64,000 nt of DNA from Streptomyces pluripotens. Lineage in GTDB: Bacteria; Actinomycetota; Actinomycetes; Streptomycetales; Streptomycetaceae. The notes beneath the pieces are model-generated. The model ran no database searches. It was given only the letters and a program-made list of their open reading frames with translations, and was not told where the DNA came from. The DNA lies in assembly GCF_000802245.2 (NCBI RefSeq), contig NZ_CP021080.1, positions 7,006,001 to 7,070,000 on the forward strand. Direction: 5' to 3'. A program made the translations under genes and the position numbers. Below, in pieces: positions 1 through 64,000 of this stretch (the first letter of the stretch is position 1; the number at the start of each line of letters is the position of its first letter).

Positions 1-265
1 GGCCCAGTAGCAGCTGGTAGCAGTCACCGGGCGGGGGAGTGCCACCGGGGGTGGGCACCGGCGCGTGCGAGGCGTGCACCAGCAGGTGCAGGCACCCCGG
101 GAACAGCTCCGTCACGGACAGCACCGACAGGTCGGTGACGGGCCGATCCTTGCCCGCGAACCAGCGCTGCCTCGGCAACCATGCACGCAGCAGCCCGCCC
201 AGCGAGGCCAGGGGCCCGTCGGGGCCGGCCGCGGTCCGCGGTCGGTCGATGATGGTCTTCGGCAT
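1..265 (-). CDS. mak: Maltokinase, N-terminal part (cut by window edge)
   Basis: Maltokinase (Pep2) phosphorylates maltose to maltose-1-phosphate, the donor used by GlgE. Only the first 88 codons lie in the window; the rest is beyond position 1. The N-terminal cap is recognisable from the segment WLPRQRWFAGKDR, which is characteristic of actinobacterial maltokinases, followed by a beta-strand-rich LSVLSVTELFPG stretch. The ATG at 263-265 has a GAAAGGA ribosome site shortly upstream and lies 31 bases after the treS stop, so it is the third gene of a glgE-treS-mak operon. The catalytic kinase domain is not visible, so the call rests on the N-terminal cap and on gene order. Confidence 0.88.
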   Translation of the reverse strand, partial: MPKTIIDRPRTAAGPDGPLASLGGLLRAWLPRQRWFAGKDRPVTDLSVLSVTELFPGCLHLLVHASHAPVPTPGGTPPPGDCYQLLLG

Positions 266-296
266 GGTGACGCGTCCTTTCCTCGGAGCCGGGCGT

Positions 297-2015
297 TCAG
301 CGGCGGCGGCCGATGCGGGATGCGACTCGGGTGAGCCGGAACCAGTAGAAACCGTGGCTTTGCAGGGTGAGCAGGTACGGCAGTTCGCCGATGGCAGGGA
401 ATCGCACCCCGCCGATCAGTTCGACCGGGTGCCGTCCGTCGTAGGCCCGCAGGTCCAGCTCGGTGGGCTGGGCGAAGCGGGAGAAGTTGTGGACGCACAG
501 GACGAGGTCGTCCTCGTACTCGCGCAGGAAGGCGAGCACTGCCGGGTTGGACGAGGGTAGTTCGGTGTAGGTCCCCAGTCCGAAGGCGGGATTCTGCTTG
601 CGGATCTCGATCATGCGGCGCGTCCAGTGCAGCAGGCTGGACGGGGAGGACATGGAGGCTTCGACGTTGGTGACCTGGTAGCCGTAGACCGGGTCCATGA
701 TCGTGGGGAGGTAGAGGCGTCCTGGATCGCAGGACGAGAAGCCGGCGTTGCGGTCGGGGGTCCACTGCATGGGGGTGCGTACGGCGTCGCGGTCGCCGAG
801 CCAGATGTTGTCCCCCATGCCGATCTCGTCACCGTAGTAGAGGATGGGCGAGCCGGGCAGGGAGAGCAGCAGCGCGGTGAACAGCTCGATCTGGTTGCGG
901 TCGTTGTCGAGCAGGGGCGCGAGCCGGCGGCGGATGCCGATGTTGGCGCGCATCCGTGGGTCCTTGGCGTACTCGGCCCACATGTAGTCGCGTTCCTCGT
1001 CGGTGACCATTTCGAGGGTCAGCTCGTCGTGATTGCGCAGGAAGATGCCCCACTGGCAACCGGAGGGGATGGCCGGTGTCTTGGCGAGGATCTCGGAGAC
1101 GGGGTAGCGGGACTCGCGTCGTACGGCCATGAAGATGCGTGGCATCACGGGGAAGTGGAACGCCATGTGGCACTCGTCGCCGCCGGCGGCGTAGTCGCCG
1201 AAGTAGTCGACCACGTCCTCCGGCCACTGGTTGGCCTCCGCCAGCAGCACGGTGTCGGGGTACTGGGCGTCGATCTCCTTGCGCACCCGCCTGAGGAACT
1301 CGTGGGTCGCCGGCAGATTCTCGCAGTTGGTGCCCTCTTCCGCGTAGAGGTAGGGGACCGCGTCGAGGCGGTAGCCGTCGATGCCGAGATCCAGCCAGAA
1401 CTTCAGCGCGGCCAGGATCTCCTCCTGCACGGCCGGGTTCTCGTAGTTGAGGTCCGGCTGGTGGGAGAAGAAGCGGTGGAAGTAGTACTGCCCGCGTACC
1501 GGGTCGTACGTCCAGTTGGAGGCCTCGGTGTCGACGAAGATGATCCGGGCGTCCTCGTACCCCTTGTCGTCGTCGGCCCAGACGTAGTAGTCCCCGTACG
1601 GGCCGTCGGGGTTCTTGCGGGACTCCTGGAACCACGGGTGCTGGTCGCTGGTGTGGTTCATGACGAAGTCGATGATCACGCGGATACCGCGCTGGTGCGC
1701 GGCGTCCACGAACTCCACGAAGTCGGCGAGGTCACCGAATTCGGGCAGCACTGCGGTGTAGTCGGAGACGTCGTAACCACCGTCCCGCAGCGGCGACTTG
1801 AAGAACGGCGGAAGCCACAGGCAGTCCACGCCCAGCCACTGCAGATAGTCGAGTTTGGCGGTCAGGCCCTTCAGGTCGCCGATGCCGTCGCCGTTGCTGT
1901 CCTGGAAGGAACGGACCAGGACCTCGTAGAAGACGGCGCGTTTGAACCAGTCCGGGTCCCGGTCTCCCGCCGGAGTGTCCTCGAAGGTGTCCAGTACGGG
2001 TTCGTTGACGGTCAT
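297..2015 (-). CDS. treS: Trehalose synthase / maltose alpha-D-glucosyltransferase
   Basis: TreS (GH13 subfamily 16) interconverts trehalose and maltose and so feeds maltose to maltokinase. The 572-residue protein is the usual length. Visible GH13 landmarks are the [17 protein letters not shown] segment, the nucleophile region [13 protein letters not shown], the acid/base region [17 protein letters not shown] and the transition-state Asp region [12 protein letters not shown], followed by a C-terminal beta domain. The open frame extends further upstream, but the ATG at 2013-2015 (MTVNEPVLD) overlaps the glgE stop in an ATGA arrangement, the expected translational coupling, so I chose it. It lies between glgE and mak in the GlgE pathway operon. 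Confidence 0.96.
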
Positions 2016-4003
2016 GACGCTGAGGGCCCTCCGTTCTGGGGCGTCGCTCGCCCGACGTGGAGCACGTGCGCCGGCGTCCGGCCGGGCGTGAGACGCACGT
2101 AGTTGGTCCTGCCCCAGTGATACGTCTCGCCCGTCAGTTCGTCGTGCACGGACAGGGCGGTGTGCCAGTCCAGGCCGAGTTGCGGCATGTCCAACGAGAC
2201 CGTGGCCTCCTGGGTGTGGTGGGGATCGAGATTGACGACCACGATGACCGTGTCCGCTGCGGTGCTCTTGCTGTAGGCGATCACCGCGTCGTTGTCGGTC
2301 TGGTGGAAGCGTAGGTTCCGCAGGCGTTGCAGCGCGGGGTGCTGCCGCCGGATGGTGTTCAGCTTGGTGATGAGCGGGGCGATGGTCCGCCCGGTGCGCG
2401 CGGCGGCCTCCCAGTCGCGTGGCTTGAGCTGGTACTTCTCCGAGTCCCGGTACTCCTCGCTGCCCTCGTGGAGCGGGGTGTTCTCGCACAGTTCGTAGCC
2501 GCTGTAGATGCCCCACGCCGGGGAGAGGGTGGCGGCGAGCACCGCCCGGACCTCGAAGGCCGGCCGTCCACCGTGCTGGAGGTAGGCGTGCAGGATGTCG
2601 GGGGTGTTGGGGAACAGGTTCGGCCGCATGTAGGCCGCCGCCTCACCGGACAGCTCCGTCAGGTACTCCGTCAGCTCCTGCTTGCCGTTGCGCCAGGTGA
2701 AGTACGTGTACGACTGCTGGAAACCGATCTGCGCCAGGGCGTGCATCATCGCCGGGCGGGTGAAGGCCTCCGCCAGGAAGATCACGTCCGGGTCCCTGCG
2801 GTTGACCTCCGAGATGACCCGCTCCCAGAACACCACCGGCTTGGTGTGCGGGTTGTCGACGCGGAAGATCCGGACCCCGTGCCCCATCCAGTGCCGCAGG
2901 ATCCGCACCGACTCCGCGACCAGACCGTCCAGGTCAGCGTCGAAGGCGACGGGATAGATGTCCTGGTACTTCTTCGGCGGGTTCTCCGCGTACGCGATCG
3001 AGCCGTCCGGCCGGTGAGGGAACCACTCCGGATGCTTGTGCACCCAAGGATGGTCCGGCGAGCACTGCAACGCGAAGTCCAGGGCAACCTCCAAACCCAG
3101 CCGATTCGCCTCGCCGACGAAGAAGCCGAAGTCCTCCACCGTGCCCAGGTCCGGGTGGACCGCATCGTGCCCGCCCTCCGGGGAACCGATCGCCCACGGC
3201 ACGCCCACGTCCTGCGGGCCCGCGGCAAGGCTGTTGTTGGGTCCCTTGCGGAACGTGGTGCCGATCGGGTGCACGGGCGGCAGGTACACCACGTCGAAGC
3301 CCATGTCCGCGATCGGCCCCAGCCGGCGGGCAGCCGTGCGCAAGGTGCCGTGCGGCTGCTCGACAGTGCCCTCCGAACGCGGGAAGAACTCGTACCAGGA
3401 GCCGTACAGGGCGCGTTCCCGCTCCACCAGCAGCGGCATCGGGTCGGACGCGGTGACCAGCTCCCGCAGCGGATACCGGGCCAGCAACGCCTCCACCTCC
3501 GGCGCCAACACCGCCTTCAGACGGTCGTTGACCGACAGGGAGTCGTCGCCGAGGGTGTGGGCGGCGGTCAGTACCAGGTTCCGGTCCGGCCCCTTGGGAA
3601 CCCCGGCGGCCGCACGCTCGTACAACTCGGCGCCCTCCTCCAGGACCAGGCCGGTGTCGATCCCGGCCGGCACCTTCACGGAGGCGGTGTGCCGCCAGGT
3701 CGCCAGCGGATGACTCCAGGCTTCCACCCGGAAAGTCCAGCGGCCCGTCACATCCGGGGTGACCTCCGCGCCCCAGCGGTCGCTGCCGGGGGACAGTTCC
3801 CGCATGGGCGTCCAGGGGCCACGGCGACCCTTCGGATCGCGCAGGACGACGTTGGCGCCCACGGCTTCATGCCCTTCGCGGAACACGGTGGCTGACACCT
3901 CGAAGGTCTCCCCGGCCACCGCTTTCGCCGGGCGCCTGCCGCACTCCACGGCCGGCCGGACGTCACGTACCGGTACGCGGCCGATGGCCGGGGTCCTGCG
4001 CAT
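2012..4003 (-). CDS. glgE: Alpha-1,4-glucan:maltose-1-phosphate maltosyltransferase
   Basis: GlgE (GH13 subfamily 3) transfers maltosyl units from maltose-1-phosphate to alpha-1,4-glucans. The 663-residue length fits the family. An N-terminal domain (from [16 protein letters not shown]) precedes the GH13 barrel with [10 protein letters not shown], the nucleophile region [14 protein letters not shown], the acid/base region [11 protein letters not shown] and the [14 protein letters not shown] motif typical of GlgE. The ATG at 4001-4003 follows a good GGAGGTGAG ribosome site, so I reject the longer upstream extension. It is the first gene of the glgE-treS-mak operon. Streptomycetes use this pathway for cytosolic glycogen linked to development, and two isozymes are known in S. 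coelicolor; whether this strain has a second copy cannot be seen here. Confidence 0.96.
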
Positions 4004-4113
4004 GTATCTCACCTCCGCCGTGCGCGAAGCCGGGCACCCGGCCCGGCTTCGCGATCCGAGAAACGGGCCGACTCCTGATCGGTCCCGTCGGGAACGTCTT
4101 GTACGGTGCCAGG

Positions 4114-4413
4114 TCAGGGGCTTGACGCCGTGGAACGCCGCTCCGGTGGCGACGTACTTCTGGACGCCCGGCGCCGCTGCGGCCGGCCGTCCTGCTCGCG
4201 CAGGTAGGCCACCAGGTTGGTGCGCAGATAGCGCTCGGCTGCGTCCGCGGCCTCGCGGGCGCAGCGCTTGCCCATCAGCACACACAGCGTGTACCCCGAG
4301 TCCTCGAAGGCGGCCCGGACCGTGCGGTCATGGGGCGAGGCGAGCATTGCACGCTCCCACACCCGGTAACGCCGCAACTGCCGGGCTACTTCCGCCTTGG
4401 CGGGTAGCAGCAT
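4114..4413 (-). CDS. DUF5133 domain protein
   Basis: A 99-residue protein with the streptomycete DUF5133 pattern: an MLLPAKAEVARQLRRY start, the AFEDSGYTLCVLMGK core and an AERYLRTNLV helix. The family is small, cytosolic and functionally undefined; several copies per Streptomyces genome are usual and they often lie near regulatory or stress genes. I chose the ATG at 4411-4413, which has GGAAGGTG about nine bases upstream; a GTG four codons earlier is possible. It lies upstream of glgE on the same strand and is divergent from the glgX pair. The Arg/Ser-rich tail after REQDGRPQRR looks unstructured. Confidence 0.75.
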   Translation of the reverse strand: MLLPAKAEVARQLRRYRVWERAMLASPHDRTVRAAFEDSGYTLCVLMGKRCAREAADAAERYLRTNLVAYLREQDGRPQRRRASRSTSPPERRSTASSP

Positions 4414-4716
4414 GGCCCTCTTCACCTTCCACGCTCTCGACTGGGCGCGTTCCCGACGGTCGGGTGGTGTCCGCGCACGGGAAGGCGCGGCACCGTCACG
4501 GCGATCGAGGCTTTCACTTATGGTGCACGCACGACGACGCAGCGTCTTGTTGGATCTTCAACCATGCGTGGTGTCGCGTGCTCGTGTTGCACGAATGGCG
4601 TAGCGACCGCACCGTGGAGATGACTCAGAAGCGATAAGCGCTCACGCTGTGTGTCCGGGATCCCTCCCGGACGGGGCGAGGGGAGCGAGAGCTTCGCCGG
4701 TGAGGAGCAAGCGACG
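4414..4716. other. Intergenic region between divergent DUF5133 and glgX-operon genes
   Basis: No convincing gene. This region must hold the promoters of both flanking transcription units. A TTGCAC hexamer near 4581 is a possible -35 for the plus-strand unit, but I see no strong partner. A perfect 8-bp hairpin, GTCCGGGA-tccc-TCCCGGAC, lies at 4653-4672 in the leader of the next gene and could affect its mRNA. Confidence 0.4.
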
Positions 4717-5229
4717 ATGAAGACCGCAGTGCCCTGCTACTACCACCTCGACGTGGAAGTCAGCCCGGAACGTGTGGGGCAGGTCAGCCGCATCCTGGCC
4801 GCCCATCTCCGCTATTGGGGCCTCGACAACCTCGCGGACCCCGTCTGCCGCGGCACCGAAATGCTGCTGCGGGCCATCGAAGAGCACGCCAACGACAAGC
4901 ACACCTCGATCGAGATGTGGTGGAACGGCCAGCACCTCATCACCGCGTTCGGTGACGACGACCCCGATCTCCGTCCGGATCAGGACCTGCGGGGCTGTCT
5001 GGCCGACATCGCCGCCATGAGCGACGGTTGGGGCTGCTGTGCCTCGGACACCGGCAGTAAGATCATCTGGTTTTCGCAGCGTGCCCGCACCGGCCAGCGC
5101 GTCCTGCTGGTGCCCACGGCCCCTGCGCCCATGCTGCGCCAGGACCTACAGGTGCCGCGCGAGGAGCCGGTAGCGGTGCTGGCCGCCCCGGCGGGCGCCG
5201 CGGACGACGCCCTGGAGGGCAGCCGGTGA
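4717..5229 (+). CDS. ATPase-like regulatory protein preceding glgX
   Basis: A 170-residue cytosolic protein. The sequence around CYYHLDVEVSPERVGQVSRI, RGTEMLLRAIEEHA, MWWNGQHLITAFGDDDPDL and AAMSDGWGCC resembles the short HATPase-type (anti-sigma/histidine-kinase-like) proteins common in Streptomyces. The N-box region is weak, so ATP binding is an inference. The ATG at 4717 (MKTAVPCYY) follows GGAG; the open frame continues 22 codons upstream but without a better site. Its stop overlaps the GTG of glgX (GTGA), so the two are translationally coupled. A role in controlling glycogen debranching is suggested only by that coupling. Confidence 0.72.
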   Translation: MKTAVPCYYHLDVEVSPERVGQVSRILAAHLRYWGLDNLADPVCRGTEMLLRAIEEHANDKHTSIEMWWNGQHLITAFGDDDPDLRPDQDLRGCLADIAAMSDGWGCCASDTGSKIIWFSQRARTGQRVLLVPTAPAPMLRQDLQVPREEPVAVLAAPAGAADDALEGSR

Positions 5230-7394
5230 CCGCCCGCAAGACCCGCAAGACCCGCAAGGCACTGCCCGTGTGGAGCGGGCACCCCTATCCACTGGGGGCC
5301 GCGTTCGATGGCCAGGGCACCAACTTCGCCCTGTTCAGCGAAGTCGCCGAGCGTGTCGAACTGATCCTGCTCGACGATGCCGGCACCGAGACTCCGGTCC
5401 GGCTGCACGAGGTCGACGGATTCGTCTGGCACGGCTATCTGCCGGGCATCGGCCCCGGTCAGCGCTACGGCTACCGGGTGCACGGCCCCTGGCAACCCGC
5501 GCTCGGCCACCGCTGCAATCCGGCGAAGCTGCTGCTCGACCCGTACGCGCGCGCCGTCGACGGTCAGATCGACAACCACGCCTCCCTGTACGAGCGCTCC
5601 CCGGACGGCCCGTCCTCGGCCGACAGCGCCGGGCACACCATGTTGGGTGTGGTCACGGATCCGTACTTCGACTGGGGCGACGACCGGCCGCCGCGCACGT
5701 CGTACGCGAACTCGGTGATCTACGAGGCCCATGTGCGCGGCCTCACCCGCACCCACCCGGACGTCCCCGAACGATTGCGCGGCACCTACGCCGGCCTCGC
5801 CCACCCCTCCGTGATCGAGCATCTGACCTCGCTCGGGGTGACTGCGGTCGAGCTGATGCCGGTGCACCAGTTCGTACAGGACGGCGTGCTGCAGGACCGC
5901 GGCCTATCCAACTACTGGGGCTACAACACCATCGGCTTCTTCGCCCCGCACAACGCCTACGCCGCCTTCGGCGCCCGGGGGCAGCAGGTCAATGAGTTCA
6001 AGGCGATGGTGAAGGCGCTGCACGCGGCCGGACTCGAAGTGATCCTCGACGTGGTCTACAACCACACGGCCGAGGGCAACGAACTGGGCCCCTCCCTGTC
6101 CTTCCGGGGCATCGACAACGCCTCGTACTACCGACTGGTCGACGGGGACTGGGCGCACTACTACGACACCACCGGTACCGGGAACAGTCTGCTGATGCGG
6201 CACCCCTACGTGCTCCAGCTGATCATGGACTCGCTGCGGTACTGGGTCACCGAGATGCATGTCGACGGCTTCCGCTTCGACCTCGCGGCGACGCTGGCCC
6301 GGCAGTTCCACGAGGTCGACCGGCTGTCGTCGTTCTTCGACCTGATCCAGCAGGACCCCGTGGTGTCCCAGGTGAAGCTGATCGCCGAACCCTGGGACGT
6401 GGGGGAGGGGGGCTACCAGGTGGGCAACTTCCCGCCCCTGTGGTCGGAGTGGAACGGCAGGTACCGGGACGCCGTACGGGACTTCTGGCGGGCCGAGCCC
6501 GGTTCCCTCGGTGAGTTCGCCTCCCGGCTCACCGGCTCGTCCGACCTCTATCAGCACAGCCGGCGCCGCCCCCGTGCCAGCGTCAACTTCGTCACCGCGC
6601 ATGACGGCTTCACGCTGCGCGACCTCGTGTCGTACAACGACAAGCACAACGAGGCCAACGGCGAGGCCAACCGGGACGGCGAGAGCCACAACCGTTCCTG
6701 GAACTGCGGCGTGGAGGGCGACACCGATGACCCCGCCGTCCTCGAACTGCGCGCCCGTCAGCAGCGCAACTTTCTGGCCACGCTGCTGCTCTCGCAGGGC
6801 ATCCCGATGCTCTGTCACGGCGACGAACTCGGCCGTACCCAGCGCGGCAACAACAACGCCTATTGCCAGGACAACCAGATCTCCTGGACTGATTGGGAAC
6901 GGACCGACGACCAGCGTGCCCTCGTCGACTTCACCCGGCGCCTGATCGCCCTGCGCGCGGCGCATCCGGTCCTCCGCCGCAGCCGCTTCTTCCACGGGGA
7001 GACTGCGACCAACGCCGCACAGCCGCTGCCTGATCTGATGTGGCTGCGACCCGACGCCCGCGAGATGACCGAACGGGACTGGCACCGCCGTGACGCGCAC
7101 TCGGTAGCCGTGTTCCTCAACGGTGACGCCATCGCCGAACGCGACTTCCACGGACGCCGGATGACTGACGACTCCTTCCTGCTGCTCGTCAACGGCTACT
7201 GGGAGCCGGTCGGTTTCCGCTTGCCGGACGGCTCCTTCGGTGAACGCTGGGCGACCCTGATCGACACCGCCGAACCCGACGGCATCCCCGATGAACGCGA
7301 ACGCAAGGCCGGCACACGGCTCCGTATGGAGGCGCGCAGCCTGATCCTGTTGTCAAGGCCGTCGCACGGCGGCGATGAGCCGCGTGCCGGCTGA
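5226..7394 (+). CDS. glgX: Glycogen debranching enzyme
   Basis: GlgX (GH13 subfamily 11) hydrolyses alpha-1,6 branches of limit-dextrin-like glycogen, releasing maltooligosaccharides. The protein has 722 residues: an N-terminal CBM48-type domain (PLGAAFDGQGTNFALFSE, then RYGYRVHGPW), and the catalytic barrel with YEAHVRGLT, VILDVVYNHTAEGNE, the nucleophile region VDGFRFDLAATLAR, the acid/base region LIAEPWDVGEGGYQVG and the Asp region VNFVTAHDGFTLRDL. It starts at a GTG overlapping the preceding stop by four bases. The first codons carry a 9-base direct repeat (AAGACCCGC, encoding TRK-TRK-TRK), an unusual basic N-terminus. It lies next to the glgE operon, so the region combines maltose-1-phosphate-based synthesis with debranching. 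Confidence 0.96.
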   Translation: MTARKTRKTRKALPVWSGHPYPLGAAFDGQGTNFALFSEVAERVELILLDDAGTETPVRLHEVDGFVWHGYLPGIGPGQRYGYRVHGPWQPALGHRCNPAKLLLDPYARAVDGQIDNHASLYERSPDGPSSADSAGHTMLGVVTDPYFDWGDDRPPRTSYANSVIYEAHVRGLTRTHPDVPERLRGTYAGLAHPSVIEHLTSLGVTAVELMPVHQFVQDGVLQDRGLSNYWGYNTIGFFAPHNAYAAFGARGQQVNEFKAMVKALHAAGLEVILDVVYNHTAEGNELGPSLSFRGIDNASYYRLVDGDWAHYYDTTGTGNSLLMRHPYVLQLIMDSLRYWVTEMHVDGFRFDLAATLARQFHEVDRLSSFFDLIQQDPVVSQVKLIAEPWDVGEGGYQVGNFPPLWSEWNGRYRDAVRDFWRAEPGSLGEFASRLTGSSDLYQHSRRRPRASVNFVTAHDGFTLRDLVSYNDKHNEANGEANRDGESHNRSWNCGVEGDTDDPAVLELRARQQRNFLATLLLSQGIPMLCHGDELGRTQRGNNNAYCQDNQISWTDWERTDDQRALVDFTRRLIALRAAHPVLRRSRFFHGETATNAAQPLPDLMWLRPDAREMTERDWHRRDAHSVAVFLNGDAIAERDFHGRRMTDDSFLLLVNGYWEPVGFRLPDGSFGERWATLIDTAEPDGIPDERERKAGTRLRMEARSLILLSRPSHGGDEPRAG

Positions 7395-7435
7395 CGGTCG
7401 CCCCGGCGACGTCCTGCGCACCCGTTCCCCGGCGG

Positions 7436-8260
7436 TCAGTGGATCCTGCGTGACGTCACGGTGAACTGTGCCCCGTCGGGGTCCCGCAAGATCAACTCGG
7501 TTTCGTCTTCCTGGAGTACGCTGCCGCCGTGCTTCTCCGCCGCGCGAGCGCAGTCCGCCACGTCCGACACGGCGAAGTGGACCTGCCAGTGCGGGCGTAC
7601 CGAGGGGTCCGGGGCCGCTTCCTCCGCGCCTGAGTCGATCCGTGCCACCACGTCGCCCCGGCTGCGCAGCACCACTTCTCCGCCTTCGTACTCGACCGAG
7701 CAGCAGCCCGGTGTCCCGGAGGCCCAGTCGAGGATCTCGCCGTAGAAGATCGCGGCATCGAAGGCGTTACGGGTGTGCAGACGGATGAAGGTCGGTGCCA
7801 CCCGCCGCCAGGCCTCCCAGTTGGAGACCAGCTCGCCCTGCCAGATGCCGAAGGTGGCCCCGTCCCGGTCGGCCAGCAGTGCGGCCCGGCCCGGCGGGAA
7901 CGACAGGGGCCCGACGGCTGCGGTACCGCCGCGCTCCCGGGCCCGGGCCACGGCCACGTCGGCGTCCGGGACGGCGAAGTACGGCGTCCAGGCCACCGCC
8001 ATCTGCCACATCGCCGCGACTGCGGCGATTCCGGCCACGGGCACCCCATCCACCAGCGCGATGCGGAAGTGCTCGCCAAGTTTGGCACCGCGCCAGCGCC
8101 AGCCGAGCACGGCCGTGTAGAAGTCCTCGGTGGTCTTCAGATCCCGGCTGGTCAGGCTCACCCAGCACGGAGCGCCGAAGACGGAGTGCGTGGAGAGGAC
8201 ATTTCTCTTGCGCGCCTTGTCGGTACTCGGCCGACCACTGGCGGGGGTGTCTTGGTTCAT
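7436..8260 (-). CDS. VOC (glyoxalase/bleomycin-resistance fold) protein with two domains
   Basis: A 274-residue cytosolic protein with two VOC modules: the first from FGAPCWVSLTSRDLKTTEDF to about residue 145, the second from FIRLHTRNAFDAAIFYGEIL to the C-terminus (LILRDPDGAQFTVTS). Such tandem proteins may bind small hydrophobic compounds or act as metal-dependent enzymes; in Streptomyces most are annotated only as VOC family. The ATG at 8260 has an AGGA ribosome site. It is convergent with glgX and divergent from the ANTAR gene. No substrate can be inferred. Confidence 0.85.
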   Translation of the reverse strand: MNQDTPASGRPSTDKARKRNVLSTHSVFGAPCWVSLTSRDLKTTEDFYTAVLGWRWRGAKLGEHFRIALVDGVPVAGIAAVAAMWQMAVAWTPYFAVPDADVAVARARERGGTAAVGPLSFPPGRAALLADRDGATFGIWQGELVSNWEAWRRVAPTFIRLHTRNAFDAAIFYGEILDWASGTPGCCSVEYEGGEVVLRSRGDVVARIDSGAEEAAPDPSVRPHWQVHFAVSDVADCARAAEKHGGSVLQEDETELILRDPDGAQFTVTSRRIH

Positions 8261-8386
8261 GGCCTCGCGTCCTGCTTTCGGGGCCCGGCGTCCACCGGTC
8301 TGACACCAGTGTCCAACCGGAAGGGGGTCGAGTGCCTGTCGAGTACCCCGGTGGCAGGAGCGCGGATCACTGCCGAGGATGAAGGC

Positions 8387-8701
8387 ATGGGAGAGAGCGA
8401 ACCGGACCGGATCGCCGAGTTACAGAACGAAGTCGACCAGTTGAAGGAGGCCGTGGCCTCCCATGCGGTCGTTGACCAGGCGATCGGAATGGTGGTGGCA
8501 CTTGGCCGGGTGTCCCCCGAGCAGGGGTGGGAGGTACTGAAGGAGGTCTCCCAGCACACCAACATCAAGCTGCGGAACGTGGCGGAGCTGATCCTTGTGT
8601 GGGGGTGCCGGGGTGACATTCCGGGCGAGGTCTGCGCCGAGCTGGAGGCCGCCCTGGATCGGTACGGTCCCACCGAGGTGCCCGGAGCCGCGCAGGAGTG
8701 A
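8387..8701 (+). CDS. ANTAR-domain protein (putative RNA-binding antiterminator)
   Basis: A 104-residue protein beginning MGESEPDRIAELQNEVDQLK, a short coiled coil, followed by the ANTAR-type three-helix segment HAVVDQAIGMVVALGRVSPEQGWEVLKEVSQHTN. ANTAR domains bind tandem stem-loops in nascent RNA and prevent termination. There is no receiver or GAF sensor domain, so this is a stand-alone ANTAR protein, a common streptomycete class. The ATG at 8387 is preceded by GAGGATGAAGG. It converges with the sigma factor gene, with only 28 bases between their stops. Confidence 0.82.
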   Translation: MGESEPDRIAELQNEVDQLKEAVASHAVVDQAIGMVVALGRVSPEQGWEVLKEVSQHTNIKLRNVAELILVWGCRGDIPGEVCAELEAALDRYGPTEVPGAAQE

Positions 8702-8729
8702 GGCACGAAGGGGTGTGGTGCGTGGGGGC

Positions 8730-9521
8730 TCAGCGGGCCTCGGCCAGCAGTTGCTCGCGCAGCCGGTCACAGCAGCCGCTGAGCAGCCGCGAGACGTGCA
8801 TCTGCGAGATGCCGAGCTGCTGGGCGATCCGGCTTTGGGTCATGCCACGGAAGAACCGCAGGTAGAGGATGACGCGCTCGCGCTCGGGTAGTGCTTCCAG
8901 ACACGGTCTGACCGCGGCGCGGTCGACCACGAGGTCGTACCCCGGGTCGGGGCCACCCAGAGAGTCCCGCAGGGCGTAACCGTCCGTACCGGCCACCTCT
9001 GCGTCCAGGGACAGCGCGGAGAAGCACTCCAGCGCCTCCATACCGGTGCGCACCTCGTCCTCGCTGAGCCGCGTGTACACGGCGATCTCGGCAACGGTGG
9101 GTGCCCGACCCGATCCGGACTGCGCCAGTTCCTTGGTGGCGGCGCGCACCCGGTTGCGCAGATCCTGCACTCGGCGGGGGACGTGGAGGGTCCACATGTG
9201 GTCACGGAAATGGCGCTTGATCTCACCGGTGATGGTGGGAACGGCATACGCTTCGAAGGCACGGCCCCGGGCTGGATCGAAGTGGTCGACGGCCTTCACC
9301 AGACCGAGCGCGGCAACCTGGTACAGATCCTCCAGTGCCTCCCCGCGACCGCGGAACCGCACGGCGATCCGCTCGGCCATGGGCAGCCACAACCGGACCA
9401 GTTCGTCCCGGAGCGCCTGGCGCGAGGGACCCTCGGGCAGCCGCGCGAGCCGTTCGAAGGACTCGGCCGTGTCGGGGGCGTCGTCGTGCGCATGAACCTT
9501 CGTGCTGCCGCTGACACGCAT
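8730..9521 (-). CDS. SigB/SigF-family RNA polymerase sigma factor
   Basis: A 263-residue sigma-70 group 3 factor. Region 2 is seen as LRDELVRLWLPMAERIAVRF, EDLYQVAALGLVKAVDHF and AFEAYAVPTITGEIKRHFRD; region 3 as RVQDLRNRVRAATKEL; region 4 as LPERERVILYLRFFRGMTQ followed by a helix-turn-helix (IAQQLGISQMHVSRLLS). This is the SigB/F/G/H stress and development class of Streptomyces, usually controlled by anti-sigma kinases and anti-anti-sigma factors reactivated by PP2C phosphatases; three PP2C genes lie elsewhere in this window. The ATG at 9519-9521 follows GAGAGGTG, so I discard the 44-codon upstream extension. No anti-sigma gene is adjacent. Confidence 0.93.
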   Translation of the reverse strand: MRVSGSTKVHAHDDAPDTAESFERLARLPEGPSRQALRDELVRLWLPMAERIAVRFRGRGEALEDLYQVAALGLVKAVDHFDPARGRAFEAYAVPTITGEIKRHFRDHMWTLHVPRRVQDLRNRVRAATKELAQSGSGRAPTVAEIAVYTRLSEDEVRTGMEALECFSALSLDAEVAGTDGYALRDSLGGPDPGYDLVVDRAAVRPCLEALPERERVILYLRFFRGMTQSRIAQQLGISQMHVSRLLSGCCDRLREQLLAEAR

Positions 9522-9936
9522 CGTTCGCACCTCTCTCAGCAGGTGCTGGCCGGACAGACACCGTGGGAGGTGCGCTCGGACCATGAAGAGGACATCGGGA
9601 CGTCCGGCGCTACCGGGTCCCACGGCCGTGCCTCCCGTCCGAAGCACTTGCATTCATCTTCCCACTTCAGTGCATACAACGACAAACAGTGAGACAGCGG
9701 AGCAATCGGTCAGAAGTGTCCCGTTTTCTGTCCGCCTGCCGACTGTGCTCGGGTCGCATCCCGGTCGCATCCCGGTCGGTTGGATGGTTTCGCCGGGAGT
9801 GCCTGCCCGTGTCGTGGAGGCGATCTGCAGCGGGCATCTGGTCGCCTTGCCCGCCGATCTTGCCGCGAACGTGATGTGCGGCACGCGCGCACGCCTCGCC
9901 GTGTAGCGCTGTGAACGGATTGTTCCTGGGCAGCGC

Positions 9937-9951
9937 TTGATCAATGATCAA
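9937..9951. promoter_or_regulatory. Perfect 7+1+7 palindrome, operator candidate
   Basis: TTGATCA-A-TGATCAA is a perfect inverted repeat of unusually low GC for this genome, lying 40 bases upstream of a TTGACA hexamer and about 100 bases before the gene at 10048. Its form suggests a binding site for a dimeric regulator; the regulator is unknown. Confidence 0.4.
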
Positions 9952-9989
9952 AGCCGTCGAACCCCCTGGCCATAGCGCATTCTGCTCAT

Positions 9990-10019
9990 TTGACAGTGCG
10001 CTCAGCACACAGATAGACA
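9990..10019 (+). promoter_or_regulatory. Candidate promoter for the gene at 10048
   Basis: A perfect TTGACA hexamer at 9990-9995 is followed, 18 bases later, by TAGACA at 10014-10019 (ATAGAC with 17-base spacing). This resembles an SigA/HrdB-type promoter with a poor -10. The GTG start lies about 28 bases downstream. Confidence 0.4.
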
Positions 10020-10047
10020 GCAGCTCTCGAAGGTCGAGAGGGGCACT

Positions 10048-10572
10048 GTGTACGAGCCGAACGTGGTCGGGGACTGGCAGGAGTACGACGGTCATGCCGG
10101 TCTGCGGGGCCGTGTGCACCGCCTGGAGGTGGCCGAGCCGCCACGCGGGCGCGACGACGCCGCCGTGGGGCTGACGTACTTCAGTCTCCGGGTGACCGTC
10201 GAGAACCGAGGTGCACGGCACTACGGGATCCACCTGGAGGACGGCCAGATCGACATCCGGGTCGGCCCGGACGGCGAGGGTGCCTTCATCGACTGGCGCA
10301 ACTCACAGTTCATCGAGGGCTTCGACGTGTACCCGCTGCGCAGGGCCACCGCCGTGCTCTACGCCGCCGCGCCCGAGACGGCCCTCACCCACGTGGACGT
10401 ACAGGTGCAGCTCCGGGTGGACGACGAGTGGACCGACCGCCGGCTGTGGGCGGGGGGCATCGGTGTCTCGGGGGTGACCGCGGCGGCCGCCCCCGCGGGC
10501 AGTGGACAGGGCGGTCTGGTCCACCAGGTCAGCGCCTTCCTGAGGGACCAGACGGAGCCCGGCACCGCCTGA
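10048..10572 (+). CDS. Hypothetical beta-rich protein
   Basis: A 174-residue protein without signal peptide or membrane segment. The middle part (LTYFSLRVTVENRGARHYGI, then GAFIDWRNSQFIEGFDVYPL and ETALTHVDVQVQLRVDDEWT) looks like an immunoglobulin-like beta sandwich similar to DUF4352-type domains, which often have an extracellular or binding role; no enzymatic motif is seen. The GTG at 10048 follows CGAGAGGGG. Codon usage is normal for the genome. It converges with hemC. Function unknown. Confidence 0.72.
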   Translation: MYEPNVVGDWQEYDGHAGLRGRVHRLEVAEPPRGRDDAAVGLTYFSLRVTVENRGARHYGIHLEDGQIDIRVGPDGEGAFIDWRNSQFIEGFDVYPLRRATAVLYAAAPETALTHVDVQVQLRVDDEWTDRRLWAGGIGVSGVTAAAAPAGSGQGGLVHQVSAFLRDQTEPGTA

Positions 10573-10647
10573 CCGGACCGGCTCCGGGCTCCCGCCCGCC
10601 GCTTCCTGCGTCCCTCGGTGCCATGGTCGGCCGCGGGCGCGCGCCGA

Positions 10648-11583
10648 TCAGTGCGGGATGCCGTCGATGATCTCCCGCGCCCCCTGTCGGAGGAGTGCCA
10701 CCGCGACCGATGTGCCGAGAGTGGCCGGGTCGAGTCGGCCCGCCCACTCGTGGGCGTTCAGCCGGGTCTTGCCGTCCGGAGTGAACACGCAGGCCCGCAG
10801 GGACAGCTCACCACTGCGGTCCGTCCGCGCGTAGCCGGCGATCGGGCTGTTGCAGTGTCCTTGCAGCACGTGCAGGAACGTCCGTTCGGTCGTGGCTTCC
10901 CGGTGCGTCGCCGGGTCTCCGAGCCCGCTGACGGCGTCGATCAGCTCGGTGTCGTCCTCCCTGCACTGCAGGGCGAGGATGCCGGCTCCGATCGGCGGCA
11001 TCATCGTCTCGGGGGACAGGACCTCACTGATCACGTCTGTCCGGCCGATCCGCTCCACACCCGAGACGGCCAGCAGCAGCGCGTCCGCCTCCCCGGCCGC
11101 CAGCTTCTCCAATCGGCGGTTGGCGTTGCCCCGGAACGGTACGCACTCCAGATGCGGGTGTGTGGCGGCCAGCTGGGCGACCCGGCGCACCGAGGAGGTG
11201 CCGATCCGGGTGCCGGTCGGCAACTCGTCCAGGGTGAGCCCGCCCGGGTGCACCAGCGCGTCCCGGATGTCGTCCCGCTTCAGGAACGCGGCGAACGCGG
11301 TCCCGGCGGGCAGCGGCCGATCGGCGGGTACGTCCTTGACGCAGTGCACCGCCAGATCTGCCTCGCCGGCCAGGAGTGCGGCATCCACCTCCTTGGTGAA
11401 GGCCCCTTTGCCCTCGACTTCGGACAGATCGCCGAGCCATGTGTCGCCGGTGGTCCGCACCGGGACCACCGCAGTGCGCACACCGGGGTGCAGCGTGGTC
11501 AACTCGGTGCGCACACGCTCGACTTGGGCCAAAGCCATGGGGGAGTCACGGGAGACGATACGGATCAGTTCGGGAACCGGCAT
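10648..11583 (-). CDS. hemC: Porphobilinogen deaminase (hydroxymethylbilane synthase), stand-alone copy
   Basis: Polymerises four porphobilinogens into hydroxymethylbilane in tetrapyrrole synthesis. The 311 residues show the family's [17 protein letters not shown] start, the [20 protein letters not shown] loop, [20 protein letters not shown] and [11 protein letters not shown]. The dipyrromethane cofactor is expected on Cys244 in [13 protein letters not shown], in the same place as E. coli Cys242. The usual hemA-hemC-hemD neighbours are absent, so this is probably a second paralogue outside the main hem operon, perhaps linked to a specialised tetrapyrrole or simply a spare copy. The ligase gene ends 49 bases downstream of its start on the same strand. 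Confidence 0.93.
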
Positions 11584-11632
11584 GCGGACACGATAGACCC
11601 CGAGAGCATCGCCCGCCCCGGTTGTCGGGCTT

Positions 11633-12619
11633 TTACACGCAGCCCTCAGGAAGGTCCGCAGCTGACTCCTGCGGTGTCAGGTCCGGGCGCAGCCGCAGCC
11701 ATGACGGCTGGCGCAGCAGCCCGGCCCGGGTCCGGGTGCTGTAGCTCACCTCGCCCACCACTCGGGGCAGCACCCAGTGGGCGTCCGGGATGCGCGGCAC
11801 CGGATCGAAGGGGCAGCGACTGCTCGCCATCTTGCCCAACAACGCTGCCAGTTCCGTCCGCTCCGCCTCGCTCCAGCCGGTGCCCACCCTGCCCACGTAC
11901 CGCAGCCGGCCACCCGCTCGCTGACCGGCCAGCACGGCGCCGGGCAGCCCGGTCATCCGTCCCTTGCCGGGTAGCCAACCGCCGACGATCACGTCTGCTG
12001 CGCGCATGTTCCGGATCTTGATCCAGGCGCGGGAGCGCACCCCGGGCTCGTATACCGAGTCCAGCCGTTTGCACACCAGACCTTCCAGGCCGTGCTCCCG
12101 GGTGGCCCGCAGTGCCTGGGCGCCGTGGCCGGTGGCGGCGGCCGGCGTCGACCAGTACGGCCCGGCCAGGTTCAACTCCTCCAGCCGTGTCCGCCGCTGC
12201 ACATACGGCAACCGCACCAAGGACTCCTCCAGGTACGGCACGTCGAACAGCACCAGGTGCACCGGCACCAGGGCCGCCCGGAGCGCAGCCCGTGCGGGGG
12301 CATGCGCGAGGCCCATCCGGCTCTGCAGCAGTTGGAAGTCGGCCCTGCCCTGCGCATCCAGGGCCAGCACCTCGCCGTCCAGGATGGCGGGAGTGGCGCC
12401 CAGGGCGCCACCGAGCGGCCGGAGTTCGGGATAGGCCGCGGTGATGTCCTCGCCCGAACGGGAGCGCAGCCGCACACTGCCGTCACCGGGTAGATAAGCC
12501 ATTACCCGCTGGCCGTCCTGCTTGGTCTCGTAGGCCCATAGCTCGTCCTGGGCGGCGGGTGGCAGCGTACCGGGGGTGGCGAGCATCGGCGCGATGGGAG
12601 GCAGGGGCGCGGCGGTCAC
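11633..12619 (-). CDS. ATP-dependent DNA ligase (LigC/LigD-ligase type)
   Basis: A 328-residue nucleotidyltransferase plus OB-fold protein that seals DNA nicks using ATP. Motif I is YETKQDGQR with the adenylated Lys at residue 33; motif III is ILDGEVLAL; motif [16 protein letters not shown]; motif V WIKIRN. The C-terminal OB domain runs from [17 protein letters not shown]. The primase and nuclease domains of full-length LigD are absent, so it is a stand-alone ligase of the kind many streptomycetes carry for end joining or repair. The motif I context KQDG (usually KWDG or KLDG) is a small deviation. It may be cotranscribed after hemC. Confidence 0.92.
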
Positions 12620-13159
12620 GGAGGGAGGTCTCGACCGGATCCAACGGCCTCACGCGGATTTCGGTACCGGTTCCCCTGAACGGATCCGTCGCGCCGGGAA
12701 GTGTGGTCGTGGTCGGAGACGGCCCGACCGGGAAGGGGCGACGGCGGTCCGCCTCGACGACGACATGGCGTGGACGCGGTGCGCGCCCCGCTGCGCAGGA
12801 TGCGCGAACCGAGCCCGGCCGAACTCGCGAACCGCGCCTACGAGCCGCACGAAGAGGTCGACCGGCCGGGATCGTTCCTGTCCTGCGAGCGGTGCACCGA
12901 CCGCGCCGGTTTCGAGGCGCAGCGGGAGACCGGTCATGTCGCCGAGCTGATCAGGGGAACCGATTCCCGCTGCTGACCGAGCCGACCGTCACCTTGGCCG
13001 AGACGCTGTGAACCGGGACTCTTCTGCTCAGGAGCATCGGTGGCGGTCTTGGCCGGGGCGGCTCGCGCGTGGCTGCCTGATCGCCCCTTCCCCGAGGACA
13101 GCCGGCCCTGGTTCCTACCGTCCAGTAATATCCGGCAGCAGGTCATCAGAGGAGGAACC
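12620..13159. other. Gap with only fragmentary coding signal
   Basis: No complete gene. Coding-like sequence shifts between frames: one frame gives AVRLDDDMAWTRC around 12748-12786, another continues from 12779 to 12976. This looks like a decayed small gene. The last 60 bases carry the ribosome site of the DoxX-like gene. Confidence 0.4.
12779..12976 (+). CDS. Possible small hypothetical protein or gene remnant
   Basis: A 65-residue open frame with high third-position GC, containing SPAELANRAYEPHEEVDRPG and then a CERC pair and a terminal Cys, which could bind metal. No ribosome site precedes the GTG at 12779, and the sequence immediately upstream reads sensibly in a different frame, so this may be the tail of a broken gene rather than an intact one. 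I recognise no family. Confidence 0.3.
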   Translation: MRAPLRRMREPSPAELANRAYEPHEEVDRPGSFLSCERCTDRAGFEAQRETGHVAELIRGTDSRC

Positions 13160-13540
13160 GTGCCCCGGTCCGAACGCTCACCCCTACTGCTCGCCGGTCT
13201 GCTCGCCGCCGCCGGAGCCGCGCATTTCACCGCCCCGCGCCAGTTCGACGCGATCGTTCCCCGCGCTCTGCCGGGATCACCCAGAACCTGGACGTACGCC
13301 AGCGGGATCGCCGAACTGGCCCTTGCGGCCGGGATCGCCGCGCCGCGGACGCGCGCGACGGCCGCGAAGGCGGCGGCGGCCTTCTTCGTCGGGGTCTTCC
13401 CGGCGAACGTACGGATGGCCGTGGACTGGCGGCATCGGCCCGCGCCGCTGAGGACGGCCGCCCTGGCGCGGCTGCCCTTGCAGGTGCCGTTGGTGCTGTG
13501 GGCCCGCGGGGTCGCCAGGAACGGGGAGGGGCGGCGGTGA
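13160..13540 (+). CDS. DoxX-like membrane protein
   Basis: A 126-residue integral membrane protein with four hydrophobic segments: LLLAGLLAAAGAAHF, YASGIAELALAAGI, AAKAAAAFFVGVFPANVRMA and ALARLPLQVPLVLW. The AHF...FDAIVPRALPGSPRTW pattern and ELALAAGI segment match small DoxX/DUF4267-like actinobacterial proteins. The GTG at 13160 sits behind AGAGGAGGAACC, a strong ribosome site, so I reject the longer frame. Its stop overlaps the GTG of the peroxiredoxin gene, which suggests a shared redox-related transcript. Confidence 0.78.
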   Translation: MPRSERSPLLLAGLLAAAGAAHFTAPRQFDAIVPRALPGSPRTWTYASGIAELALAAGIAAPRTRATAAKAAAAFFVGVFPANVRMAVDWRHRPAPLRTAALARLPLQVPLVLWARGVARNGEGRR

Positions 13541-14007
13541 CGGCGCGTATCGAGGTCGGGGACGAGATCGAGGATTTCGCCCTGCCCGACGAGACCGGTA
13601 CCACTCGCAGGCTCACCGAACTGCTGGCCGACGGTCCGGTCGTCCTCTTCTTCTACCCTGCGGCCCTCACCCCTGGCTGCACCGCCGAGGCCTGCCACTT
13701 CCGCGACCTCGCCACAGAGTTTGCCGCGCTGGGAGCCCGGCCCGTCGGGATCAGCGGTGACAGCGTGCACAAGCAGCAGGAGTTCTCCGGTCGGCACACC
13801 CTCGGCATGCCGCTGCTCTCGGACGGTGACGGAACCGTGTCTGAGCGGTTCGGCGTCAAGCGAGGGTTTTCGCTCGCCCCGACCAGGCGGGTCACCTTCG
13901 TCGTTGACGAGAACCGAACCGTGTTGGAGGTCGTGCGCAGCGAACTACGCATGAACGCGCACGCGGACCGGGCTCTCGCCGCCTTGCGTGACCGCCGAAG
14001 CAGCTGA
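13537..14007 (+). CDS. Peroxiredoxin (BCP/PrxQ type)
   Basis: A 156-residue thiol peroxidase that reduces H2O2 and organic hydroperoxides. The peroxidatic Cys48 is in YPAALTPGCTAEACHF, with the resolving Cys53 five residues on, the atypical 2-Cys BCP pattern; the GDSVHKQQEFSGRHTL and PLLSDGDGTVSERFGV segments are also typical. It starts at a GTG overlapping the previous stop (GTGA) and its last 20 bases overlap the next gene, so three genes are tightly packed and probably co-transcribed with the PP2C sensor downstream. Confidence 0.93.
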   Translation: MTARIEVGDEIEDFALPDETGTTRRLTELLADGPVVLFFYPAALTPGCTAEACHFRDLATEFAALGARPVGISGDSVHKQQEFSGRHTLGMPLLSDGDGTVSERFGVKRGFSLAPTRRVTFVVDENRTVLEVVRSELRMNAHADRALAALRDRRSS

Positions 14008-16390
14008 ACAGGGCCGTCCCGCGCTTGATGCACCGGAACAATCGGATCATCCTGTTCATATGGAGCAAGTCGCCGCCGTGGCGGTCGTCGATGCCCAGGG
14101 CAGGGTGACCGGGTGGAGCACGGCCGCGCGGCTGCTCACGGGGCACTCGGCCGAGGAAGTCGTGGGCCGTCCTGTGACCGATCTGCTCGACGGGAACCTC
14201 CCCCGCGGCATACTGGGTGCGCGTTCCGGAACGGTGTCCCTGCGACACCGCGACGGTCACCGCATCGAGCTGAACCTCTCTGCCCGCCCGATCCTCGGCG
14301 CCGACGGCAGGCACACGGGCTTCGTCGTCACCGCTGAACCGCCCGGACCCGCGCTGGCGGCCCGTGCCTTCCAACAGGCGTCCATGGCCATGTCCGTCTT
14401 CGACCTGCAGCAGCGCTACCTGCGGGTCAACGACGTCGCCTCCCATCTAATGGGCGTTTCCGAGGAGGCGCTGCACGGCCGTTTCTACCCCGATACCGTC
14501 GAGGACGCGGAGCACAGCCGTGGATTCCTCGCGCATCTGCGCCAGGTCGCCGAGACAGGCCTGCCGGTCCGTTACGAGAGCTTCACCAGCGCCCCCGCCC
14601 TGAACCGGGAACACGCCTGGAGCATCGAGATGTGGCCGCTGTGCGACGACTCCGGCGAGCCGACCGCGGTCGCGCTCGCCGCTCTGGACAGCAGCGAACA
14701 GCACTGGGCCCGGCGCCGCCTCGCCCTGCTGAACGAGGCGGCGACCGGGATCGGCACCACCCTGGACGTGGTGCGCACGGCTGAGGAACTCATCGGTCTG
14801 CTGGTCCCGCAGTACGCCGACTTCGCCAGCGTCGACCTGCTCGACTGGGTCCTCGGAGCCGATGAGCCGCCCAGGACCCAGGACGACGGAGTCGTGCTCC
14901 GCCGCGTCGCCCATGGCTCCACCCGGCCGGGCAACCCCGGCGCGGCCGTCCGCCTCGGCGAGGCAGACTTCTACCCGCCCTCCGTACCGCCCGCCCGGGC
15001 GCTGCGTGAGGGCCGTGCCGTGCTCAGCCAAGCCGACGAACCCGACTTCGCGCAATGGCTCGCCGAGCGCAACGCACGTTCACCCCAGGGGCGCCCGTTC
15101 CGCAAGGGCGTCCACTCCCTGATCGCGGTGCCGCTCCGGGCCCGGGGCATCACCCTGGGCGTCGCGGTCTGCGTCCGCATGGCCCACCCGGACGACTACG
15201 CTTCCGACGACGCCGTGTTCGCCGAGGAACTCGCCAGCCGCGCCGCCGTCTGCATCGACAACGCCCGACGTTTCGCCCGTGAACGCGCCACGGCCCTCGC
15301 GCTCCAGCACAGCCTGCTCCCGCAGGGGCTGCCCGGACAGGCCGCGCTGGACGTCGCCCACCGGTATCTGCCCTGCGGATCACTGGCCGGCATAGGCGGT
15401 GACTGGTTCGACGTCATCCCGCTCTCCGGCAGCCGGGTCGGCCTGGTCGTGGGCGACGTGGTCGGCCACGGCATCCAGTCCTCGGCGACCATGGGGCGGC
15501 TGCGGACGGCCGTACGCACCCTCGCCGACGTGGACCTGCCGCCGGACGAACTCCTCACCCACCTCGACGACCTGGTCACACACCTGGCTTCGGAGGACAG
15601 CAGTGAGGAGGTCGCCGAACTCGGTGCCACCTGTCTCTACGCCGTGTACGACCCCGTCTCCCGCAGGCTGACGCTTGCCGCCGCAGGCCATCCGGCGCCG
15701 GTCGTTGTCCTGCCCGGCAGTACCGCCGAGTTCGTCCCCCTGATCGCAGGGCCGCCGCTCGGCGTCGGGGGGCTGCCTTTCGAGGCGACGGAACTGGACC
15801 TGCCCGAGGGCTCCGTCGTCGCCCTCTACACCGACGGCCTGATCGAGGATCGCGACCGGGACCCGGACGGCGCGTCCGAAGAACTGAGGCGCGCGCTGGG
15901 GACACCCGCGGACACCCTGGACGCCCTGTGCGACAACATCCTCAAGGCCGTCCTGCCCGACCAGCCAGGTGACGACGTCGCGCTGCTGCTGGCCTGCACC
16001 CGTGCTCTCGGCACCGACCGGGTTGCCACCTGGGACGTCTCGCCCGACCCCGCCCAGGTCGCCGTTCTCAGACAGGCGGCCGGTGAGCGACTGGCCGCCT
16101 GGGGGCTGGAGGAGACCGCATTCGTCACGGAACTCGTCGTCAGTGAACTCGTCACCAATGCCATCCGCTACGGCGTACCGCCCATCCAGCTCCGGCTGAT
16201 CCGCGACCGTGCCCTCATCTGCGAGGTCTCCGACGCCAGTTCCACCTCGCCGCACCTACGTCGGGCACACGCGTACGACGAGGGCGGTCGCGGACTGCTT
16301 CTGGTCGCCCAACTCACCCAGCGCTGGGGCAGTCGGCAGACCGGCATCGGCAAGACCATCTGGGCCGAACAGCCGCTCCCTGGCGCGTGA
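13988..16390 (+). CDS. PAS-GAF-SpoIIE phosphatase-ATPase sensor protein
   Basis: An 800-residue regulator of the RsbU/RsbW type. In order: PAS domain (VAAVAVVDAQGRVTGWSTAA, about residues 25-110), second PAS (MSVFDLQQRYLRVND, about 130-230), GAF (about 250-430), SpoIIE/PP2C phosphatase (GGDWFDVIPLSGSRVGLVVG, VALYTDGLIEDRDRD, DDVALLLA, about 440-660) and a C-terminal HATPase (VSELVTNAIRYG, GGRGLLLVAQLTQRWG, about 670-800). Such proteins dephosphorylate STAS anti-anti-sigma factors and can phosphorylate them through the ATPase. The GTG start overlaps the peroxiredoxin gene by 20 bases. Coupling to a peroxidase suggests, but does not prove, an oxidative-stress input. Confidence 0.92.
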   Translation: MTAEAAEQGRPALDAPEQSDHPVHMEQVAAVAVVDAQGRVTGWSTAARLLTGHSAEEVVGRPVTDLLDGNLPRGILGARSGTVSLRHRDGHRIELNLSARPILGADGRHTGFVVTAEPPGPALAARAFQQASMAMSVFDLQQRYLRVNDVASHLMGVSEEALHGRFYPDTVEDAEHSRGFLAHLRQVAETGLPVRYESFTSAPALNREHAWSIEMWPLCDDSGEPTAVALAALDSSEQHWARRRLALLNEAATGIGTTLDVVRTAEELIGLLVPQYADFASVDLLDWVLGADEPPRTQDDGVVLRRVAHGSTRPGNPGAAVRLGEADFYPPSVPPARALREGRAVLSQADEPDFAQWLAERNARSPQGRPFRKGVHSLIAVPLRARGITLGVAVCVRMAHPDDYASDDAVFAEELASRAAVCIDNARRFARERATALALQHSLLPQGLPGQAALDVAHRYLPCGSLAGIGGDWFDVIPLSGSRVGLVVGDVVGHGIQSSATMGRLRTAVRTLADVDLPPDELLTHLDDLVTHLASEDSSEEVAELGATCLYAVYDPVSRRLTLAAAGHPAPVVVLPGSTAEFVPLIAGPPLGVGGLPFEATELDLPEGSVVALYTDGLIEDRDRDPDGASEELRRALGTPADTLDALCDNILKAVLPDQPGDDVALLLACTRALGTDRVATWDVSPDPAQVAVLRQAAGERLAAWGLEETAFVTELVVSELVTNAIRYGVPPIQLRLIRDRALICEVSDASSTSPHLRRAHAYDEGGRGLLLVAQLTQRWGSRQTGIGKTIWAEQPLPGA

Positions 16391-16503
16391 CCACAGCCTG
16401 AGCACTACCTGGTGACCGGATGCGGCCGTAGGGGACTCGAAGCCCGGGGCCGCGATGCCACGATCGCTGCCTGGAACCGGTACGGACGAGCAGGGGAGCG
16501 CGT

Positions 16504-17652
16504 ATGACGACGCACAGGGCCACCGTGGGCCGGACAGCGACGGAGCAGGCCGGGGGCGTGGAGGTGAAGCCGGTCTCCGGGCACACCGGAGCCGAGATCA
16601 CCGGCGTCGACCTCGCCCGCCCGCTGGACGCCGCCGTGGTGGCCTTGATCAGGCAGGCGGTGCTGCGCTGGAAGGTGGTGTTCTTCCGTGGGCAGAAGCT
16701 GGACCACGCCGGGCACGTCGCCTTCGCCCGCCGCTTCGGCGATCCGGTCGTCCTCGGTCACAGGGGCAGCGCCTCACCGGCCGACTTCCCCGAGGTGGAG
16801 ACCACCGCGGACCGGCTGGAACTGGGCGGCCGGTTCGGCATGGAGCACGAGGAGTGGCTACGGCGGCGCCGGCACACCCTGCTGCGGGGCTGGCACTGCG
16901 ACCACGGCGCCCGCATCGATCCACCGGCCGCGACCATCCTGCGCGCCGAGACCGTGCCGCCTTACGGCGGCGACACCACCTGGGCCAACCTGGTTACCGC
17001 GTACGCCGGGCTGTCAGCACCGGTCCGCGCCTTTGTGGACGGGTTGCGCGCCGAGCACCGGCTCGGCGTCGGCTACCAACCACGACCCGGCGACGACGCC
17101 TACGTCCGTCACCTGTTGGACCATCAGGTCGCCTCCGTCCACCCGCTGGTCCGGGTGCACCCGGAGACGGGGGAACGGGTGTTGTTCGTCAACGGCTACT
17201 ACCTGGAGCAGATCGTGGACGTCTCCCGCGCGGAGAGCGCGGCCTTGCTCCAGATGCTGCTGGAGCAGGCGGTCCGTCCCGAATACACGGTCCGCTTCCG
17301 TTGGGAGCCCGGCAGCGTCGCCTTCTGGGACAACCGGGCCACCGTCCACCTCGCCCCCGGGGACAACGCCCACCTGGGCTACCCGCGGATCATGCACCGG
17401 GTGATGTTGGCCGGGGACGTGCCCATGGGGACGGACGGCAGGGAGCCGTACGGAAACAAGATGTCGCTTCCGGCAGTGTGCCTCGTTGACCTGGTATGGC
17501 GTTTTCGGAGGGGGAGCACGGTCAACTCGCCGTGCGGTTCGAGGTATTGCTGCCGCATCTGGACGAGCGGCAGCGGCGTTTGCTGCTGGCGGCCGAGGCG
17601 AGGTTGCTGGGGCATGGCGGTGTCCGGGCCGTCGCGCGGGTCGCGGGGGTGA
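16504..17652 (+). CDS. TauD/TfdA-family dioxygenase, 3' end disrupted by an insertion sequence
   Basis: Fe(II)/2-oxoglutarate dioxygenase of the taurine/2,4-D dioxygenase family. The 2-His-1-carboxylate iron site is visible as HCD in RGWHCDHGARIDPP and the distal His in YPRIMHRVML; RFRWEPGSVAFWDNRATVH carries the usual 2-oxoglutarate-binding region. Native sequence stops at about 17439-17440 (VPMGTDG); from there the frame runs into IS DNA until 17652 and codes for a foreign Cys/Arg-rich tail. The natural tail of about 16-18 residues appears to survive beyond the IS at 19597 onward. The catalytic core is intact, so the product could still fold, but the long unnatural tail makes loss of function likely. 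Confidence 0.88.
   Translation: MTTHRATVGRTATEQAGGVEVKPVSGHTGAEITGVDLARPLDAAVVALIRQAVLRWKVVFFRGQKLDHAGHVAFARRFGDPVVLGHRGSASPADFPEVETTADRLELGGRFGMEHEEWLRRRRHTLLRGWHCDHGARIDPPAATILRAETVPPYGGDTTWANLVTAYAGLSAPVRAFVDGLRAEHRLGVGYQPRPGDDAYVRHLLDHQVASVHPLVRVHPETGERVLFVNGYYLEQIVDVSRAESAALLQMLLEQAVRPEYTVRFRWEPGSVAFWDNRATVHLAPGDNAHLGYPRIMHRVMLAGDVPMGTDGREPYGNKMSLPAVCLVDLVWRFRRGSTVNSPCGSRYCCRIWTSGSGVCCWRPRRGCWGMAVSGPSRGSRG
17441..17460 (+). repeat. Left terminal inverted repeat of the IS
   Basis: GGGAGCCGTACGGAAACAAG; the first ten bases match the right end perfectly and 16 of 20 match overall. Confidence 0.75.
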
Positions 17653-18872
17653 GCGAGACCACGGTCCGCAGGGGTGTCTTCGAGCTGGAGGCAGGCGAGG
17701 CCCCACCACCTGCAGGCCGGACTCGCAGGTCGGGCGGGGGCCGCAAGCGGGCCGAGGAGGTCGATCCGGCTCTGCTGCCTGCGTTGATGGCGCTGGTCGA
17801 GCCGGATGAGCGGGGCGATCCGATGTCGCCGCTGCGGTGGACGACGAAGTCGCTGCGGAACCTCGCCGAGGAGCTGACGCGTCAGGGGCATCCGGTGTCC
17901 GCGATGACGGTGGGTCGGCTGCTGAAGGACAGCGGGTTCAGCCTCCAGGCCCAGGCCAAGACTCTGGAGGGAAAGCAGCACCCGGAGCGGGACGCCCAGT
18001 TCCGCTACCTCAACGAGCAGGTCAAGCAGCACCAGGCCGACGACGAGCCGGTCATCAGCGTGGACACGAAGAAGAAGGAGATGATCGGCCGACTGCCCAA
18101 CCCCGGACGGCAGTGGCGTCCGAAGGGCGACCCGGTCCGGGTCGACGACCACAGCTTCTTCTCCGGGCCGACGGGTGAAGCGGCGATCCCGTATGGCATC
18201 TACGATCTTTCGGCGGACACCGGCTGGGTCAATGTCGGCACCGACCACGACACCTCGGTCTTCGCGGTCACTTCGATCCGTCGCTGGTGGGAGGTTCGGG
18301 GTCGCCACGACTATCCGCAGGCCACCCGGCTGCTGATCACCGCGGACGCGGGTGGCTCCAACGGCTACCGCTTCCGCGTCTGGAAGGCGGAGCTGGCCAG
18401 ACTCGCCTCCGAGACGGGCCTGGCGATCACCGTCTGTCACTTCCCTCCCGGTACGTCGAAATGGAACAAGATCGAGCACCGGTTGTTCTCCCACATCACG
18501 ATGAACTGGCGGGGCCGCCCGTTGACCAGCTATGAAGTCGTTGTCCAGTCCATCGCCGCGACCCGCACCCGTAGTGGGCTGCGGGTCGAAGCGGAACTCG
18601 ACACCAGCCGCTATCCCCTTGGGCATCGCCATCAGCAAGGCCCAGCTGAAGGGCCTGCCCATCGAGTACCACGACACGCACGGCGCCTGGAACTACACCG
18701 TCCGCCCCATTGCCGACCATGTCGATGGCGAACTCGCCCAGGTCGCGGATCAGGACACAGCCCGCCGGCGGGTGCTCGACCTGCTGTCCGAGCCGGCCCT
18801 GACCGGGATGAGCCGCGAGGAACTGGCGGCCCTGTGCGGGAAGATCACGCCCGAGCTGGGCTCCCTGCGTGA
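17496..18872 (+). CDS. ISAzo13-family transposase, catalytic part (frame shifts at 18615-18618)
   Basis: DDE transposase that cuts and joins the element's ends. Up to residue 374 it matches the family: N-terminal helix-turn-helix (GGVRAVARVAGVSETTVRRG), then DDE core with VISVDTKKKEMIG, LLITADAGGSNGYRFR and TSKWNKIEHRLFSHITMNW. At TAT-CCC-CTT (18612-18620) the normal ending YPLGIAISKAQLKG is found in the +1 frame, so everything this frame encodes after about 18618 is out-of-register sequence. A +1 slip of tRNA-Pro on CCCC restores the expected sequence exactly (YP-LGIAI). Whether the shift is programmed or a mutation cannot be told from one copy. Confidence 0.85.
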   Translation: MAFSEGEHGQLAVRFEVLLPHLDERQRRLLLAAEARLLGHGGVRAVARVAGVSETTVRRGVFELEAGEAPPPAGRTRRSGGGRKRAEEVDPALLPALMALVEPDERGDPMSPLRWTTKSLRNLAEELTRQGHPVSAMTVGRLLKDSGFSLQAQAKTLEGKQHPERDAQFRYLNEQVKQHQADDEPVISVDTKKKEMIGRLPNPGRQWRPKGDPVRVDDHSFFSGPTGEAAIPYGIYDLSADTGWVNVGTDHDTSVFAVTSIRRWWEVRGRHDYPQATRLLITADAGGSNGYRFRVWKAELARLASETGLAITVCHFPPGTSKWNKIEHRLFSHITMNWRGRPLTSYEVVVQSIAATRTRSGLRVEAELDTSRYPLGHRHQQGPAEGPAHRVPRHARRLELHRPPHCRPCRWRTRPGRGSGHSPPAGARPAVRAGPDRDEPRGTGGPVREDHARAGLPA

Positions 18873-19581
18873 GGAACGCCTGCACCGCAAGCGTGGCGGA
18901 CCTCGCCGCCACGGGGCCGGAGACAACAAGCACCCGGTCCTCGCCCCCGCGGACCGGGTCCTGCTGAGCGTGATCTACCTCCGGCACGTGTGCTCACAGA
19001 ACCTGCTGGCCGAGATGCTGGGCCTGTGCCAGCGCACCATCGGCCCGTCCATCAAGGAGGTCCGACGGCTCCTTCAGGAAAGCAGCATCTCCATCACACC
19101 CACCACGCTGTGTTTCTCAAGCGGTCAGGAGATCGAGGACTTCGTACGCACCGGGGCACCGGTCACCGCCCGGCTCCAGCTCACGCACCGCCTGGCCGAC
19201 CCGTCCCTGACCGGGATGGACCGCGCTGAACTCGCCGACCTCATCGACCAGTTGTCGCTGCAGCAGGCCGCCTTGATCGAGCGGCGCCGCCACCATCAGC
19301 GCGGCGGACCGCGTCAGCCAGGCACCCGCGGAGGCGTCTTCCGTCAGAAGATCACCGATGCCGAACGCCTCCTGGCCGCCGTCCTTTATCAGCGCAAGCT
19401 CGGCACTCGGCAGGTCCTGGCGGATGCTTTCGGCGTCAGTCTCGGCACCCTCAACAACGCCCTCGCCGACGCCCACCCCGTCCTCCACGAAGCCGGAATC
19501 GCCCTGCCGCCCGCCCCGACCCGCTTCACCAGCGGCGCCGAATTGCTCGCATCCGTCAGCAGCGACACGCCAACAGGTTGA
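18532..19581 (+). CDS. Transposase continuation with tandem C-terminal domain repeats
   Basis: This frame is entered from the catalytic frame near 18618 rather than initiated at its own first codon. It supplies the standard transposase ending (LPIEYHDTHGAWNYTVRPI) and then about 290 extra residues. Those contain two copies of one module: LTGMSREELAAL...RGGPRRHG...RVLLSVIYLRHVCSQNLLAEML and LTGMDRAELADL...RGGPRQPG...RLLAAVLYQRKLGTRQVLADAF, each followed by a segment ending in SGQEIEDFV or SGAELLASV. Each copy contains a helix-turn-helix-like stretch, so it may bind the element's ends or target. NCBI-style annotation would probably call it an ISAzo13-like transposase-related protein. Confidence 0.75.
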   Translation: MKSLSSPSPRPAPVVGCGSKRNSTPAAIPLGIAISKAQLKGLPIEYHDTHGAWNYTVRPIADHVDGELAQVADQDTARRRVLDLLSEPALTGMSREELAALCGKITPELGSLREERLHRKRGGPRRHGAGDNKHPVLAPADRVLLSVIYLRHVCSQNLLAEMLGLCQRTIGPSIKEVRRLLQESSISITPTTLCFSSGQEIEDFVRTGAPVTARLQLTHRLADPSLTGMDRAELADLIDQLSLQQAALIERRRHHQRGGPRQPGTRGGVFRQKITDAERLLAAVLYQRKLGTRQVLADAFGVSLGTLNNALADAHPVLHEAGIALPPAPTRFTSGAELLASVSSDTPTG

Positions 19582-19596
19582 TTCTCTACGGCTCCC
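19577..19596 (-). repeat. Right terminal inverted repeat of the IS
   Basis: Reads GGGAGCCGTAGAGAATCAAC on the minus strand. It begins within the last codons of the second transposase frame, so coding sequence runs almost to the element's end. Confidence 0.75.
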
Positions 19597-19905
19597 AGGC
19601 CTTCCGTACCGGTCACCGGTACGGAAGCTGGCCGCTGGTGAACGCGTCTGACGGGGGACCGGGGCGGAGCCAGGTCTCCGCCCCGTAGACGGACGGCGAC
19701 GCCCGCACCCGGCGGAGGGGCGGTGCCGCAACCGGCGGCAATCGCCCGTCACGACCGGGCGGCACGCACTCTCGCCGCCCGCCCGAAACCCAAGCACGTC
19801 CCGTACGAGGGCTTCCGGCCGGCACCCTACGGCTTCCGGCCAGCGGGCCCCCGGAGCATGCGCCGGACGCTGCGCCTCGAGATGCGAACGTGCCGTGCTG
19901 CGGCA
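19597..19905. other. Region after the IS: displaced tauD tail and intergenic DNA
   Basis: The first bases probably hold the original end of the dioxygenase gene; depending on the exact target duplication it would stop at 19638-19689. It contains the 27-base palindrome at 19601-19627. From about 19690 to the stop of the metallophosphoesterase gene at 19906 I see no supported gene, only a GC-rich stretch with a repeated CTTCCGGCC motif (19811 and 19832). Confidence 0.5.
19601..19627. repeat. Perfect 13+1+13 palindrome beside the IS right end
   Basis: CTTCCGTACCGGT-C-ACCGGTACGGAAG, four bases outside the IS terminal repeat. It could be a transcription terminator or a hairpin recognised as insertion target. 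It would lie inside the tail of the interrupted gene. Confidence 0.7.
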
Positions 19906-21444
19906 CTAGCCGGTGCGGTCGGCCGGGTGCGATCGGTACAGCGGGATGACGACCTCGTCCTCGACTGGAGGGTCGAGTTCCTGCGCACGGTGACCGGTCG
20001 CGGCGAAGCAGCGTAGCCGGACCTCCTCTGCTGCGACGTCCAGGCGCAGGAAGCACTTGAAGAAGGGCGGGCTATAGGTGGCGGAGGACGGTGAGAACAA
20101 GTGCGTGTAGAGCCTCCGCACCGGCAGCCGGAACCGGGAGGGGCGCTCGGGGCGGCTGCCGGTGCCGAGGAGGCTCGCGACCAGCCGGGTGCGCCGGGTG
20201 ATGCGGGCGTCGGGGCCCGGCGCCCGGCCCGGCTCGATACCGAGGCGTGCGGCGACGATGGAGGATGCCTCGGCTTCGGTCAGGGCGAAGAAACGGCGCA
20301 GCCTCAGTCGACGGCCGTAGAGGCGGCTGTAGAAGGCCAGTGAGTCGCCGCGCAGCGGATAGCAGCGGAACTCGCGTTCGGTGACGCCCCCGACCGACAC
20401 CCGCGGGATGGTGTGCGTGGCGTGCATGAACGCCCCGCCCCCGCCCGCGACCACATACTGGATGACGCGGCCGTCCACGTCGATTGGGTACCGTTGGTAG
20501 TTGTGGATGTCGCCGCCGATCGCCGCTACGTAGTGGTGTTCCGGGGTCCGGACGATGTCGTCCACGGTGCCCCCACCTTCAATGGCGCACGGGTGGTGCT
20601 CGCCGTCAACGTACAAGGGTGACCCGGTGATCAAGATCTTCGGCTTCGGTCCCGTGGACACCTGGCGCAGCCAGGCGCCCTGCTCCGCGTCGATCGTGCC
20701 GAGCAACCCGGTGTCAATGCCGACGATGCGTATCGGCCCGGCGTCGATCGCCCAGTACGGGCCGGGCTGCACTGCCTGTTGAGCAGGAGCGCACCGCAAC
20801 GCCCGGTCCGCGGCGAACTGTTGCTCGTCGGCCGGGCGCGGCCGGTGCCACAGCGTCGTGCGCCACCAGGCGCGGGTGAGCGGGCGGGGGCGGGGCTCAG
20901 GAGGGAGCGGCGGGGCATCGGCGCAGAAGACACGCATGAAGGCGCCGAGGTCCTCGTACCAGTCGTGGTTACCGGGTATCGCATAGATCGGTGCCGGATA
21001 GTCCCGGTACGGCCGGAAGAACTTGTTCCCGTAGTCGTCGGTGCTCCCCACCGGATAAATGACGTCGCTCGCGATCACCGCGAACTCCGTGTCCTGACCC
21101 GCCCTCAGCAGTCCGGGTACGACGGCGTACTGGGAGTCGTCGCCCTCGCCGGTGTCCCCGACGACCAGGAAGGAGAAGCTACCCGGCACCTCGTGCCGGA
21201 GCACCTTGTCGGCGGGCGCTCCCGCTGCCTGCCGCTGGGCCACCCAGCGGCTGCGGGTGCGGCCGGTGGGATCGCCGAACCACGAGGCCAGCACGCCGTT
21301 GCGGGCGGCCCACAGGGTCTTCGGGTTCAGCCAGGACAGCTTCTCGACATGGTCCGGCATCAACTGCTGGTAGGCGCCGCGTTCGGTCGAGCCCCAGCCG
21401 GCGCCTTGCGCGGTATCGCGTGAGGAGTCAGACACGCGGTGCAC
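19906..21444 (-). CDS. Calcineurin-like metallophosphoesterase
   Basis: A 512-residue predicted dinuclear-metal phosphoesterase. Metal-site motifs are FLVVGDTGEGDD (D-x-E/D region), SDVIYP, AIPGNHDWYEDL and the late GGDIHNYQRYP. Residues 1-90 (HVEKLSWLNPKTLWAARNGV and on) form an extra N-terminal region, and about 190 residues follow the catalytic domain, ending in a beta-rich part (FFKCFLRLDVAAEEVRLRCF). There is no signal peptide, so it is probably cytosolic; substrate unknown. The first GTG at 21444 is used here; a second GTG three codons later is equally possible because neither has a clear ribosome site. Confidence 0.85.
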   Translation of the reverse strand: MHRVSDSSRDTAQGAGWGSTERGAYQQLMPDHVEKLSWLNPKTLWAARNGVLASWFGDPTGRTRSRWVAQRQAAGAPADKVLRHEVPGSFSFLVVGDTGEGDDSQYAVVPGLLRAGQDTEFAVIASDVIYPVGSTDDYGNKFFRPYRDYPAPIYAIPGNHDWYEDLGAFMRVFCADAPPLPPEPRPRPLTRAWWRTTLWHRPRPADEQQFAADRALRCAPAQQAVQPGPYWAIDAGPIRIVGIDTGLLGTIDAEQGAWLRQVSTGPKPKILITGSPLYVDGEHHPCAIEGGGTVDDIVRTPEHHYVAAIGGDIHNYQRYPIDVDGRVIQYVVAGGGGAFMHATHTIPRVSVGGVTEREFRCYPLRGDSLAFYSRLYGRRLRLRRFFALTEAEASSIVAARLGIEPGRAPGPDARITRRTRLVASLLGTGSRPERPSRFRLPVRRLYTHLFSPSSATYSPPFFKCFLRLDVAAEEVRLRCFAATGHRAQELDPPVEDEVVIPLYRSHPADRTG

Positions 21445-22016
21445 CGTAACAACGTGCCGGCCGTGGCTGGGATGCCGGGGTCGTGGTCCAACAGCCTTGC
21501 CTGACGGGTGTGTTCCCGTCGGGCAGGCTCAGCGTGAGCGTGGCCCTGCGCTGGGAACCGGAAGAGTCCCGGGCCACTCGCCTTCGCCGGAGGGGTGACC
21601 GAATGGAGAGCACGGGCGGCGTTGTGCTTCGTCGCCGTGTCGGACCAGGAAGCCACAGGCGTTCGTGGGCTGGCCGCCCGGGTCCCGTACGGCGTGGGTG
21701 TGATCAATGTGGGTGTTGGGCTGGGCAGCACCGCTTTCACGACGTCGCTCTGCCGCCGGGACCGCGGGTGAGCGATGTCGGCGCGAAAGGTGCTGCACCG
21801 CCACGCCGGGAACGAGGAGCATAGGGAAAACCCTCGAATACCTCCTGTGTGACTGTCATGTTCGAGTCAATACTGAGACTCTGCCGAACACACCGAATCC
21901 CCACGGTGTGCGTTCACATCACGGTTCCGCACAGCTCAGCTCGCCCGGGCGGCAGACCCGTCCGCCCGGTCTCTGTCACCGGCCGCGACCCGGCGGCCGC
22001 AGCAGGAGGAGTACGA
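21445..22016. other. Intergenic region upstream of the M4 protease gene
   Basis: No gene firmly supported. A 10-bp hairpin with one G-U pair (GCCTGACGGG-tgtgtt-CCCGTCGGGC) lies at 21499-21524. A 58-residue frame at 21595-21771 (VTEWRARAALCFVAVSD start) reads protein-like but has no spaced ribosome site. The less GC-rich stretch at 21825-21900 probably holds the protease promoter. Confidence 0.4.
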
Positions 22017-24473
22017 GTGAGACGCCTTCCCCACACCGCCCTTCCCCACAACCCGCCTACAGGCAGACCCCGTTCTCGCAGGGGTCTGAACGGCAAACGG
22101 GCCACGGTCGGAGCCGCCTTGGTCTCCACCGCGGCCTTCCTCGCCGTCGGCATCCAGGCGGTACCGGCGACCGCCAAACCGGCCTCGCCCCATCCCAGCC
22201 CGCTGCGCACCGGCGGCATGGAGGCCAGGCTGAGCCCGGCCCAGCACAAGGCGCTGATGAAGTCCGCGAGGCAGGAGACCGCCGCGACCGCCCGCACCCT
22301 CGGGCTCGGGGCGAAGGAAAAGCTGGTCGTCAAGGACGTCGTCAAGGACAACGACGGCACCGTGCACACGCGGTACGAGCGCACGTACGCAGGTCTGCCC
22401 GTCCTGGGCGGTGACCTCGTCGTGCACACCCCGCCCGTCTCCCTGGCCGCGGGAACCGTGCGCACGACGTACAACAACAAGCACCGGATCAAGGTCGCTT
22501 CCACCACCGCGACCTTCGCCAAGTCGGCCGCCGAGAGCAAGGCCCTCAAGGCCGCGAAGACCCTCGACGCCAAGAAGACCACCACCGACAGCGCCCGGAA
22601 GGTGATCTGGGCCGGCACGGGTACCCCGAAGCTCGCCTGGGAGACGGTGATCGGCGGCTTCCAGGACGACGGCACGCCCAGCCAGCTGCACGTCATCACC
22701 GACGCCAGAACCGGCAAGGAGCTGTACCGGTACCAGGCCATCAAGACCGGTACCGGCAACACCCAGTACAGCGGAACCGTGAGCTTGAACACCACACAGT
22801 CGGGGTCGACGTACCAGCTCTACGACACCACGCGCGGCGGTCACAAGACCTACAACCTCAACCACGGGACCTCCGGCACCGGCACCCTGATGACCGACTC
22901 CGATGACGTCTGGGGCGACGGGACCGGTTCCAACGCCCAGACGGCCGGCGCCGACGCCGCCTACGGCGCGCAGGAGACCTGGGACTTCTACAAGAACACG
23001 TTCGGCCGCAGCGGCATCCGCGACGACGGGGTCGCCGCCTACTCGCGCGTGCACTACAGCAGCAACTACGTCAACGCGTTCTGGGACGACAGTTGTTTCT
23101 GTATGACGTATGGTGACGGTTCCGGCGGCACCCACGCCCTGACCTCGCTCGACGTGGCCGGCCACGAGATGACCCACGGTGTCACCTCCAACACCGCGGG
23201 CCTGGAGTACAGCGGTGAGTCAGGTGGTCTGAACGAGGCCACTTCCGACATCTTCGGCACGGGCGTGGAGTTCTACGCCAACAACAGCTCCGACCCCGGT
23301 GACTACCTCATCGGCGAGAAGATCGACATCAACGGTGACGGTTCGCCGCTGCGCTACATGGACAAGCCGAGCAAGGACGGCGGTTCCGCGGACTCCTGGT
23401 ACTCCGGGGTCGGCAACCTGGACGTGCACTACTCCTCGGGTCCGGCGAACCACATGTTCTACCTGCTGTCGGAGGGCAGCGGCACCAAGGTCATCAACGG
23501 CGTGACCTACAACAGCCCCACCTCCGACGGGGTGGCCGTCACCGGCATCGGGCGGGCCGCCGCCCTGCAGATCTGGTACAAGGCCCTGACGACGTACATG
23601 ACGTCCAGCACCAACTACGCCGACGCCCGGGCCGCCGCTCTGAGTGCTGCCGCCGACCTCTACGGCACCAACTCCACTCAGTACGCCGGAGTGGGCAATG
23701 CCTTCGCCGGCATCAACGTCGGCAGCCACATCACCCCGCCGAGCAGCGGGGTCACGGTGACCAACCCGGGCAGCCAGTCCTCCACGGTCGGTACCGCCGT
23801 CGCCCTGCAGATCCAGGCGAGCAGCAGCAACAGCGGCGCACTGACATACAGCGCCTCGGGCCTGCCGTCGGGTCTCTCGATCAGCAGCTCCAGCGGCCTG
23901 ATCTCCGGCACGCCCACCACGGCGGGCACCTACACCACCACCGTCACGGTGAGCGACTCCACCGGCGCGACCGGCACCGCGACCTTCACCTGGACGGTCA
24001 GCTCCAGCGGAGGTGGCGGTTGCGGCTCCGCGCAGCTGCTGAACAACCCGGGCTTCGAGTCGGGCAACACTGGCTGGACCGCGACCAGCGGCGTCATCAC
24101 CACCTCCAGTGGTGAGGCGGCCCACAGCGGCTCCTACAAGGCCTGGCTGGACGGCTACGGCTCCTCGCACACCGACACGTTGTCCCAGTCGGTGACGATC
24201 CCCGCGGGGTGCACGGCGACCCTGACCTTCTACCTGCACATCGACAGCTCGGAGTACACCTCCAGTACCCCGTACGACAAGATGACGGTGACCGCCGGTT
24301 CGAAGACCCTGGCGACCTACTCGAACCTCGACGAGGCCTCCGGCTTCAGCAAGAAGACCTTCGACCTGTCCTCGCTGGCGGGCCAGACGGTCACGCTGAA
24401 GTTCAACGGTGTGGAGGACTACTCCCTCCAGACCAGCTTCGTCGTGGACGACACCGCCCTGACGACCAGCTGA
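22017..24473 (+). CDS. Secreted M4 (thermolysin-family) metalloprotease with C-terminal accessory domains
   Basis: An 818-residue exported zinc protease. A twin-Arg-containing signal region (GRPRSRRGLNGKRATVGAAL, cleavage near VPATAKP) is followed by an FTP/PepSY propeptide (RYERTYAGLPVLGGDLVVHT, LHVITDARTGKELYRYQ), the M4 catalytic domain with zinc ligands in GHEMTHGVTSNTAGL (HExxH from residue 383) and the third ligand in GGLNEATSDIFG, an Ig-like domain (VTVTNPGSQSSTVGTAVALQ) and a final 145-residue beta-sandwich (LLNNPGFESGNTGWTATSG to SFVVDDTALTTS). That last module recurs in the M1 protease at 61303. I chose the GTG at 22017 because of the AGGAGG eight bases upstream. Confidence 0.94.
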   Translation: MRRLPHTALPHNPPTGRPRSRRGLNGKRATVGAALVSTAAFLAVGIQAVPATAKPASPHPSPLRTGGMEARLSPAQHKALMKSARQETAATARTLGLGAKEKLVVKDVVKDNDGTVHTRYERTYAGLPVLGGDLVVHTPPVSLAAGTVRTTYNNKHRIKVASTTATFAKSAAESKALKAAKTLDAKKTTTDSARKVIWAGTGTPKLAWETVIGGFQDDGTPSQLHVITDARTGKELYRYQAIKTGTGNTQYSGTVSLNTTQSGSTYQLYDTTRGGHKTYNLNHGTSGTGTLMTDSDDVWGDGTGSNAQTAGADAAYGAQETWDFYKNTFGRSGIRDDGVAAYSRVHYSSNYVNAFWDDSCFCMTYGDGSGGTHALTSLDVAGHEMTHGVTSNTAGLEYSGESGGLNEATSDIFGTGVEFYANNSSDPGDYLIGEKIDINGDGSPLRYMDKPSKDGGSADSWYSGVGNLDVHYSSGPANHMFYLLSEGSGTKVINGVTYNSPTSDGVAVTGIGRAAALQIWYKALTTYMTSSTNYADARAAALSAAADLYGTNSTQYAGVGNAFAGINVGSHITPPSSGVTVTNPGSQSSTVGTAVALQIQASSSNSGALTYSASGLPSGLSISSSSGLISGTPTTAGTYTTTVTVSDSTGATGTATFTWTVSSSGGGGCGSAQLLNNPGFESGNTGWTATSGVITTSSGEAAHSGSYKAWLDGYGSSHTDTLSQSVTIPAGCTATLTFYLHIDSSEYTSSTPYDKMTVTAGSKTLATYSNLDEASGFSKKTFDLSSLAGQTVTLKFNGVEDYSLQTSFVVDDTALTTS

Positions 24474-24489
24474 GCCGTACGGCATCCCG

Positions 24490-24526
24490 GTTCCCGCACG
24501 CGGAGCACCGCTCCGCGTGCGGGAAC
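24490..24526. terminator. Bidirectional hairpin terminator
   Basis: GTTCCCGCACGCGGAGC-acc-GCTCCGCGTGCGGGAAC, a perfect 17-bp stem with a 3-base loop, lies between the convergent M4 protease and YrdC-type genes. Confidence 0.9.
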
Positions 24527-24617
24527 AACTGGTTGCCGGCCCACCCCTTGGAGCCGCGCCCGTACCCGGCGACCGTGGTGCCCCGGGGCACGGACGCGGT
24601 CCGCGGATCCCACACGC

Positions 24618-25238
24618 TCACTCGAAGCGGCTGGTGTCTCCCGCGCCGCGCCGCACGATCTCCGCCTCGCCGCTGGAGAAGTCCACCACGGTCGTCGGCT
24701 CGGTCCCGCAGTCGCCGGAGTCGATCACCGCGTCCACTGCGTGGTCGAGCCGGTCCTTGATCTCCCAGCCCTGCGTCATCGGCTCCTCCTCGTCCGGCAT
24801 CAGCAGTGTGCTGGACAGCAGCGGCTCACCGAGCTCCCTCAGCAGCGCCTGGGTGACCACGTGGGCGGGGATGCGTACCCCCACCGTCTTTTTCTTCGGG
24901 TGCAGCAGTTTGCGCGGCACCTCGCGGGTGGCCGGGAGGATGAAGGTGTAGCTGCCCGGCGTCGACGCCTTCACCGCACGGAACACGTCGTTGTCCACCC
25001 GTACGAACTGGCCGAGCTGTGCGAAGTCCCGGCACATCAGCGTGAAGTGGTGCCGGTCGTCGAGACGGCGGATCGAGCGGATCCGGTCGATGCCGTCCCG
25101 GCTGCCCAGCCGGCAGCCCAGCGCGTAACAAGAGTCGGTCGGGTATGCGATGAGCGCCCCCGAGCGCACCGCGTCGGCGATCTGGGCGATGCTGCGCTGC
25201 TGCGGGTTCTCGGGGTGCACGTCGAAGTACTTCGCCAT
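24618..25238 (-). CDS. YrdC/Sua5-family L-threonylcarbamoyladenylate synthase-type protein
   Basis: A 206-residue YrdC-domain protein: SGALIAYPTDSCYALGCRL, RRLDDRHHFTLMCRDF, SYTFILPATREVPRKLLHPKKKTVGVRIPAH and LLSSTLLMP are the conserved nucleotide- and threonine-binding segments. Family members make threonylcarbamoyl-AMP for tRNA t6A37, and close homologues act in other carbamoyl transfers. Its length lacks the Sua5 C-terminal domain. Streptomycetes usually carry a housekeeping copy next to prmC, so this may be the second, broader-function copy. The ATG at 25236-25238 is used. No operon partner. Confidence 0.88.
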   Translation of the reverse strand: MAKYFDVHPENPQQRSIAQIADAVRSGALIAYPTDSCYALGCRLGSRDGIDRIRSIRRLDDRHHFTLMCRDFAQLGQFVRVDNDVFRAVKASTPGSYTFILPATREVPRKLLHPKKKTVGVRIPAHVVTQALLRELGEPLLSSTLLMPDEEEPMTQGWEIKDRLDHAVDAVIDSGDCGTEPTTVVDFSSGEAEIVRRGAGDTSRFE

Positions 25239-25409
25239 CCGCAGAGCTTATGCCCTGGCCGGGTACGGAACGCGCAGGCCTGCCCCCGGTCGTGCCCGCC
25301 CCGGGCTGCGGCGCGCCGCGCACCGCCCGTACTCCGCTTCGGCTCGCGCCCCGCCGCGGGTGTGCCGTCGTGCCCGTGGCGTTCTCCTCCCACCGGTGCG
25401 GCCACCTCT

Positions 25410-26657
25410 TCACCCGGTCGACGGCTGGGCCGGCAGGTTGAAGACGTGCTGCGGTGAGATGATCTGCGTGATCGCCTGGCCGAACAGGGTGCCGGGTGCC
25501 TCTCCGTCATGCTGGATGTCGGTGTTGAGAAGCACCACCAGGCTGGTCCGCGTAGCCGGCAGGTAGAGGGTCAGGGACTCATAGCCCGGCAGGGAACCGT
25601 TGTGGCCGATCCACCCGTGCACATTGAAGATTCCCAGCCCGTACCCTGCTCCCGGGACCGGGCCCGGCGGGAAGGTGAGCCGCTGCGCCTGCATGGCGGG
25701 GCTGATCAGGCGGCTCCCGTCGGGTAGTTGGCCGGTGGCGACGGTGGGCGCCCAGATGTGCAGGTCGTGCAGTGTGGAGACCATCGCGCCGGCCGCCCAG
25801 GCCCAGGATGGGTCCCAGTCGGCAGTGTCGGCCACCTGCCCGTTCGCGGTCTGGTTGGAGTAGCCCTGCGCATGTGGAGAGGGAAACTCGCTGCCCGTCG
25901 GGAAGAGCGTCTGACCCATGCCGGTCGGGGCGAGGATGTGCTGCTCGATGTAGTTCCCGATCGGTTGACCGCTTTCCTTCTCCACCACCAGACCGAGCAG
26001 GATGAGATTGGTGTTGCAGTAGGAGAACTTCTGCCCCGGTGGGAACAGCACCGGATGCCGGAAGGCGTAGCTGAGCAGTTGTTGCGGTGTGAAGGGGCGT
26101 TGCGGGTCGGACGTGAGTGCCTTGACGAAGCCTTCGTCCTGAGTGTAATTGAACAATCCACTGCGCATGTCGGCCAGTTGCCGCAAGGTGATGTCACTGC
26201 CGTTCGGCACACCGTCGATGTACTTGCCGATCGGATCGTCCAGGCTGACCTTTCCCTGGTCCGCCAGCTGCAGCAGTGCGGTCACGGTGAACGTCTTGGT
26301 CTCACTGCCGATGCGCATGGAGAGGCCTGGGGTCATCCTCCGTCCGGTCGTCTTGTCGGCGACGCCGAACGAGCGGACGTAACTGGGCTGCCCCGGAGTC
26401 CAGACGCCCACCATCACTCCGGGTACGTTCGCCTCGCTCATCACCTGCTGGACGGCTGCGTCGAGTTGGCGGGCCACAGCGGGGGTGAGGGGGAGGACTT
26501 CCGGCCCCGAGGGCGACGGCGACGGACTGGGTGCGCTGGCCGCGGACGTGGCCGGGGTGGAGACCGGAACGGCACCCGCGGTGAGCGGCGCCATCAGTGT
26601 CCCCGCCGTCACGACGATCACGACCCCCCGGCACAGGCGTGCGGATGTGTGCGACAT
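25410..26657 (-). CDS. Secreted serine hydrolase, beta-lactamase/DD-peptidase family
   Basis: A 415-residue exported penicillin-binding-fold hydrolase (serine-type D-Ala-D-Ala carboxypeptidase or esterase class, MEROPS S12-like). Signal peptide: RLCRGVVIVVTAGTLMAPLTAGAV, followed by a Ser/Pro linker. Catalytic motifs: SxxK in GSETKTFT, YxN in FSYCNTNLI, and an HxG-type triad in GHNGSLPGYESL. The ATG at 26655-26657 has GGAG seven bases upstream. A role in cell-wall peptide trimming or beta-lactam tolerance is possible but unproven. The C-terminal residues QHVFNLPAQPSTG look like a tail without anchor. Confidence 0.9.
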   Translation of the reverse strand: MSHTSARLCRGVVIVVTAGTLMAPLTAGAVPVSTPATSAASAPSPSPSPSGPEVLPLTPAVARQLDAAVQQVMSEANVPGVMVGVWTPGQPSYVRSFGVADKTTGRRMTPGLSMRIGSETKTFTVTALLQLADQGKVSLDDPIGKYIDGVPNGSDITLRQLADMRSGLFNYTQDEGFVKALTSDPQRPFTPQQLLSYAFRHPVLFPPGQKFSYCNTNLILLGLVVEKESGQPIGNYIEQHILAPTGMGQTLFPTGSEFPSPHAQGYSNQTANGQVADTADWDPSWAWAAGAMVSTLHDLHIWAPTVATGQLPDGSRLISPAMQAQRLTFPPGPVPGAGYGLGIFNVHGWIGHNGSLPGYESLTLYLPATRTSLVVLLNTDIQHDGEAPGTLFGQAITQIISPQHVFNLPAQPSTG

Positions 26658-26926
26658 GGGCTGACTCCAAGCACCTGAGAGAGCAACCCGCGGTGCGCGG
26701 GACGGCGGAGCCCGGACCTTCCCAGCATAGAAGTGCTCACCCGACCGCGCCCGTCGAGCCGGAGGGGTGCCGCAGGCTGTGCGTGGCCTTGCCCGCGGTG
26801 CACGCACACGGTCGGTGGGATGCTTGTCCGACGGGCGGAGCGCCCCGTTCGAGCGTTGGCTTCACCCGACCCGGTGAGGCGGTGCGGTGGGGCGTACCGG
26901 TGCCGGGACTCGGACGTTGCCCCGGC

Positions 26927-27199
26927 ATGAACCGCTTGGACCAGCTGAACTGCCTGGACCGGATCGATCCTGCGGACCGGGTCGATCACCTGGATCACGT
27001 GGAGGGTACAGATCGTGTGAGGAGTACGGACCGGTTGGACCGGTCGCACCGGGTGGACCGGGCCGGGGAGCCGATCTACGCCGGGCTCGTCGCGGAGTGG
27101 CGGGCGCAGGGGCGGACCGTCCCCGCCGAACCCGACGCGCTGTGGACCGTACTCGTCGGCCTCCCGCCGCGCGCCCGGTCCGGCTCCGCACGCCCCTGA
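26927..27199 (+). CDS. Small hypothetical protein with repeated L/V-D-R motifs
   Basis: A 90-residue protein. The first 45 residues are a low-complexity run of Asp/Arg/Leu/Val triplets (LDQLNCLDRIDPADRVDHLD, then DRLDRSHRVDR), encoded by a degenerate 9-base repeat around GACCGGGTC. The C-terminal half (EPIYAGLVAEWRAQGRTVPA...WTVLVGLPPR) resembles short streptomycete proteins of unknown function with an EW-x-GRTVP pattern. The ATG at 26927 lacks a strong ribosome site. Coding status is moderately supported by third-position GC and the family-like tail. Confidence 0.5.
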   Translation: MNRLDQLNCLDRIDPADRVDHLDHVEGTDRVRSTDRLDRSHRVDRAGEPIYAGLVAEWRAQGRTVPAEPDALWTVLVGLPPRARSGSARP

Positions 27200-27331
27200 C
27201 ACGCCCAGCGCTCAACTTGGAAGTGCCGCACTGCGTAACGACAGTTGACTCCGGCACTGTCGCGGTGGACCGCGCGGTTGCCCGCACCCTTTCAGCGCGC
27301 CTTTGCCCGCGGCGGACTTCGTCCGACCTGT

Positions 27332-27802
27332 TCAGGGGGCGCACGGCGGTGTCAGGACGGCCAGGGTGCCGTTGGCCTGCCGCAGCGCTTCCTCCAGGGA
27401 ACCGGGCGAGTGCAGTGTGCCCGTTCCGTCGGGCGGGACGAGCCACTCCAGGGCGCGGGTGGGCCGGTACGGCGGCGGCACGGTGACCCAGGCTCCCCTG
27501 GTCACGTGCCGCAGGCCGGCACCCACCCAGCCCCCGGACGGCTCCGGCGGCAGGAAGAACCCGACCCGGCCCGCCGCGGTGTCGACCAGGGTGGGTCCAG
27601 GTACGGGTAGCGAGGGTCGCCACAACAGGTCCAGAGCCAGCAGCCCCAGCCGGTCGGGAACGCTCAGGACATCCCAGAATCTGCCCGCCTCCAGCAGCGC
27701 GATGCCCTCACCGTGGTCCCACTCCCATTTGCAGGTGCGTGGGTCGGCCGCCGCCGCGGCCAGCCACTCCACGCCCCGCATCCACATCGTGTTCGTCGTC
27801 AT
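27332..27802 (-). CDS. Conserved streptomycete hypothetical protein
   Basis: A 156-residue soluble protein: WLAAAAADPRTCKWEWDHGE, GIALLEAGRFWDVLSVPDRL, GPTLVDTAAGRVGFFLPPE, and GAWVTVPPPYRPTRALEWLV with PPDGTGTLHSPGSLEEALRQ. I recognise the pattern as a widespread Streptomyces family of unknown function that resembles the N-terminal region of bifunctional primase-type proteins; no catalytic residues can be assigned. The ATG at 27800-27802 has GGAGCAGG six bases upstream, so I exclude a 15-codon extension. Confidence 0.7.
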   Translation of the reverse strand: MTTNTMWMRGVEWLAAAAADPRTCKWEWDHGEGIALLEAGRFWDVLSVPDRLGLLALDLLWRPSLPVPGPTLVDTAAGRVGFFLPPEPSGGWVGAGLRHVTRGAWVTVPPPYRPTRALEWLVPPDGTGTLHSPGSLEEALRQANGTLAVLTPPCAP

Positions 27803-27900
27803 GCCCTGCTCCGGAAGTCCTCGCCCGCCCGATCTGCGCACGGGCAACGGCTGGGGCCGGGACGTCGTGTGACTGCGTATCGACCCGGCATATGCATGCT

Positions 27901-27916
27901 CGTAGATATTTCTACG
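27901..27916. promoter_or_regulatory. AT-rich palindrome, operator candidate
   Basis: CGTAGA-TATT-TCTACG, an inverted repeat in a low-GC patch that probably contains promoter elements. No assigned regulator. Confidence 0.35.
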
Positions 27917-28030
27917 TGGCGGAAGGGGTGGCGGGGTGTGGCGTTTGCACGAGTGTGTTCGAAATCCGATTAACGGTTCGCCGGTTGGGAGGTTTCGCCC
28001 AGCGGTTCCCCCGCCCGGTGCCGATAGGCG

Positions 28031-28046
28031 CAGAACCGCGGTTCTG
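28031..28046. promoter_or_regulatory. Perfect 16-base palindrome upstream of the MMPL gene
   Basis: CAGAACCGCGGTTCTG, perfectly symmetrical, 130-150 bases before the likely start of the exporter. Suits a TetR- or MarR-type dimer; such regulators commonly control MMPL exporters. Confidence 0.45.
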
Positions 28047-28177
28047 ACCAGCCGGGCAGTCCTGCGGGACGCGTATCGAGCGATGCGGCTTCGGCACCCG
28101 GATCCGTGGAGATGACGGAGCGACCGGGCGGGCGTCTAATGAGACCGTCCTGGTTAATCCGGCGAAGGGCCGAGACC

Positions 28178-30442
28178 ATGCCAGCCGACCGTGCCACCGG
28201 GAAGGGTGAAAACGCCCCCGGGGAGACCGCGGCCCCAGGGAGGGCCCGGGGCGGAGTGCTGCGCCGTCTCGGTCAGTGGTGTGCCCGCCACTTCGTGGTC
28301 GTCATCGTCACCTGGCTGATTGCGCTCGGGGCGCTCCAGGCGTTCAACAGCGCCTTCGGAGGCACCTACTCGGACAACTTCGCCCTGCCCGGAGCCCAGT
28401 CCCACAAGGGACTTCAAGTGCTCAAGCAACACGAACCCGCAGTGGGCGGCTACAGCAGCCAGATCGTGCTGCACGACAGCGCCCGGCCCCTCACCCAGTT
28501 CGGCGGCCAGATGTCCCAGACCGTCAGTGAGCTGCAGGGGCTACCGCACGTGCTGGCCGTTCAGAACCCACTGGCCGCTGCCGGTAAACCTTCTGCCGCA
28601 CCCGACCTGGGCCCGCTGTCGTCCGACAGGAAGACCGCTTACATCACCGTCCGCTTCGGAGTACCGCCGGCCACCCTCGGCGCGGGCTACCTGCACGGCG
28701 TGGACCACGCCGTGCAGCCGCTACGCGCCGCCGGCGCCCAGGTCGAGTACGGCGGACCGCTCGGCGAACTGGCCCGACCGCACACCAGTGACCGGATCAG
28801 CGAGGCGATTGGCTTCGGGGTCGCGATCATCGTGCTGCTCGTAGGGTTCGGGAGCGTCATCGCCGCTGCCCTGCCCCTGGTCACCGCACTGATCAGTGTG
28901 CTCGGCGGCCTGGCCTGCCTCGGTCTGCTCGCCACCGCCTTCACCTTCGCGGTCGTCTCACCGACCCTGGCCACCATGATCGGGCTCGGGGTGGGCATCG
29001 ACTACGCCTTGTTCCTGATCACCCGACACCGGCAGAACCTCATCGACGGCCTCGATCCGGTCCGCGCAGCCGGGCACGCGAACACCACCAGTGGCCGTGC
29101 CGTGCTGGTCTCGGGCTGCACGGTCATCATCGCCCTGGCCGGTCTGTACGCATCCGGCCTGACCTTCATCGGCAGGCTCGGTCTCGCCGCGGCGGTCACC
29201 GTCATCACGGCCGTCGTCGGAGCGCTGACCCTCGTACCCGCCATGCTGGGGCTCATCGGCCGCCGCATCGACCGGCTGCGGGTGCGCCATCCCGTCGCGG
29301 AGACGGACGCAGAGCCGGGGGCACCGGCCCAGGGCACGTGGCACAACTACGCCCGCCGGGTGGAACGCCATCCGTCCTGGTTCCTCGCCGCCGGCATCGC
29401 GACGATCGCCGTCCTCGCGATCCCGGTCTTCTCCATCCAACTCGGTCACATCGGCGACGGTGCCGACCCCACCTCCTACACCGACCGCAGAGCCTTCGAC
29501 CTGATGACGGACGCCTTCGGGCCCGGCTCCAACGGTCCCCTCACCGTCGTCGTGGACCAGAGCGAGGTCCCCGCCGGCCAGCGCACGGCTCTGGCCACCC
29601 AGGCCCAGAAGACCCTCGACGGCGTGTCCGGTGCCGCCGCCGTCACCCCGTTGACCCCCACCAAGGACGGCGATGTGCTGGTCGCCACCGTGTACTCCCA
29701 GCAGTCCCCGCAGAGCGCCACCACCACCGACCTGGCCAACGGGCTGGTTCACCACACCCTGCCCGAGGCCGTGCGTGGCACGGACGCCAAGGGGTACGTC
29801 ACTGGCACCACGGCCGCACAGGTGGACTTCCGCGATATCGTCGCCGCCCGCCTTCCGGTGATCATTGCCGTGGTCGTCGGCCTGGCCTTCCTGGTCATCC
29901 TCGCCGTCTTCCGCGGTCTGCTCGTCGCCGTCAAGGCGGCCGTCCTCAACGTCTTGTCCATCACCGCTTCCTACGGCGTCGTCGTGGCCGTCTTCCAGTG
30001 GGGCTGGGGTGGACCGGCTCTCGGCGTGCACGGCAAGGTGCCCATCGAGAGCTATGTGCCGATGATGATGTTCGCGATTGTCTTCGGCCTCAGCATGGAC
30101 TACGAGATCTTCCTGCTGTCGCGTGTCCACGAGGCCTGGCTGCGCACCGGCAACGCACAAGACGCGGTCGCCCATGCCCTGGAGATCACCGCGCGGGTCA
30201 TCACCTGCGCCGCACTGATCATGGTGAGCGTGTTCGCCGCTTTCATCATCTCCAGCAACATCGTGGTGAAGATGCTCGGTCTCGGTCTCGCCGTCAGCGT
30301 CCTGATCGACGCCACCGTCGTGCGTCTGCTGCTCGTACCCGCCGTGATGACACTGCTCGGGCGGCGCGCCTGGTGGACCCCGCGATGGCTCGACCGGATC
30401 CTGCCGCACGTCGACACCGAGGGGGAGAGCCTGGTCAGGTGA
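28178..30442 (+). CDS. MMPL-family (RND-type) transporter
   Basis: A 754-residue inner-membrane exporter of the MmpL/actII-3 type, usually moving lipids, polyketides or drugs with proton antiport. Two homologous halves each begin with one helix ([37 protein letters not shown]), followed by a large external loop and five helices. Family motifs are [18 protein letters not shown] in the first half and [20 protein letters not shown] in the second. The frame is open from 28106, with candidate starts at 28106 (GTG), 28112, 28139 and 28178; I chose 28178 for its AAGGG upstream and because it leaves the palindromes outside the gene. Its end overlaps the convergent PP2C gene by eight bases. Confidence 0.9.
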
Positions 30443-31541
30443 CCGGCGGCTCGGGGGCCAGTACCAGCATGGTGGCGTCGTCCCGGACGTCGTAGCGCAG
30501 CCGTACCAGGTCCGCCCACACCGCATCCGGCAGCTCGGAGGGCGCCGCGCCGGTCAGCGCGGCCAGCCGTTCGGGCAGTGGGTAGAAGGCGTCGGCGGCG
30601 TCCCTGGCCTCCCACACACCGTCGGACGCCAGGAACAGCCGGTCGGTCGGTCCGAGCGACACCGAAACCTCCTTCGGCGGATCGACGCCGACCAGCCCGA
30701 TGCCCAGCGGCGGCCCGGGGGCCACGGCCACCTCGATGGCGTGGCCCTCGTGCAGCAGGACCGGCGCTGGATGACCGCAGGCCACCACCCGCACCGTACG
30801 CGCGTCGGGCGAGAACTCCAGCAGCATCGCCGTGGCGAACAGCTCCGGGTGCCGGACACCCGCCGAGTCCACCGTCAGCCTGCGGTCCATCCGTGCCGCC
30901 ACCGATTCCAGATCCGGTTGGTCCAGCGCGGCCTCCCGGAACGCCCCCAGCAGCGACACCACCGTCGTGACCGCCGACAGTCCGTGCCCCTGCACGTCAC
31001 CCATCACGGCCCGTACCCCGCTCGGCCCGTCCCGCACGTCGAAGAAGTCCCCGCCCACGAGCGTTCCGCCCTGTGCCGCCTGGTAGAAGCCCGTGCATCC
31101 GATCCGCCCGACCCGCTCCGGCAACGGCGGCATCACGGCCCGCTGCACCGCCTCTCCGATCGCCCGCTCCGTGTCCAGTTGGACGTCGCGGTGACGGCGT
31201 ACGTAGGACACGAACACGCTCAGGACGGAGACGAACACGATGGTGAGCAGATCGGTCTGACCGGGGCGGTCCAGGTGCGTGGCCGGGACGTTCAGTACCA
31301 GGACCACCCCTACACCGAGGACCGCGGTTCCGAGAGGGCCGTACGACAGCACCGCGAGCGGGGGGATCGCCCCCAGCAGGAAGCCGAGGTCGCGCGCGTC
31401 CGGGGTCGCCAGCGTCGCCGTGCCGACGGCCACGAGCAGCAGTACGGGAAGCACCCGCACCCACCACGGCGGCGGGGCTCCCCGCAACCAGCCGCGATCA
31501 TCCCGGGACCCATGGGGCCACCAGCCGCGCACCGATCTCAC
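30435..31541 (-). CDS. Membrane-anchored PP2C (SpoIIE-type) phosphatase
   Basis: A 368-residue protein with four N-terminal membrane helices ([68 protein letters not shown]) followed by a short coiled coil and a cytosolic PP2C domain. Catalytic-metal motifs are [39 protein letters not shown] and RDDATMLVL. It is an RsbU-like phosphatase expected to act on phosphorylated STAS anti-anti-sigma proteins. The GTG start at 31541 lacks a clear ribosome site. It is convergent with the MMPL gene. Confidence 0.9.
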
Positions 31542-31674
31542 ATGCCCACGCTACGCCGACGAGGACCATCGGGCCTCGCTCGGGCCAGGCGGTCGGCGCG
31601 GGGCGGCTCGGCCGGTGACCGGGGCCAACGCCCGCAGCAACAGATCCCCGGAGGACCTGAGCACGGTTGACCGT

Positions 31675-31726
31675 CCTGCGTGCCCGTCCCTTCCTGAGGG
31701 CCTGCGTGCCCGGCCCTTCCTGAGGG
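31675..31726. repeat. Tandem duplication of a 26-base unit
   Basis: Two adjacent copies of CCTGCGTGCCCG(T/G)CCCTTCCTGAGGG, 25 of 26 bases identical. Located in non-coding DNA upstream of the PP2C gene. Confidence 0.85.
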
Positions 31727-31745
31727 ACGGGGTGGCAGGTGCTTC

Positions 31746-31776
31746 CCGTGCGGTCACCAACTCGGTGACCGCACGG
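31746..31776. terminator. Strong hairpin in non-coding DNA
   Basis: CCGTGCGGTCACC-aactc-GGTGACCGCACGG, a perfect 13-bp stem. It may be the terminator of the decayed oxidoreductase/graspetide transcript from the right. Confidence 0.6.
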
Positions 31777-32249
31777 TGGCGACCGGAGTGGCACGGGCGA
31801 TCTCGTGGAGGTCACCGGGCCCGCCCAATGGACCTCCCGGTCGGTCCCGTCGCCACGTTGCTCGGCCGCGCCGTCGGCCGGCATCGTCCCGCCGGGCCCG
31901 GGAACCGGCCCGTGGGGCTGACCGGCGCGGAGATCCACTTGCCCCCGTACCCATGTCCTCCTCGTCCCCCGCCACCCCCTGATGGGGGGCGCCCTGGCGT
32001 CCACCAGCTGTGAGGGGGTGCGCAGTAGTGGCACTAGCCACGCCATCCGCCGGACGAGCCTCCGCGGTCGCCCGGATCTCGATGACGCGTGGGCGGAGGC
32101 AGCGTCGCAGGAGTCCGGGCGACCAGTGGGCTGCCGTCCTCAGGGCATCGACGGCCTGGGAGAGCGCCGACCGGTCCTTTGGAGCCGCGTGGCAGAGCAG
32201 CCGCACCCGATTCGTCCCGCAGTTCCGCATCGACCCGGCGGCGGGCGGT

Positions 32250-32503
32250 CGCCCGGGCGGCGCGGACCGCCAACTCGGCCTGGACGGAGGGTGGGAGGGC
32301 CACCGCCACAGCGTCCACATCAGTCAACAGCACAGCGCATCCAGGTCGTTCCACGCGGCGACGCCGTACCGCTCCGCAAGGGTCGTGGCCGCCTACGGCC
32401 GGCGTCCCCAGAGCCCCGCGAACTCCACCCCGGGATGCCCGGCTAGGGTCGGTGCGCAGGTCGCCCGGGCCCACGGGCCGGTTCCCAGCAGTCTGATGCG
32501 CAT
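32250..32503 (-). pseudogene. Decayed Gfo/Idh/MocA-type oxidoreductase
   Basis: The start is a clean NAD(P)-binding Rossmann N-terminus (MRIRLLGTGPWARATCAPTL...GVEFAGLWGRRP) with a good ATG at 32501-32503, but it meets a TAG stop at 32393-32395. Translating on gives AATTLAERYGVAAWNDLDAL, the expected next segment, so the stop is a nonsense change. Around 32325-32338 the frame then shifts to LTDVDAVAVALPPSVQAELAV, again the right family sequence, before homology fades. At least one nonsense and one frameshift mutation therefore inactivate it. It lies 36 bases downstream of tgmB on the same strand, so it was probably part of the graspetide operon or simply adjacent. Confidence 0.8.
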
Positions 32504-32538
32504 GATGCGTTTCCTTCCCCGAGCCGTTCCTGGCCCGT

Positions 32539-33522
32539 TCAACATGTGGCGCTCCGGCCGCCCTCCGCACGTGCGTGCCCCGAATGTCCGTCCATGGCGA
32601 GCCACGTGGCGATGGCGGCGGCGATCGGCTGACCGGTGTCCATCTCAACGAACCCGAACTGGCCGGACTGGTTGCACTCCAGGAACCACCAGATCCCGTC
32701 GGCGTCCTCCGCGAAATCGAAAGCGCCGTAGGCCAGTTCGGCCTCTCTCAGGTAGCGCAGCACGGCTTCCGCGATGCGCGGGGGTACGTCCGCCGGCAGC
32801 CAGGGGGAGACCGAGGGCGCGAAGCGGACGTCCACGTCGTCGGGATGGGCAGCCGGGTCAGCGGGTTTGCGCGCGGCCAGCAGAGTGTCGCCGATGACGG
32901 TGAGCCGGATGTCGGCCTGCTTGACGACCCGTCGCTGCAGCAGCGTCGGCCCGAAGGCGACCGCGGCGAAGTCCGCGTCAGGTGCCACTCGGCTGGTCGG
33001 CACCGCCCGCGGCGGCTCCTGCGGATGCGCACCGGAGACGGGTTTGACCACCAGATCCGGGAAACGCTCCGCGAACTCCCGCGCCGCCTGCGGGAACGTC
33101 GTGATCAGCGTCGCCGGCACGGCGAGGCCGGTGCGCTGGGCCAGGTGGAGCTGCCAGGGCTTGTGGCGGGCGCGGCGAGCGGCGTCCGGATGGTTCATCC
33201 AGCGTGCGTCGGTGGCGCGCAGCATCCCGTACAGAGCCTGTGATGACTCCTCGGTCAGCCAGGCGGACGGCTGGGCGGCCTTGACGGCCGCGTTCCCGGG
33301 TCTGCGTACCCAGATGGAGCGCAGGCCGTTCATGCTCACCAGGCGTCCGCCGACGGACAGATGTCCACGGCAGGCACCCCGCACGTACTCGCCCGACAGC
33401 GCCACCCCGTTGGTCAGATCGGCGGGATCGAGCCGGACCACGGGCACGCCCGCTTCGCCCAGCCGGAGGACCACCATGTCCGCCGTCACGTCCTCTTCAC
33501 TGGTCAGGATGAGCACGGTCAT
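32539..33522 (-). CDS. tgmB: ATP-grasp graspetide maturase
   Basis: A 327-residue ATP-grasp ligase that would join acidic side chains of the precursor to Thr/Ser or Lys side chains as omega-esters or amides. The N-terminal domain is MTVLILTSEEDVTADMVV and VPVVRLDPADLTNGVALSGE; the conserved WVRRPG follows; the ATP-grasp core has KPWQLHLAQRTGLAVPATLI, LVVKPVSGAH, LLQRRVVKQADIRLTVIGD, FDFAEDADGIWWFLECNQSG and QFGFVEMDTGQPIA. That order is diagnostic for the MvdD/TgmB type. It starts 17 bases after the precursor gene stop. The methyltransferase found in many actinobacterial TgmAB loci is not present here. Confidence 0.93.
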   Translation of the reverse strand: MTVLILTSEEDVTADMVVLRLGEAGVPVVRLDPADLTNGVALSGEYVRGACRGHLSVGGRLVSMNGLRSIWVRRPGNAAVKAAQPSAWLTEESSQALYGMLRATDARWMNHPDAARRARHKPWQLHLAQRTGLAVPATLITTFPQAAREFAERFPDLVVKPVSGAHPQEPPRAVPTSRVAPDADFAAVAFGPTLLQRRVVKQADIRLTVIGDTLLAARKPADPAAHPDDVDVRFAPSVSPWLPADVPPRIAEAVLRYLREAELAYGAFDFAEDADGIWWFLECNQSGQFGFVEMDTGQPIAAAIATWLAMDGHSGHARAEGGRSATC

Positions 33523-33539
33523 CTTCGAAAACCCGCGGT

Positions 33540-33731
33540 TCAGTCGTCGAAGTGCGTCTTGGAACCCGCGGTCGACGTCGTCGTTCCGAGGGCTCTCAAG
33601 GTCGCTTGATCGGTGGCGGCGATCCGCCCGTCCGGGAGGACGTTCAACTGCAGTCCGGAGTCGTACGCGTACGGAGTGGTGACGTCCAACTGCACTGCGG
33701 GGCGCGCGTAGTTGAGCGTGAACGGTTGCAT
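33540..33731 (-). CDS. tgmA: Graspetide precursor peptide (ATP-grasp-modified RiPP)
   Basis: A 63-residue peptide of the TIGR04186-like family: N-terminal recognition segment QPFTLNYARPAVQLDVTTPY, then YDSGLQLNVLPDGRIAATDQ, and a C-terminal core TTTSTAGSKTHFDD. The Thr/Ser-rich stretch followed by a Lys and a terminal Asp-Asp is the typical graspetide arrangement, where side-chain ester or amide rings form between hydroxyl (or amine) and carboxylate groups. No leader peptidase or exporter gene is adjacent. The ATG at 33729-33731 is preceded by AGGGAGA. A possible -10 (TATAAG, 33765-33760 on the minus strand) lies 28 bases upstream. Confidence 0.93.
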   Translation of the reverse strand: MQPFTLNYARPAVQLDVTTPYAYDSGLQLNVLPDGRIAATDQATLRALGTTTSTAGSKTHFDD

Positions 33732-34125
33732 GGTCTCTCCCTGGTTCGACTTTCACGTCCTTATACGAATCGAACGGGTGAATGGTTTCCTTACACTGTG
33801 TAATCGCTGCCCGAGGTGGGTATGGAGAACGGTCTCGCGAGAGTGCCGTGAACCAGGAGAGAAGCGAAGGCCGTTCTACTTTCGGCGGCGGGACGGCCTG
33901 GCCGCACGGTGCATGGCATCGGCGACGCGGCATTCCTGCGCCTGCCCGTGCCGACCGACCTTTGCCGGCCGGCAGATGGTGGAGTGTTGCATGTCACACC
34001 CGACGGCATCGTGTCGGGGCATCTCAAGGGCGGTCGGCCGGTCCGGCGTCGAGTGTGAGCATCGAGACCAGATGTCGAGACCATGCCCCTCGGCGGCCCG
34101 GGCGCAGGAGAGCGGGCCGGCCCGT
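33732..34125. other. Region upstream of tgmA
   Basis: Contains the tgmA promoter and palindrome in its first 75 bases. Further on there is a 49-residue plus-strand frame at 33909-34058 (VHGIGDAAFLRLPVPTDLCR...GGVLHVTPDGIVSGHL) that reads protein-like but has no ribosome site and may be a relic; I do not call it a gene. Confidence 0.45.
33791..33803. promoter_or_regulatory. Palindrome upstream of tgmA, operator candidate
   Basis: TTACAC-T-GTGTAA, a perfect 6+1+6 inverted repeat in AT-rich DNA about 60 bases upstream of the tgmA start, close to where a -35 or upstream operator would lie. GntR- and XRE-type regulators bind sites of this form. Confidence 0.55.
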
Positions 34126-34989
34126 TCACCCCACCGTCGCGTGCGCCACGGCCAGGGCGCGCTGCGCGTATGCCCGTCCGAACAGCACCGCGTGGACCAA
34201 CAGAGGGAAGAGCTGGTGCAGGCCCACTCGATCCTGCCAGCCGTCGGCCGGTGCGGCGGCCTCCCCGTATCCGGCGAGCACCCGGTCCAGTTGGGGGCAG
34301 CCGAAGAGCCGGAGCATCGCCAGATCGGTTTCCCGGTGCCCGCCGTGTGCGGCCGGGTCGATGAGCCGCACTTCGCCGTCGGCACCCCAGAGCACGTTTC
34401 CGTGCCACAGATCGCCGTGCAGCCGGGCAGGGGGCTCGGCGGGGCCGGCCAGTTCTGGCAACCGCTCGCATACCCGCTCGAACAGGGCTGCCTCGTCCGG
34501 GCGGAGTGTGCCACGGTCGACCGCGGCACGCACATACGGCAGCACGCGGTGCTCCGCGTACCAGTCGGGCCAGTCGACCCCCGGAGCATTGCGCATGCGG
34601 GCGAGGCCGATGTACGCATCACCGGGGCCGCCGGGCGGCGGGGCCCCGAAGTGGGGTGCGCCCGCCGAGTGCAGGGCGGCCAGGGCATGACCGAAATGAA
34701 GCGCCGCTTCGGGGCCGGGGTGCCCGGTCGGCACCCGCTCGGTCACCATCCAGTGTTCGTCGTGACCGAGTACCTCAGGGACCCGGACCGCACCCGCCGC
34801 GGCCAGCCAACGCAGGCCGGCCACCTCGGCGCGCACAGCCCCGCGGCCGTCCCCGCGCTTGACCACCACCGGTGTTCCGTCGTCCAGCACGACGTGGGTG
34901 GGCGTCCCTGATGTCACTGGCACACCGGTGGCCGCCCGCCCGGTGAGTCGGGATGCGACCCGGGCCGGATCCTCGTCTGACGTGACCAC
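34126..34989 (-). CDS. Fructosamine kinase-family protein
   Basis: A 287-residue cytosolic kinase-fold protein of the fructosamine/ketosamine-3-kinase (FN3K) family, which phosphorylates sugar-amine adducts and so destabilises protein glycation. Visible: THVVLDDGTPVVVKRGDGRG (ATP-binding Lys), AALHFGHALAALHSAGAPHFG, the catalytic loop ARLHGDLWHGNVLWGADG and the metal-binding EVRLIDPAAHGGHRETDLAM, ending GYGEAAAPADGWQDRVGLHQ. The GTG at 34989 has GGAA upstream; an 18-codon upstream extension is less likely. Divergent from the next kinase gene. Confidence 0.9.
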   Translation of the reverse strand: MVTSDEDPARVASRLTGRAATGVPVTSGTPTHVVLDDGTPVVVKRGDGRGAVRAEVAGLRWLAAAGAVRVPEVLGHDEHWMVTERVPTGHPGPEAALHFGHALAALHSAGAPHFGAPPPGGPGDAYIGLARMRNAPGVDWPDWYAEHRVLPYVRAAVDRGTLRPDEAALFERVCERLPELAGPAEPPARLHGDLWHGNVLWGADGEVRLIDPAAHGGHRETDLAMLRLFGCPQLDRVLAGYGEAAAPADGWQDRVGLHQLFPLLVHAVLFGRAYAQRALAVAHATVG

Positions 34990-35478
34990 CGTTCCAGGGT
35001 AGGGTCCGCAAGAGAGCCCCGCCGCGGGGCAAGGGGCATGCACTTCGACCGTTGATACGACTACTGTTTTCAGTCACAGTCAGGCGGTCGCTACCCGTGC
35101 TGATCCTGTGCGACTAGCGTGAGGGCGTCGCGTCGCCACACCTGGGCACAGAGCCCCGCCGGGACTCGCGCACGGCGGAGGATCTTCCCCCGTGACCACG
35201 GTATTCGTGCTGATGGCCGACGTCTTCGAAGTCCAGCCGTGGTGGTCTGGCGCACCGGATTCATGAAACGGATACCCGAGCGGTTGCCGGTGACCTGGTA
35301 GCCCGCACCGTTTGTAGTCCCCGTGCGGCTGCGTCCCGCCCGCCACCACGGGCACGGCTGTCGCCCCGCGCGGCTGTGTCGCCCGCCGTCCGGTCCGGCC
35401 CACCTCTCCGCAGGCGCCCTTCTCGTAGGCTTTCGGCGGCACCGGACAACCGCGACCAGCGCCGGAGGGGGCTTCGCC
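34990..35478. other. Divergent intergenic region between two kinase genes
   Basis: Low-GC DNA at 35052-35078 (TTGATACGACTACTGTTTTC) is probably a promoter. A 24-codon frame at 35192-35266 behind a GGAGGA ribosome site overlaps a 12-codon frame at 35263-35301 by ATGA; these may be a leader peptide pair or the remains of a gene. I see no full gene. Confidence 0.4.
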
Positions 35479-36375
35479 GTGGAGTTCAGCACCGTGCTCG
35501 TGCGCTCGTTGCTGCGGGCCCAGCACCCGGATCTCGCCGGACTGGAGTTGCGCCCGGTGCCGGGGGGATGGGTCAACCAACTGTGGCGTCTGGGCGAGGA
35601 ACTGGCGGTCCGGCTGCCCCGGGCACCGGGTGCTTCGTCCCTGCTGCGCGAGGAGGGGCGGTGGCTGCCGGTCCTGGCGCCCCGGCTTCCCCTGCCGGTG
35701 CCGGTTCCGGTGCGCGCCGGGGAGCCCTCGGCCTGCTTTCCCCGTCCATGGGCCGTCGTGACCTGGGTGCCGGGCCGGTCCGCTGACCGTGCTGCCTTCA
35801 CCCGAGGCGAGGACGCCGCCGCCCGGTTGGCAGGCTTCCTCCGCGCGCTGCACCGGAACGCGCCCGCCGAAGCGCCGGAGCATTGCGGGCACGGGGGAAT
35901 CCTGTCCCGACGCGCCGGAGATTTCCAAGAGCGGCTCCGGGATGTCGCGGACACCCTGACCGGGGAGGACGCAGCGGACCTGCGCACCGTCTGGGGCGAG
36001 GCCGCCGCCGCTGACAGGTGGAGCGGAGCACGGGTGTGGGTGCACGGCGACCTCCACCCGGCGAACGTGGTAGTCGCCGACGGATCCCTGGCTGGTGTGC
36101 TCGACTTCGGCGACGTCTGCGCCGGCGACCCCGCGACCGACCTGGCGGCTGTGTGGCTGCTCCTTCCGTCAGCAGCCGCCCCGTGCTTCTTCCGCTCGTA
36201 TGGTCCGGTGGACGCGGCAACGATGCGGCGGGCACGCGGTTGGGCCGTGCTGCGCGGACTGTCGCTGATGCGCCTTGGCCGGGCCTTCGAACGGGGCCTG
36301 CCGGGAGGGCAGCCGCTATGGGGTCAGGCCGGGCGCACGGCACTCAACCGCGTGCTGACCGACTGGCGCGCTTGA
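35479..36375 (+). CDS. Aminoglycoside phosphotransferase-family kinase
   Basis: A 298-residue APH-fold protein: LRPVPGGWVNQLWRLGEELA (ATP site), the catalytic loop VWVHGDLHPANVVVADG, the metal site GVLDFGDVCAGDPATDLAA, and a C-terminal helical part. The family includes antibiotic, choline and amino-sugar kinases; the substrate cannot be assigned. The RNAP... residues typical of true aminoglycoside resistance enzymes are not recognisable, so a housekeeping small-molecule kinase is more likely. The GTG at 35479 follows GGAGGGGG. Confidence 0.85.
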   Translation: MEFSTVLVRSLLRAQHPDLAGLELRPVPGGWVNQLWRLGEELAVRLPRAPGASSLLREEGRWLPVLAPRLPLPVPVPVRAGEPSACFPRPWAVVTWVPGRSADRAAFTRGEDAAARLAGFLRALHRNAPAEAPEHCGHGGILSRRAGDFQERLRDVADTLTGEDAADLRTVWGEAAAADRWSGARVWVHGDLHPANVVVADGSLAGVLDFGDVCAGDPATDLAAVWLLLPSAAAPCFFRSYGPVDAATMRRARGWAVLRGLSLMRLGRAFERGLPGGQPLWGQAGRTALNRVLTDWRA

Positions 36376-36553
36376 CTGGCCCGGACGAGGTGCCCAGGGC
36401 GGGGCGGCCGGGGCCGGACGGGTGGCGCGGTGACCCGGCTGGGCGGCTCGGATGGTGGACGCCGGCTCGCTCACTGACGGTGGTTCATGTCGGGGCCGGG
36501 TCCATCCAGCCGATGTGGTATCCGCTGCCCGGTCACGGCGGAAGGACTCGACC

Positions 36554-37090
36554 ATGCGTTCTGCCCGCACGCTTCTGGCCACGGCGGTCGCCACGGCCGC
36601 CCTTGCCCTCGCCGCGCCCGGTGCCGCGTTCGCCGTTCCCGCGGGCGACGACGGAAGCCACCGCGACTCCTCGCACAGCCGCGAGAGTGATCACGATTCC
36701 GGCGGTGATCACGACCGGGGCTCCGGTGGGGATGACACCAACGACTACGCCGACGAGCACGGCAACGACAGCGGACACGACCAGCCGCGCGGCGGAATGC
36801 ACACGGGTGGCGGAGCACTCGCCGCGGTGCTGCGCAGCGACAGCGGCGGTTCGGGGCGCGACAGCGGGAGCTCGGGGCGCGACAACGGGGGCTCGGGAGG
36901 CGACGACAGCCGATTCGACCCGCAGAGCTACCAGGACAGCGGACGCGACGAGCCGTACGGCGGAATGCACACCGGCGGCGGAGCGCTCGCCGCACCCGGT
37001 GTCACCGCGGGCGGCCTGGCTGTGCTCGCTGTGGGCGTCACCGGCCTGTACGTACTGCGCCGGAAGAAGGCCGTCCAGCCGATGTCCTGA
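36554..37090 (+). CDS. Secreted, surface-anchored Gly/Ser/Asp-rich protein; possible sortase substrate
   Basis: A 178-residue exported protein. Signal peptide SARTLLATAVATAALALAAP with cleavage near AFAVP, then a hydrophilic Asp/Ser/Gly/His-rich region, and a C-terminal helix (GVTAGGLAVLAVGVTGLYVL) with an RRKK tail, i.e. a cell-wall sorting layout. The block GGMHTGGGALAA appears twice, at about residues 80 and 137, the second running into LAAPG, which may be an off-consensus LAxTG sorting signal. The ATG at 36554 has GGAAGGA upstream. The class F sortase gene follows 146 bases downstream, which supports a substrate-enzyme relation. Confidence 0.8.
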   Translation: MRSARTLLATAVATAALALAAPGAAFAVPAGDDGSHRDSSHSRESDHDSGGDHDRGSGGDDTNDYADEHGNDSGHDQPRGGMHTGGGALAAVLRSDSGGSGRDSGSSGRDNGGSGGDDSRFDPQSYQDSGRDEPYGGMHTGGGALAAPGVTAGGLAVLAVGVTGLYVLRRKKAVQPMS

Positions 37091-37236
37091 CGGAGTGGCG
37101 CGTTCCGAGGCGCGGACGCCGTCAGTCCGTACGGCCGGCTGGCGTCCCGCGCCCTCGCGATCCGGTCCGCGCCGGCTGGGCTGACGTCTCCCCGTCCTGA
37201 TCCCCGTGCCGCCGTGCCCGAGTGAGGTGATGTCCG

Positions 37237-37899
37237 ATGACAGCAGATCCACCCTCGATCACCCCCGCAGAACAGGAGCCGGACGAGGACGGCGCCGGGC
37301 AAGGAGGGCGGCTGACGCTGTGGGGCGTGGCGATCGCCGTGCTCGCCGTGAGCGTGTTCGGTGGCCACCATCGCTCCGGCGAGGCGTCCCGCGCCGCGGG
37401 CGCGAACGCTTCCACACAGGCCGACCCACACCGAGTCGGCAAGGCGATGCCCCGGTCCAGCCCGACCCGCCTACTCATCCCCGGGATTTCCGTGAACGCG
37501 CCGTTCACCGCGCTGGTGATCGGCACCTCGGGTCAGCTCCAGCCCCCGCCGGCCGGCAACACCAACCTCGTCGGCTGGTACGCGGAGGGCGCCTCGCCCG
37601 GTGAGAAGGGCACCGCGATCATCGCCGGGCACGTCGACACCACGACCTCGGCCGCCGTTTTCGCCCGCCTCGACGAGCTGAAACGCGGTGACAAGTTCAC
37701 CGTGGAGCGCGCCGACGGCCGCAATGCGGACTTCGTGGTGGACAGCGCCGAGACCTTCGCGAAGGACGACTTCCCGAGTAAACGCGTGTACGCCGACGCC
37801 TCTCGCCCTGAAGCGCGCCTCATCACCTGTGCAGGGGACTACGACCACACGGCGAAGGACTACACCGAGAACTTGGTCGTCTTCGCCCACCTGGTGTGA
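37237..37899 (+). CDS. Class F sortase
   Basis: A 220-residue membrane-anchored transpeptidase that cleaves sorting signals. One N-terminal helix (LTLWGVAIAVLAVSVFGG) precedes the catalytic beta barrel: RLLIPGISVNAPFTALVIG, LVGWYAEGASPGEKGTAIIA, catalytic His132 in AGHVDTTTS and catalytic Cys198 in ARLITCAGDYD. The usual downstream Arg seen in the -RxxVV- region of many sortases is not evident (YTENLVVFAHLV); in class F relatives this position is variable. The ATG at 37237 has AGGTGA upstream. Confidence 0.92.
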   Translation: MTADPPSITPAEQEPDEDGAGQGGRLTLWGVAIAVLAVSVFGGHHRSGEASRAAGANASTQADPHRVGKAMPRSSPTRLLIPGISVNAPFTALVIGTSGQLQPPPAGNTNLVGWYAEGASPGEKGTAIIAGHVDTTTSAAVFARLDELKRGDKFTVERADGRNADFVVDSAETFAKDDFPSKRVYADASRPEARLITCAGDYDHTAKDYTENLVVFAHLV

Positions 37900-37933
37900 G
37901 CCGGTTGGGAGGGCTCAGGGCGGCCGGACCGGG

Positions 37934-39100
37934 TCAGCAACCGCGGAGCGCGAAGGGGCCGTCCGCGGCGAACGCCAGAGCCACGAACCGTTCGCCGATC
38001 CGGCGGTGCGCGGCGCCATCCGGGTGGAGGCCGTCGGGCAGCGGGAGTTCGCCGGAGTCGGACTCGCCGTACAAGTCGCGGCCGTCGAGGAGGTGCAAAT
38101 GCGGATCTCCGGCCGTCCGCTCGCGTACGATCCGCTCCAACTCCTCGCGTACGATCCGCAGGGTGAGCTTCCCGGCCGCCGTGTCCGCCGGGTCACCGAC
38201 GGCCCGGAACTGCAGCCGTCCCTCTCCCAGTGCGGTGTGGTCCAGGGCGCTGGGGCCCGGTGTGTCTTCGTGGGCCGGGCACAGGATCGGTGAGACGACC
38301 AGCAGCGGAGTGCTGGGATGTCCCTCGCGGACGGTGTCGAGGAAACCGTGGACCGCGGGCCCGAAGGCACGCAATCGCATCAGGTCGGTGTTCACCAGGT
38401 TGATGCCGACCTTCACGCTGATCAGGTCGGCGTGGGTGTCGCGCAGCGTGCGGGCTGTGAAGGGGTCGAGCAGGGCACCGCCGCCCAGCCCCAGATTGAT
38501 CAGTTCCACTCCGCCGAGGGACGCGGCGAGCGCCGGCCACGTGGTGGTGGGGCGGGCGGCGTCGGAGCCGTGGCTGATCGAGCTGCCGTGATGCAGCCAC
38601 ACCCTGCGGCTCCGGTTCGGTAGGGGCGTCACGGGTGCGTCGGTGCGCAGTGCGACGAGTTCGGTCGTCTCGTTGTGCGGCAGCCAGATCTCCAGGTCCT
38701 TCTCGGTGCCGGGAAGTCCGGCGAAGCGCACCGTGCCGACCGGTCCGGGCCGGCGCTCCACGGTGCCGGTGCGCAGGTCGATCGAGAGGGTGTGGCCGCC
38801 GGCGACCGTGGCGCTGCCGGCTGGCTGGCCGTCCACGAGCAGGTCGTACACGCCGTCCGGGCGGGGCGGTAGTCCTGGGTAGACCCGTTTGGTCGCCAGG
38901 GCGTCCAGTTCGACGAGGGTCGCGCGGGTCCGAAAGGCCAGTCGAACGCCAGAGGGCTGGGACTCCGCCAGGGCCAACTGCGGGTCGGCGCACTGGGTCC
39001 GGGCCCAGGCGGGCAGCCGGTGCGGCAAGAACCCCAGGGCGGTGGGTTCCAGCTCCAGAGCGCCGCGGATCAACTCGGGGGCGAGGGGAATCGTGTGCAT
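37934..39100 (-). CDS. SGNH/GDSL hydrolase
   Basis: A 388-residue esterase-type hydrolase. An N-terminal beta domain (RLAFRTRATLVELDALATKR, DLLVDGQPAGSATV, LEIWLPHNETTELVALR) is followed by the SGNH domain with the nucleophile Ser in HHGSSISHGSDAARP, the LGLGGGALLDPFTA and VKVGINLVNTD blocks, and the catalytic Asp/His in LPDGLHPDGAAHRRI. No signal peptide is seen. The ATG at 39098-39100 is used. It follows the TetR gene by 77 bases on the same strand, so it is probably under TetR control. Confidence 0.9.
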   Translation of the reverse strand: MHTIPLAPELIRGALELEPTALGFLPHRLPAWARTQCADPQLALAESQPSGVRLAFRTRATLVELDALATKRVYPGLPPRPDGVYDLLVDGQPAGSATVAGGHTLSIDLRTGTVERRPGPVGTVRFAGLPGTEKDLEIWLPHNETTELVALRTDAPVTPLPNRSRRVWLHHGSSISHGSDAARPTTTWPALAASLGGVELINLGLGGGALLDPFTARTLRDTHADLISVKVGINLVNTDLMRLRAFGPAVHGFLDTVREGHPSTPLLVVSPILCPAHEDTPGPSALDHTALGEGRLQFRAVGDPADTAAGKLTLRIVREELERIVRERTAGDPHLHLLDGRDLYGESDSGELPLPDGLHPDGAAHRRIGERFVALAFAADGPFALRGC

Positions 39101-39177
39101 GGTGGCGGCCTGTGCTCCGAAGGGGGTGGGGGTGGCGGGCCGGTCGGCCCGGCTCGAACGGGTGGTGTGGCGGGGCG

Positions 39178-39747
39178 TCAGGTGCTGGGCCACTCGCGCA
39201 GCACGGCGTCGAGGGCTTCCAGGATCCGCGTCCACGACTCCTGCGAGTCGGGGGTGCTGTGACTGAACCCGCCGGCCATCTCCAGGCTGACGTAGCCGTG
39301 GAAGACGCTGCCGAGGAGTCGGACCGCGTGGGTCTGGTCCGGTCCGGACAGGTCGTAGCCGCGCAGGATCGCGCGGGTCATCTGCGCATGCCGGCCGCCC
39401 GCACTGGCGGAGGCCGCCCCGGCGTCCAGCGGGTGCCGGGCTGCCGCATAGCGGCCGGGGTGCTCGCGCGCGTAATCGCGGTACACGTTCGCGAAAGCGT
39501 TCAGCGCGTCCTTGCCGGCCCGGCCGGCCAGCGCGTCGGCGGCGCGGTCGGCCAGTTCCTCCAGGGCGAGTAGCGCGATCTTCGTCTTGAGATCCTGGGA
39601 GTTCCTCAGGTGCGAGTACAGGCTCGCGACCCGGACGTCGAACCGGCGGGCCAACGCCGACAACGTCACCTGCTCGAAGCCGGCCTCGTCCGCCAGCTCG
39701 GCACCGGCGCGGACCAGGCGCTCGGTGGTCAGGCCTGCACGCGCCAT
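39178..39747 (-). CDS. TetR-family transcriptional regulator
   Basis: A 189-residue repressor. N-terminal helix-turn-helix: RLVRAGAELADEAGFEQVTL, LARRFDVRVASLYSHLRN, LKTKIALLALEELADRAADA. The C-terminal domain (TetR_C_33-like: RYAAARHPLDAG, LRGYDLSGPDQTHAVRLLGSVFHGYVSLE) is typical of streptomycete members. I chose the ATG at 39745-39747 (MARAGLTTERL) because of GGAGGGAA upstream. A matching operator sits in its own promoter, so it is likely autorepressed, together with the downstream hydrolase. Confidence 0.92.
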   Translation of the reverse strand: MARAGLTTERLVRAGAELADEAGFEQVTLSALARRFDVRVASLYSHLRNSQDLKTKIALLALEELADRAADALAGRAGKDALNAFANVYRDYAREHPGRYAAARHPLDAGAASASAGGRHAQMTRAILRGYDLSGPDQTHAVRLLGSVFHGYVSLEMAGGFSHSTPDSQESWTRILEALDAVLREWPST

Positions 39748-39773
39748 GATGTTCCCTCCGCATTCCATAAGGG

Positions 39774-39803
39774 ATTATGCAAGAACCTAAATGGTTTAGG
39801 CAA
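39774..39803 (-). promoter_or_regulatory. Promoter of the TetR-hydrolase operon
   Basis: On the minus strand TTGCCT (39803-39798) and CATAAT (39779-39774) are separated by 18 bases, a good vegetative promoter. The leader to the ATG is about 26 bases. Confidence 0.65.
39786..39800. promoter_or_regulatory. TetR operator candidate
   Basis: CCTAAA-TGG-TTTAGG, a perfect 6+3+6 palindrome occupying the spacer and the edge of the -35 box of the TetR gene promoter. Binding there would block RNA polymerase. Confidence 0.7.
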
Positions 39804-40091
39804 GGAACGTGCGTGCGACTGCCTTCGGCCCCCGTCGGCCCGGACCACCCGGGGGTGCGCCGGCAAGGGGCACCGCCATCGCGCCGTTCGCCGCGGCTCG
39901 CATCGAGCCCGGGCACGGCCCGTGGTCGAGCGGGTGCCCGGCGGCACTGGCCGTTGACCGGCCGGAGCGTGGCGGACCTGCGACTTGTGCACGTGGCGGC
40001 GCAATGGAACGCTTCCTTCGCCGTCCGCGACCCCGGGTGAACACAAGGTCCACCAGATGCCGGCCACGGTGGCGGAAGGGAAGGGTGACCG

Positions 40092-41045
40092 ATGGAGCTG
40101 GAGCTCCGCCACCTGAGGGTGCTGTGCGCGATCGCCGACGCGGGCAGTGTGGGCCGCGCAGCCGCGCAACTCGGCTACTCACAACCCGCCGTCAGCACCC
40201 AACTGCGGCGCATCGAAAGCCACTTGGGTGAGGCATTGTTCGAGCGTGGCACAGGCGGAGCCCGCCCGACGCGCTACGGTACGGAGGTGGTTGCCCAAGC
40301 TCGTGACGTACTGGCCCGCGCCGACGCCATAGGTCACCGCCCGGCCGCCGTCCGCGCCCTGCGCAGCCTGCGCGTGGCCGCCACCAACTCGCCGATGCTC
40401 TCCGGCACGGTCTCCCGGGTCCGCGCCCGGCTGCCGGAACTGTCCCTCGCGGTCAACAGCGTCTACGCCTCCTCACGGATCGTGGAACTCCTTGAGGAAG
40501 GGGGTGCGGACATCGCCATCGCCGCTGACTACCCGGGCATGGAACTGCGGCATTCGTGCGCCGTGCGGCACCGCGGGATCATCACGGAGCCGACGTTCGT
40601 CGCCCTGCCCTCCCGCCACAGGCTCCGGCAGTGCGCCCAGGTACAGCTCGCCGACCTGGCCGAGGACGGCTGGTTCGTGACCCCGGACGATGGGGCGGGC
40701 TGGCCCGGGGTGTTCTACGACGCCTGCAAAGCGGCCGGATTCACGCCGGTCACCGTGCACGAGTTCCTCGGTGACCAGATCCAGCTACAGAGCATGATCG
40801 CCGACGGTCTCGGCGTGTCCCTGGTGCAGCCGACGCTGCGGCCGATCCCGCACGTGGACGTCAAGCCGCTCGCCGGCTCCCCCTTGTGGTGCCGTTATGT
40901 GCTGGCCTGGCGGCCCGACACCGTCACCGACGAAGTGGTGGAGTCGGTGTTGCAGTCCGCCACGGCCGCGTACCGGGACCTCGTGGCCCAGGCGCCGCAC
41001 CTGCGGACATGGGCCTCGCGGACCTGGAGCGTGGCCGGGGCGTAG
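40092..41045 (+). CDS. LysR-family transcriptional regulator
   Basis: A 317-residue regulator with the N-terminal winged helix (MELELRHLRVLCAIADAGSV, AAAQLGYSQPAVSTQLRRIE, LGEALFERG) and a periplasmic-binding-like effector domain (LRVAATNSPMLSGTVSRVR, VHEFLGDQIQLQSMIADGLG). Effector and targets unknown. The ATG at 40092 has GGAAGGG upstream. It is followed by the collagenase gene on the same strand after 149 bases; LysR proteins often regulate neighbouring genes, but regulation of the collagenase is speculative. Confidence 0.93.
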   Translation: MELELRHLRVLCAIADAGSVGRAAAQLGYSQPAVSTQLRRIESHLGEALFERGTGGARPTRYGTEVVAQARDVLARADAIGHRPAAVRALRSLRVAATNSPMLSGTVSRVRARLPELSLAVNSVYASSRIVELLEEGGADIAIAADYPGMELRHSCAVRHRGIITEPTFVALPSRHRLRQCAQVQLADLAEDGWFVTPDDGAGWPGVFYDACKAAGFTPVTVHEFLGDQIQLQSMIADGLGVSLVQPTLRPIPHVDVKPLAGSPLWCRYVLAWRPDTVTDEVVESVLQSATAAYRDLVAQAPHLRTWASRTWSVAGA

Positions 41046-41112
41046 AAGCAACGTCACAGCCGCACCGCGATGTTATGAGATGTGTGTGCCATGTGCTATG
41101 TCACACGCCATT

Positions 41113-41157
41113 GTTGAGGCGTGTGAACCACTGAGACAGTGCCACACGCGCCTCAAC
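41113..41157. promoter_or_regulatory. Interrupted inverted repeat upstream of the collagenase gene
   Basis: GTTGAGGCG at 41113-41121 and CGCCTCAAC at 41149-41157, with an inner GTGTG/CACAC pair (41121-41125 and 41143-41147). It could be an operator or form an mRNA hairpin 40-80 bases before the start codon. Confidence 0.45.
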
Positions 41158-41194
41158 ACCCCACAGAGGCGCATCCCTTCGTGGAGGAATCCAG

Positions 41195-43165
41195 ATGCGC
41201 TATCGCTTCGCGCTGCCAGGACGCGCGCCCGGACGCACGGCCAGACGCGCAGCCGTACGCCTCGCCGGCGCTGTCGCCGTCTGCGTCACTGTGGCCGGTC
41301 TGCTTTCCACGCCGGCCCTGGCGGCACCCCGGCCGAGCCCGGGCACGATCGCCGCACCCCGCAAGGCCGAAACCGCTCCGTCGCCCACCGGTGCCACCAC
41401 CGCGGCCACCGAACGCCCGGCGGTCCGGTCCCGGCGGCTCAGTCCCGCGCAGCTCCCACCGCAGACCCCCATGTCGGTCAACTCGGCCAGGAGCGCCGAG
41501 ATTCGCCGTGCCTCGGCAGCCTCCTGTGCCCTGGCCGACTTCGGAAGCCGCACCGGTTCCGCCCTCGTCTCCTTCGTCAAGGCCGCGTCCGTGAACTGTG
41601 TCAACACCCTCTTCTCGGCCACCGGTAAGGACGCGTACGACGTCTTCCGCCAACCCCAGATGGTGACCGTGGCGAACGCGTTCACCCGCACGGCCAGGCA
41701 CTACCGAGGCGACAACTCCGGCAGCCTGGAGCAGTTGGTCCTCTTCCTGCGTGCGGGCTACTACGTCCAGTTCAATCACTCCGGGGACGTGGGGTCCTAC
41801 ACCTCTCGGCTCACCACTGCCGTGACGCGCGGCCTGGACACCTTCTTCGCCCGGTATCACTCCCGTGACATCAGTGCGGCCAACGGCGACATCCTCGGTG
41901 AGACGGTCATCCTCACCGACAGTGCCGATCAGCAGGGGCGTTACCTGTACGTCTACCGAAGGCTGCTGAACGACTACGACAGCTCCTACGACTCCATCGA
42001 CAGCATGATCAGGGCCGTCAACGACGTCTACACACCGCTGTGGCGCGGCAACTGGAACCCGGAGTACGTGAAGGCCGTCGACTCCGACCCGCGCATCATC
42101 GACACCCTGTACGACTACGCGCTGGCCAACACCGACCAGCTCGGCACCAGCATCGCCTTTCTGGACTCCAACGCCGGGATGAACCTGGCCCGATACGTGG
42201 AACATCCTGAACTGCGGGAGACCGTCCGGCCGCTGACGAAGGAGCTGCTGGACGACACCGAGATCGACGGCCAGACGGCTGGGCTGTGGGTGGCCGTGGC
42301 CACCCAGGCGAACTACTACGACAGCGCCGACTGCGCCTACTACGGCGTCTGCGACCTGCCGGACAAGCTGACCAGGGCCGTCCTGCCCACGGTCCACCGA
42401 TGCGACGCGAACGTCACCATCCGTGCCCAGTCGCTGAGTACCGCCGACCTCGACGCAGCCTGCGCGAGCGTGCTGGGCCAGGACGCTTACTTCCGCGGCC
42501 TGGTGGAGGCCGGCGGCCCGATACCCGGCCAACATGTCTCGACCATCCAGCTCGTGGTCTTCGCCAGCCGCTCCGACTACCAGACGTACGCCGGTGCCAT
42601 CTACGGAATCAGCACCGACAACGGCGGCATGACGCTCGACGGCGATCCGTCGGACCCGGCCAACCGGGTCACGTCGATCATGTACCAGAAGGACTACGAC
42701 GACGGTTTCGTGGCCCGGATCTGGAACCTCAACCACGAGTACACGCATTTTCTGGACGGCCGTGACGACATGAAGGGCACCTTCGCCCAGCAGATCTCCG
42801 TGCCGGATGTGTGGTGGATCGAGGGCGTGGCCGAGTACGTCTCCTACAGCTACCGCGGCCTGGCCGACGACCAGGCGGTGCGGGAGGCAGCCCAGCACAC
42901 GTACAAGCTGAGCACCCTGTTCGAGAACACGTACGACAACAGCGACGTGATCCGCACCTACCCGTGGGGCTACCTCGCCGTGCGCTACATGACCGAGAAG
43001 CACCCCGACGACGTCCAGCGCATGCTCGCCCGCTTCCGTGCCGGTGACTACGCCGGCGGATACGCCGTCTACCACGACGGCATCGGCACCCGCTACGACG
43101 CCGACTTCGACCGTTGGCTCGCGGCGTGCGCCGCGGGCGCCTGCGCAAAGCCGGCCTCGGCCTGA
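41195..43165 (+). CDS. Secreted M9 collagenase
   Basis: A 656-residue exported zinc protease cleaving collagen. Signal region: RTARRAAVRLAGAVAVCVTV with cleavage near ALAAP. An activator domain (LADFGSRTGSALVSF, QLVLFLRAGYYVQF) precedes the catalytic domain with HExxH from residue 514 in NLNHEYTHFLDGRDD and the downstream Glu ligand in WWIEGVAEYVSYSY. Clostridial and many streptomycete collagenases carry PKD or PPC domains after the catalytic part; this one stops soon after it (GACAKPASA), so it is a minimal form. The ATG at 41195 has GTGGAGGAA upstream. Confidence 0.93.
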   Translation: MRYRFALPGRAPGRTARRAAVRLAGAVAVCVTVAGLLSTPALAAPRPSPGTIAAPRKAETAPSPTGATTAATERPAVRSRRLSPAQLPPQTPMSVNSARSAEIRRASAASCALADFGSRTGSALVSFVKAASVNCVNTLFSATGKDAYDVFRQPQMVTVANAFTRTARHYRGDNSGSLEQLVLFLRAGYYVQFNHSGDVGSYTSRLTTAVTRGLDTFFARYHSRDISAANGDILGETVILTDSADQQGRYLYVYRRLLNDYDSSYDSIDSMIRAVNDVYTPLWRGNWNPEYVKAVDSDPRIIDTLYDYALANTDQLGTSIAFLDSNAGMNLARYVEHPELRETVRPLTKELLDDTEIDGQTAGLWVAVATQANYYDSADCAYYGVCDLPDKLTRAVLPTVHRCDANVTIRAQSLSTADLDAACASVLGQDAYFRGLVEAGGPIPGQHVSTIQLVVFASRSDYQTYAGAIYGISTDNGGMTLDGDPSDPANRVTSIMYQKDYDDGFVARIWNLNHEYTHFLDGRDDMKGTFAQQISVPDVWWIEGVAEYVSYSYRGLADDQAVREAAQHTYKLSTLFENTYDNSDVIRTYPWGYLAVRYMTEKHPDDVQRMLARFRAGDYAGGYAVYHDGIGTRYDADFDRWLAACAAGACAKPASA

Positions 43166-43184
43166 CCGCACGCGCCCCAGCACA

Positions 43185-43217
43185 ACGGCCGCCGACCGGA
43201 ACCCGGTCGGCGGCCGT
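43185..43217. terminator. Bidirectional hairpin terminator
   Basis: ACGGCCGCCGACCGG-aac-CCGGTCGGCGGCCGT, a perfect 15-bp stem between the convergent collagenase and GAPDH genes. Confidence 0.9.
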
Positions 43218-43237
43218 ACCCGCGTCGGCGAGAGGCG

Positions 43238-44689
43238 TCAGACCGCCGTCGCCGGGAACGTCGGGTACTCCACGCCCGACACGTGCTGAACGACCCGGAC
43301 GACCTGGCAGGAGTAGCCGAACTCGTTGTCGTACCAGAGGTAGAGGATGGCGTTGTCGCCGTCCACCTTGAGGGCGCCGGCGTCCACGATCGAGGCGTGG
43401 CGTGAGCCGATAAAGTCGCTGGAGACCGCGTCGGGAGCCGTGATGAAGTCGATCTGACGCTTGAGCGGCGAAGTCAGCGAGACCTCGCGCAGGTAGTCGT
43501 GCACCTCCTCGCGAGTGGTCTCGCGGGCCAGCTGCAGGTTGAGGATCGCGATCGACACGTCCGGCACGGGAACGCGGATCGAGCTGCCGCTGATCTTCGC
43601 CTTGAGGTCGGGCAGCGCCTTGGCGACGGCGGAGGCGGCACCCGTCTCCGTGATCACCATGTTGAGCGGTGCGGACCGGCCACGCCGCTCTGACTTGTGG
43701 TAGTTGTCCAGCAGGTTCTGGTCGTTGGTGAAGGAGTGGACGGTCTCCACGTGGCCGCGCAGCACCCCGTACTCGTCCTCCATCGCCTTCAGCGGCGGGA
43801 CGATCGCATTGGTGGTGCACGAGGCACAGGACAGGATCTGTTCGTCCGGCTTGACGGTGTCGTGGTTCACGCCGTGCACGATGTTCGGGACGTCGCCCTT
43901 GCCCGGAGCGGTCAGAACGACCTTCTCGATGCCGGGACGCAGGTGCTTGGACAGGCCCTCGCGGTCGCGCCACTTGCCGGTGTTGTCGATGAGGATGGCG
44001 TCCCGGATGCCGTACTCGGTGTAGTCCACCGCGGCCGGATCGTCGGCGTAGATCACCTTGATCGCGTTGCCGTTGGCCACGATGGTGCTGCTGGCCTCGT
44101 CGACGGTGATCGTGCCCTGGAACTGGCCGTGGATGGAGTCGCGGCGCAGCAGCGAAGCGCGCTTGACGAGATCCTCGGCAGCCCGCCCGCCGCCGCGGAC
44201 GACGATGGCGCGCAGACGCAGGCCGTTGCCGGAGCCGGCCTTCTCGATCAGTAGCCGGGCGACGAGCCGGCCGATGCGGCCGAAGCCGTACAGGACGACG
44301 TCACGCGCTTCACGACGCTCGATCTTGTTGGCGCCCGTGGCGCCGGCGACGGCCTCCGCGGTGAACTCCTCGACGCTCAGCCCGCGTTCGTCGGCCTGGT
44401 ACCGGTTGACCAGCATGCCGAGATCGATCTGGGAGGGGCCGAGATCGAGGGTGGTCAGAGCCTGGAGGAACGGCATGGTCTCGGTGACCGACAGCTCGGC
44501 ACCGGCGATCTGCCGGGCGAAGCGGTGCGTCTTCAGGATGCTGACCACCGACTTGTTCACCAGGGAGCGGCTGTGCAGCAGGACGGTCACGTCCCGTTCG
44601 CGGTGCAGCTTCCCGATGAGCGGGATCATCGACTCCGCGATTTCTTCGCGGATCATCCAGTTGGTGAACGAGTCGTCGTTGACAGTCAC
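43238..44689 (-). CDS. gap: Glyceraldehyde-3-phosphate dehydrogenase, long form
   Basis: Oxidises glyceraldehyde-3-phosphate to 1,3-bisphosphoglycerate. The protein has 483 residues, about 140 more than classical GAPDH, because of an N-terminal helical extension (FTNWMIREEIAESMIPLIGK...LVNRYQADERGLSVEEF). The NAD-binding fold begins at DVVLYGFGRIGRLVARLL; the catalytic Cys291 is in SCASCTTNAIVPPL; HSFTNDQNLLDNYHK and WYDNEFGYSCQVVRV are family signatures. Long-form GAPDHs of this type occur in Streptomyces as a second gap gene. The GTG at 44689 has an AAAGA-type ribosome site. Confidence 0.95.
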   Translation of the reverse strand: MTVNDDSFTNWMIREEIAESMIPLIGKLHRERDVTVLLHSRSLVNKSVVSILKTHRFARQIAGAELSVTETMPFLQALTTLDLGPSQIDLGMLVNRYQADERGLSVEEFTAEAVAGATGANKIERREARDVVLYGFGRIGRLVARLLIEKAGSGNGLRLRAIVVRGGGRAAEDLVKRASLLRRDSIHGQFQGTITVDEASSTIVANGNAIKVIYADDPAAVDYTEYGIRDAILIDNTGKWRDREGLSKHLRPGIEKVVLTAPGKGDVPNIVHGVNHDTVKPDEQILSCASCTTNAIVPPLKAMEDEYGVLRGHVETVHSFTNDQNLLDNYHKSERRGRSAPLNMVITETGAASAVAKALPDLKAKISGSSIRVPVPDVSIAILNLQLARETTREEVHDYLREVSLTSPLKRQIDFITAPDAVSSDFIGSRHASIVDAGALKVDGDNAILYLWYDNEFGYSCQVVRVVQHVSGVEYPTFPATAV

Positions 44690-45302
44690 AGATCTATCTT
44701 TCGAGCTAGGCAGCGCTCATATGCTAACCACACCCTACGACGATCATCTGGCGGGTCTGCTCCGGGGGTGGCCCGGGTAAGGATTTGCCCCAATTCCGGG
44801 TGCGGTTCCTGAACCAGGGTGGAAGTGCGTGAGGAAGCCGGGTCGTGGCTTGCACGTCCGCACGAACGCGCCGAGGGCCGGGGCGTGAGCAGCTTCTCTG
44901 TTTCCCGACCCGAGCCGCCCGCCCTGTCCCACCTCCTCCGTCGCCTGGCCCTGTCATTGGTGATGGGTGGCTCGGGGTCCTTGTCCTTGGAGCCGCGCCT
45001 CCTGGTCGGGTCCGCTGCCACGGCTTCGGAGCCGTCGTGGGCGGCTCGGTGGTGGAGGGGCCCAAGGGAACCACAGAGGCGCTTGTCCGGCTTGTCGGGC
45101 CCGCCGACCGCAGGGCGCGCGCGGGCGGCGCCGAACGGCAGGCGCCCGGTCTCACTGGACGCAGAGCTTGTCCGGTGCCGGCTCCTGGTCGGGCTTCCGG
45201 TCACCACGAGGCAAAAATATCCTATATGGGTAAAATCTAGACGTTTGCCGAGAATCCAGGCTGTGTCCTCTTCGACGGCCACCGCCCCGCCGGAAGTGAT
45301 CG
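44690..45302. other. Divergent intergenic region between gap and a PP2C gene
   Basis: 613 bases without a supported gene. Both ends are relatively AT-rich and presumably promoters: 44690-44735 ahead of gap, and 45211-45243 (AAAAATATCCTATATGGGTA) ahead of the PP2C gene, where GGGTAA resembles a SigB-type -10, although no convincing -35 lies at the right distance. The centre is GC-rich and without clear structure. Confidence 0.45.
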
Positions 45303-46133
45303 ATGTCCCGCAAGCGCACCACGGACGAAGGCGACGAGCTGCTGGCCAGGCTCGGCTCGCTCACCGCCCAGGCGCGCCGGCGCGCGGAGCTGCAACGCAG
45401 CCAGGTCGAGCTGGCCATCGCCCTGCAGCGCGGCATGCTGCCCCGGGACCTGCCCGTCGCTCCCGGGCTACACCTGGCCGTGCGCTACGCCCCCGCCAAC
45501 TTCGGTCTCAACGTCGGCGGCGACTGGTACGACGCCTTCACCATGCCCGACGGCAGAATCGGGTTGTCCATCGGTGACGTGCAGGGACACAACATCGAGG
45601 CGGCCGCCTTCATGGGCCAGGTCCGGGCCGGACTGCGGGCTCTCGCCTCTGTCACGGGCGAGCCCGGCGAACTCCTCTCCCGCACCAATGACCTGCTGTT
45701 CTCCCTGGGCAGTGACCTCTTCGCCACCTGCACGTTCATGCGGCTCGACCCGGCCACCGGTCTGCTGGAGAGTGCGCGAGCCGGCCACATCCCTTTCGTG
45801 TGGGCCACGGCGGACGGCAAGTCCGGGGTCGTCGACGACGAGGGCGGACCGCCGCTCGGCATCGATCACGGCATGGAGTACCCGGTGACCCGGCACCGGC
45901 TGACCACAGGAGGAGTGTTCGTCCTGCTCACCGACGGCGTGGTTGAGGGGCCGTCGCTGAACATCGAGGACGGGCTGGACCAAGTGGTGCGTCTCGCCGG
46001 CATCGCCGCCGTAGCCGGTCTTGAGGCTCATGCACTGGCTTCCGCCGTGATCAAGGGCGCTGAGAGCGTGGGACACGAGGACGATGCCGCGGTCCTCGTG
46101 GTCGGCCTCGACGGGCCTAGTGCGCGGTCATAG
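45303..46133 (+). CDS. PP2C (SpoIIE-type) phosphatase
   Basis: A 276-residue soluble RsbU-like phosphatase. An N-terminal helix (RRRAELQRSQVELAIALQRG) leads into the PP2C domain: NVGGDWYDAFTMPDGRIGL, SIGDVQGHNIEAAAFMGQVR, VFVLLTDGVVEGPSLNIEDG and HEDDAAVLVVG carry the metal-binding acidic residues. It lacks its own sensor domain. The membrane-bound MASE1 protein gene follows 109 bases downstream on the same strand and could be the missing sensory part. The ATG at 45303 lies behind GGAAG. Confidence 0.9.
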   Translation: MSRKRTTDEGDELLARLGSLTAQARRRAELQRSQVELAIALQRGMLPRDLPVAPGLHLAVRYAPANFGLNVGGDWYDAFTMPDGRIGLSIGDVQGHNIEAAAFMGQVRAGLRALASVTGEPGELLSRTNDLLFSLGSDLFATCTFMRLDPATGLLESARAGHIPFVWATADGKSGVVDDEGGPPLGIDHGMEYPVTRHRLTTGGVFVLLTDGVVEGPSLNIEDGLDQVVRLAGIAAVAGLEAHALASAVIKGAESVGHEDDAAVLVVGLDGPSARS

Positions 46134-46242
46134 CCAGCCGGTGCCCGCGGTATGTGTTCGCGGCCCTCGACGGCCCGGCATTCAGCCATAGGGCCGGACG
46201 GTACCGGCTCTCGCCTCGCCGACCCGGGGCCGTCGGTGTGAG

Positions 46243-47265
46243 ATGGCTGCTGTGGTGGGTAAAGAGAATCTGCGCCGGACGGGTGGCTACCTCGTCCAGG
46301 TGCTGGCCGTCGCCGCCTGCTATTACGCGGCGGGTCGGCTGGGTCTGCTGCGCGAGCTGACCGTGGAGGGTACCGTCGTCACCCCCATCTGGCCGCCGAC
46401 CGGTGTGGCCGTCGCCGCACTGCTGATCTTCGGTCTCGGCTGCTGGCCCGGCATCACACTGGGCGCCTTCTTCGTCATCCTGTCCCTCACCACCCCTGAC
46501 ATCTACGTACTCGGCGTCCTCGCCGGAAACACCCTCGCACCGGTGTGCGCGGCTCTTCTGCTGCGCCGGGCCCGCTTCCACATGGACCTCGGTCGGTTGC
46601 GGGACGGCGTTTCCCTGGTGTTCCTGGGCGCGCTCACCGCCATGCTGATCAGCTCCACCATCGGTGTCGGCCTCCAGGTCGTCACGGGTGATCTGGCCGC
46701 ACAGAGTTTCTGGCCCGTCTGGCTGGCCTGGTGGGTGGGGGACGCGATGGGTGTACTGATCGTCACCCCACTGCTGCTGTTGCTTCACAGGGCACGCTGG
46801 CCTCCGCCGCTGGCCCGCTGGAAGGAGGCGACCGCGCTGGCCGTGGTGGCCTGCTGCACCGTTCCGTTGGCCGTCTACAGCTCGATCAGCCTGCTCTTCC
46901 CCGTCTACCCGCTCATCGTCTGGGCCGCGCTGCGCTTCCAGCTTGTGGGCAGTGCGCTCTGTGCGCTGTTGACCTCGGTGGTGGCGACCGTGGCCGCGAC
47001 TGACGGTGCCGGGGCGTTCGCAGGCCTGAGCCGGATCGAGGTCATGGTGAAGCTCCAGGCGTTCAACGGCACGATGGCCCTGACCGCGCTGTTGTTGTCC
47101 GCCCTGATCACCGAGCAGCGCAACACCCGGAACTCGGTGGAGAAGGCGTGCCAGGAACTGGCCGAGGTCCTGGAGTACCTCACCGAGGGGGACGCCCCTT
47201 CGCCCAGGTCGTACCTGGGCACCGACAACACCGACGAGAATTCCTGGCCGACCGGAACCCAGTGA
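46243..47265 (+). CDS. MASE1-domain membrane protein
   Basis: A 340-residue integral membrane protein consisting almost only of a MASE1 sensory domain, about eight to nine helices: LVQVLAVAACYYAAGRLGLL, TPIWPPTGVAVAALLIFGLG, ITLGAFFVILSLTTPDIYV, VFLGALTAMLISSTIGVGL, WLAWWVGDAMGVLIVTPLLL, and on to MALTALLLSALITEQRN. MASE1 usually precedes kinase, GGDEF or phosphatase domains; here no output domain follows, only a 40-residue cytosolic tail. It probably works with the PP2C protein encoded upstream. Confidence 0.88.
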   Translation: MAAVVGKENLRRTGGYLVQVLAVAACYYAAGRLGLLRELTVEGTVVTPIWPPTGVAVAALLIFGLGCWPGITLGAFFVILSLTTPDIYVLGVLAGNTLAPVCAALLLRRARFHMDLGRLRDGVSLVFLGALTAMLISSTIGVGLQVVTGDLAAQSFWPVWLAWWVGDAMGVLIVTPLLLLLHRARWPPPLARWKEATALAVVACCTVPLAVYSSISLLFPVYPLIVWAALRFQLVGSALCALLTSVVATVAATDGAGAFAGLSRIEVMVKLQAFNGTMALTALLLSALITEQRNTRNSVEKACQELAEVLEYLTEGDAPSPRSYLGTDNTDENSWPTGTQ

Positions 47266-47295
47266 GGTCACCCTCCGCTGCTGTCCCGACCGGGT

Positions 47296-47335
47296 GGCGC
47301 CGAACGGTCAGACGGTCAGACGACCAGACGGCGCC
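47296..47335. terminator. Weak hairpin between convergent genes
   Basis: GGCGCCG at 47296-47302 pairs with CGGCGCC at 47329-47335 across a loop made of CGGTCAGA repeats. A plausible but weak terminator. Confidence 0.35.
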
Positions 47336-47359
47336 GGTCCCGGTGGGCGGGGGCCGGCG

Positions 47360-47539
47360 TCAGGAGGTGGAGCCGGCGGTGTTCTCGTCGTCGGGGGAGG
47401 GCTGGCACATGCGGCACAGCTCGTGGTCCCCGTCGCGGGTGACGACGGTTCCCCAGCCGAGGCACTGTTCGCAGTCACGGGCCAGGGTCAGATCGGGGTG
47501 AGGAGGGAGGAAGGGGCTGCGGTGGGCTCCGTACGCCAT
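47360..47539 (-). CDS. Small Cys-rich zinc-ribbon-like protein
   Basis: A 59-residue protein with two CxxC pairs: ARDCEQCLGWGTVVTR and HELCRMCQ, a likely zinc-binding knuckle of a type seen in small Streptomyces proteins of unknown role. The ATG at 47537-47539 (MAYGAHRSPF) has AAGGAG ten bases upstream; the frame stays open upstream to 47659 but with weaker signals. Function unknown. Confidence 0.68.
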   Translation of the reverse strand: MAYGAHRSPFLPPHPDLTLARDCEQCLGWGTVVTRDGDHELCRMCQPSPDDENTAGSTS

Positions 47540-47672
47540 ACGGTGAGCGGCTCCTTGCGGTCGTGGGGTGACGCGGGGAAGCGCGGGCGGGGAGGACAAC
47601 GCTGTCCGATGCCCCTCCATTATGTCCGACTTTTCTTGTGTGTCAGTGGCGAATGTCACTGAGTGCCACGGT

Positions 47673-48716
47673 CTATCCCAGCGTGCCGAGCCGGGCCTGG
47701 CGCCACAGGTCTACGCCGCCCTCGGTGGCGTACTTGTCGATCTCGGCCAGTTCCTCGCCGCTGAAGTCCGGGTTCGCCAGTGCCGCTACGTTCTGCTCCA
47801 GCTGCTCGACGCGCGAGGCGCCGATGACGAGCGAGGTCACCCGCTCGTCGCGCAGTGCCCAGGCCAGCGCCAGCTGGGCGAGGGACTGTCCGCGCCGGGC
47901 TGCGATGTCGTTCAGGGCGCGCAGCCGGTGCCGCATGTCGTCGGTGAGCCAGGACGGATCGAAGGACTTCCCCTGTGCGGCCCGTGAGTCCTGCGGTACG
48001 CCGTCCAGGTAGCGGCCGGTCAGCAGTCCCTGGGCGAGCGCCGTGAAACCGATCACCCCGAAGCCCTCGTGCTGGGCCGCGTCCAGTAGGCCGTCGGTCT
48101 CGATCCAGCGGTTGAGCATGCTGTACGACGGCTGGTGGATCAGCAGGGGAGTGCCCAGCTCCCGCAGGATCGCCGCCGCTTGCCGGGTGCGCTCGGTGTC
48201 GTACGAGGAGATGCCGACGTACAGGGCCTTCCCCTGGCGGACGGCCGTGTCGAGCGCGCCCATCGTCTCCTCCAGCGGTGTGCTCGCGTCCAGCCGGTGG
48301 GAGTAGAAGATGTCCACGTAGTCCAGGCCCGTGCGGCGGAGCGACTGGTCGAGCGAGGCCAGTACGTACTTGCGGGAGCCGCCGCCCTGCCCGTAGGGCC
48401 CGGGCCACATGTCCCAGCCAGCCTTGGTCGAGACGACCAGCTCATCCCGGTAGGGAGCCAGGTCCTGCTTGAGGAGCCGGCCGAAGTTGAGCTCGGCCGC
48501 GCCGTAGGGCGGGCCGTAGTTGTTGGCCAGGTCGTGGTGGGTGATCCCGAGGTCGAAGGCGCGCAGGGCGATCTCGCGCTGGGTCTCGAAGGGGCGGTCG
48601 TCGCCGAAGTTGTGCCAGTAGCCCAGGGACAGGACCGGCAGGTCCAGTCCCGAGCGGCCGGTGCGCCGGTAGCGCATGGTGCCGGCGTAGCGAGCGGGGT
48701 CCGCGGCGTACGTCAT
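47673..48716 (-). CDS. Aldo/keto reductase (YghZ/L-glyceraldehyde-3-phosphate reductase type)
   Basis: A 347-residue NADPH-dependent reductase with a TIM barrel. The catalytic tetrad region is visible: Asp/Tyr in HHDLANNYGPPYGAAELNFG, Lys in LVVSTKAGWDMWPG and His in VDIFYSHRLDASTPLEET; SLVIGASRVEQLEQN binds the cofactor. The GPYGQGGGSRKY loop matches the YghZ/GPR group, which detoxifies aldehydes such as methylglyoxal. The ATG at 48714-48716 has GGAGAAG upstream. Confidence 0.93.
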   Translation of the reverse strand: MTYAADPARYAGTMRYRRTGRSGLDLPVLSLGYWHNFGDDRPFETQREIALRAFDLGITHHDLANNYGPPYGAAELNFGRLLKQDLAPYRDELVVSTKAGWDMWPGPYGQGGGSRKYVLASLDQSLRRTGLDYVDIFYSHRLDASTPLEETMGALDTAVRQGKALYVGISSYDTERTRQAAAILRELGTPLLIHQPSYSMLNRWIETDGLLDAAQHEGFGVIGFTALAQGLLTGRYLDGVPQDSRAAQGKSFDPSWLTDDMRHRLRALNDIAARRGQSLAQLALAWALRDERVTSLVIGASRVEQLEQNVAALANPDFSGEELAEIDKYATEGGVDLWRQARLGTLG

Positions 48717-48935
48717 CGGGTCTTCTCCGGGTGGTGCTGTAGGGGTACCCGTGTGTGCGGGCCCGACCACCCTCGCGCCCCGGTGCGGTGGAAGTCCAAC
48801 CGTCGGCCCGGATGGGATTGAGCGGCCCCGTTTCTCAATCGGCTTCGCTGCCCGGAGCGCCGGTGTGCTGTGTGGTGGAGGGGATGACGGGCGGTTGTGT
48901 GATCGTGCAGACTCACGCTATGTGGGGTGACTTTC

Positions 48936-48954
48936 GATAGGAAACTTTACTATC
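48936..48954. promoter_or_regulatory. Chitosanase operator (CsnR-box-like palindrome)
   Basis: GATAGGAAA-C-TTTACTATC, 9-base arms with a single mismatch around a central C, 34 bases before the csn start. Promoters of streptomycete chitosanase genes carry a palindrome around GAAA-N-TTT recognised by the ROK-family repressor CsnR; I infer the same here from form and position. Confidence 0.7.
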
Positions 48955-48987
48955 TTCAGCCTCGCCTTCCTTTCGTTGGAGTCCCTC

Positions 48988-49821
48988 GTGCACCCAGTCC
49001 CTGAAACACGTGCCCGCGCACGGGTCTCCCGGCGGACCGTCGTCGCGCTGGGCGTCATCGCTTCCGGCTCCCTGCTGGCGATCCGGCGGGACGGAACGGT
49101 GCCGGCGGCTGCACCGGGCCTGGACGACCCAGCGAAGAAGGAGACGGCGATGAAGCTGGTGTCGAGCGCGGAGAACTCCTCGCTCGACTGGAAGGCCCAG
49201 TACAAGTACATCGAGGACATCGACGACGGCCGTGGCTACACCGGCGGTCTCATCGGGTTCTGCTCCGGCACCGGCGACATGCTCGACGTCGTCCGGCTCT
49301 ACACCGATCTCAGGCCCGGCAACGTCCTCGCCCGCTATCTGCCCGCTCTGCACCGGGTCGAAGGCACCGACTCCCATCGGGGCCTCGATCCGGACTTCCC
49401 GCGAGACTGGCGCCAAGCCGCCCGGGACCCAGCGTTCCAGCAGGCCCAGAACGTCGAACGCGACCGGGTCTACTTCAACCCCGCCATCGCCCGGGGCAAG
49501 GACGACGGTCTGCGTGCGCTCGGCCAGTTCGTCTACTACGACGCCCTGGTCATGCATGGCGACGGAGACGAGCCGACCGGCTTCCGCAACATCCGCAAGA
49601 GGGCCCTGCGCCGTGCCGAGCCGCCGGCCCGGGGTGGCGACGAGACGACGTACCTCGACGCTTTCCTCGACGCCCGCGTGTGGGCCATGGAACAGGAGGA
49701 GGCGCACAGCGACACCAGCCGCGTCGACACCGCGCAGCGGGTCTTCTTGCGCAGGGGCAACTTCGACCTGGACACCCCACTCGACTGGCAGGTGTACGGG
49801 GACAGTTACCACATCGGCTGA
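48988..49821 (+). CDS. csn: Secreted chitosanase, GH46
   Basis: An endo-hydrolase that cleaves beta-1,4 links of chitosan (deacetylated GlcN polymer). The 277-residue protein has a twin-arginine-like signal (RVSRRTVVALGVIASGSLLA). The catalytic Glu62 (SSAENSSLDW) and Asp80 (IEDIDDGRGYTGGLIGF) are 18 residues apart, as in the S. sp. N174 enzyme (E22/D40). The GTG at 48988 follows GGAG by six bases. Its promoter carries a CsnR-like operator, so it is probably induced by chitosan oligomers. Confidence 0.95.
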   Translation: MHPVPETRARARVSRRTVVALGVIASGSLLAIRRDGTVPAAAPGLDDPAKKETAMKLVSSAENSSLDWKAQYKYIEDIDDGRGYTGGLIGFCSGTGDMLDVVRLYTDLRPGNVLARYLPALHRVEGTDSHRGLDPDFPRDWRQAARDPAFQQAQNVERDRVYFNPAIARGKDDGLRALGQFVYYDALVMHGDGDEPTGFRNIRKRALRRAEPPARGGDETTYLDAFLDARVWAMEQEEAHSDTSRVDTAQRVFLRRGNFDLDTPLDWQVYGDSYHIG

Positions 49822-50154
49822 CCTCGCGGGCGCCAGTAGGGCTGCGGTAGTCCACCAGGCACGGGCACCGCCCGCCGAACCGCGGGGCCGCGACCGGGGC
49901 CGCGGTCCCGGTGCACTGAGCGGAACGGGAGAGGAACTGGGCCGCTTTGGTGATGGATCCGGGCATGGCCGCAGGCCCACCTGTCATCAGGCGACACAAG
50001 CGTACGCGGTGCTGCGGTGATCACCGCAGGAACGGCTCATCAGGCGGTCGGTCCCGTGTGTTCCGGCCGGAGGGGCGCACTCGCACGCCGCGCTCCTGAC
50101 GAGGTAAAGATGAGCGGTGAGCGAACGATCCCACCGATGCGGAGGAACGGACTC
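49822..50154. other. Intergenic region between csn and pgm
   Basis: No gene supported. It contains a perfect palindrome CTGCGGTGATCACCGCAG at 50012-50029, and the frame of pgm stays open upstream of the chosen start (an ATG at 50110 is possible). Confidence 0.45.
50012..50029. promoter_or_regulatory. Perfect 18-base palindrome upstream of pgm
   Basis: CTGCGGTGATCACCGCAG, fully symmetrical. Either an operator for pgm or a short hairpin ending the csn transcript. Confidence 0.4.
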
Positions 50155-51795
50155 ATGCCGCACGAGCGAGCGGGCCGGCCGGCCGGTCCGCAGGACCTTG
50201 TCGACGTGGCCCGGCTGGTCACGGCGTACTACGCGCTGCACCCCGACCCGGCCGACCCGGCACAGCGGGTGGCGTTCGGCACCTCGGGGCACCGGGGTTC
50301 GTCCCTGGCGAACGCCTTCAACGAGGACCACATCGCAGCCACCAGCCAGGCGATCTGTGAATACCGCGCGGCGCGTGGCACGGACGGTCCGCTGTTCCTG
50401 GGAGCCGACACCCATGCCTTGTCGGAGCCGGCGAGGATCACCGCGCTGGAGGTGTTCGCCGCCAACGGTGTGACCGTGCTCATCGACGGCGCGGACGGCT
50501 ACACCCCCACCCCTGCGGTGTCCCACGCGATCCTCACCCACAACCGGGGCCGTACCTCCGGCCTGGGGGACGGTGTGGTGGTCACTCCCTCGCACAACCC
50601 GCCCGCGGACGGCGGCTTCAAGTACAACCCGCCCAGCGGGGGTCCGGCCCCTTCCGCGGCGACCTCTTGGATCCAGGACCGCGCCAACCAGATCATCGCA
50701 AGCGGCCTGAAGGACGTACGTCGGCTGCCGTACACCCGGGCCCTCGCGGTTGACACGACCCGGCGGTACGACTTCCTCGGCACCTACGTCGACGACCTGC
50801 CGAGCGTGCTGGACCTGGATGCCGTCCGGGCGGCCGGGGTGCGCATCGGTGCCGACCCGCTCGGCGGAGCGTCCGTCGCCTACTGGGGCCGGATCGCCGA
50901 ACAGCACCGCCTGGATCTCACGGTGGTCCATCCGGACACCGATCCCACCTGGCGGTTCATGACCCTTGATTGGGACGGCCAGATCCGTATGGACTGCTCT
51001 TCGCCGTACGCGATGGCCTCCCTCATCGAGCAACGCGACCGTTTCCAGATCGCCACCGGCAACGACGCCGACGCCGACCGGCACGGGATCGTCACACCGG
51101 ACACCGGCTTGATGAACCCCAACCACTACCTTGCGGTCGCTGTCTCGTACCTCTTCCGGCACCGCGAGCAGTGGCCGGCCGACGTGGGCGTCGGCAAGAC
51201 CCTGGTCTCCTCCACGATGATCGACCGGGTCGCCGCCAGCCTCGGCCGCCGGCTCGTCGAGGTGCCGGTCGGGTTCAAGTGGTTCGTGGACGGACTGGCC
51301 GACGGCACCGTCGGTTTCGCCGGCGAGGAGTCGACCGGCGCGTCCTTCCTGCGCCAGGACGGTTCGGTGTGGACCACCGACAAGGACGGCATCATTTCGG
51401 CCCTGCTCGCTTCGGAGATCACCGCGGTCACGGATCGGACGCCGTCGGAGCAGTACGCCGTACTGACCGCGCGCTTCGGCGAGCCCGCCTACGCCCGTGT
51501 CGACGCGCCCGCGACCCGCGAACAGAAGGCACTGCTGGCCAAGTTGTCCCCGGCGCAGGTCACCGCCGACACGCTGGCCGGGGAACCGGTCACGGCCGTG
51601 CTGACGGAGGCACCGGGCAACGGTGCCGCCATCGGCGGCATCAAGGTCACGACTGACAACGCCTGGTTCGCGGCCCGGCCTTCGGGGACCGAGGAGGTCT
51701 ACAAGGTGTACGCCGAGTCCTTCCTCGGCACCGACCACCTCGCCCAGGTGCAGGAGGAGGCCCAGGCGGTGGTGCTGGGGGCGCTCGGCGGCTGA
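50155..51795 (+). CDS. pgm: Alpha-D-glucose phosphate-specific phosphoglucomutase
   Basis: Interconverts glucose-1-phosphate and glucose-6-phosphate, supplying precursors for glycogen, trehalose and nucleotide sugars. The 546 residues are exactly the streptomycete length. Motifs: [14 protein letters not shown], phosphoserine loop [14 protein letters not shown] (Ser146), metal site [13 protein letters not shown], sugar-binding [11 protein letters not shown] and phosphate-binding [17 protein letters not shown] chose the ATG at 50155 because GGAGGAAC lies upstream and the length fits. It ends at a strong hairpin, so it is probably not co-transcribed with the polysaccharide cluster. Confidence 0.95.
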
Positions 51796-51802
51796 CCCGA
51801 CC

Positions 51803-51841
51803 GTGCGGCGGCCTCCGACACGGTCGTGGAGGCCGCCGCAC
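51803..51841. terminator. Hairpin terminator after pgm
   Basis: GTGCGGCGGCCTCC-(11-base loop)-GGAGGCCGCCGCAC, a perfect 14-bp stem starting eight bases after the pgm stop. Confidence 0.9.
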
Positions 51842-52394
51842 GTCACCAGGGCCCCCTGGACCCAACGCCGTCCGCGCCCCGCTCCAGCCGGTGCAGCACG
51901 GCCCGCGCCATGGTCTGTTCTCCCCTGCGTCGAGATGGGCCGGAGCAGCGGGCGAGGCCGGCCGCAGGGGTTCCATCCAGCGGCCCGCGGGTGCGCTCCG
52001 CACATGTCGTGGCCGATGGTGGGCCCGCAGGCGTCGACGAACTCGGCACGGTTCCCGCCGGCCACCAGACGCAGTATCAGGTTCAGCCGTTGACCTTTGG
52101 CGCGGTGCACTGTGCGGCGGCCCGACCAGTGAACGGGGCCGCCTTCTATCTCGGGACGCCTCTCGCCGCATCAACGGACCAACGGCCTGTCGGGTTGGTT
52201 CAGAACTCTGATGGAAACCTGCACTTTCCATCAGATTCCGTAATCCGGCCACAAAAGCTACACAGAGCCATCACCATGTGACGCGACGGATGCGTGACGA
52301 CCGGCTTCTGAGGGGGATGCCCGCGTTGCGCAAGGGGGTGCGTCCGGTCCATGCGAGCCGTGCTCACTCCTGCCCGGGGAGGGGACTGCACCGC
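51842..52394. other. Upstream region of the polysaccharide cluster
   Basis: No intact gene. On the minus strand a patch near 52020-52090 reads LILRLVAGGNRAEFVDACGP, protein-like but without start or context, possibly a relic. A lower-GC stretch at 52200-52275 (several AT-rich hexamers) is the probable promoter region of the cluster. Confidence 0.4.
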
Positions 52395-54524
52395 ATGAAG
52401 CGGACTTTTCGCACCACCGTGCTTACGGTGGGTGCGCTCATTGCCGCGTTCGGCCTCCAGGCCGGTCCGGCGCACGCCGACAGCACCACACCACGCATCG
52501 ACCTCAGAGTCCTGGTGGTGAGCGATGGTGGTCCGGCGACCGACGCCATAGCCGCGGAACTCGACACCGCGGGCACGCCGTACACCAAGGTTGACCTCAC
52601 GGCCCCCGGCCGGCCCACCATCGACGCCGCCTTCCTCGCGGACACCGTCGACGGCCGGCCCCGGGCCAGGTTTCAGGCCGTCGTCCTGCCCGACGACAAC
52701 CCGTTCGCGGCCGGGAGCAGCGAGATGGCCGCCCTCGACGACTACGAGCAGACGTACGCGATCCCGCAGGTCGACGCCTACACCTACGCCCGCCCTGAGG
52801 TCGGCCTGCAGTACGCGGCCTCCAGCGGCTACTCGGGCAGCCTCGACGGGGCGAAGGCCCAGGTGACGGCCGCCGGACTGGCCGGCCCCTTCGGCTATCT
52901 GGCCGGCCCGGTGCCGTTCGAAAACAACTCCAGCTCGGTGGACGAGAGTTACGGCTACCTCTCGGCGCCGGTCGCAGGAGCCGACTTCACCCCGTATGTG
53001 CAGGCACCCATCCCGGGTACGTCCGAGGAGGGCTCCCTGGTCGGCGAATACCGGCACGACGGGCGCCGCGAACTCGTCGTCACCTTCGTCTACAACCAAT
53101 ACCAGGAGCAGTTTCGACTGCTGGCCCGCGGCATCGTGGAGTGGATGACCGACGGTGTGCACCTCGGCGCTTCCCACAACTACTTCGCCGTGCACGTCGA
53201 CGACGTGCTCGCCGCCGACGACCGGTGGGACACCGAGCTCAACTGCACTCCCGGCGATGTCGACTGCACCAACGACGCGGGCACGCCGAGCCCGATCCGC
53301 ATGACGGCTGCGGACGTCGACTACGCCACCGCCTGGCAGAACAGCCACCGCTTCACCTTCGACCTGGTCTACAACGGCTCCGGCAGCGTGGACCAGCGTG
53401 AGGACAACAACGGCGTCGACCATCTCGCCGACAAACTCATCGCCGACCGCGACCAGTTCCGTTGGATCAACCACACCTTCACGCACGCCTTCCTCGGCTG
53501 CGAGCAGAACACCAGCGTGGTGCCGTGGACGTGCCAGACGAATGCCGACGGCAGCACCAAGTGGGTGGACGAGAACACGATCAACTACGAGATCGCTACC
53601 AACCGCGTCTGGGGCGAGAACGTCGGACTCCCCCTGGAAAGCAGCGAGTTGGTCACCGGTGAGCACTCTGGCCTACGGATCCTCCCGCAGCAGCCCGAGG
53701 ACAACCCCAACCTGGCGCCCGCCCTCGCCGCAGAAAACATCAAGTGGCTCGCCTCGGACAACTCGCGCGACCCCGAGCAGCGCCAGGTCGGCACCGCCAC
53801 CACGGTCGCCCGTTACCCGATGAACGTCTTCTACAACGCGGGCCGGACCGTCGAGGAAGTCGACGAGTACAACTGGCTCTACACCAGCCGTGCCCAGGGC
53901 GGCAGTGGCATCTGCGAGGACCACCCGGACACCACCACCTGTATGTCGACCCCGCTGGACACGAGTACCGGCTACACCGACTACATCGTGCCGCTGGAGA
54001 CCCGCATCGACCTCGGCCATGTGCTGTCCAACGACCCCAAACCGCACTTCATCCACCAGTCCAACCTCACCGAGGACCGCATCGCCTACCCGGTCCTCGA
54101 TGGCGTCCTCGACGGCTACGACGCCCTCTTCGCGGACAACACCCCGGTGGTGAACCTGCGGATGAAGGACATCGGTATCGAACTGCAGCGTCGCGCAGCC
54201 TGGAAGAACGCGCTGAACGCCGGGCAGATCACCGGGTACCGCATCGGCAACACGGTGACCGTCCAGGCGCCTGATGCGACCGCCGTCACCGCAACCCTGC
54301 CGACCGGCACCACCCTGGGGGGCGGCGCCTTCGGCGGCGCCTACGCAGGCGAGGTGTCCGGTTGGACCCCCTCCTCCGGTAGCCCGCTCGTCTTCACCCT
54401 GCCGGCGCCCACCTCCGTCCCCGCCTCCACCGCGGGCAGCACGACGAGGGCCACCCACCCGGCACCGCGCACCAAGGTCCCGACGGGCGTGACCAGGCAG
54501 GTCCCGTACTCCCCGGACAACTGA
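52395..54524 (+). CDS. Secreted Agd3-like (CE18) polysaccharide deacetylase
   Basis: A 709-residue exported protein with signal peptide RTTVLTVGALIAAFGLQAGP (cleavage near AHA-D). It has the layout of fungal Agd3, a CE18 deacetylase of galactosaminogalactan: an N-terminal region starting LRVLVVSDGGPATDAIAAEL and a beta-sandwich carbohydrate-binding part, then a catalytic barrel with NYFAVHVDDVLAADDRWD (metal-binding Asp), RWINHTFTHAFLGCEQN (His pair) and HFIHQSNLTEDRIAYPVLDG, and a C-terminal beta domain. Inferred reaction: removal of N-acetyl groups from a secreted GalNAc-type polymer. First gene of the cluster; a hairpin follows it. Confidence 0.82.
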   Translation: MKRTFRTTVLTVGALIAAFGLQAGPAHADSTTPRIDLRVLVVSDGGPATDAIAAELDTAGTPYTKVDLTAPGRPTIDAAFLADTVDGRPRARFQAVVLPDDNPFAAGSSEMAALDDYEQTYAIPQVDAYTYARPEVGLQYAASSGYSGSLDGAKAQVTAAGLAGPFGYLAGPVPFENNSSSVDESYGYLSAPVAGADFTPYVQAPIPGTSEEGSLVGEYRHDGRRELVVTFVYNQYQEQFRLLARGIVEWMTDGVHLGASHNYFAVHVDDVLAADDRWDTELNCTPGDVDCTNDAGTPSPIRMTAADVDYATAWQNSHRFTFDLVYNGSGSVDQREDNNGVDHLADKLIADRDQFRWINHTFTHAFLGCEQNTSVVPWTCQTNADGSTKWVDENTINYEIATNRVWGENVGLPLESSELVTGEHSGLRILPQQPEDNPNLAPALAAENIKWLASDNSRDPEQRQVGTATTVARYPMNVFYNAGRTVEEVDEYNWLYTSRAQGGSGICEDHPDTTTCMSTPLDTSTGYTDYIVPLETRIDLGHVLSNDPKPHFIHQSNLTEDRIAYPVLDGVLDGYDALFADNTPVVNLRMKDIGIELQRRAAWKNALNAGQITGYRIGNTVTVQAPDATAVTATLPTGTTLGGGAFGGAYAGEVSGWTPSSGSPLVFTLPAPTSVPASTAGSTTRATHPAPRTKVPTGVTRQVPYSPDN

Positions 54525-54545
54525 ACGGCGCACCGACCAGAGCTC

Positions 54546-54567
54546 CCGGCCGCCCATCGGCGGCCGG
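54546..54567. terminator. Hairpin between deacetylase and glycosyltransferase genes
   Basis: CCGGCCGCC-catc-GGCGGCCGG, a perfect 9-bp stem extended by a GCTC/GAGC pair with a bulge. It may end the deacetylase transcript or attenuate read-through into the rest of the cluster. Confidence 0.6.
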
Positions 54568-54610
54568 AGCCCGCACGACCACCCCACATCTCGGCCGTGG
54601 AGCACAATCG

Positions 54611-56119
54611 ATGCACGTTCACCCTGTGCGCCGCCCGGGCGCGGCGCACGTCACCCTGCTCACCGAAGGCACCTACCCGCACAGCCACGGAGGTGTCAGC
54701 GTCTGGTGCGACCAACTCGTCCAGGGCATGCCCGACCTCGACTTCGACGTCATCGCCGTCACCGGCACCGGGCGCGAACCCGTCGTATGGGAGCTGCCCT
54801 CCCATGTCCACGACGTGCTCTGCGTCCCCATGTGGGGCGCCCCGCCTGCCGGACGCCTCCCCCGGGGCCGCGCCCGCAACCGGCTCTCCGCCGCCTACGA
54901 ACGGTTCCTGACCTCGCTGCTCGACCCGCACGCCGAGGAGCACTTCGCACCCGCGCTCTACACCATGGCCCGGGCGGCCGTGGAGGGCACGCTGAGCGCG
55001 TTCCTGCGCGGTGACCGTGCCATCGCCATCCTGGCGGCGGTGTGGAACCGTCCCGGTCTCGCGGTCCGCGAGGCCCGGCCCACCCTGCACGACGCGGTCA
55101 CCGCCACCGCCCTGCTCGAACACGCCCTACGCCCGTTGGCCGCACCGCCACCCCGGTACGGCGTGGCACACGCCGTCAGCGGCGGCGTCGCCGTGCTGCC
55201 CGGCCTCGCAGGTGTGGAACGCTACGAGGTCCCGCTGCTGCTCACGGAGCACGGTGTCTACCTGCGCGAGCGCTACCTCGGTTACCGCACCGCCCCCTAC
55301 CGCTGGCCGGTCAAGGCCCTTGTGCTCGGCTTCTTCCGGCTGCTTGCCGAGGAGAGCTACCGCCGGGCCGCCCTGATCACCCCGGGCAACCGCTACAACC
55401 GACTCTGGGAGGAACAGGGCGGTGCCGATCCGCGGGCCATCCGCACCGTCTACAACGGGGTGGACCCCGCCGCCTTCCCGCCCGCCGGCCCCGAACCGGA
55501 CGAGCCCACGCTCAGCTGGGCGGGGCGGGTCGACCCCATCAAGGACTTGGAAACGCTGATCCGCGCCTTCTGCCTGGTTCGGGCCGAGTTGCCCGCCGCC
55601 CGGCTGCGGTTGTTCGGCGGTACACCCCGAGGGGGTGAGGTCTACCGGGAGCGCTGCGAGGCACTGGCCGCCGAGCTGGGGCACGCGGACGCCGTCACCT
55701 TCGAGGGACGCGTCGACGACATCAAGGACGCCTACGCGGCCGGGAACGTGGTGATGCTCTCCAGCATCAGCGAGGGCTTCCCGTTCACCCTCATCGAGGC
55801 CATGTCCTGCGGTCGGGCGACCGTCTCCACCGATGTGGGCGGCGTGCGCGAGGCCGTCGGCGACGCCGGTCTCGTGGTGCCGCCCCGCGACCCGGCCCGG
55901 ATGGCCGCTGCGGCCCTGGAACTGCTCGGCGACGTCGAGCGGCGCAGGGCCATGGGGGAGGCGGCCCGGCTGCGTGTGATCGACCGGTTCACGCTGTGTC
56001 AGACCATCGAAACCTTCCGCTCCGTGTACCTGGAACTGGCCATGCCCGCTTGGGCGTTGCCCGCAACCGTCGAGCCGGGTCAGGACCTCAGGATCGTCGC
56101 GGGGAGTCTGGCCGGATGA
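54611..56119 (+). CDS. PelF-type GT4 glycosyltransferase
   Basis: A 502-residue cytosolic family-4 glycosyltransferase. The opening HVTLLTEGTYPHSHGGVSVW, the LLLTEHGVYLRERYLGYRTA and ALITPGNRYNRLWEEQGGAD segments are characteristic of PelF, the Pel polysaccharide glycosyltransferase; the C-terminal Rossmann fold has LSWAGRVDPIKDLETLIRAF, VTFEGRVDDIKDAYAAGNVV and SSISEGFPFTLIEAMSCGRA (donor-binding E-x7-E region). PelF polymerises GalNAc/GlcNAc-containing chains. Its stop overlaps the ATG of the next gene, so the two are coupled. Confidence 0.9.
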   Translation: MHVHPVRRPGAAHVTLLTEGTYPHSHGGVSVWCDQLVQGMPDLDFDVIAVTGTGREPVVWELPSHVHDVLCVPMWGAPPAGRLPRGRARNRLSAAYERFLTSLLDPHAEEHFAPALYTMARAAVEGTLSAFLRGDRAIAILAAVWNRPGLAVREARPTLHDAVTATALLEHALRPLAAPPPRYGVAHAVSGGVAVLPGLAGVERYEVPLLLTEHGVYLRERYLGYRTAPYRWPVKALVLGFFRLLAEESYRRAALITPGNRYNRLWEEQGGADPRAIRTVYNGVDPAAFPPAGPEPDEPTLSWAGRVDPIKDLETLIRAFCLVRAELPAARLRLFGGTPRGGEVYRERCEALAAELGHADAVTFEGRVDDIKDAYAAGNVVMLSSISEGFPFTLIEAMSCGRATVSTDVGGVREAVGDAGLVVPPRDPARMAAAALELLGDVERRRAMGEAARLRVIDRFTLCQTIETFRSVYLELAMPAWALPATVEPGQDLRIVAGSLAG

Positions 56120-57507
56120 GTGGACCCATGGCGCTGGAACCGGGCGGCACCGAACACGACACGCTCACCCTGCGGCTCGCCGGAACACCCGCTCGCGATG
56201 ATGACACGACGACCCTGCGGCTGCCCGGACGCGGTGACAACGAGGCCCAGGTGAGCGCGCTCGCGGCCGAACTCGCCGACCGCGTCGGCCCGGCCGTCCA
56301 CCCGTACGAGGTGGCCGCCCTGCTGGAGGCCGAGGGCATGACCGCAGAGCAGATACGGGAACGGTACGGCCATCCGAACCTCTTCTCCCTGGCCACCGCG
56401 CTCTACGAGCAGGTGCCCCGGACCTTCCCGGAGCCCGTGGGTGGAGCCGACCCCTGGCGCCCGGACCACGTCCGCTGCCTGCTGCGCGGGGTGCTGTTCG
56501 CGCTTCCGGGGCTGGCGTACCTGCTCACCGCACCCCTGTGGCACCCAGGGCGGCACGCCGACGCGCTGATCCTGGCCGGGCTCGTCTCCTGGTCATGGGG
56601 CCAGGCGCTTGGTCACCGCGCCCACCTGCAGCTGGCGACCGGGCACCGGGAGGCCGCCCGTACTCTCCTCACCGGTGCGCCCCTGGGTGCGGCACTCGCC
56701 ACCGCCACCGCCGTCCCGCTGGCCGGCGGTGTCCTGGTCAGTCTGACGGCCGCAGCGCAGTCGGTGTACCTGGCGGCGGCGGGCGCCCTGCTCGTACTGG
56801 GCCGAGAACGGCTGCTGCTCGCCGCGCTCACCCCGCTGATCGCGGGCGCCGCCGTCCTGCCCTGGTGGGAGCCCGGCACCCTGCTGAGGGCCGGACCGCC
56901 GCTGCTTGCCTTGCTGGCTGTACTCATCGTGACCGGCCTCGCCCTGCGGGCCCGTCTCGCTGCACCGGCCGCACCCGACGGAAGCCGGCCCCCGCTGCTG
57001 CGGTCCCTGCCGTACGGGCTGTTCGGACTGGCCGCGGGCGTTCTGGTGCTACTGGAAGGGCGGCGGGAGCCCCATGCGGTGATCGTGCTGACGGTCAGTA
57101 TGGGACCTGCCGAATGGCTCCTGTACCGATATCGGGGCCTGTCCGTGGCCGCCCTGCGCGCAAGCGCCACCCCCGCTGGGTTCCTCCTGCGCTCGGCGGC
57201 CGTGCTAGGTCTGTGCCTGCTGGCCTACCTACTGACCCTGCTGCCCGCCGCATACGTCACCGGCGCCGCGCCGGCCGCGCTGCTCCTGCTCGCGGCCACC
57301 CTGTGGACGGCGCTGCTCCTCCAGGCCTTCGGAACCGCCTGGCCACCTGTCGTGATCTGTCTGGCCGCCGCGGGCGTGGCCGCCGCGGTCACGCTGCTCC
57401 ACCTGCCACCGGGCTCCGTCGTGCTGCCACTGTGCTGCGGCACTGCCGCCCTGTGCCTCGTGGCGTGCGTGCTGCGGTTTCTCGGCCGCCCCGCCCGGCA
57501 CGCCTGA
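56116..57507 (+). CDS. Polytopic membrane protein of the polysaccharide cluster
   Basis: A 463-residue protein: about 110 cytosolic residues (a short duplicated LTLRLAG/TTLRLPG motif, then AADLAD-like region VHPYEVAALLEAEGMTAEQI and HPNLFSLATALYEQVPRTFP) followed by roughly eleven to twelve hydrophobic helices (LLRGVLFALPGLAYLLTAPL to LCLVACVLRFLGRP). Position after pelF corresponds to pelG, the Wzx-like membrane partner, and the helix count fits a flippase or transporter, but I see no MATE/Wzx signature. Start ATG overlaps the pelF-type stop (ATGA). Role in moving or assembling the polymer is inferred. Confidence 0.8.
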   Translation: MSGPMALEPGGTEHDTLTLRLAGTPARDDDTTTLRLPGRGDNEAQVSALAAELADRVGPAVHPYEVAALLEAEGMTAEQIRERYGHPNLFSLATALYEQVPRTFPEPVGGADPWRPDHVRCLLRGVLFALPGLAYLLTAPLWHPGRHADALILAGLVSWSWGQALGHRAHLQLATGHREAARTLLTGAPLGAALATATAVPLAGGVLVSLTAAAQSVYLAAAGALLVLGRERLLLAALTPLIAGAAVLPWWEPGTLLRAGPPLLALLAVLIVTGLALRARLAAPAAPDGSRPPLLRSLPYGLFGLAAGVLVLLEGRREPHAVIVLTVSMGPAEWLLYRYRGLSVAALRASATPAGFLLRSAAVLGLCLLAYLLTLLPAAYVTGAAPAALLLLAATLWTALLLQAFGTAWPPVVICLAAAGVAAAVTLLHLPPGSVVLPLCCGTAALCLVACVLRFLGRPARHA

Positions 57508-57550
57508 TGCCGTTTCTGCTCTCATCCAACACACTGGAAGGAACTGTCTG

Positions 57551-58552
57551 TTGACCTCCGAACCGCTTGCCGCAGTCACCGGAGCCGAGGGTTTCATCGG
57601 ATCCCACCTCACCGAGGCCCTGGTCGCCTCCGGACACCGGGTCAAAGCCATGGCCCAGTACAACTCCTTCTCCTCCTACGGCTGGCTGGAGACCCTCTCC
57701 CCGGACGTCCTCGACCACGTGGAGATCGTCCTGGGAGACGTCCGCGATCCAGGATCCGTCCGTGGCCTGCTCGAAGGTGCCGACGTCGCCTACCATCTGG
57801 CCGCGCTGATCGCGATCCCGTACTCCTACCAAGCTCCGCACAGCTACGTGGAGACCAACGTCACCGGCACCCTCAATGTGCTGGAGGCGGTGCGCGCCCT
57901 CGGCACGCCGCGGCTCGTACACACCTCGACCAGCGAGACCTACGGCACCGCGCAGACCGTGCCCATCACCGAGGACCATCCCATCAACACCCAGTCCCCA
58001 TACGCTGCTTCGAAGGCCGGTGGGGACCGGCTGGCGGACAGCTACCACGCGAGTTTCGGTACGCCTGTCGCCACCATCAGGCCGTTCAACACCTTCGGGC
58101 CGCGCCAGTCGATGCGCGCCGTCATTCCCACCGTCATCGGGCAGGTCGCGGCGGGCGAGCGCACCATCACCCTCGGCGACCTCCGTCCCACCCGCGACTT
58201 CACCTTCGTCAAGGACACCGCGCAGGCGTTCCTCGCGGTCGGCACCGCTCCCGCCAGTCACGTCGTCGGCCACACCTTCAACGCCGGTACCGGCGGCGAG
58301 ATCTCGGTAGGGGACCTCGTCGCGCTGATCGGCAAGGTCATGGACTCGGCCCTGGACGTACGTGAGGACGCCGAGCGCATCCGGCCGGCCAACTCCGAGG
58401 TGATGCGGCTCGTAGCCGACGCCGGCCGGCTGGCCGAGGCCACCGGCTGGCAACCCGCACACACCCTGGAGCAGGGCCTCGCGCACACCGTGGAGTTCTT
58501 CCGCGATCCGGCCAACCTGGCCCGTTACAAGACCGGCATCTACAACATCTGA
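57551..58552 (+). CDS. NAD-dependent nucleotide-sugar 4,6-dehydratase/epimerase (LegB-like SDR)
   Basis: A 333-residue extended SDR. Cofactor motif GAEGFIGSHL, substrate-region HLAALIAIPYSYQAPHSYVE, catalytic Ser/Thr in VHTSTSETYGTA and the YxxxK in SPYAASKAGGD. The IPYSY and YNSF(S)SYGWL segments resemble LegB-type UDP-GlcNAc 4,6-dehydratases rather than GalE epimerases, so it may make a keto-deoxy or epimerised amino-sugar nucleotide. It starts with TTG at 57551 behind GGAAGGA, an unusual start. It provides a donor sugar for the cluster, by inference. Confidence 0.88.
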   Translation: MTSEPLAAVTGAEGFIGSHLTEALVASGHRVKAMAQYNSFSSYGWLETLSPDVLDHVEIVLGDVRDPGSVRGLLEGADVAYHLAALIAIPYSYQAPHSYVETNVTGTLNVLEAVRALGTPRLVHTSTSETYGTAQTVPITEDHPINTQSPYAASKAGGDRLADSYHASFGTPVATIRPFNTFGPRQSMRAVIPTVIGQVAAGERTITLGDLRPTRDFTFVKDTAQAFLAVGTAPASHVVGHTFNAGTGGEISVGDLVALIGKVMDSALDVREDAERIRPANSEVMRLVADAGRLAEATGWQPAHTLEQGLAHTVEFFRDPANLARYKTGIYNI

Positions 58553-58591
58553 CCCTCGGGCACGTCCCCCACTGAACGAAGGAGGAGCCTC

Positions 58592-59305
58592 ATGCACGCA
58601 GTGATTCTGGCGGGAGGCAAGGGCGTCCGGCTGCGGCCCTACACCACCGCACTGCCCAAGCCGCTGGTCCCCATCGGTGATCAGCACGCCATCCTGGAGA
58701 TCGTGCTGCGCCAGCTGTCGGCGGCCGGCTTCACCGGCTGCACCATTGCGATCGGCCACCTCGGCGGGATCATCCGCGCCTACGTCGGCGACGGCTCGCA
58801 ATGGGGCATGAACGTCGACTACGCCACCGAGGAGAGCCCGCTCGGCACCATGGGGCCACTGCTCAACCTGCGCGACCGGCTACCGGAGTCGTTCCTCGTC
58901 ATGAACGGCGACGTCCTCACCGACCTCGACTACGCCGACGTCCTGTGCCGGCACCAGGACTCGGGGGCGCCGCTGACCATCGCCACGTACGCCCGCAAGG
59001 TGCACATCGACTTCGGAGTTCTCACCACCGACGCCAGCAAGGTCGTCGCGTTCACCGAGAAGCCGAGTATGGACTACCGGGTCTCCATGGGGGTCTACGG
59101 CCTCAGCCGCGAGGCCCTGGACGCCTACACACCGGGGCTGCCGCTGGGCTTCGACGAACTCGTCCTCGACCTGCTGCGTTCCCACACCCCGCCGCACGCC
59201 TACGAATTCGAGGGCTACTGGCTGGACATCGGTCGACCCGACGACTACGACCGGGCCAACGCCGAGTTCACCACCCGCAAGTCCCTGCTGCTCAAGGGAG
59301 CCTGA
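58592..59305 (+). CDS. Sugar-1-phosphate nucleotidyltransferase
   Basis: A 237-residue nucleotidyltransferase that activates a sugar phosphate as a nucleotide sugar. The signature AVILAGGKGVRLRPYTTALP with KPLVPIGDQHAILEIVLRQL binds nucleotide and metal; NGDVLTDLDYADVL holds the catalytic Asp; YWLDIGRPDDYDRANAEF ends the domain. It lacks the left-handed beta-helix acetyltransferase domain of GlmU. Closest in style to GDP-mannose/HddC-like enzymes; base and sugar unknown. A GAAGGAGGAG ribosome site precedes the ATG. Confidence 0.92.
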   Translation: MHAVILAGGKGVRLRPYTTALPKPLVPIGDQHAILEIVLRQLSAAGFTGCTIAIGHLGGIIRAYVGDGSQWGMNVDYATEESPLGTMGPLLNLRDRLPESFLVMNGDVLTDLDYADVLCRHQDSGAPLTIATYARKVHIDFGVLTTDASKVVAFTEKPSMDYRVSMGVYGLSREALDAYTPGLPLGFDELVLDLLRSHTPPHAYEFEGYWLDIGRPDDYDRANAEFTTRKSLLLKGA

Positions 59306-59312
59306 GTACCGC

Positions 59313-60218
59313 ATGCGCATTCTTGTCCTGGGCGGCACCGGATACCTGGGCCGCCATGTGACCGAGGATCTGCGCGCCCTGCCGGGCGCGCAGATCCTCG
59401 CCGCCGGCCGCTCCCTCGCCGCGGGGTTCCGCGTCGACCTGGCCACTGACCGGCCGGAGGCACTCACGAAGACCCTCACGGCGGCTGCGCCCGACGTCGT
59501 GGTCAACTGCGCGGGTGCCACCGGTGGCAACCCCGTGACCCTGGCCGAGGTCAACGCCAGAGGCCCCGCCGTGCTGTGCGCCGCGCTGCGCGAGGCAGCG
59601 CCCACCGCACGCCTGGTGCACCTCGGCTCTGCTGCCGAGTACGGGCCCGGCACCCCGGACGTACCGGTCGCCGAGGCGGCACCGGCCTGTCCGGTCACGC
59701 CCTACGGCGCGACCAAGCTCGCGGGCACGGTCGCGGTGACCTCCGCCGCCCTGGACGCCGTGGTGCTCCGGGTCGGCAACCCGGTCGGTCCCGGCGCCCC
59801 CGCCGCGAACCTGCCCGGCCGGATGGCCTCCCTGCTCCGTTCGGCCGGTCCGGAGCCCGACGCGGTGCTGCAACTGGGGGACCTGTCCGCGTACCGTGAC
59901 TTCGTCGACGTACGCGACCTCGCCCGCGCGGTCGCCCTCACGGTGACGGCCCCGGGACACCTGCCGTCCGTACTCAACATCAGTGGCGGAACGGCCGTCG
60001 CCGTACGGGAGCTGGTGCACGGCCTGGCCCGCCGAGCCGGATTCCGGGGGAGGCTTCAGGAGTCCACGGGCGGCTCGGCCCGCTCTGCCCGGGTGTCGTG
60101 GCAGTGCTCCGACATCACTGCCGCCGAGCGCGCCCTGGGCTGGCGGCCCGAGCACGACCTGGACGACGCTCTCGACGCGCTGTGGGCGGTCACGGCACGG
60201 AGCGGGCGCCTGCCGTGA
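59313..60218 (+). CDS. NAD-dependent epimerase/reductase (SDR)
   Basis: A 301-residue extended SDR: cofactor motif LVLGGTGYLGRHV, VVNCAGATGGNPVTLAEVNA, the LVHLGSAAEYGPGTPDV segment with catalytic Ser and the YxxxK in TPYGATKLAGTV. The short length and segment order resemble 4-ketoreductases and epimerases acting after the dehydratase encoded two genes upstream. Only seven bases separate it from the nucleotidyltransferase stop, and it overlaps the next gene by GTGA. Confidence 0.9.
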   Translation: MRILVLGGTGYLGRHVTEDLRALPGAQILAAGRSLAAGFRVDLATDRPEALTKTLTAAAPDVVVNCAGATGGNPVTLAEVNARGPAVLCAALREAAPTARLVHLGSAAEYGPGTPDVPVAEAAPACPVTPYGATKLAGTVAVTSAALDAVVLRVGNPVGPGAPAANLPGRMASLLRSAGPEPDAVLQLGDLSAYRDFVDVRDLARAVALTVTAPGHLPSVLNISGGTAVAVRELVHGLARRAGFRGRLQESTGGSARSARVSWQCSDITAAERALGWRPEHDLDDALDALWAVTARSGRLP

Positions 60219-60877
60219 GCTTGCTGGTACCGCTGTACGTGCACCCGGCCGAGGATCCCGGAGCCTGGCACCGGCTGATCACGGCGGCGGCCCGCACCTA
60301 CGCGGTCGTCCTCAACCCGGCGAACGGCCCCGGCGTCGCTCCTGACCCCGCGTTCGCGGCGGCCGCCCGGGCGCTGCGCGCCGCCGGTGCCCGCCTACTC
60401 GGCTACGCCGACACCGACTACGGCGTCCGGGACCGGGCCGAGGTCGCTGAGGACGTGCGCCGCCATCAGGCCTGGTACGCGGTTGACGGCTGCTTCCTCG
60501 ACCGGGTCTGCGCCACCCCGGAAGGCTTGTCCGCCTGCCGCCGCCTGGTCCGGGACCTGCGGCGGCTCGGGGCGGGCTCGGTCGTCCTCAACCCCGGAGT
60601 CCACCCGGCGCCGGGTTACGCCCGCCTGGCTGACCTCACGGTCACCTTCGAGGGGCACTGGTCCACGTACGTCTCGGCGTTCACCCGGCCGGCCTGGACC
60701 GACCGCCTTCCGCCGGAGCGGTTCTGCCATCTGGTGTACGGCGTCCCCGAGGCCCTCGTCCCGCTCGCCGTGCGCACCACGCGCGAGCGGGGCGCGGCGG
60801 TGTGCGGTCCGGTCACGGGTGAGATGCCGAACCCCTGGGCGAAGCTGACCCCGGCACTGGCCGTGACGGGGGGATGA
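60215..60877 (+). CDS. Spherulin-4 / Sph3-like glycoside hydrolase (GH135)
   Basis: A 220-residue TIM-barrel hydrolase of the spherulation-specific family 4: LLVPLYVHPAEDPGAWHRLI, AVVLNPANGPGVAPDPAFAA, RLLGYADTDYGVRD, WYAVDGCFLDRVCATPEG and VVLNPGVHPAPGYARLADL. Fungal Sph3 (GH135) cleaves GalNAc-containing galactosaminogalactan and is needed for its production. Acidic residues in GYADTDYG and VDGCFLDRV are the expected catalytic ones. No signal peptide or membrane helix is visible, so unlike its fungal relative it should stay in the cytosol unless exported otherwise. GTG start overlaps the SDR stop. Confidence 0.87.
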   Translation: MSLLVPLYVHPAEDPGAWHRLITAAARTYAVVLNPANGPGVAPDPAFAAAARALRAAGARLLGYADTDYGVRDRAEVAEDVRRHQAWYAVDGCFLDRVCATPEGLSACRRLVRDLRRLGAGSVVLNPGVHPAPGYARLADLTVTFEGHWSTYVSAFTRPAWTDRLPPERFCHLVYGVPEALVPLAVRTTRERGAAVCGPVTGEMPNPWAKLTPALAVTGG

Positions 60878-61302
60878 CCGGGGTCAGCTGGGCCGCACGG
60901 GGTGGGCACCGTCGGCACGGCCGACGGTGCCCCGACTGTCGCGGTCAGTGAAGGAAGAGCGACGGCGTCGATCTGGGCCGTCCGGCGTCCGGCCGAACGC
61001 GTGGCCGCGGCGCGCCGGCCGATCGGCCCGTGTGCTGGCCGCCGGGCCGCGCAGCCGCGCCACGGTGGCGGCATGGCCCGGACCGTCCCGGCGAGCGCAG
61101 CAACCCGCTTCCGCCCCACTTCTGGCATGGACCAGTCAAATCTGTCACCCTTTCGGCAGTCGCGTCCCCGAACCCGCGAGGACACGACACGCTCCCCAGC
61201 ACGCCGATCGCGCAAGCCCCGTCCACGGCCCCTCCGGCGCACCGAGCCGGCCAGGTGGCCATCGAGCAGGCCGGAATCCCGGCCGCCGCAAAGGAGTAGC
61301 GT
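60878..61302. other. Intergenic region upstream of the M1 peptidase gene
   Basis: Apart from the terminator at 60904-60932 I see no gene. The stretch around 61128-61160 is less GC-rich and may hold the M1 gene promoter; AAAGGAG at 61290-61296 is its ribosome site. Confidence 0.45.
60904..60932. terminator. Hairpin terminator of the polysaccharide cluster
   Basis: GGGCACCGTCGGC-acg-GCCGACGGTGCCC, a perfect 13-bp stem 27 bases after the Sph3-like stop. Confidence 0.9.
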
Positions 61303-63156
61303 GTGAGATCGACCCCCCACAAATCCCTCGGCGCCGCTGCGGTCACCGTCGCCGCACTGGCTGCCCTCGTGCTCCCCGGCACACCCGCCGCCGCCCAGCC
61401 GTCCACGACCTCCGCCTCCTGCAGTCCGGCCCAGGTCGTCGCCAACGGTGGCTTCGAGAGCGGAACATCACCCTGGGCCGCTTCCACCGGAGTGATCACC
61501 AACAGTTCCAGCCAGAGCGCTCACAGCGGCAGCTCCTACGCCTGGTTGGACGGATACGGAAGTGCCCACACCGACACCCTCACCCAGAGCGTGACGATCC
61601 CGGCCGGGTGCAGCGCCGCCAGCCTGACCTTTTGGCTGCACATCGACACCGCCGAGACGACGTCGTCCACCGCGTACGACAGACTCACCGCCAAGATCGG
61701 CGACACGACGCTGGCCACCTACTCGAACCTGGACGCGCACACCGGCTACGTGCAGGAGTCGTTCGACGTATCGTCGTTCGCCGGTCAGACGGTGGACCTG
61801 TCCTTCACCGGCGAGGAGGACTACAGCCTTCAGACGAGCTTCGTCCTGGACGACATCGCCCTCACGACGTCCGGCGGTAGCACTCCTCCGCCCGCCGACT
61901 CCACCCGCACCCCGGCAACGCCCTCGTACACCATCAGTCTCAGCAGTGACACCAGCGGCACCGTCTGGACCGGGCACGAGAGCGTGACCTTCACCAATGC
62001 TTCCGCCACCGCCCTCAGCGAGGTCTACCTGCGGCTGTGGGACAACTACCACGGCACCTGCAACAGCATGCCGATCAAGGTGAGCGGGGTCAGTGGCGGC
62101 ACTGCAGGTGCCCTGTCCGTGGCCTGCACCGCCCTCAAGGTCGACCTGCCGGCACCGCTGGGGCAGGGCCAAAGCACCACGATCGGCTTCGACCTCAGCA
62201 TCAGCGTGCCCAGCGGCGCCGACCGCTTCGGCCACGACGGAGCGTTCAGCTTCATCGGCAACGCACTGCCCGTCCTCGCGATTCGTGACGGTGCGGGCTG
62301 GCACCTGGATCCGTACACCAACAACGGCGAGTCGTTCTACTCGCTGGCCGCCGACTACAAGGTGACCCTCGACCACCCCAGCACCCTGCTGGTACCAGCC
62401 ACCGGCACCTCCACCGACACTCCCGGCTCCAGCGGTCGTACGGTCACCACGGCCACCGCCACCAAGGTCCGTGACTTCGCCTGGGCCGCCGGGCCCTTCA
62501 CCAAGATATCCGGCACCTCGTCCGCCGGGGTCGCCGTGAACGTGTACGCGGTGTCGGGCATCAGCTCCTCCAGCGCCCAGTCGATGCTCAGCACCGCCGA
62601 ACGGGCCGTGGACGCCCACGCCGCACGCTTCGGCGCCTACCCCTACGGCGAACTGGACGCCGTCATCGACAACAACTACTGGTTCGGCGGCATGGAATAC
62701 CCCGGTTTCGTCCTCGACCTGGTCAGCACCACCGCGCTCACCCACGAGATCGGCCACCAGTGGTGGTACGGCATCGTCGGCGACGACGAGTACCACAGCC
62801 CCTGGCTGGACGAGGCGTTCACCGACTACGCCACCGACCTTGCCCTCGGCAAGACCGGCGCGAACTGCTGGAACAACGTCTCCTGGGGCTCCAGCGCCGA
62901 GAAGATCACCAATTCGATGGCCTACTGGGACGCGCATCCCTCCCGGTACTCCACCGTCGTCTACGGCTACGGCAAGTGCGCGCTGCACGACCTGCGGCGC
63001 GTACTTGGCGATACAGCCATGGCCAAGCTGCTGAAGGACTACGCGGCAGCCCACTGGTACGGCGTCTCGACCACGGCCGAGTTCAAGGCCGCGGCCCAGG
63101 CCGCCACCAGCACCGACCTCACCTCCTTCTGGAACCTGCACCGCATCGAGGGCTGA
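61303..63156 (+). CDS. Secreted M1-family metallopeptidase with N-terminal accessory module
   Basis: A 617-residue exported zinc aminopeptidase-type enzyme. Signal peptide GAAAVTVAALAALVLPGTP (cleavage near AAAQP), then a 145-residue beta-sandwich (VVANGGFESGTSPWAASTGV to SFVLDDIALTTS) nearly identical in pattern to the C-terminal module of the M4 protease at 22017, a Pro/Thr linker, and the M1 domain: GGMEYPGFVLDL, zinc motif LTHEIGHQWWYGIVGDDEYH (H481, H485) and Glu ligand in WLDEAFTDYATDLAL. The GTG at 61303 follows AAAGGAG. Placing the accessory module before an M1 domain is unusual. Confidence 0.93.
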   Translation: MRSTPHKSLGAAAVTVAALAALVLPGTPAAAQPSTTSASCSPAQVVANGGFESGTSPWAASTGVITNSSSQSAHSGSSYAWLDGYGSAHTDTLTQSVTIPAGCSAASLTFWLHIDTAETTSSTAYDRLTAKIGDTTLATYSNLDAHTGYVQESFDVSSFAGQTVDLSFTGEEDYSLQTSFVLDDIALTTSGGSTPPPADSTRTPATPSYTISLSSDTSGTVWTGHESVTFTNASATALSEVYLRLWDNYHGTCNSMPIKVSGVSGGTAGALSVACTALKVDLPAPLGQGQSTTIGFDLSISVPSGADRFGHDGAFSFIGNALPVLAIRDGAGWHLDPYTNNGESFYSLAADYKVTLDHPSTLLVPATGTSTDTPGSSGRTVTTATATKVRDFAWAAGPFTKISGTSSAGVAVNVYAVSGISSSSAQSMLSTAERAVDAHAARFGAYPYGELDAVIDNNYWFGGMEYPGFVLDLVSTTALTHEIGHQWWYGIVGDDEYHSPWLDEAFTDYATDLALGKTGANCWNNVSWGSSAEKITNSMAYWDAHPSRYSTVVYGYGKCALHDLRRVLGDTAMAKLLKDYAAAHWYGVSTTAEFKAAAQAATSTDLTSFWNLHRIEG

Positions 63157-63166
63157 CCCTCGGTGG

Positions 63167-63207
63167 CCGGCCGCGGGGGAGGCGCGTGCGGTGCCGCCCG
63201 CGGCCGG
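63167..63207. terminator. Hairpin terminator after the M1 gene
   Basis: CCGGCCGCGGG at 63167-63177 pairs with CCCGCGGCCGG at 63197-63207 (11-bp stem). Confidence 0.75.
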
Positions 63208-63293
63208 ACAGGTCACCCGTATGGGTCAAACACAGCCCGAGACGGCGGCGTTGGGCGGTACCCGGAGTGCGGTACCGCCCGACTACGGGTCAG

Positions 63294-64000
63294 ATGGATT
63301 CCGTGCGATGTTCCATATCCCTCCACCGCAGCCGCTCACGCCTGGCCGTCACGGGCGTCCTGACCGGCCTCCTTCTCTTCCTGTCCGCTTCGGCGGCCCT
63401 GCCAGCGGCGGCCCCCGACGTGCCTGTGCGGGGCAGCGCCCACATGGGCATGGGCGTTCTCGCCCACGACGAGGGCGGCGGTGCCGCTCCACGTGCCGCC
63501 ATCAGGGGGACACATACCGAAGGCGTGGACGTCTCCAGCTACCAGGGCGACGTCGACTGGACGACTCTCTGGGGCAGCAGTACGAAATGGGCGTACGCGA
63601 AGGCCACCGAGGGGACGTACTACACCAACCCCTACTTCGCGCAGCAGTACAACGGCTCGTACGGCGTCGGCATGATCCGTGGGTCGTACCACTTCGCGAC
63701 CCCGGACACGACCGGCGGCGCGACGCAGGCAGACTGGTTCGTGGACCACGGCGGCGGCTGGTCCAAGGACGCCAAGACACTGCCCGGTGTCCTCGACATC
63801 GAATGGAACCCCTACGGCGACGCCTGCTTCGGCAAGTCCAAGAGCGCGATGGTCAGCTGGATCAGCGACTTCCTCGGCCGCTACAAGTCCCGCACCGGCC
63901 GGGACGCGGTCATCTACACGGCCACCAGCTGGTGGACCCAGTGCACGGGGAATTACGCCGGCTTCGGCCGCACCAACCCGCTGTGGATCGCCCGTTATGC
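63294..64000 (+). CDS. Secreted GH25 lysozyme (cut by window end)
   Basis: The N-terminal 235 or so residues of a Chalaropsis-type muramidase that cleaves peptidoglycan. Signal peptide RSRLAVTGVLTGLLLFLSAS with cleavage near PAAAP; GH25 start EGVDVSSYQGDVDWTTL (catalytic-site Asp), KWAYAKATEGTYYTNPYF, MIRGSYHFATPDTTGGATQA and the catalytic DxE in LPGVLDIEWNPYGDACFG. The start could be the ATG at 63294 or the GTG at 63303; neither has a strong ribosome site. The C-terminus and any wall-binding domain lie beyond position 64000. Confidence 0.92.
   Translation, partial: MDSVRCSISLHRSRSRLAVTGVLTGLLLFLSASAALPAAAPDVPVRGSAHMGMGVLAHDEGGGAAPRAAIRGTHTEGVDVSSYQGDVDWTTLWGSSTKWAYAKATEGTYYTNPYFAQQYNGSYGVGMIRGSYHFATPDTTGGATQADWFVDHGGGWSKDAKTLPGVLDIEWNPYGDACFGKSKSAMVSWISDFLGRYKSRTGRDAVIYTATSWWTQCTGNYAGFGRTNPLWIARY

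Follow-up and report, generated by a model that had tools for sequence, protein, structure and literature searches.

Layout of the operon

Seven adjacent genes lie on the + strand of Streptomyces pluripotens NZ_CP021080.1 within the window, the 64,000-nt stretch from 7,006,001 to 7,070,000 (forward strand) to which all coordinates refer. The window is found at 7.01-7.07 Mb of a single 7.35-Mb contig, i.e. close to one end. The genes, all present in the order given in a preliminary description of this DNA, and the repeat that follows them are:

52395..54524, + strand: CE18/Agd3-type polysaccharide deacetylase (CE18), 709 aa, from its motif residues and Deinococcus/Thermus homologues
54611..56119, + strand: PelF-type GT4 glycosyltransferase (PelF), putative cytosolic polymerase, from NF038011 and DUF3492
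56116..57507, + strand: polytopic membrane protein, putative exporter/synthase partner, from hydropathy
57551..58552, + strand: LegB-like NDP-sugar 4,6-dehydratase (LegB), TTG start, from TIGR04180 and TSE...YxxxK
58592..59305, + strand: sugar-1-phosphate nucleotidyltransferase (NT), from Pfam NTP_transferase
59313..60218, + strand: SDR, probable NDP-4-keto-6-deoxysugar reductase, possibly an epimerase, from Pfam Epimerase and PDB relatives
60215..60877, + strand: Spherulin4/GH135-type endo-N-acetylgalactosaminidase homologue (Sph) without a signal peptide, from Pfam Spherulin4 and a match to Sph3
60904..60932, + strand: 13-bp perfect inverted repeat 3' of the last gene

The gaps between successive genes are 86, -4, 43, 39, 7 and -4 bases; as described earlier, four of these are overlaps or spacers of no more than 40 bases. 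A hairpin had been said to close the cluster; the perfect repeat is real but no T run comes after it, and it was not in the terminator scan.

The deacetylase and the glycoside hydrolases

The CE18 motifs, defined as CM1 DD, CM2 HxxxH, CM3 Arg and CM4 His (PMC7229062), are represented by D269 D270 (CM1), H360 H364 (CM2), R473 (CM3) and H551/H554 (CM4) in 95/95 aligned rows (92 distinct). They are also kept in the Deinococcus homologues, the CM3 Arg being missing in locus L158 alone. In profile searches the window protein itself scored 12.5 bits against Pfam Agd3_CE, under the cut-off of 27.6, but the Pfam CBM87 cut-off was passed by four Deinococcus operon homologues and the Agd3_CE cut-off also by three (48.1-51.6 bits for L170, L171 and the first homologue in L169; the second in L169 scored 27.0). 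The homologues from L169, L170 and L171 match the window CE18 at E 2e-22 or better, and tblastn of the window protein against Deinococcus and Thermus loci gave E values of 3e-17 to 2e-28. Agd3_CE matches at E up to 1 were obtained for 24/29 CE18 orthologues (best, 9e-7). The earlier CE18/Agd3-type assignment therefore holds by its motifs and partly through the Deinococcus homologues. Sequence searches of the PDB with the protein and with its profile found nothing relevant. By eye, the AlphaFold model (mean pLDDT 75.8, pTM 0.78) has an alpha/beta part in its centre, preceded by an N-terminal part and followed at the C-terminus by one rich in beta structure. The motif residues lie at strand ends or just beyond and the N-terminus appears signal-like, both by eye.

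Sph scored 119.6 bits against Pfam Spherulin4 and matched the Sph3 structure 5c5g at E 3.6e-15, and the catalytic residues D96 and E146 are aligned in 89/89 rows, window included, which bears out the proposed GH135/Sph3-type identity. In the Sph rows, R or Q replaces the Glu that follows the catalytic Asp in Sph3. We take this catalytic Asp of Sph3 to be Asp166. The spacing in the 5c5g alignment likewise suggests Asp166 instead of Asp196, which is printed with Glu222 as the catalytic pair in PMC12054363. The Sph orthologues have short N-termini. A GH114 gene follows Sph in 51/69 loci and is absent from the window; GH135 and GH114 relatives are described as acting on GalNAc/GalN polymers (PMC12054363).

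The glycosyltransferase and its putative membrane partner

The PelF-type GT4 assignment was confirmed by NCBIfam NF038011 (161.3 bits, cut-off 100), and Pfam DUF3492 scored 207 bits. As in the Pel operons (Pseudomonas; Gram-positive pelDEADAFG), a PelF-family glycosyltransferase is followed by a polytopic membrane protein, here with about 10 hydrophobic segments. Unlike in those operons, the membrane protein, which had been placed in the PelG position, is not detectably PelG: hhalign against two PelG sequences gave a probability of 0.1% and no PelG match was found in 29 orthologues, so PelG identity was ruled out. The protein has no match in Pfam/NCBIfam, and its N-terminal part is homologous to proteins of the Deinococcus loci (E 1e-9 to 2e-14). 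The single PelG match in this genome lies elsewhere and, with 24.2 bits, falls short of the cut-off (29). The reported lack of PelA, PelD and PelE stands, none of these nor PelG being among the Pfam and NCBIfam matches listed for the seven proteins. The operon PelF shares only 28-30% identity with two Pel-type PelF copies that adjoin a true PelG.

The probable sugar-donor genes

LegB scored 450.3 bits against TIGR04180, just short of the cut-off of 475, and, among the matches listed, shares 49.5% identity with a C. jejuni protein that carries the LegB annotation. TSE...YxxxK is present in 89/89 orthologues (86 distinct), which conforms to the [ST]-acid/base-Yx3K dehydratase signature. The single Glu of TSE fits the GDP-mannose dehydratase row ([ST]SE) and not the dTDP/UDP-Glc rows ([ST]DE) in Table 1 of PMC8987622. 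According to PMC7439481, the substrate of C. jejuni LegB is GDP-GlcNAc.

NT scored 132.6 bits against Pfam NTP_transferase; it resembles models for several nucleotides, none of which reaches its cut-off, and the best NCBIfam model is mannose-1-phosphate guanylyltransferase (137 bits, cut-off 440). The SDR scored 126.4 bits against Pfam Epimerase, and its best NCBIfam score was for GalE (60 bits, cut-off 262). Against the PDB, GalE-type (61.0 bits) and Rmd-type (57.3) matches were obtained, and the relatives include the GDP-6-deoxy-4-hexulose reductase 2pk3. YxxxK is kept and the acid/base pair is missing (SAA).

LegB, one of the two SDRs, resembles a 4,6-dehydratase and the other is probably a reductase; a 6-deoxyhexosamine is therefore the likelier monomer, ahead of plain GalNAc. 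The suggestion of a dedicated amino-sugar donor thus survives as an own pathway of two SDRs and a nucleotidyltransferase, while the plain GalN/GalNAc product proposed with it is revised to the likelier 6-deoxyhexosamine. The block of LegB, NT and SDR is like the first steps of the legionaminic acid pathway, with a LegB-like dehydratase and a nucleotidyltransferase in the same locus; unlike in the Rhizobium legionaminic locus, an SDR here replaces the aminotransferase LegC and the NeuB/NeuC steps.

Conservation of the gene order

The survey of gene order proposed in the preliminary description was carried out, and 68 of the 80 named loci from Streptomycetaceae have all seven genes in the same order; some loci represent one region twice, and in three of the 68 (L062, L120 and L130) the membrane protein is matched only partly. 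The remaining 12 comprise 11 that stop at a contig edge and L125, which is without PelF and the membrane protein. This conservation is not due to chance. The flanks are less conserved, with a pgm match in few and an M1-peptidase match in some of the rows listed. LegB at at least 80% identity was found in 27/121 genomes of the genus, and 26/27 of these also have the CE18 of the long cluster, whole or fragmented, as tallied by eye across two tables.

On Deinococcus plasmids, PelF, the membrane protein, LegB, NT, SDR and CE18 are found in one order in 3/4 loci; in the fourth (L171) the SDR is absent between NT and CE18. The block therefore co-travels with PelF in two phyla, in Streptomyces and Deinococcus. 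In two loci (L173 and L178) it occurs apart from the operon's PelF, so that it is able to serve other glycans. CE18 genes without PelF are present in stretches L160, L161 and L168.

The genome of the window encodes two additional PelF loci, one of them without the block. Beside cluster B, the sister set, LegB, NT and SDR are all absent; cluster C (L205) has an adjoining SDR without LegB or NT.

PelF residues that track the block

Four PelF columns (31, 205, 259 and 373) separate 102 block-bearing copies (99 distinct), five of which (L057, L078, L083, L111 and L123) are on contigs ending before the block and one of which (L171) is classed with the block though without the SDR, from 31 copies without it, for 19 of which absence was judged from 1.9-4.2-kb stretches; L158, which has NT and SDR but lacks a LegB orthologue, was left out of these counts, as were two Pel rows. 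The long PelF rows number 97 (94 distinct). L182 yielded no PelF, the L190 match is split and its longer piece alone was used, and the L157 match includes two internal TGA stops.

In the PelF tree the block state needs three changes, and one clade uniting all block-bearing copies is rejected in the AU test (p 8e-7). The true labelling tops 112 comparable labellings, with four separating columns against 3, 2, 2 and 2 for the next; the columns were picked post hoc, and with three independent pairs p cannot fall below 0.25. Among held-out rows, both with cut context, L206 is block-like at 205 and L209 has an acid at 373.

Glu at 373 also occurs in two Pel-type copies, which rules out equating an acid at this position with guanine. 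By a PelF-PimA residue equivalence judged by eye, the residue matching PimA Asp253 varies in Deinococcus PelF copies, further weakening the guanine reading. PimA Asp253 is taken from PMC9883506.

Proposed pathway and alternatives

The gene content, gene order, catalytic residues, co-travel and residue correlation described above lead us, with a probability of about 0.5, to regard the locus as an exopolysaccharide operon of the Agd3 type that brings its own donor pathway, probably for a 6-deoxyhexosamine. From these we infer each reaction, nucleotide, sugar, export step and biological role. NT would activate a hexosamine-1-phosphate, probably to GDP-HexNAc, LegB would convert the activated HexNAc to the 4-keto-6-deoxy form and the SDR would reduce C4, giving an NDP-6-deoxyhexosamine of either the N-acetylfucosamine or the N-acetylquinovosamine type. 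PelF may polymerise this donor at the membrane and the membrane protein may export the chain, from which the secreted CE18 would strip part of the N-acetyl groups to leave a positively charged, adhesive polymer. The leaderless Sph could trim nascent chains and the GH114 lipoprotein of most relatives could trim deacetylated chains outside the cell.

A more specific version is put forward only tentatively: the product may be a 6-deoxy counterpart of Pel/galactosaminogalactan, i.e. an alpha-linked polymer of N-acetyl-D-fucosamine (or quinovosamine), deacetylated in part and made from a GDP-linked donor. PelF 31, 205, 259 and 373 would then be the switch versus UDP-GalNAc, and one genome would make chemically different cationic polymers in parallel. 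With three related loci in this genome, the question is whether LegB-NT-SDR alters the monomer. Should this be the case, soil Actinobacteria and Deinococcus would make a cationic polymer of new composition, and the four PelF positions would be direct mutagenesis targets for donor choice.

It is rather unlikely that the product is a plain Pel/galactosaminogalactan-like, partly deacetylated alpha-1,4-GalNAc, with the SDRs as epimerases, NT boosting UDP-HexNAc and nothing 6-deoxy. The CE18, GH135 and GH114 families were characterised on GalNAc/GalN polymers (PMC7229062, PMC12054363), Bamford 2020 (PMC7229062) likened the bacterial operons to the GAG cluster, and the top GalE score of the SDR and the cluster C SDR without LegB/NT also speak for such a product; the dehydratase Glu conserved throughout LegB is, however, absent from GalE in Table 1 of PMC8987622, the sister set does without any of the three genes and the PelF residues shift with block presence. 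That PelF polymerises GalNAc while the block supplies a second sugar (branch, cap or wall glycan) through a glycosyltransferase coded elsewhere is improbable: the operon has only one recognised glycosyltransferase and the block stands apart from PelF in L173 and L178, but it adjoins PelF in two phyla and the PelF columns track it. A nonulosonic (legionaminic-type) acid or teichoic-acid locus, which the likeness of LegB just below its family cut-off would favour, is very improbable since the partner genes were not found: aminotransferase, NeuB and NeuC are missing from the seven proteins and, unlike in the Rhizobium LegB locus, go unnamed next to the block in those Deinococcus and S. californicus loci that carry annotation.

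Relation to known systems

The general system is already published. Bamford 2020 (PMC7229062) described bacterial operons in which the Agd3 homologue is accompanied by a glycosyltransferase of the cytosol and a membrane protein with several spans, the same partners that CE18 has here, and noted the mix of GAG-like and other parts; GH114 is very common in those operons and spherulin-4 is found in some Actinobacteria. Neither genes for LegB, NT and SDR nor PelF variants nor a long and a short form are mentioned in section 13 of that paper. Relative to that section, the co-travel of the block with PelF, the GH114 count, the extra PelF loci, the PelF columns and the single-Glu signature of LegB are additional. 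Among the papers listed in literature searches, none was pertinent to a galactosamine or fucosamine polymer of Streptomyces. Wall polysaccharides containing galactosamine were reported long ago for Streptomyces, as was an endogalactosaminidase for S. griseus; the passages of PMC7229062 that cite this work name no genes for such a polymer.

The fungal galactosaminogalactan cluster (uge3, sph3, gtb3, ega3, agd3) is like the operon in having CE18, GH135 and, in most relatives of the operon, GH114. The two differ in that the fungal cluster has an integral Gtb3 and the epimerase Uge3, whereas here there are a GT4/PelF with a separate membrane protein and LegB-NT-SDR, respectively (PMC12054363, PMC7229062).

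Organisation and conservation of the operon

Seven genes occupy one strand of the window in the order claimed in the preliminary description, and every open reading frame is intact. The features are as follows:

52395-60877, all on one strand: CE18 (Agd3-type deacetylase), PelF, MEM (membrane protein), LegB, NT (nucleotidyltransferase), SDR and Sph (GH135/Spherulin4), with successive junctions of 86, -4, 43, 39, 7 and -4 bases
59363-59400, within the SDR reading frame: a 17-bp inverted repeat free of mismatches, its arms separated by 4 bases
60215-60877: Sph

On the 7.35-Mb contig the window spans 7.01-7.07 Mb. A plasmid search with the DNA sequence retrieved four Streptomyces californicus records that contain the operon (~78% identity, 84% of the query); the one examined is linear.

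Operons of this kind were already described, as Bamford et al. 2020 (PMC7229062) reported Agd3 homologues in 45 bacterial species, their operons encoding a cytosolic glycosyltransferase together with a membrane protein of several spans, frequently with GH114 genes and, in some Actinobacteria, spherulin-4 genes. The outline of the earlier interpretation is right and largely published already. The LegB-NT-SDR block together with PelF/CE18 was not found in a literature search whose scope excluded subscription papers and figure 8c and the supplements of Bamford et al. 2020.

The CE18 protein retrieved 157 loci, and the 80 named loci are the best-scoring of these, so the sample is biased to close relatives. 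The complete seven-gene order is present in 68 of the 80 (the membrane protein matched only partly in 3); a contig end interrupts 11, and in L125 neither PelF nor the membrane protein is present. GH114 matches, one of them short, lie immediately 3' of Sph in 51 of the 69 Sph-containing loci and precede it in L120; 17 have no GH114 match, the arrangement of the window, whose genome has one match elsewhere. The S. californicus GH114 has, by eye, a lipoprotein-like N-terminal signal.

LegB at ≥80% identity was found in 27 of 121 genus genomes, 26 of which carry the long-cluster (seven-gene type) CE18, whole or in pieces. Two genomes with short contigs, G101 and G028, have this CE18 without LegB. 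CE18 of any type is present in 57/121, and three stretches containing it (L160, L161, L168) have no PelF within them. The remaining LegB-positive genome, G094, keeps every operon gene except CE18 (L174:6001-12231); after such a natural loss the polymer would be expected to stay undeacetylated.

Identity of the proteins

Both PelF (NCBIfam) and Sph (Pfam) scored above the cut-offs of their families, which bears out both assignments; the Asp and Glu aligned with those of Sph3 are kept in 89/89 Sph rows. The residue after the catalytic Asp is Glu in Sph3 and R (49) or Q (40) in the window Sph and its orthologues. The P-Y-HP motif is missing in 3 of 88 orthologues; it is preceded by 5 residues in 66/88 and by 1 to 18 in the other motif-bearing ones. 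Sph has no signal peptide, because the protein begins almost at its first strand, whereas PMC12054363 describes the fungal Sph3 as membrane-bound. The signal peptide is also absent from the orthologues, though the polymer is expected outside the cell. The membrane protein contains some ten hydrophobic stretches; its proposed likeness to PelG was not upheld, no kinship being detectable in a comparison with two PelG sequences only.

The window CE18 scored 12.5 bits against Agd3_CE (cut-off 27.6). Deinococcus and Thermus locus proteins are homologous to it (E 3e-17 to 2e-28; alignments of 568-673 columns). Four Deinococcus homologues were scanned, leaving out a fifth (in L202): all four exceeded the cut-off for CBM87 and three that for Agd3_CE, which the other narrowly missed. 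In the same scan four Streptomycetaceae proteins were below the cut-offs or unmatched. Seven motif residues are unchanged across 95 CE18 rows (92 distinct). In the AlphaFold model (mean pLDDT 75.8, pTM 0.78) D269-D270, H360 and H551-H554 lie, by eye, within strands or at strand ends, as a CE4-like barrel would show.

The sugar block

LegB scored 450.3 bits against TIGR04180 (cut-off 475), and a TSE...YxxxK signature is present in 89/89 orthologues (86 distinct). Table 1 of PMC8987622 assigns [ST]SE to GDP-mannose dehydratase and [ST]DE to dTDP/UDP-Glc and retaining UDP-GlcNAc enzymes, lists GalE without an acid/base pair and has no row for GDP-GlcNAc enzymes; Campylobacter jejuni LegB is reported as a GDP-GlcNAc user (PMC7439481, in part). 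TSE also occurs in a Rhizobium LegB adjoining LegC. The SDR has no acid/base pair and resembles structures of the GalE type and also GDP-6-deoxy-4-hexulose reductase. On the simplest reading, NT, dehydratase (LegB) and reductase (SDR) would act in turn to give a predicted NDP-6-deoxyhexosamine; the preliminary account of the monomer is probably incomplete.

Related loci

The genome has three PelF loci, cluster A being the window operon. Cluster B (1.76 Mb; L031:6180-11371) consists of CE18-PelF-MEM, next to genes that resemble pepA and cobS by eye; neither Sph nor GH114 was matched in this stretch, although relatives have Sph next. Sph follows in seven longer cluster-B stretches from other genomes (L049, L050, L162, L163, L165-L167), in none of which LegB, NT or SDR was found; GH114 comes next in L049, L165 and L167. 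Cluster C (4.90 Mb; L205:7565-12648), between DUF3152 and ThiF/rhodanese genes, is PelF-MEM-SDR-Sph, with CE18, LegB and NT absent, and these four genes were found in all four other genus genomes retrieved for it (L210, L211, L213, L214).

Further afield, four Deinococcus plasmid loci have PelF-MEM-LegB-NT and then CE18, with SDR between in three (not L171) and annotated endo-polygalactosaminidase genes nearby in three. L157, which belongs to a different family within the same class, carries all seven genes (PelF-MEM-LegB-NT-SDR-Sph-CE18), and L158 has NT, SDR and a remote LegB relative. In other Actinomycetota, LegB-NT-SDR of L173:8161-10586 and L178:2902-5539, where the operon's PelF is absent, is a stand-alone donor module. 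A Kocuria rosea plasmid (L203:5508-14576) carries a hypothetical protein matching CE18, PelF, a hypothetical protein, Sph and GH114, flanked by two transposase genes that share one protein accession and lie in opposite orientation, an arrangement resembling a composite transposon.

PelF residues and the block

The block set comprised 97 long-cluster PelFs (94 distinct; in 5 the contig stops ahead of the block) and 5 other block-bearing PelFs, including L171 without SDR. The no-block set comprised 31, namely 27 from cluster B and 4 others, 19 of them judged from 1.9-4.2 kb stretches. Four well-filled columns separate the sets, the remaining separating columns being mostly gaps on one side:

Residues at the separating PelF positions
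Position 31: V (block); T/R, one gap (no block)
Position 205: H/Y/N/F (block); D/E/S/T/L (no block)
Position 259: G/A (block); C/V (no block)
Position 373: D/E (block); R/K/S/P/Q (no block)

We interpret the pattern as a shift of PelF donor specificity in step with the block, a correlation in sequence and not proof. In a tree of 38 chosen rows with these columns removed, where several long branches meet, Streptomyces A and B copies form one clade (100/100) and 3 changes of block state are needed; a single clade of block-bearing PelFs is rejected by the AU test (p 8e-7). The true labelling, with 4 separating columns, tops 112 comparable-shape labellings of nine clades (next 3, 2, 2, 2); a sign test on 3 independent pairs, too few to reach significance, gave p 0.25.

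Among rows outside column discovery, L212 (with block) fits at 4/4 positions but groups with the long clusters. Two rows in which no block was found, L207 and L208, fit at 31 and 259 and, as non-acids, at 373; at 205 they have T and A. Where context is cut, positions 31, 205, 259 and 373 read T, Y, V, S (L206) and T, K, V, E (L209). In five rows from cluster C, position 259 is G, 373 is D/E, 31 is L/I and 205 is F/S/C.
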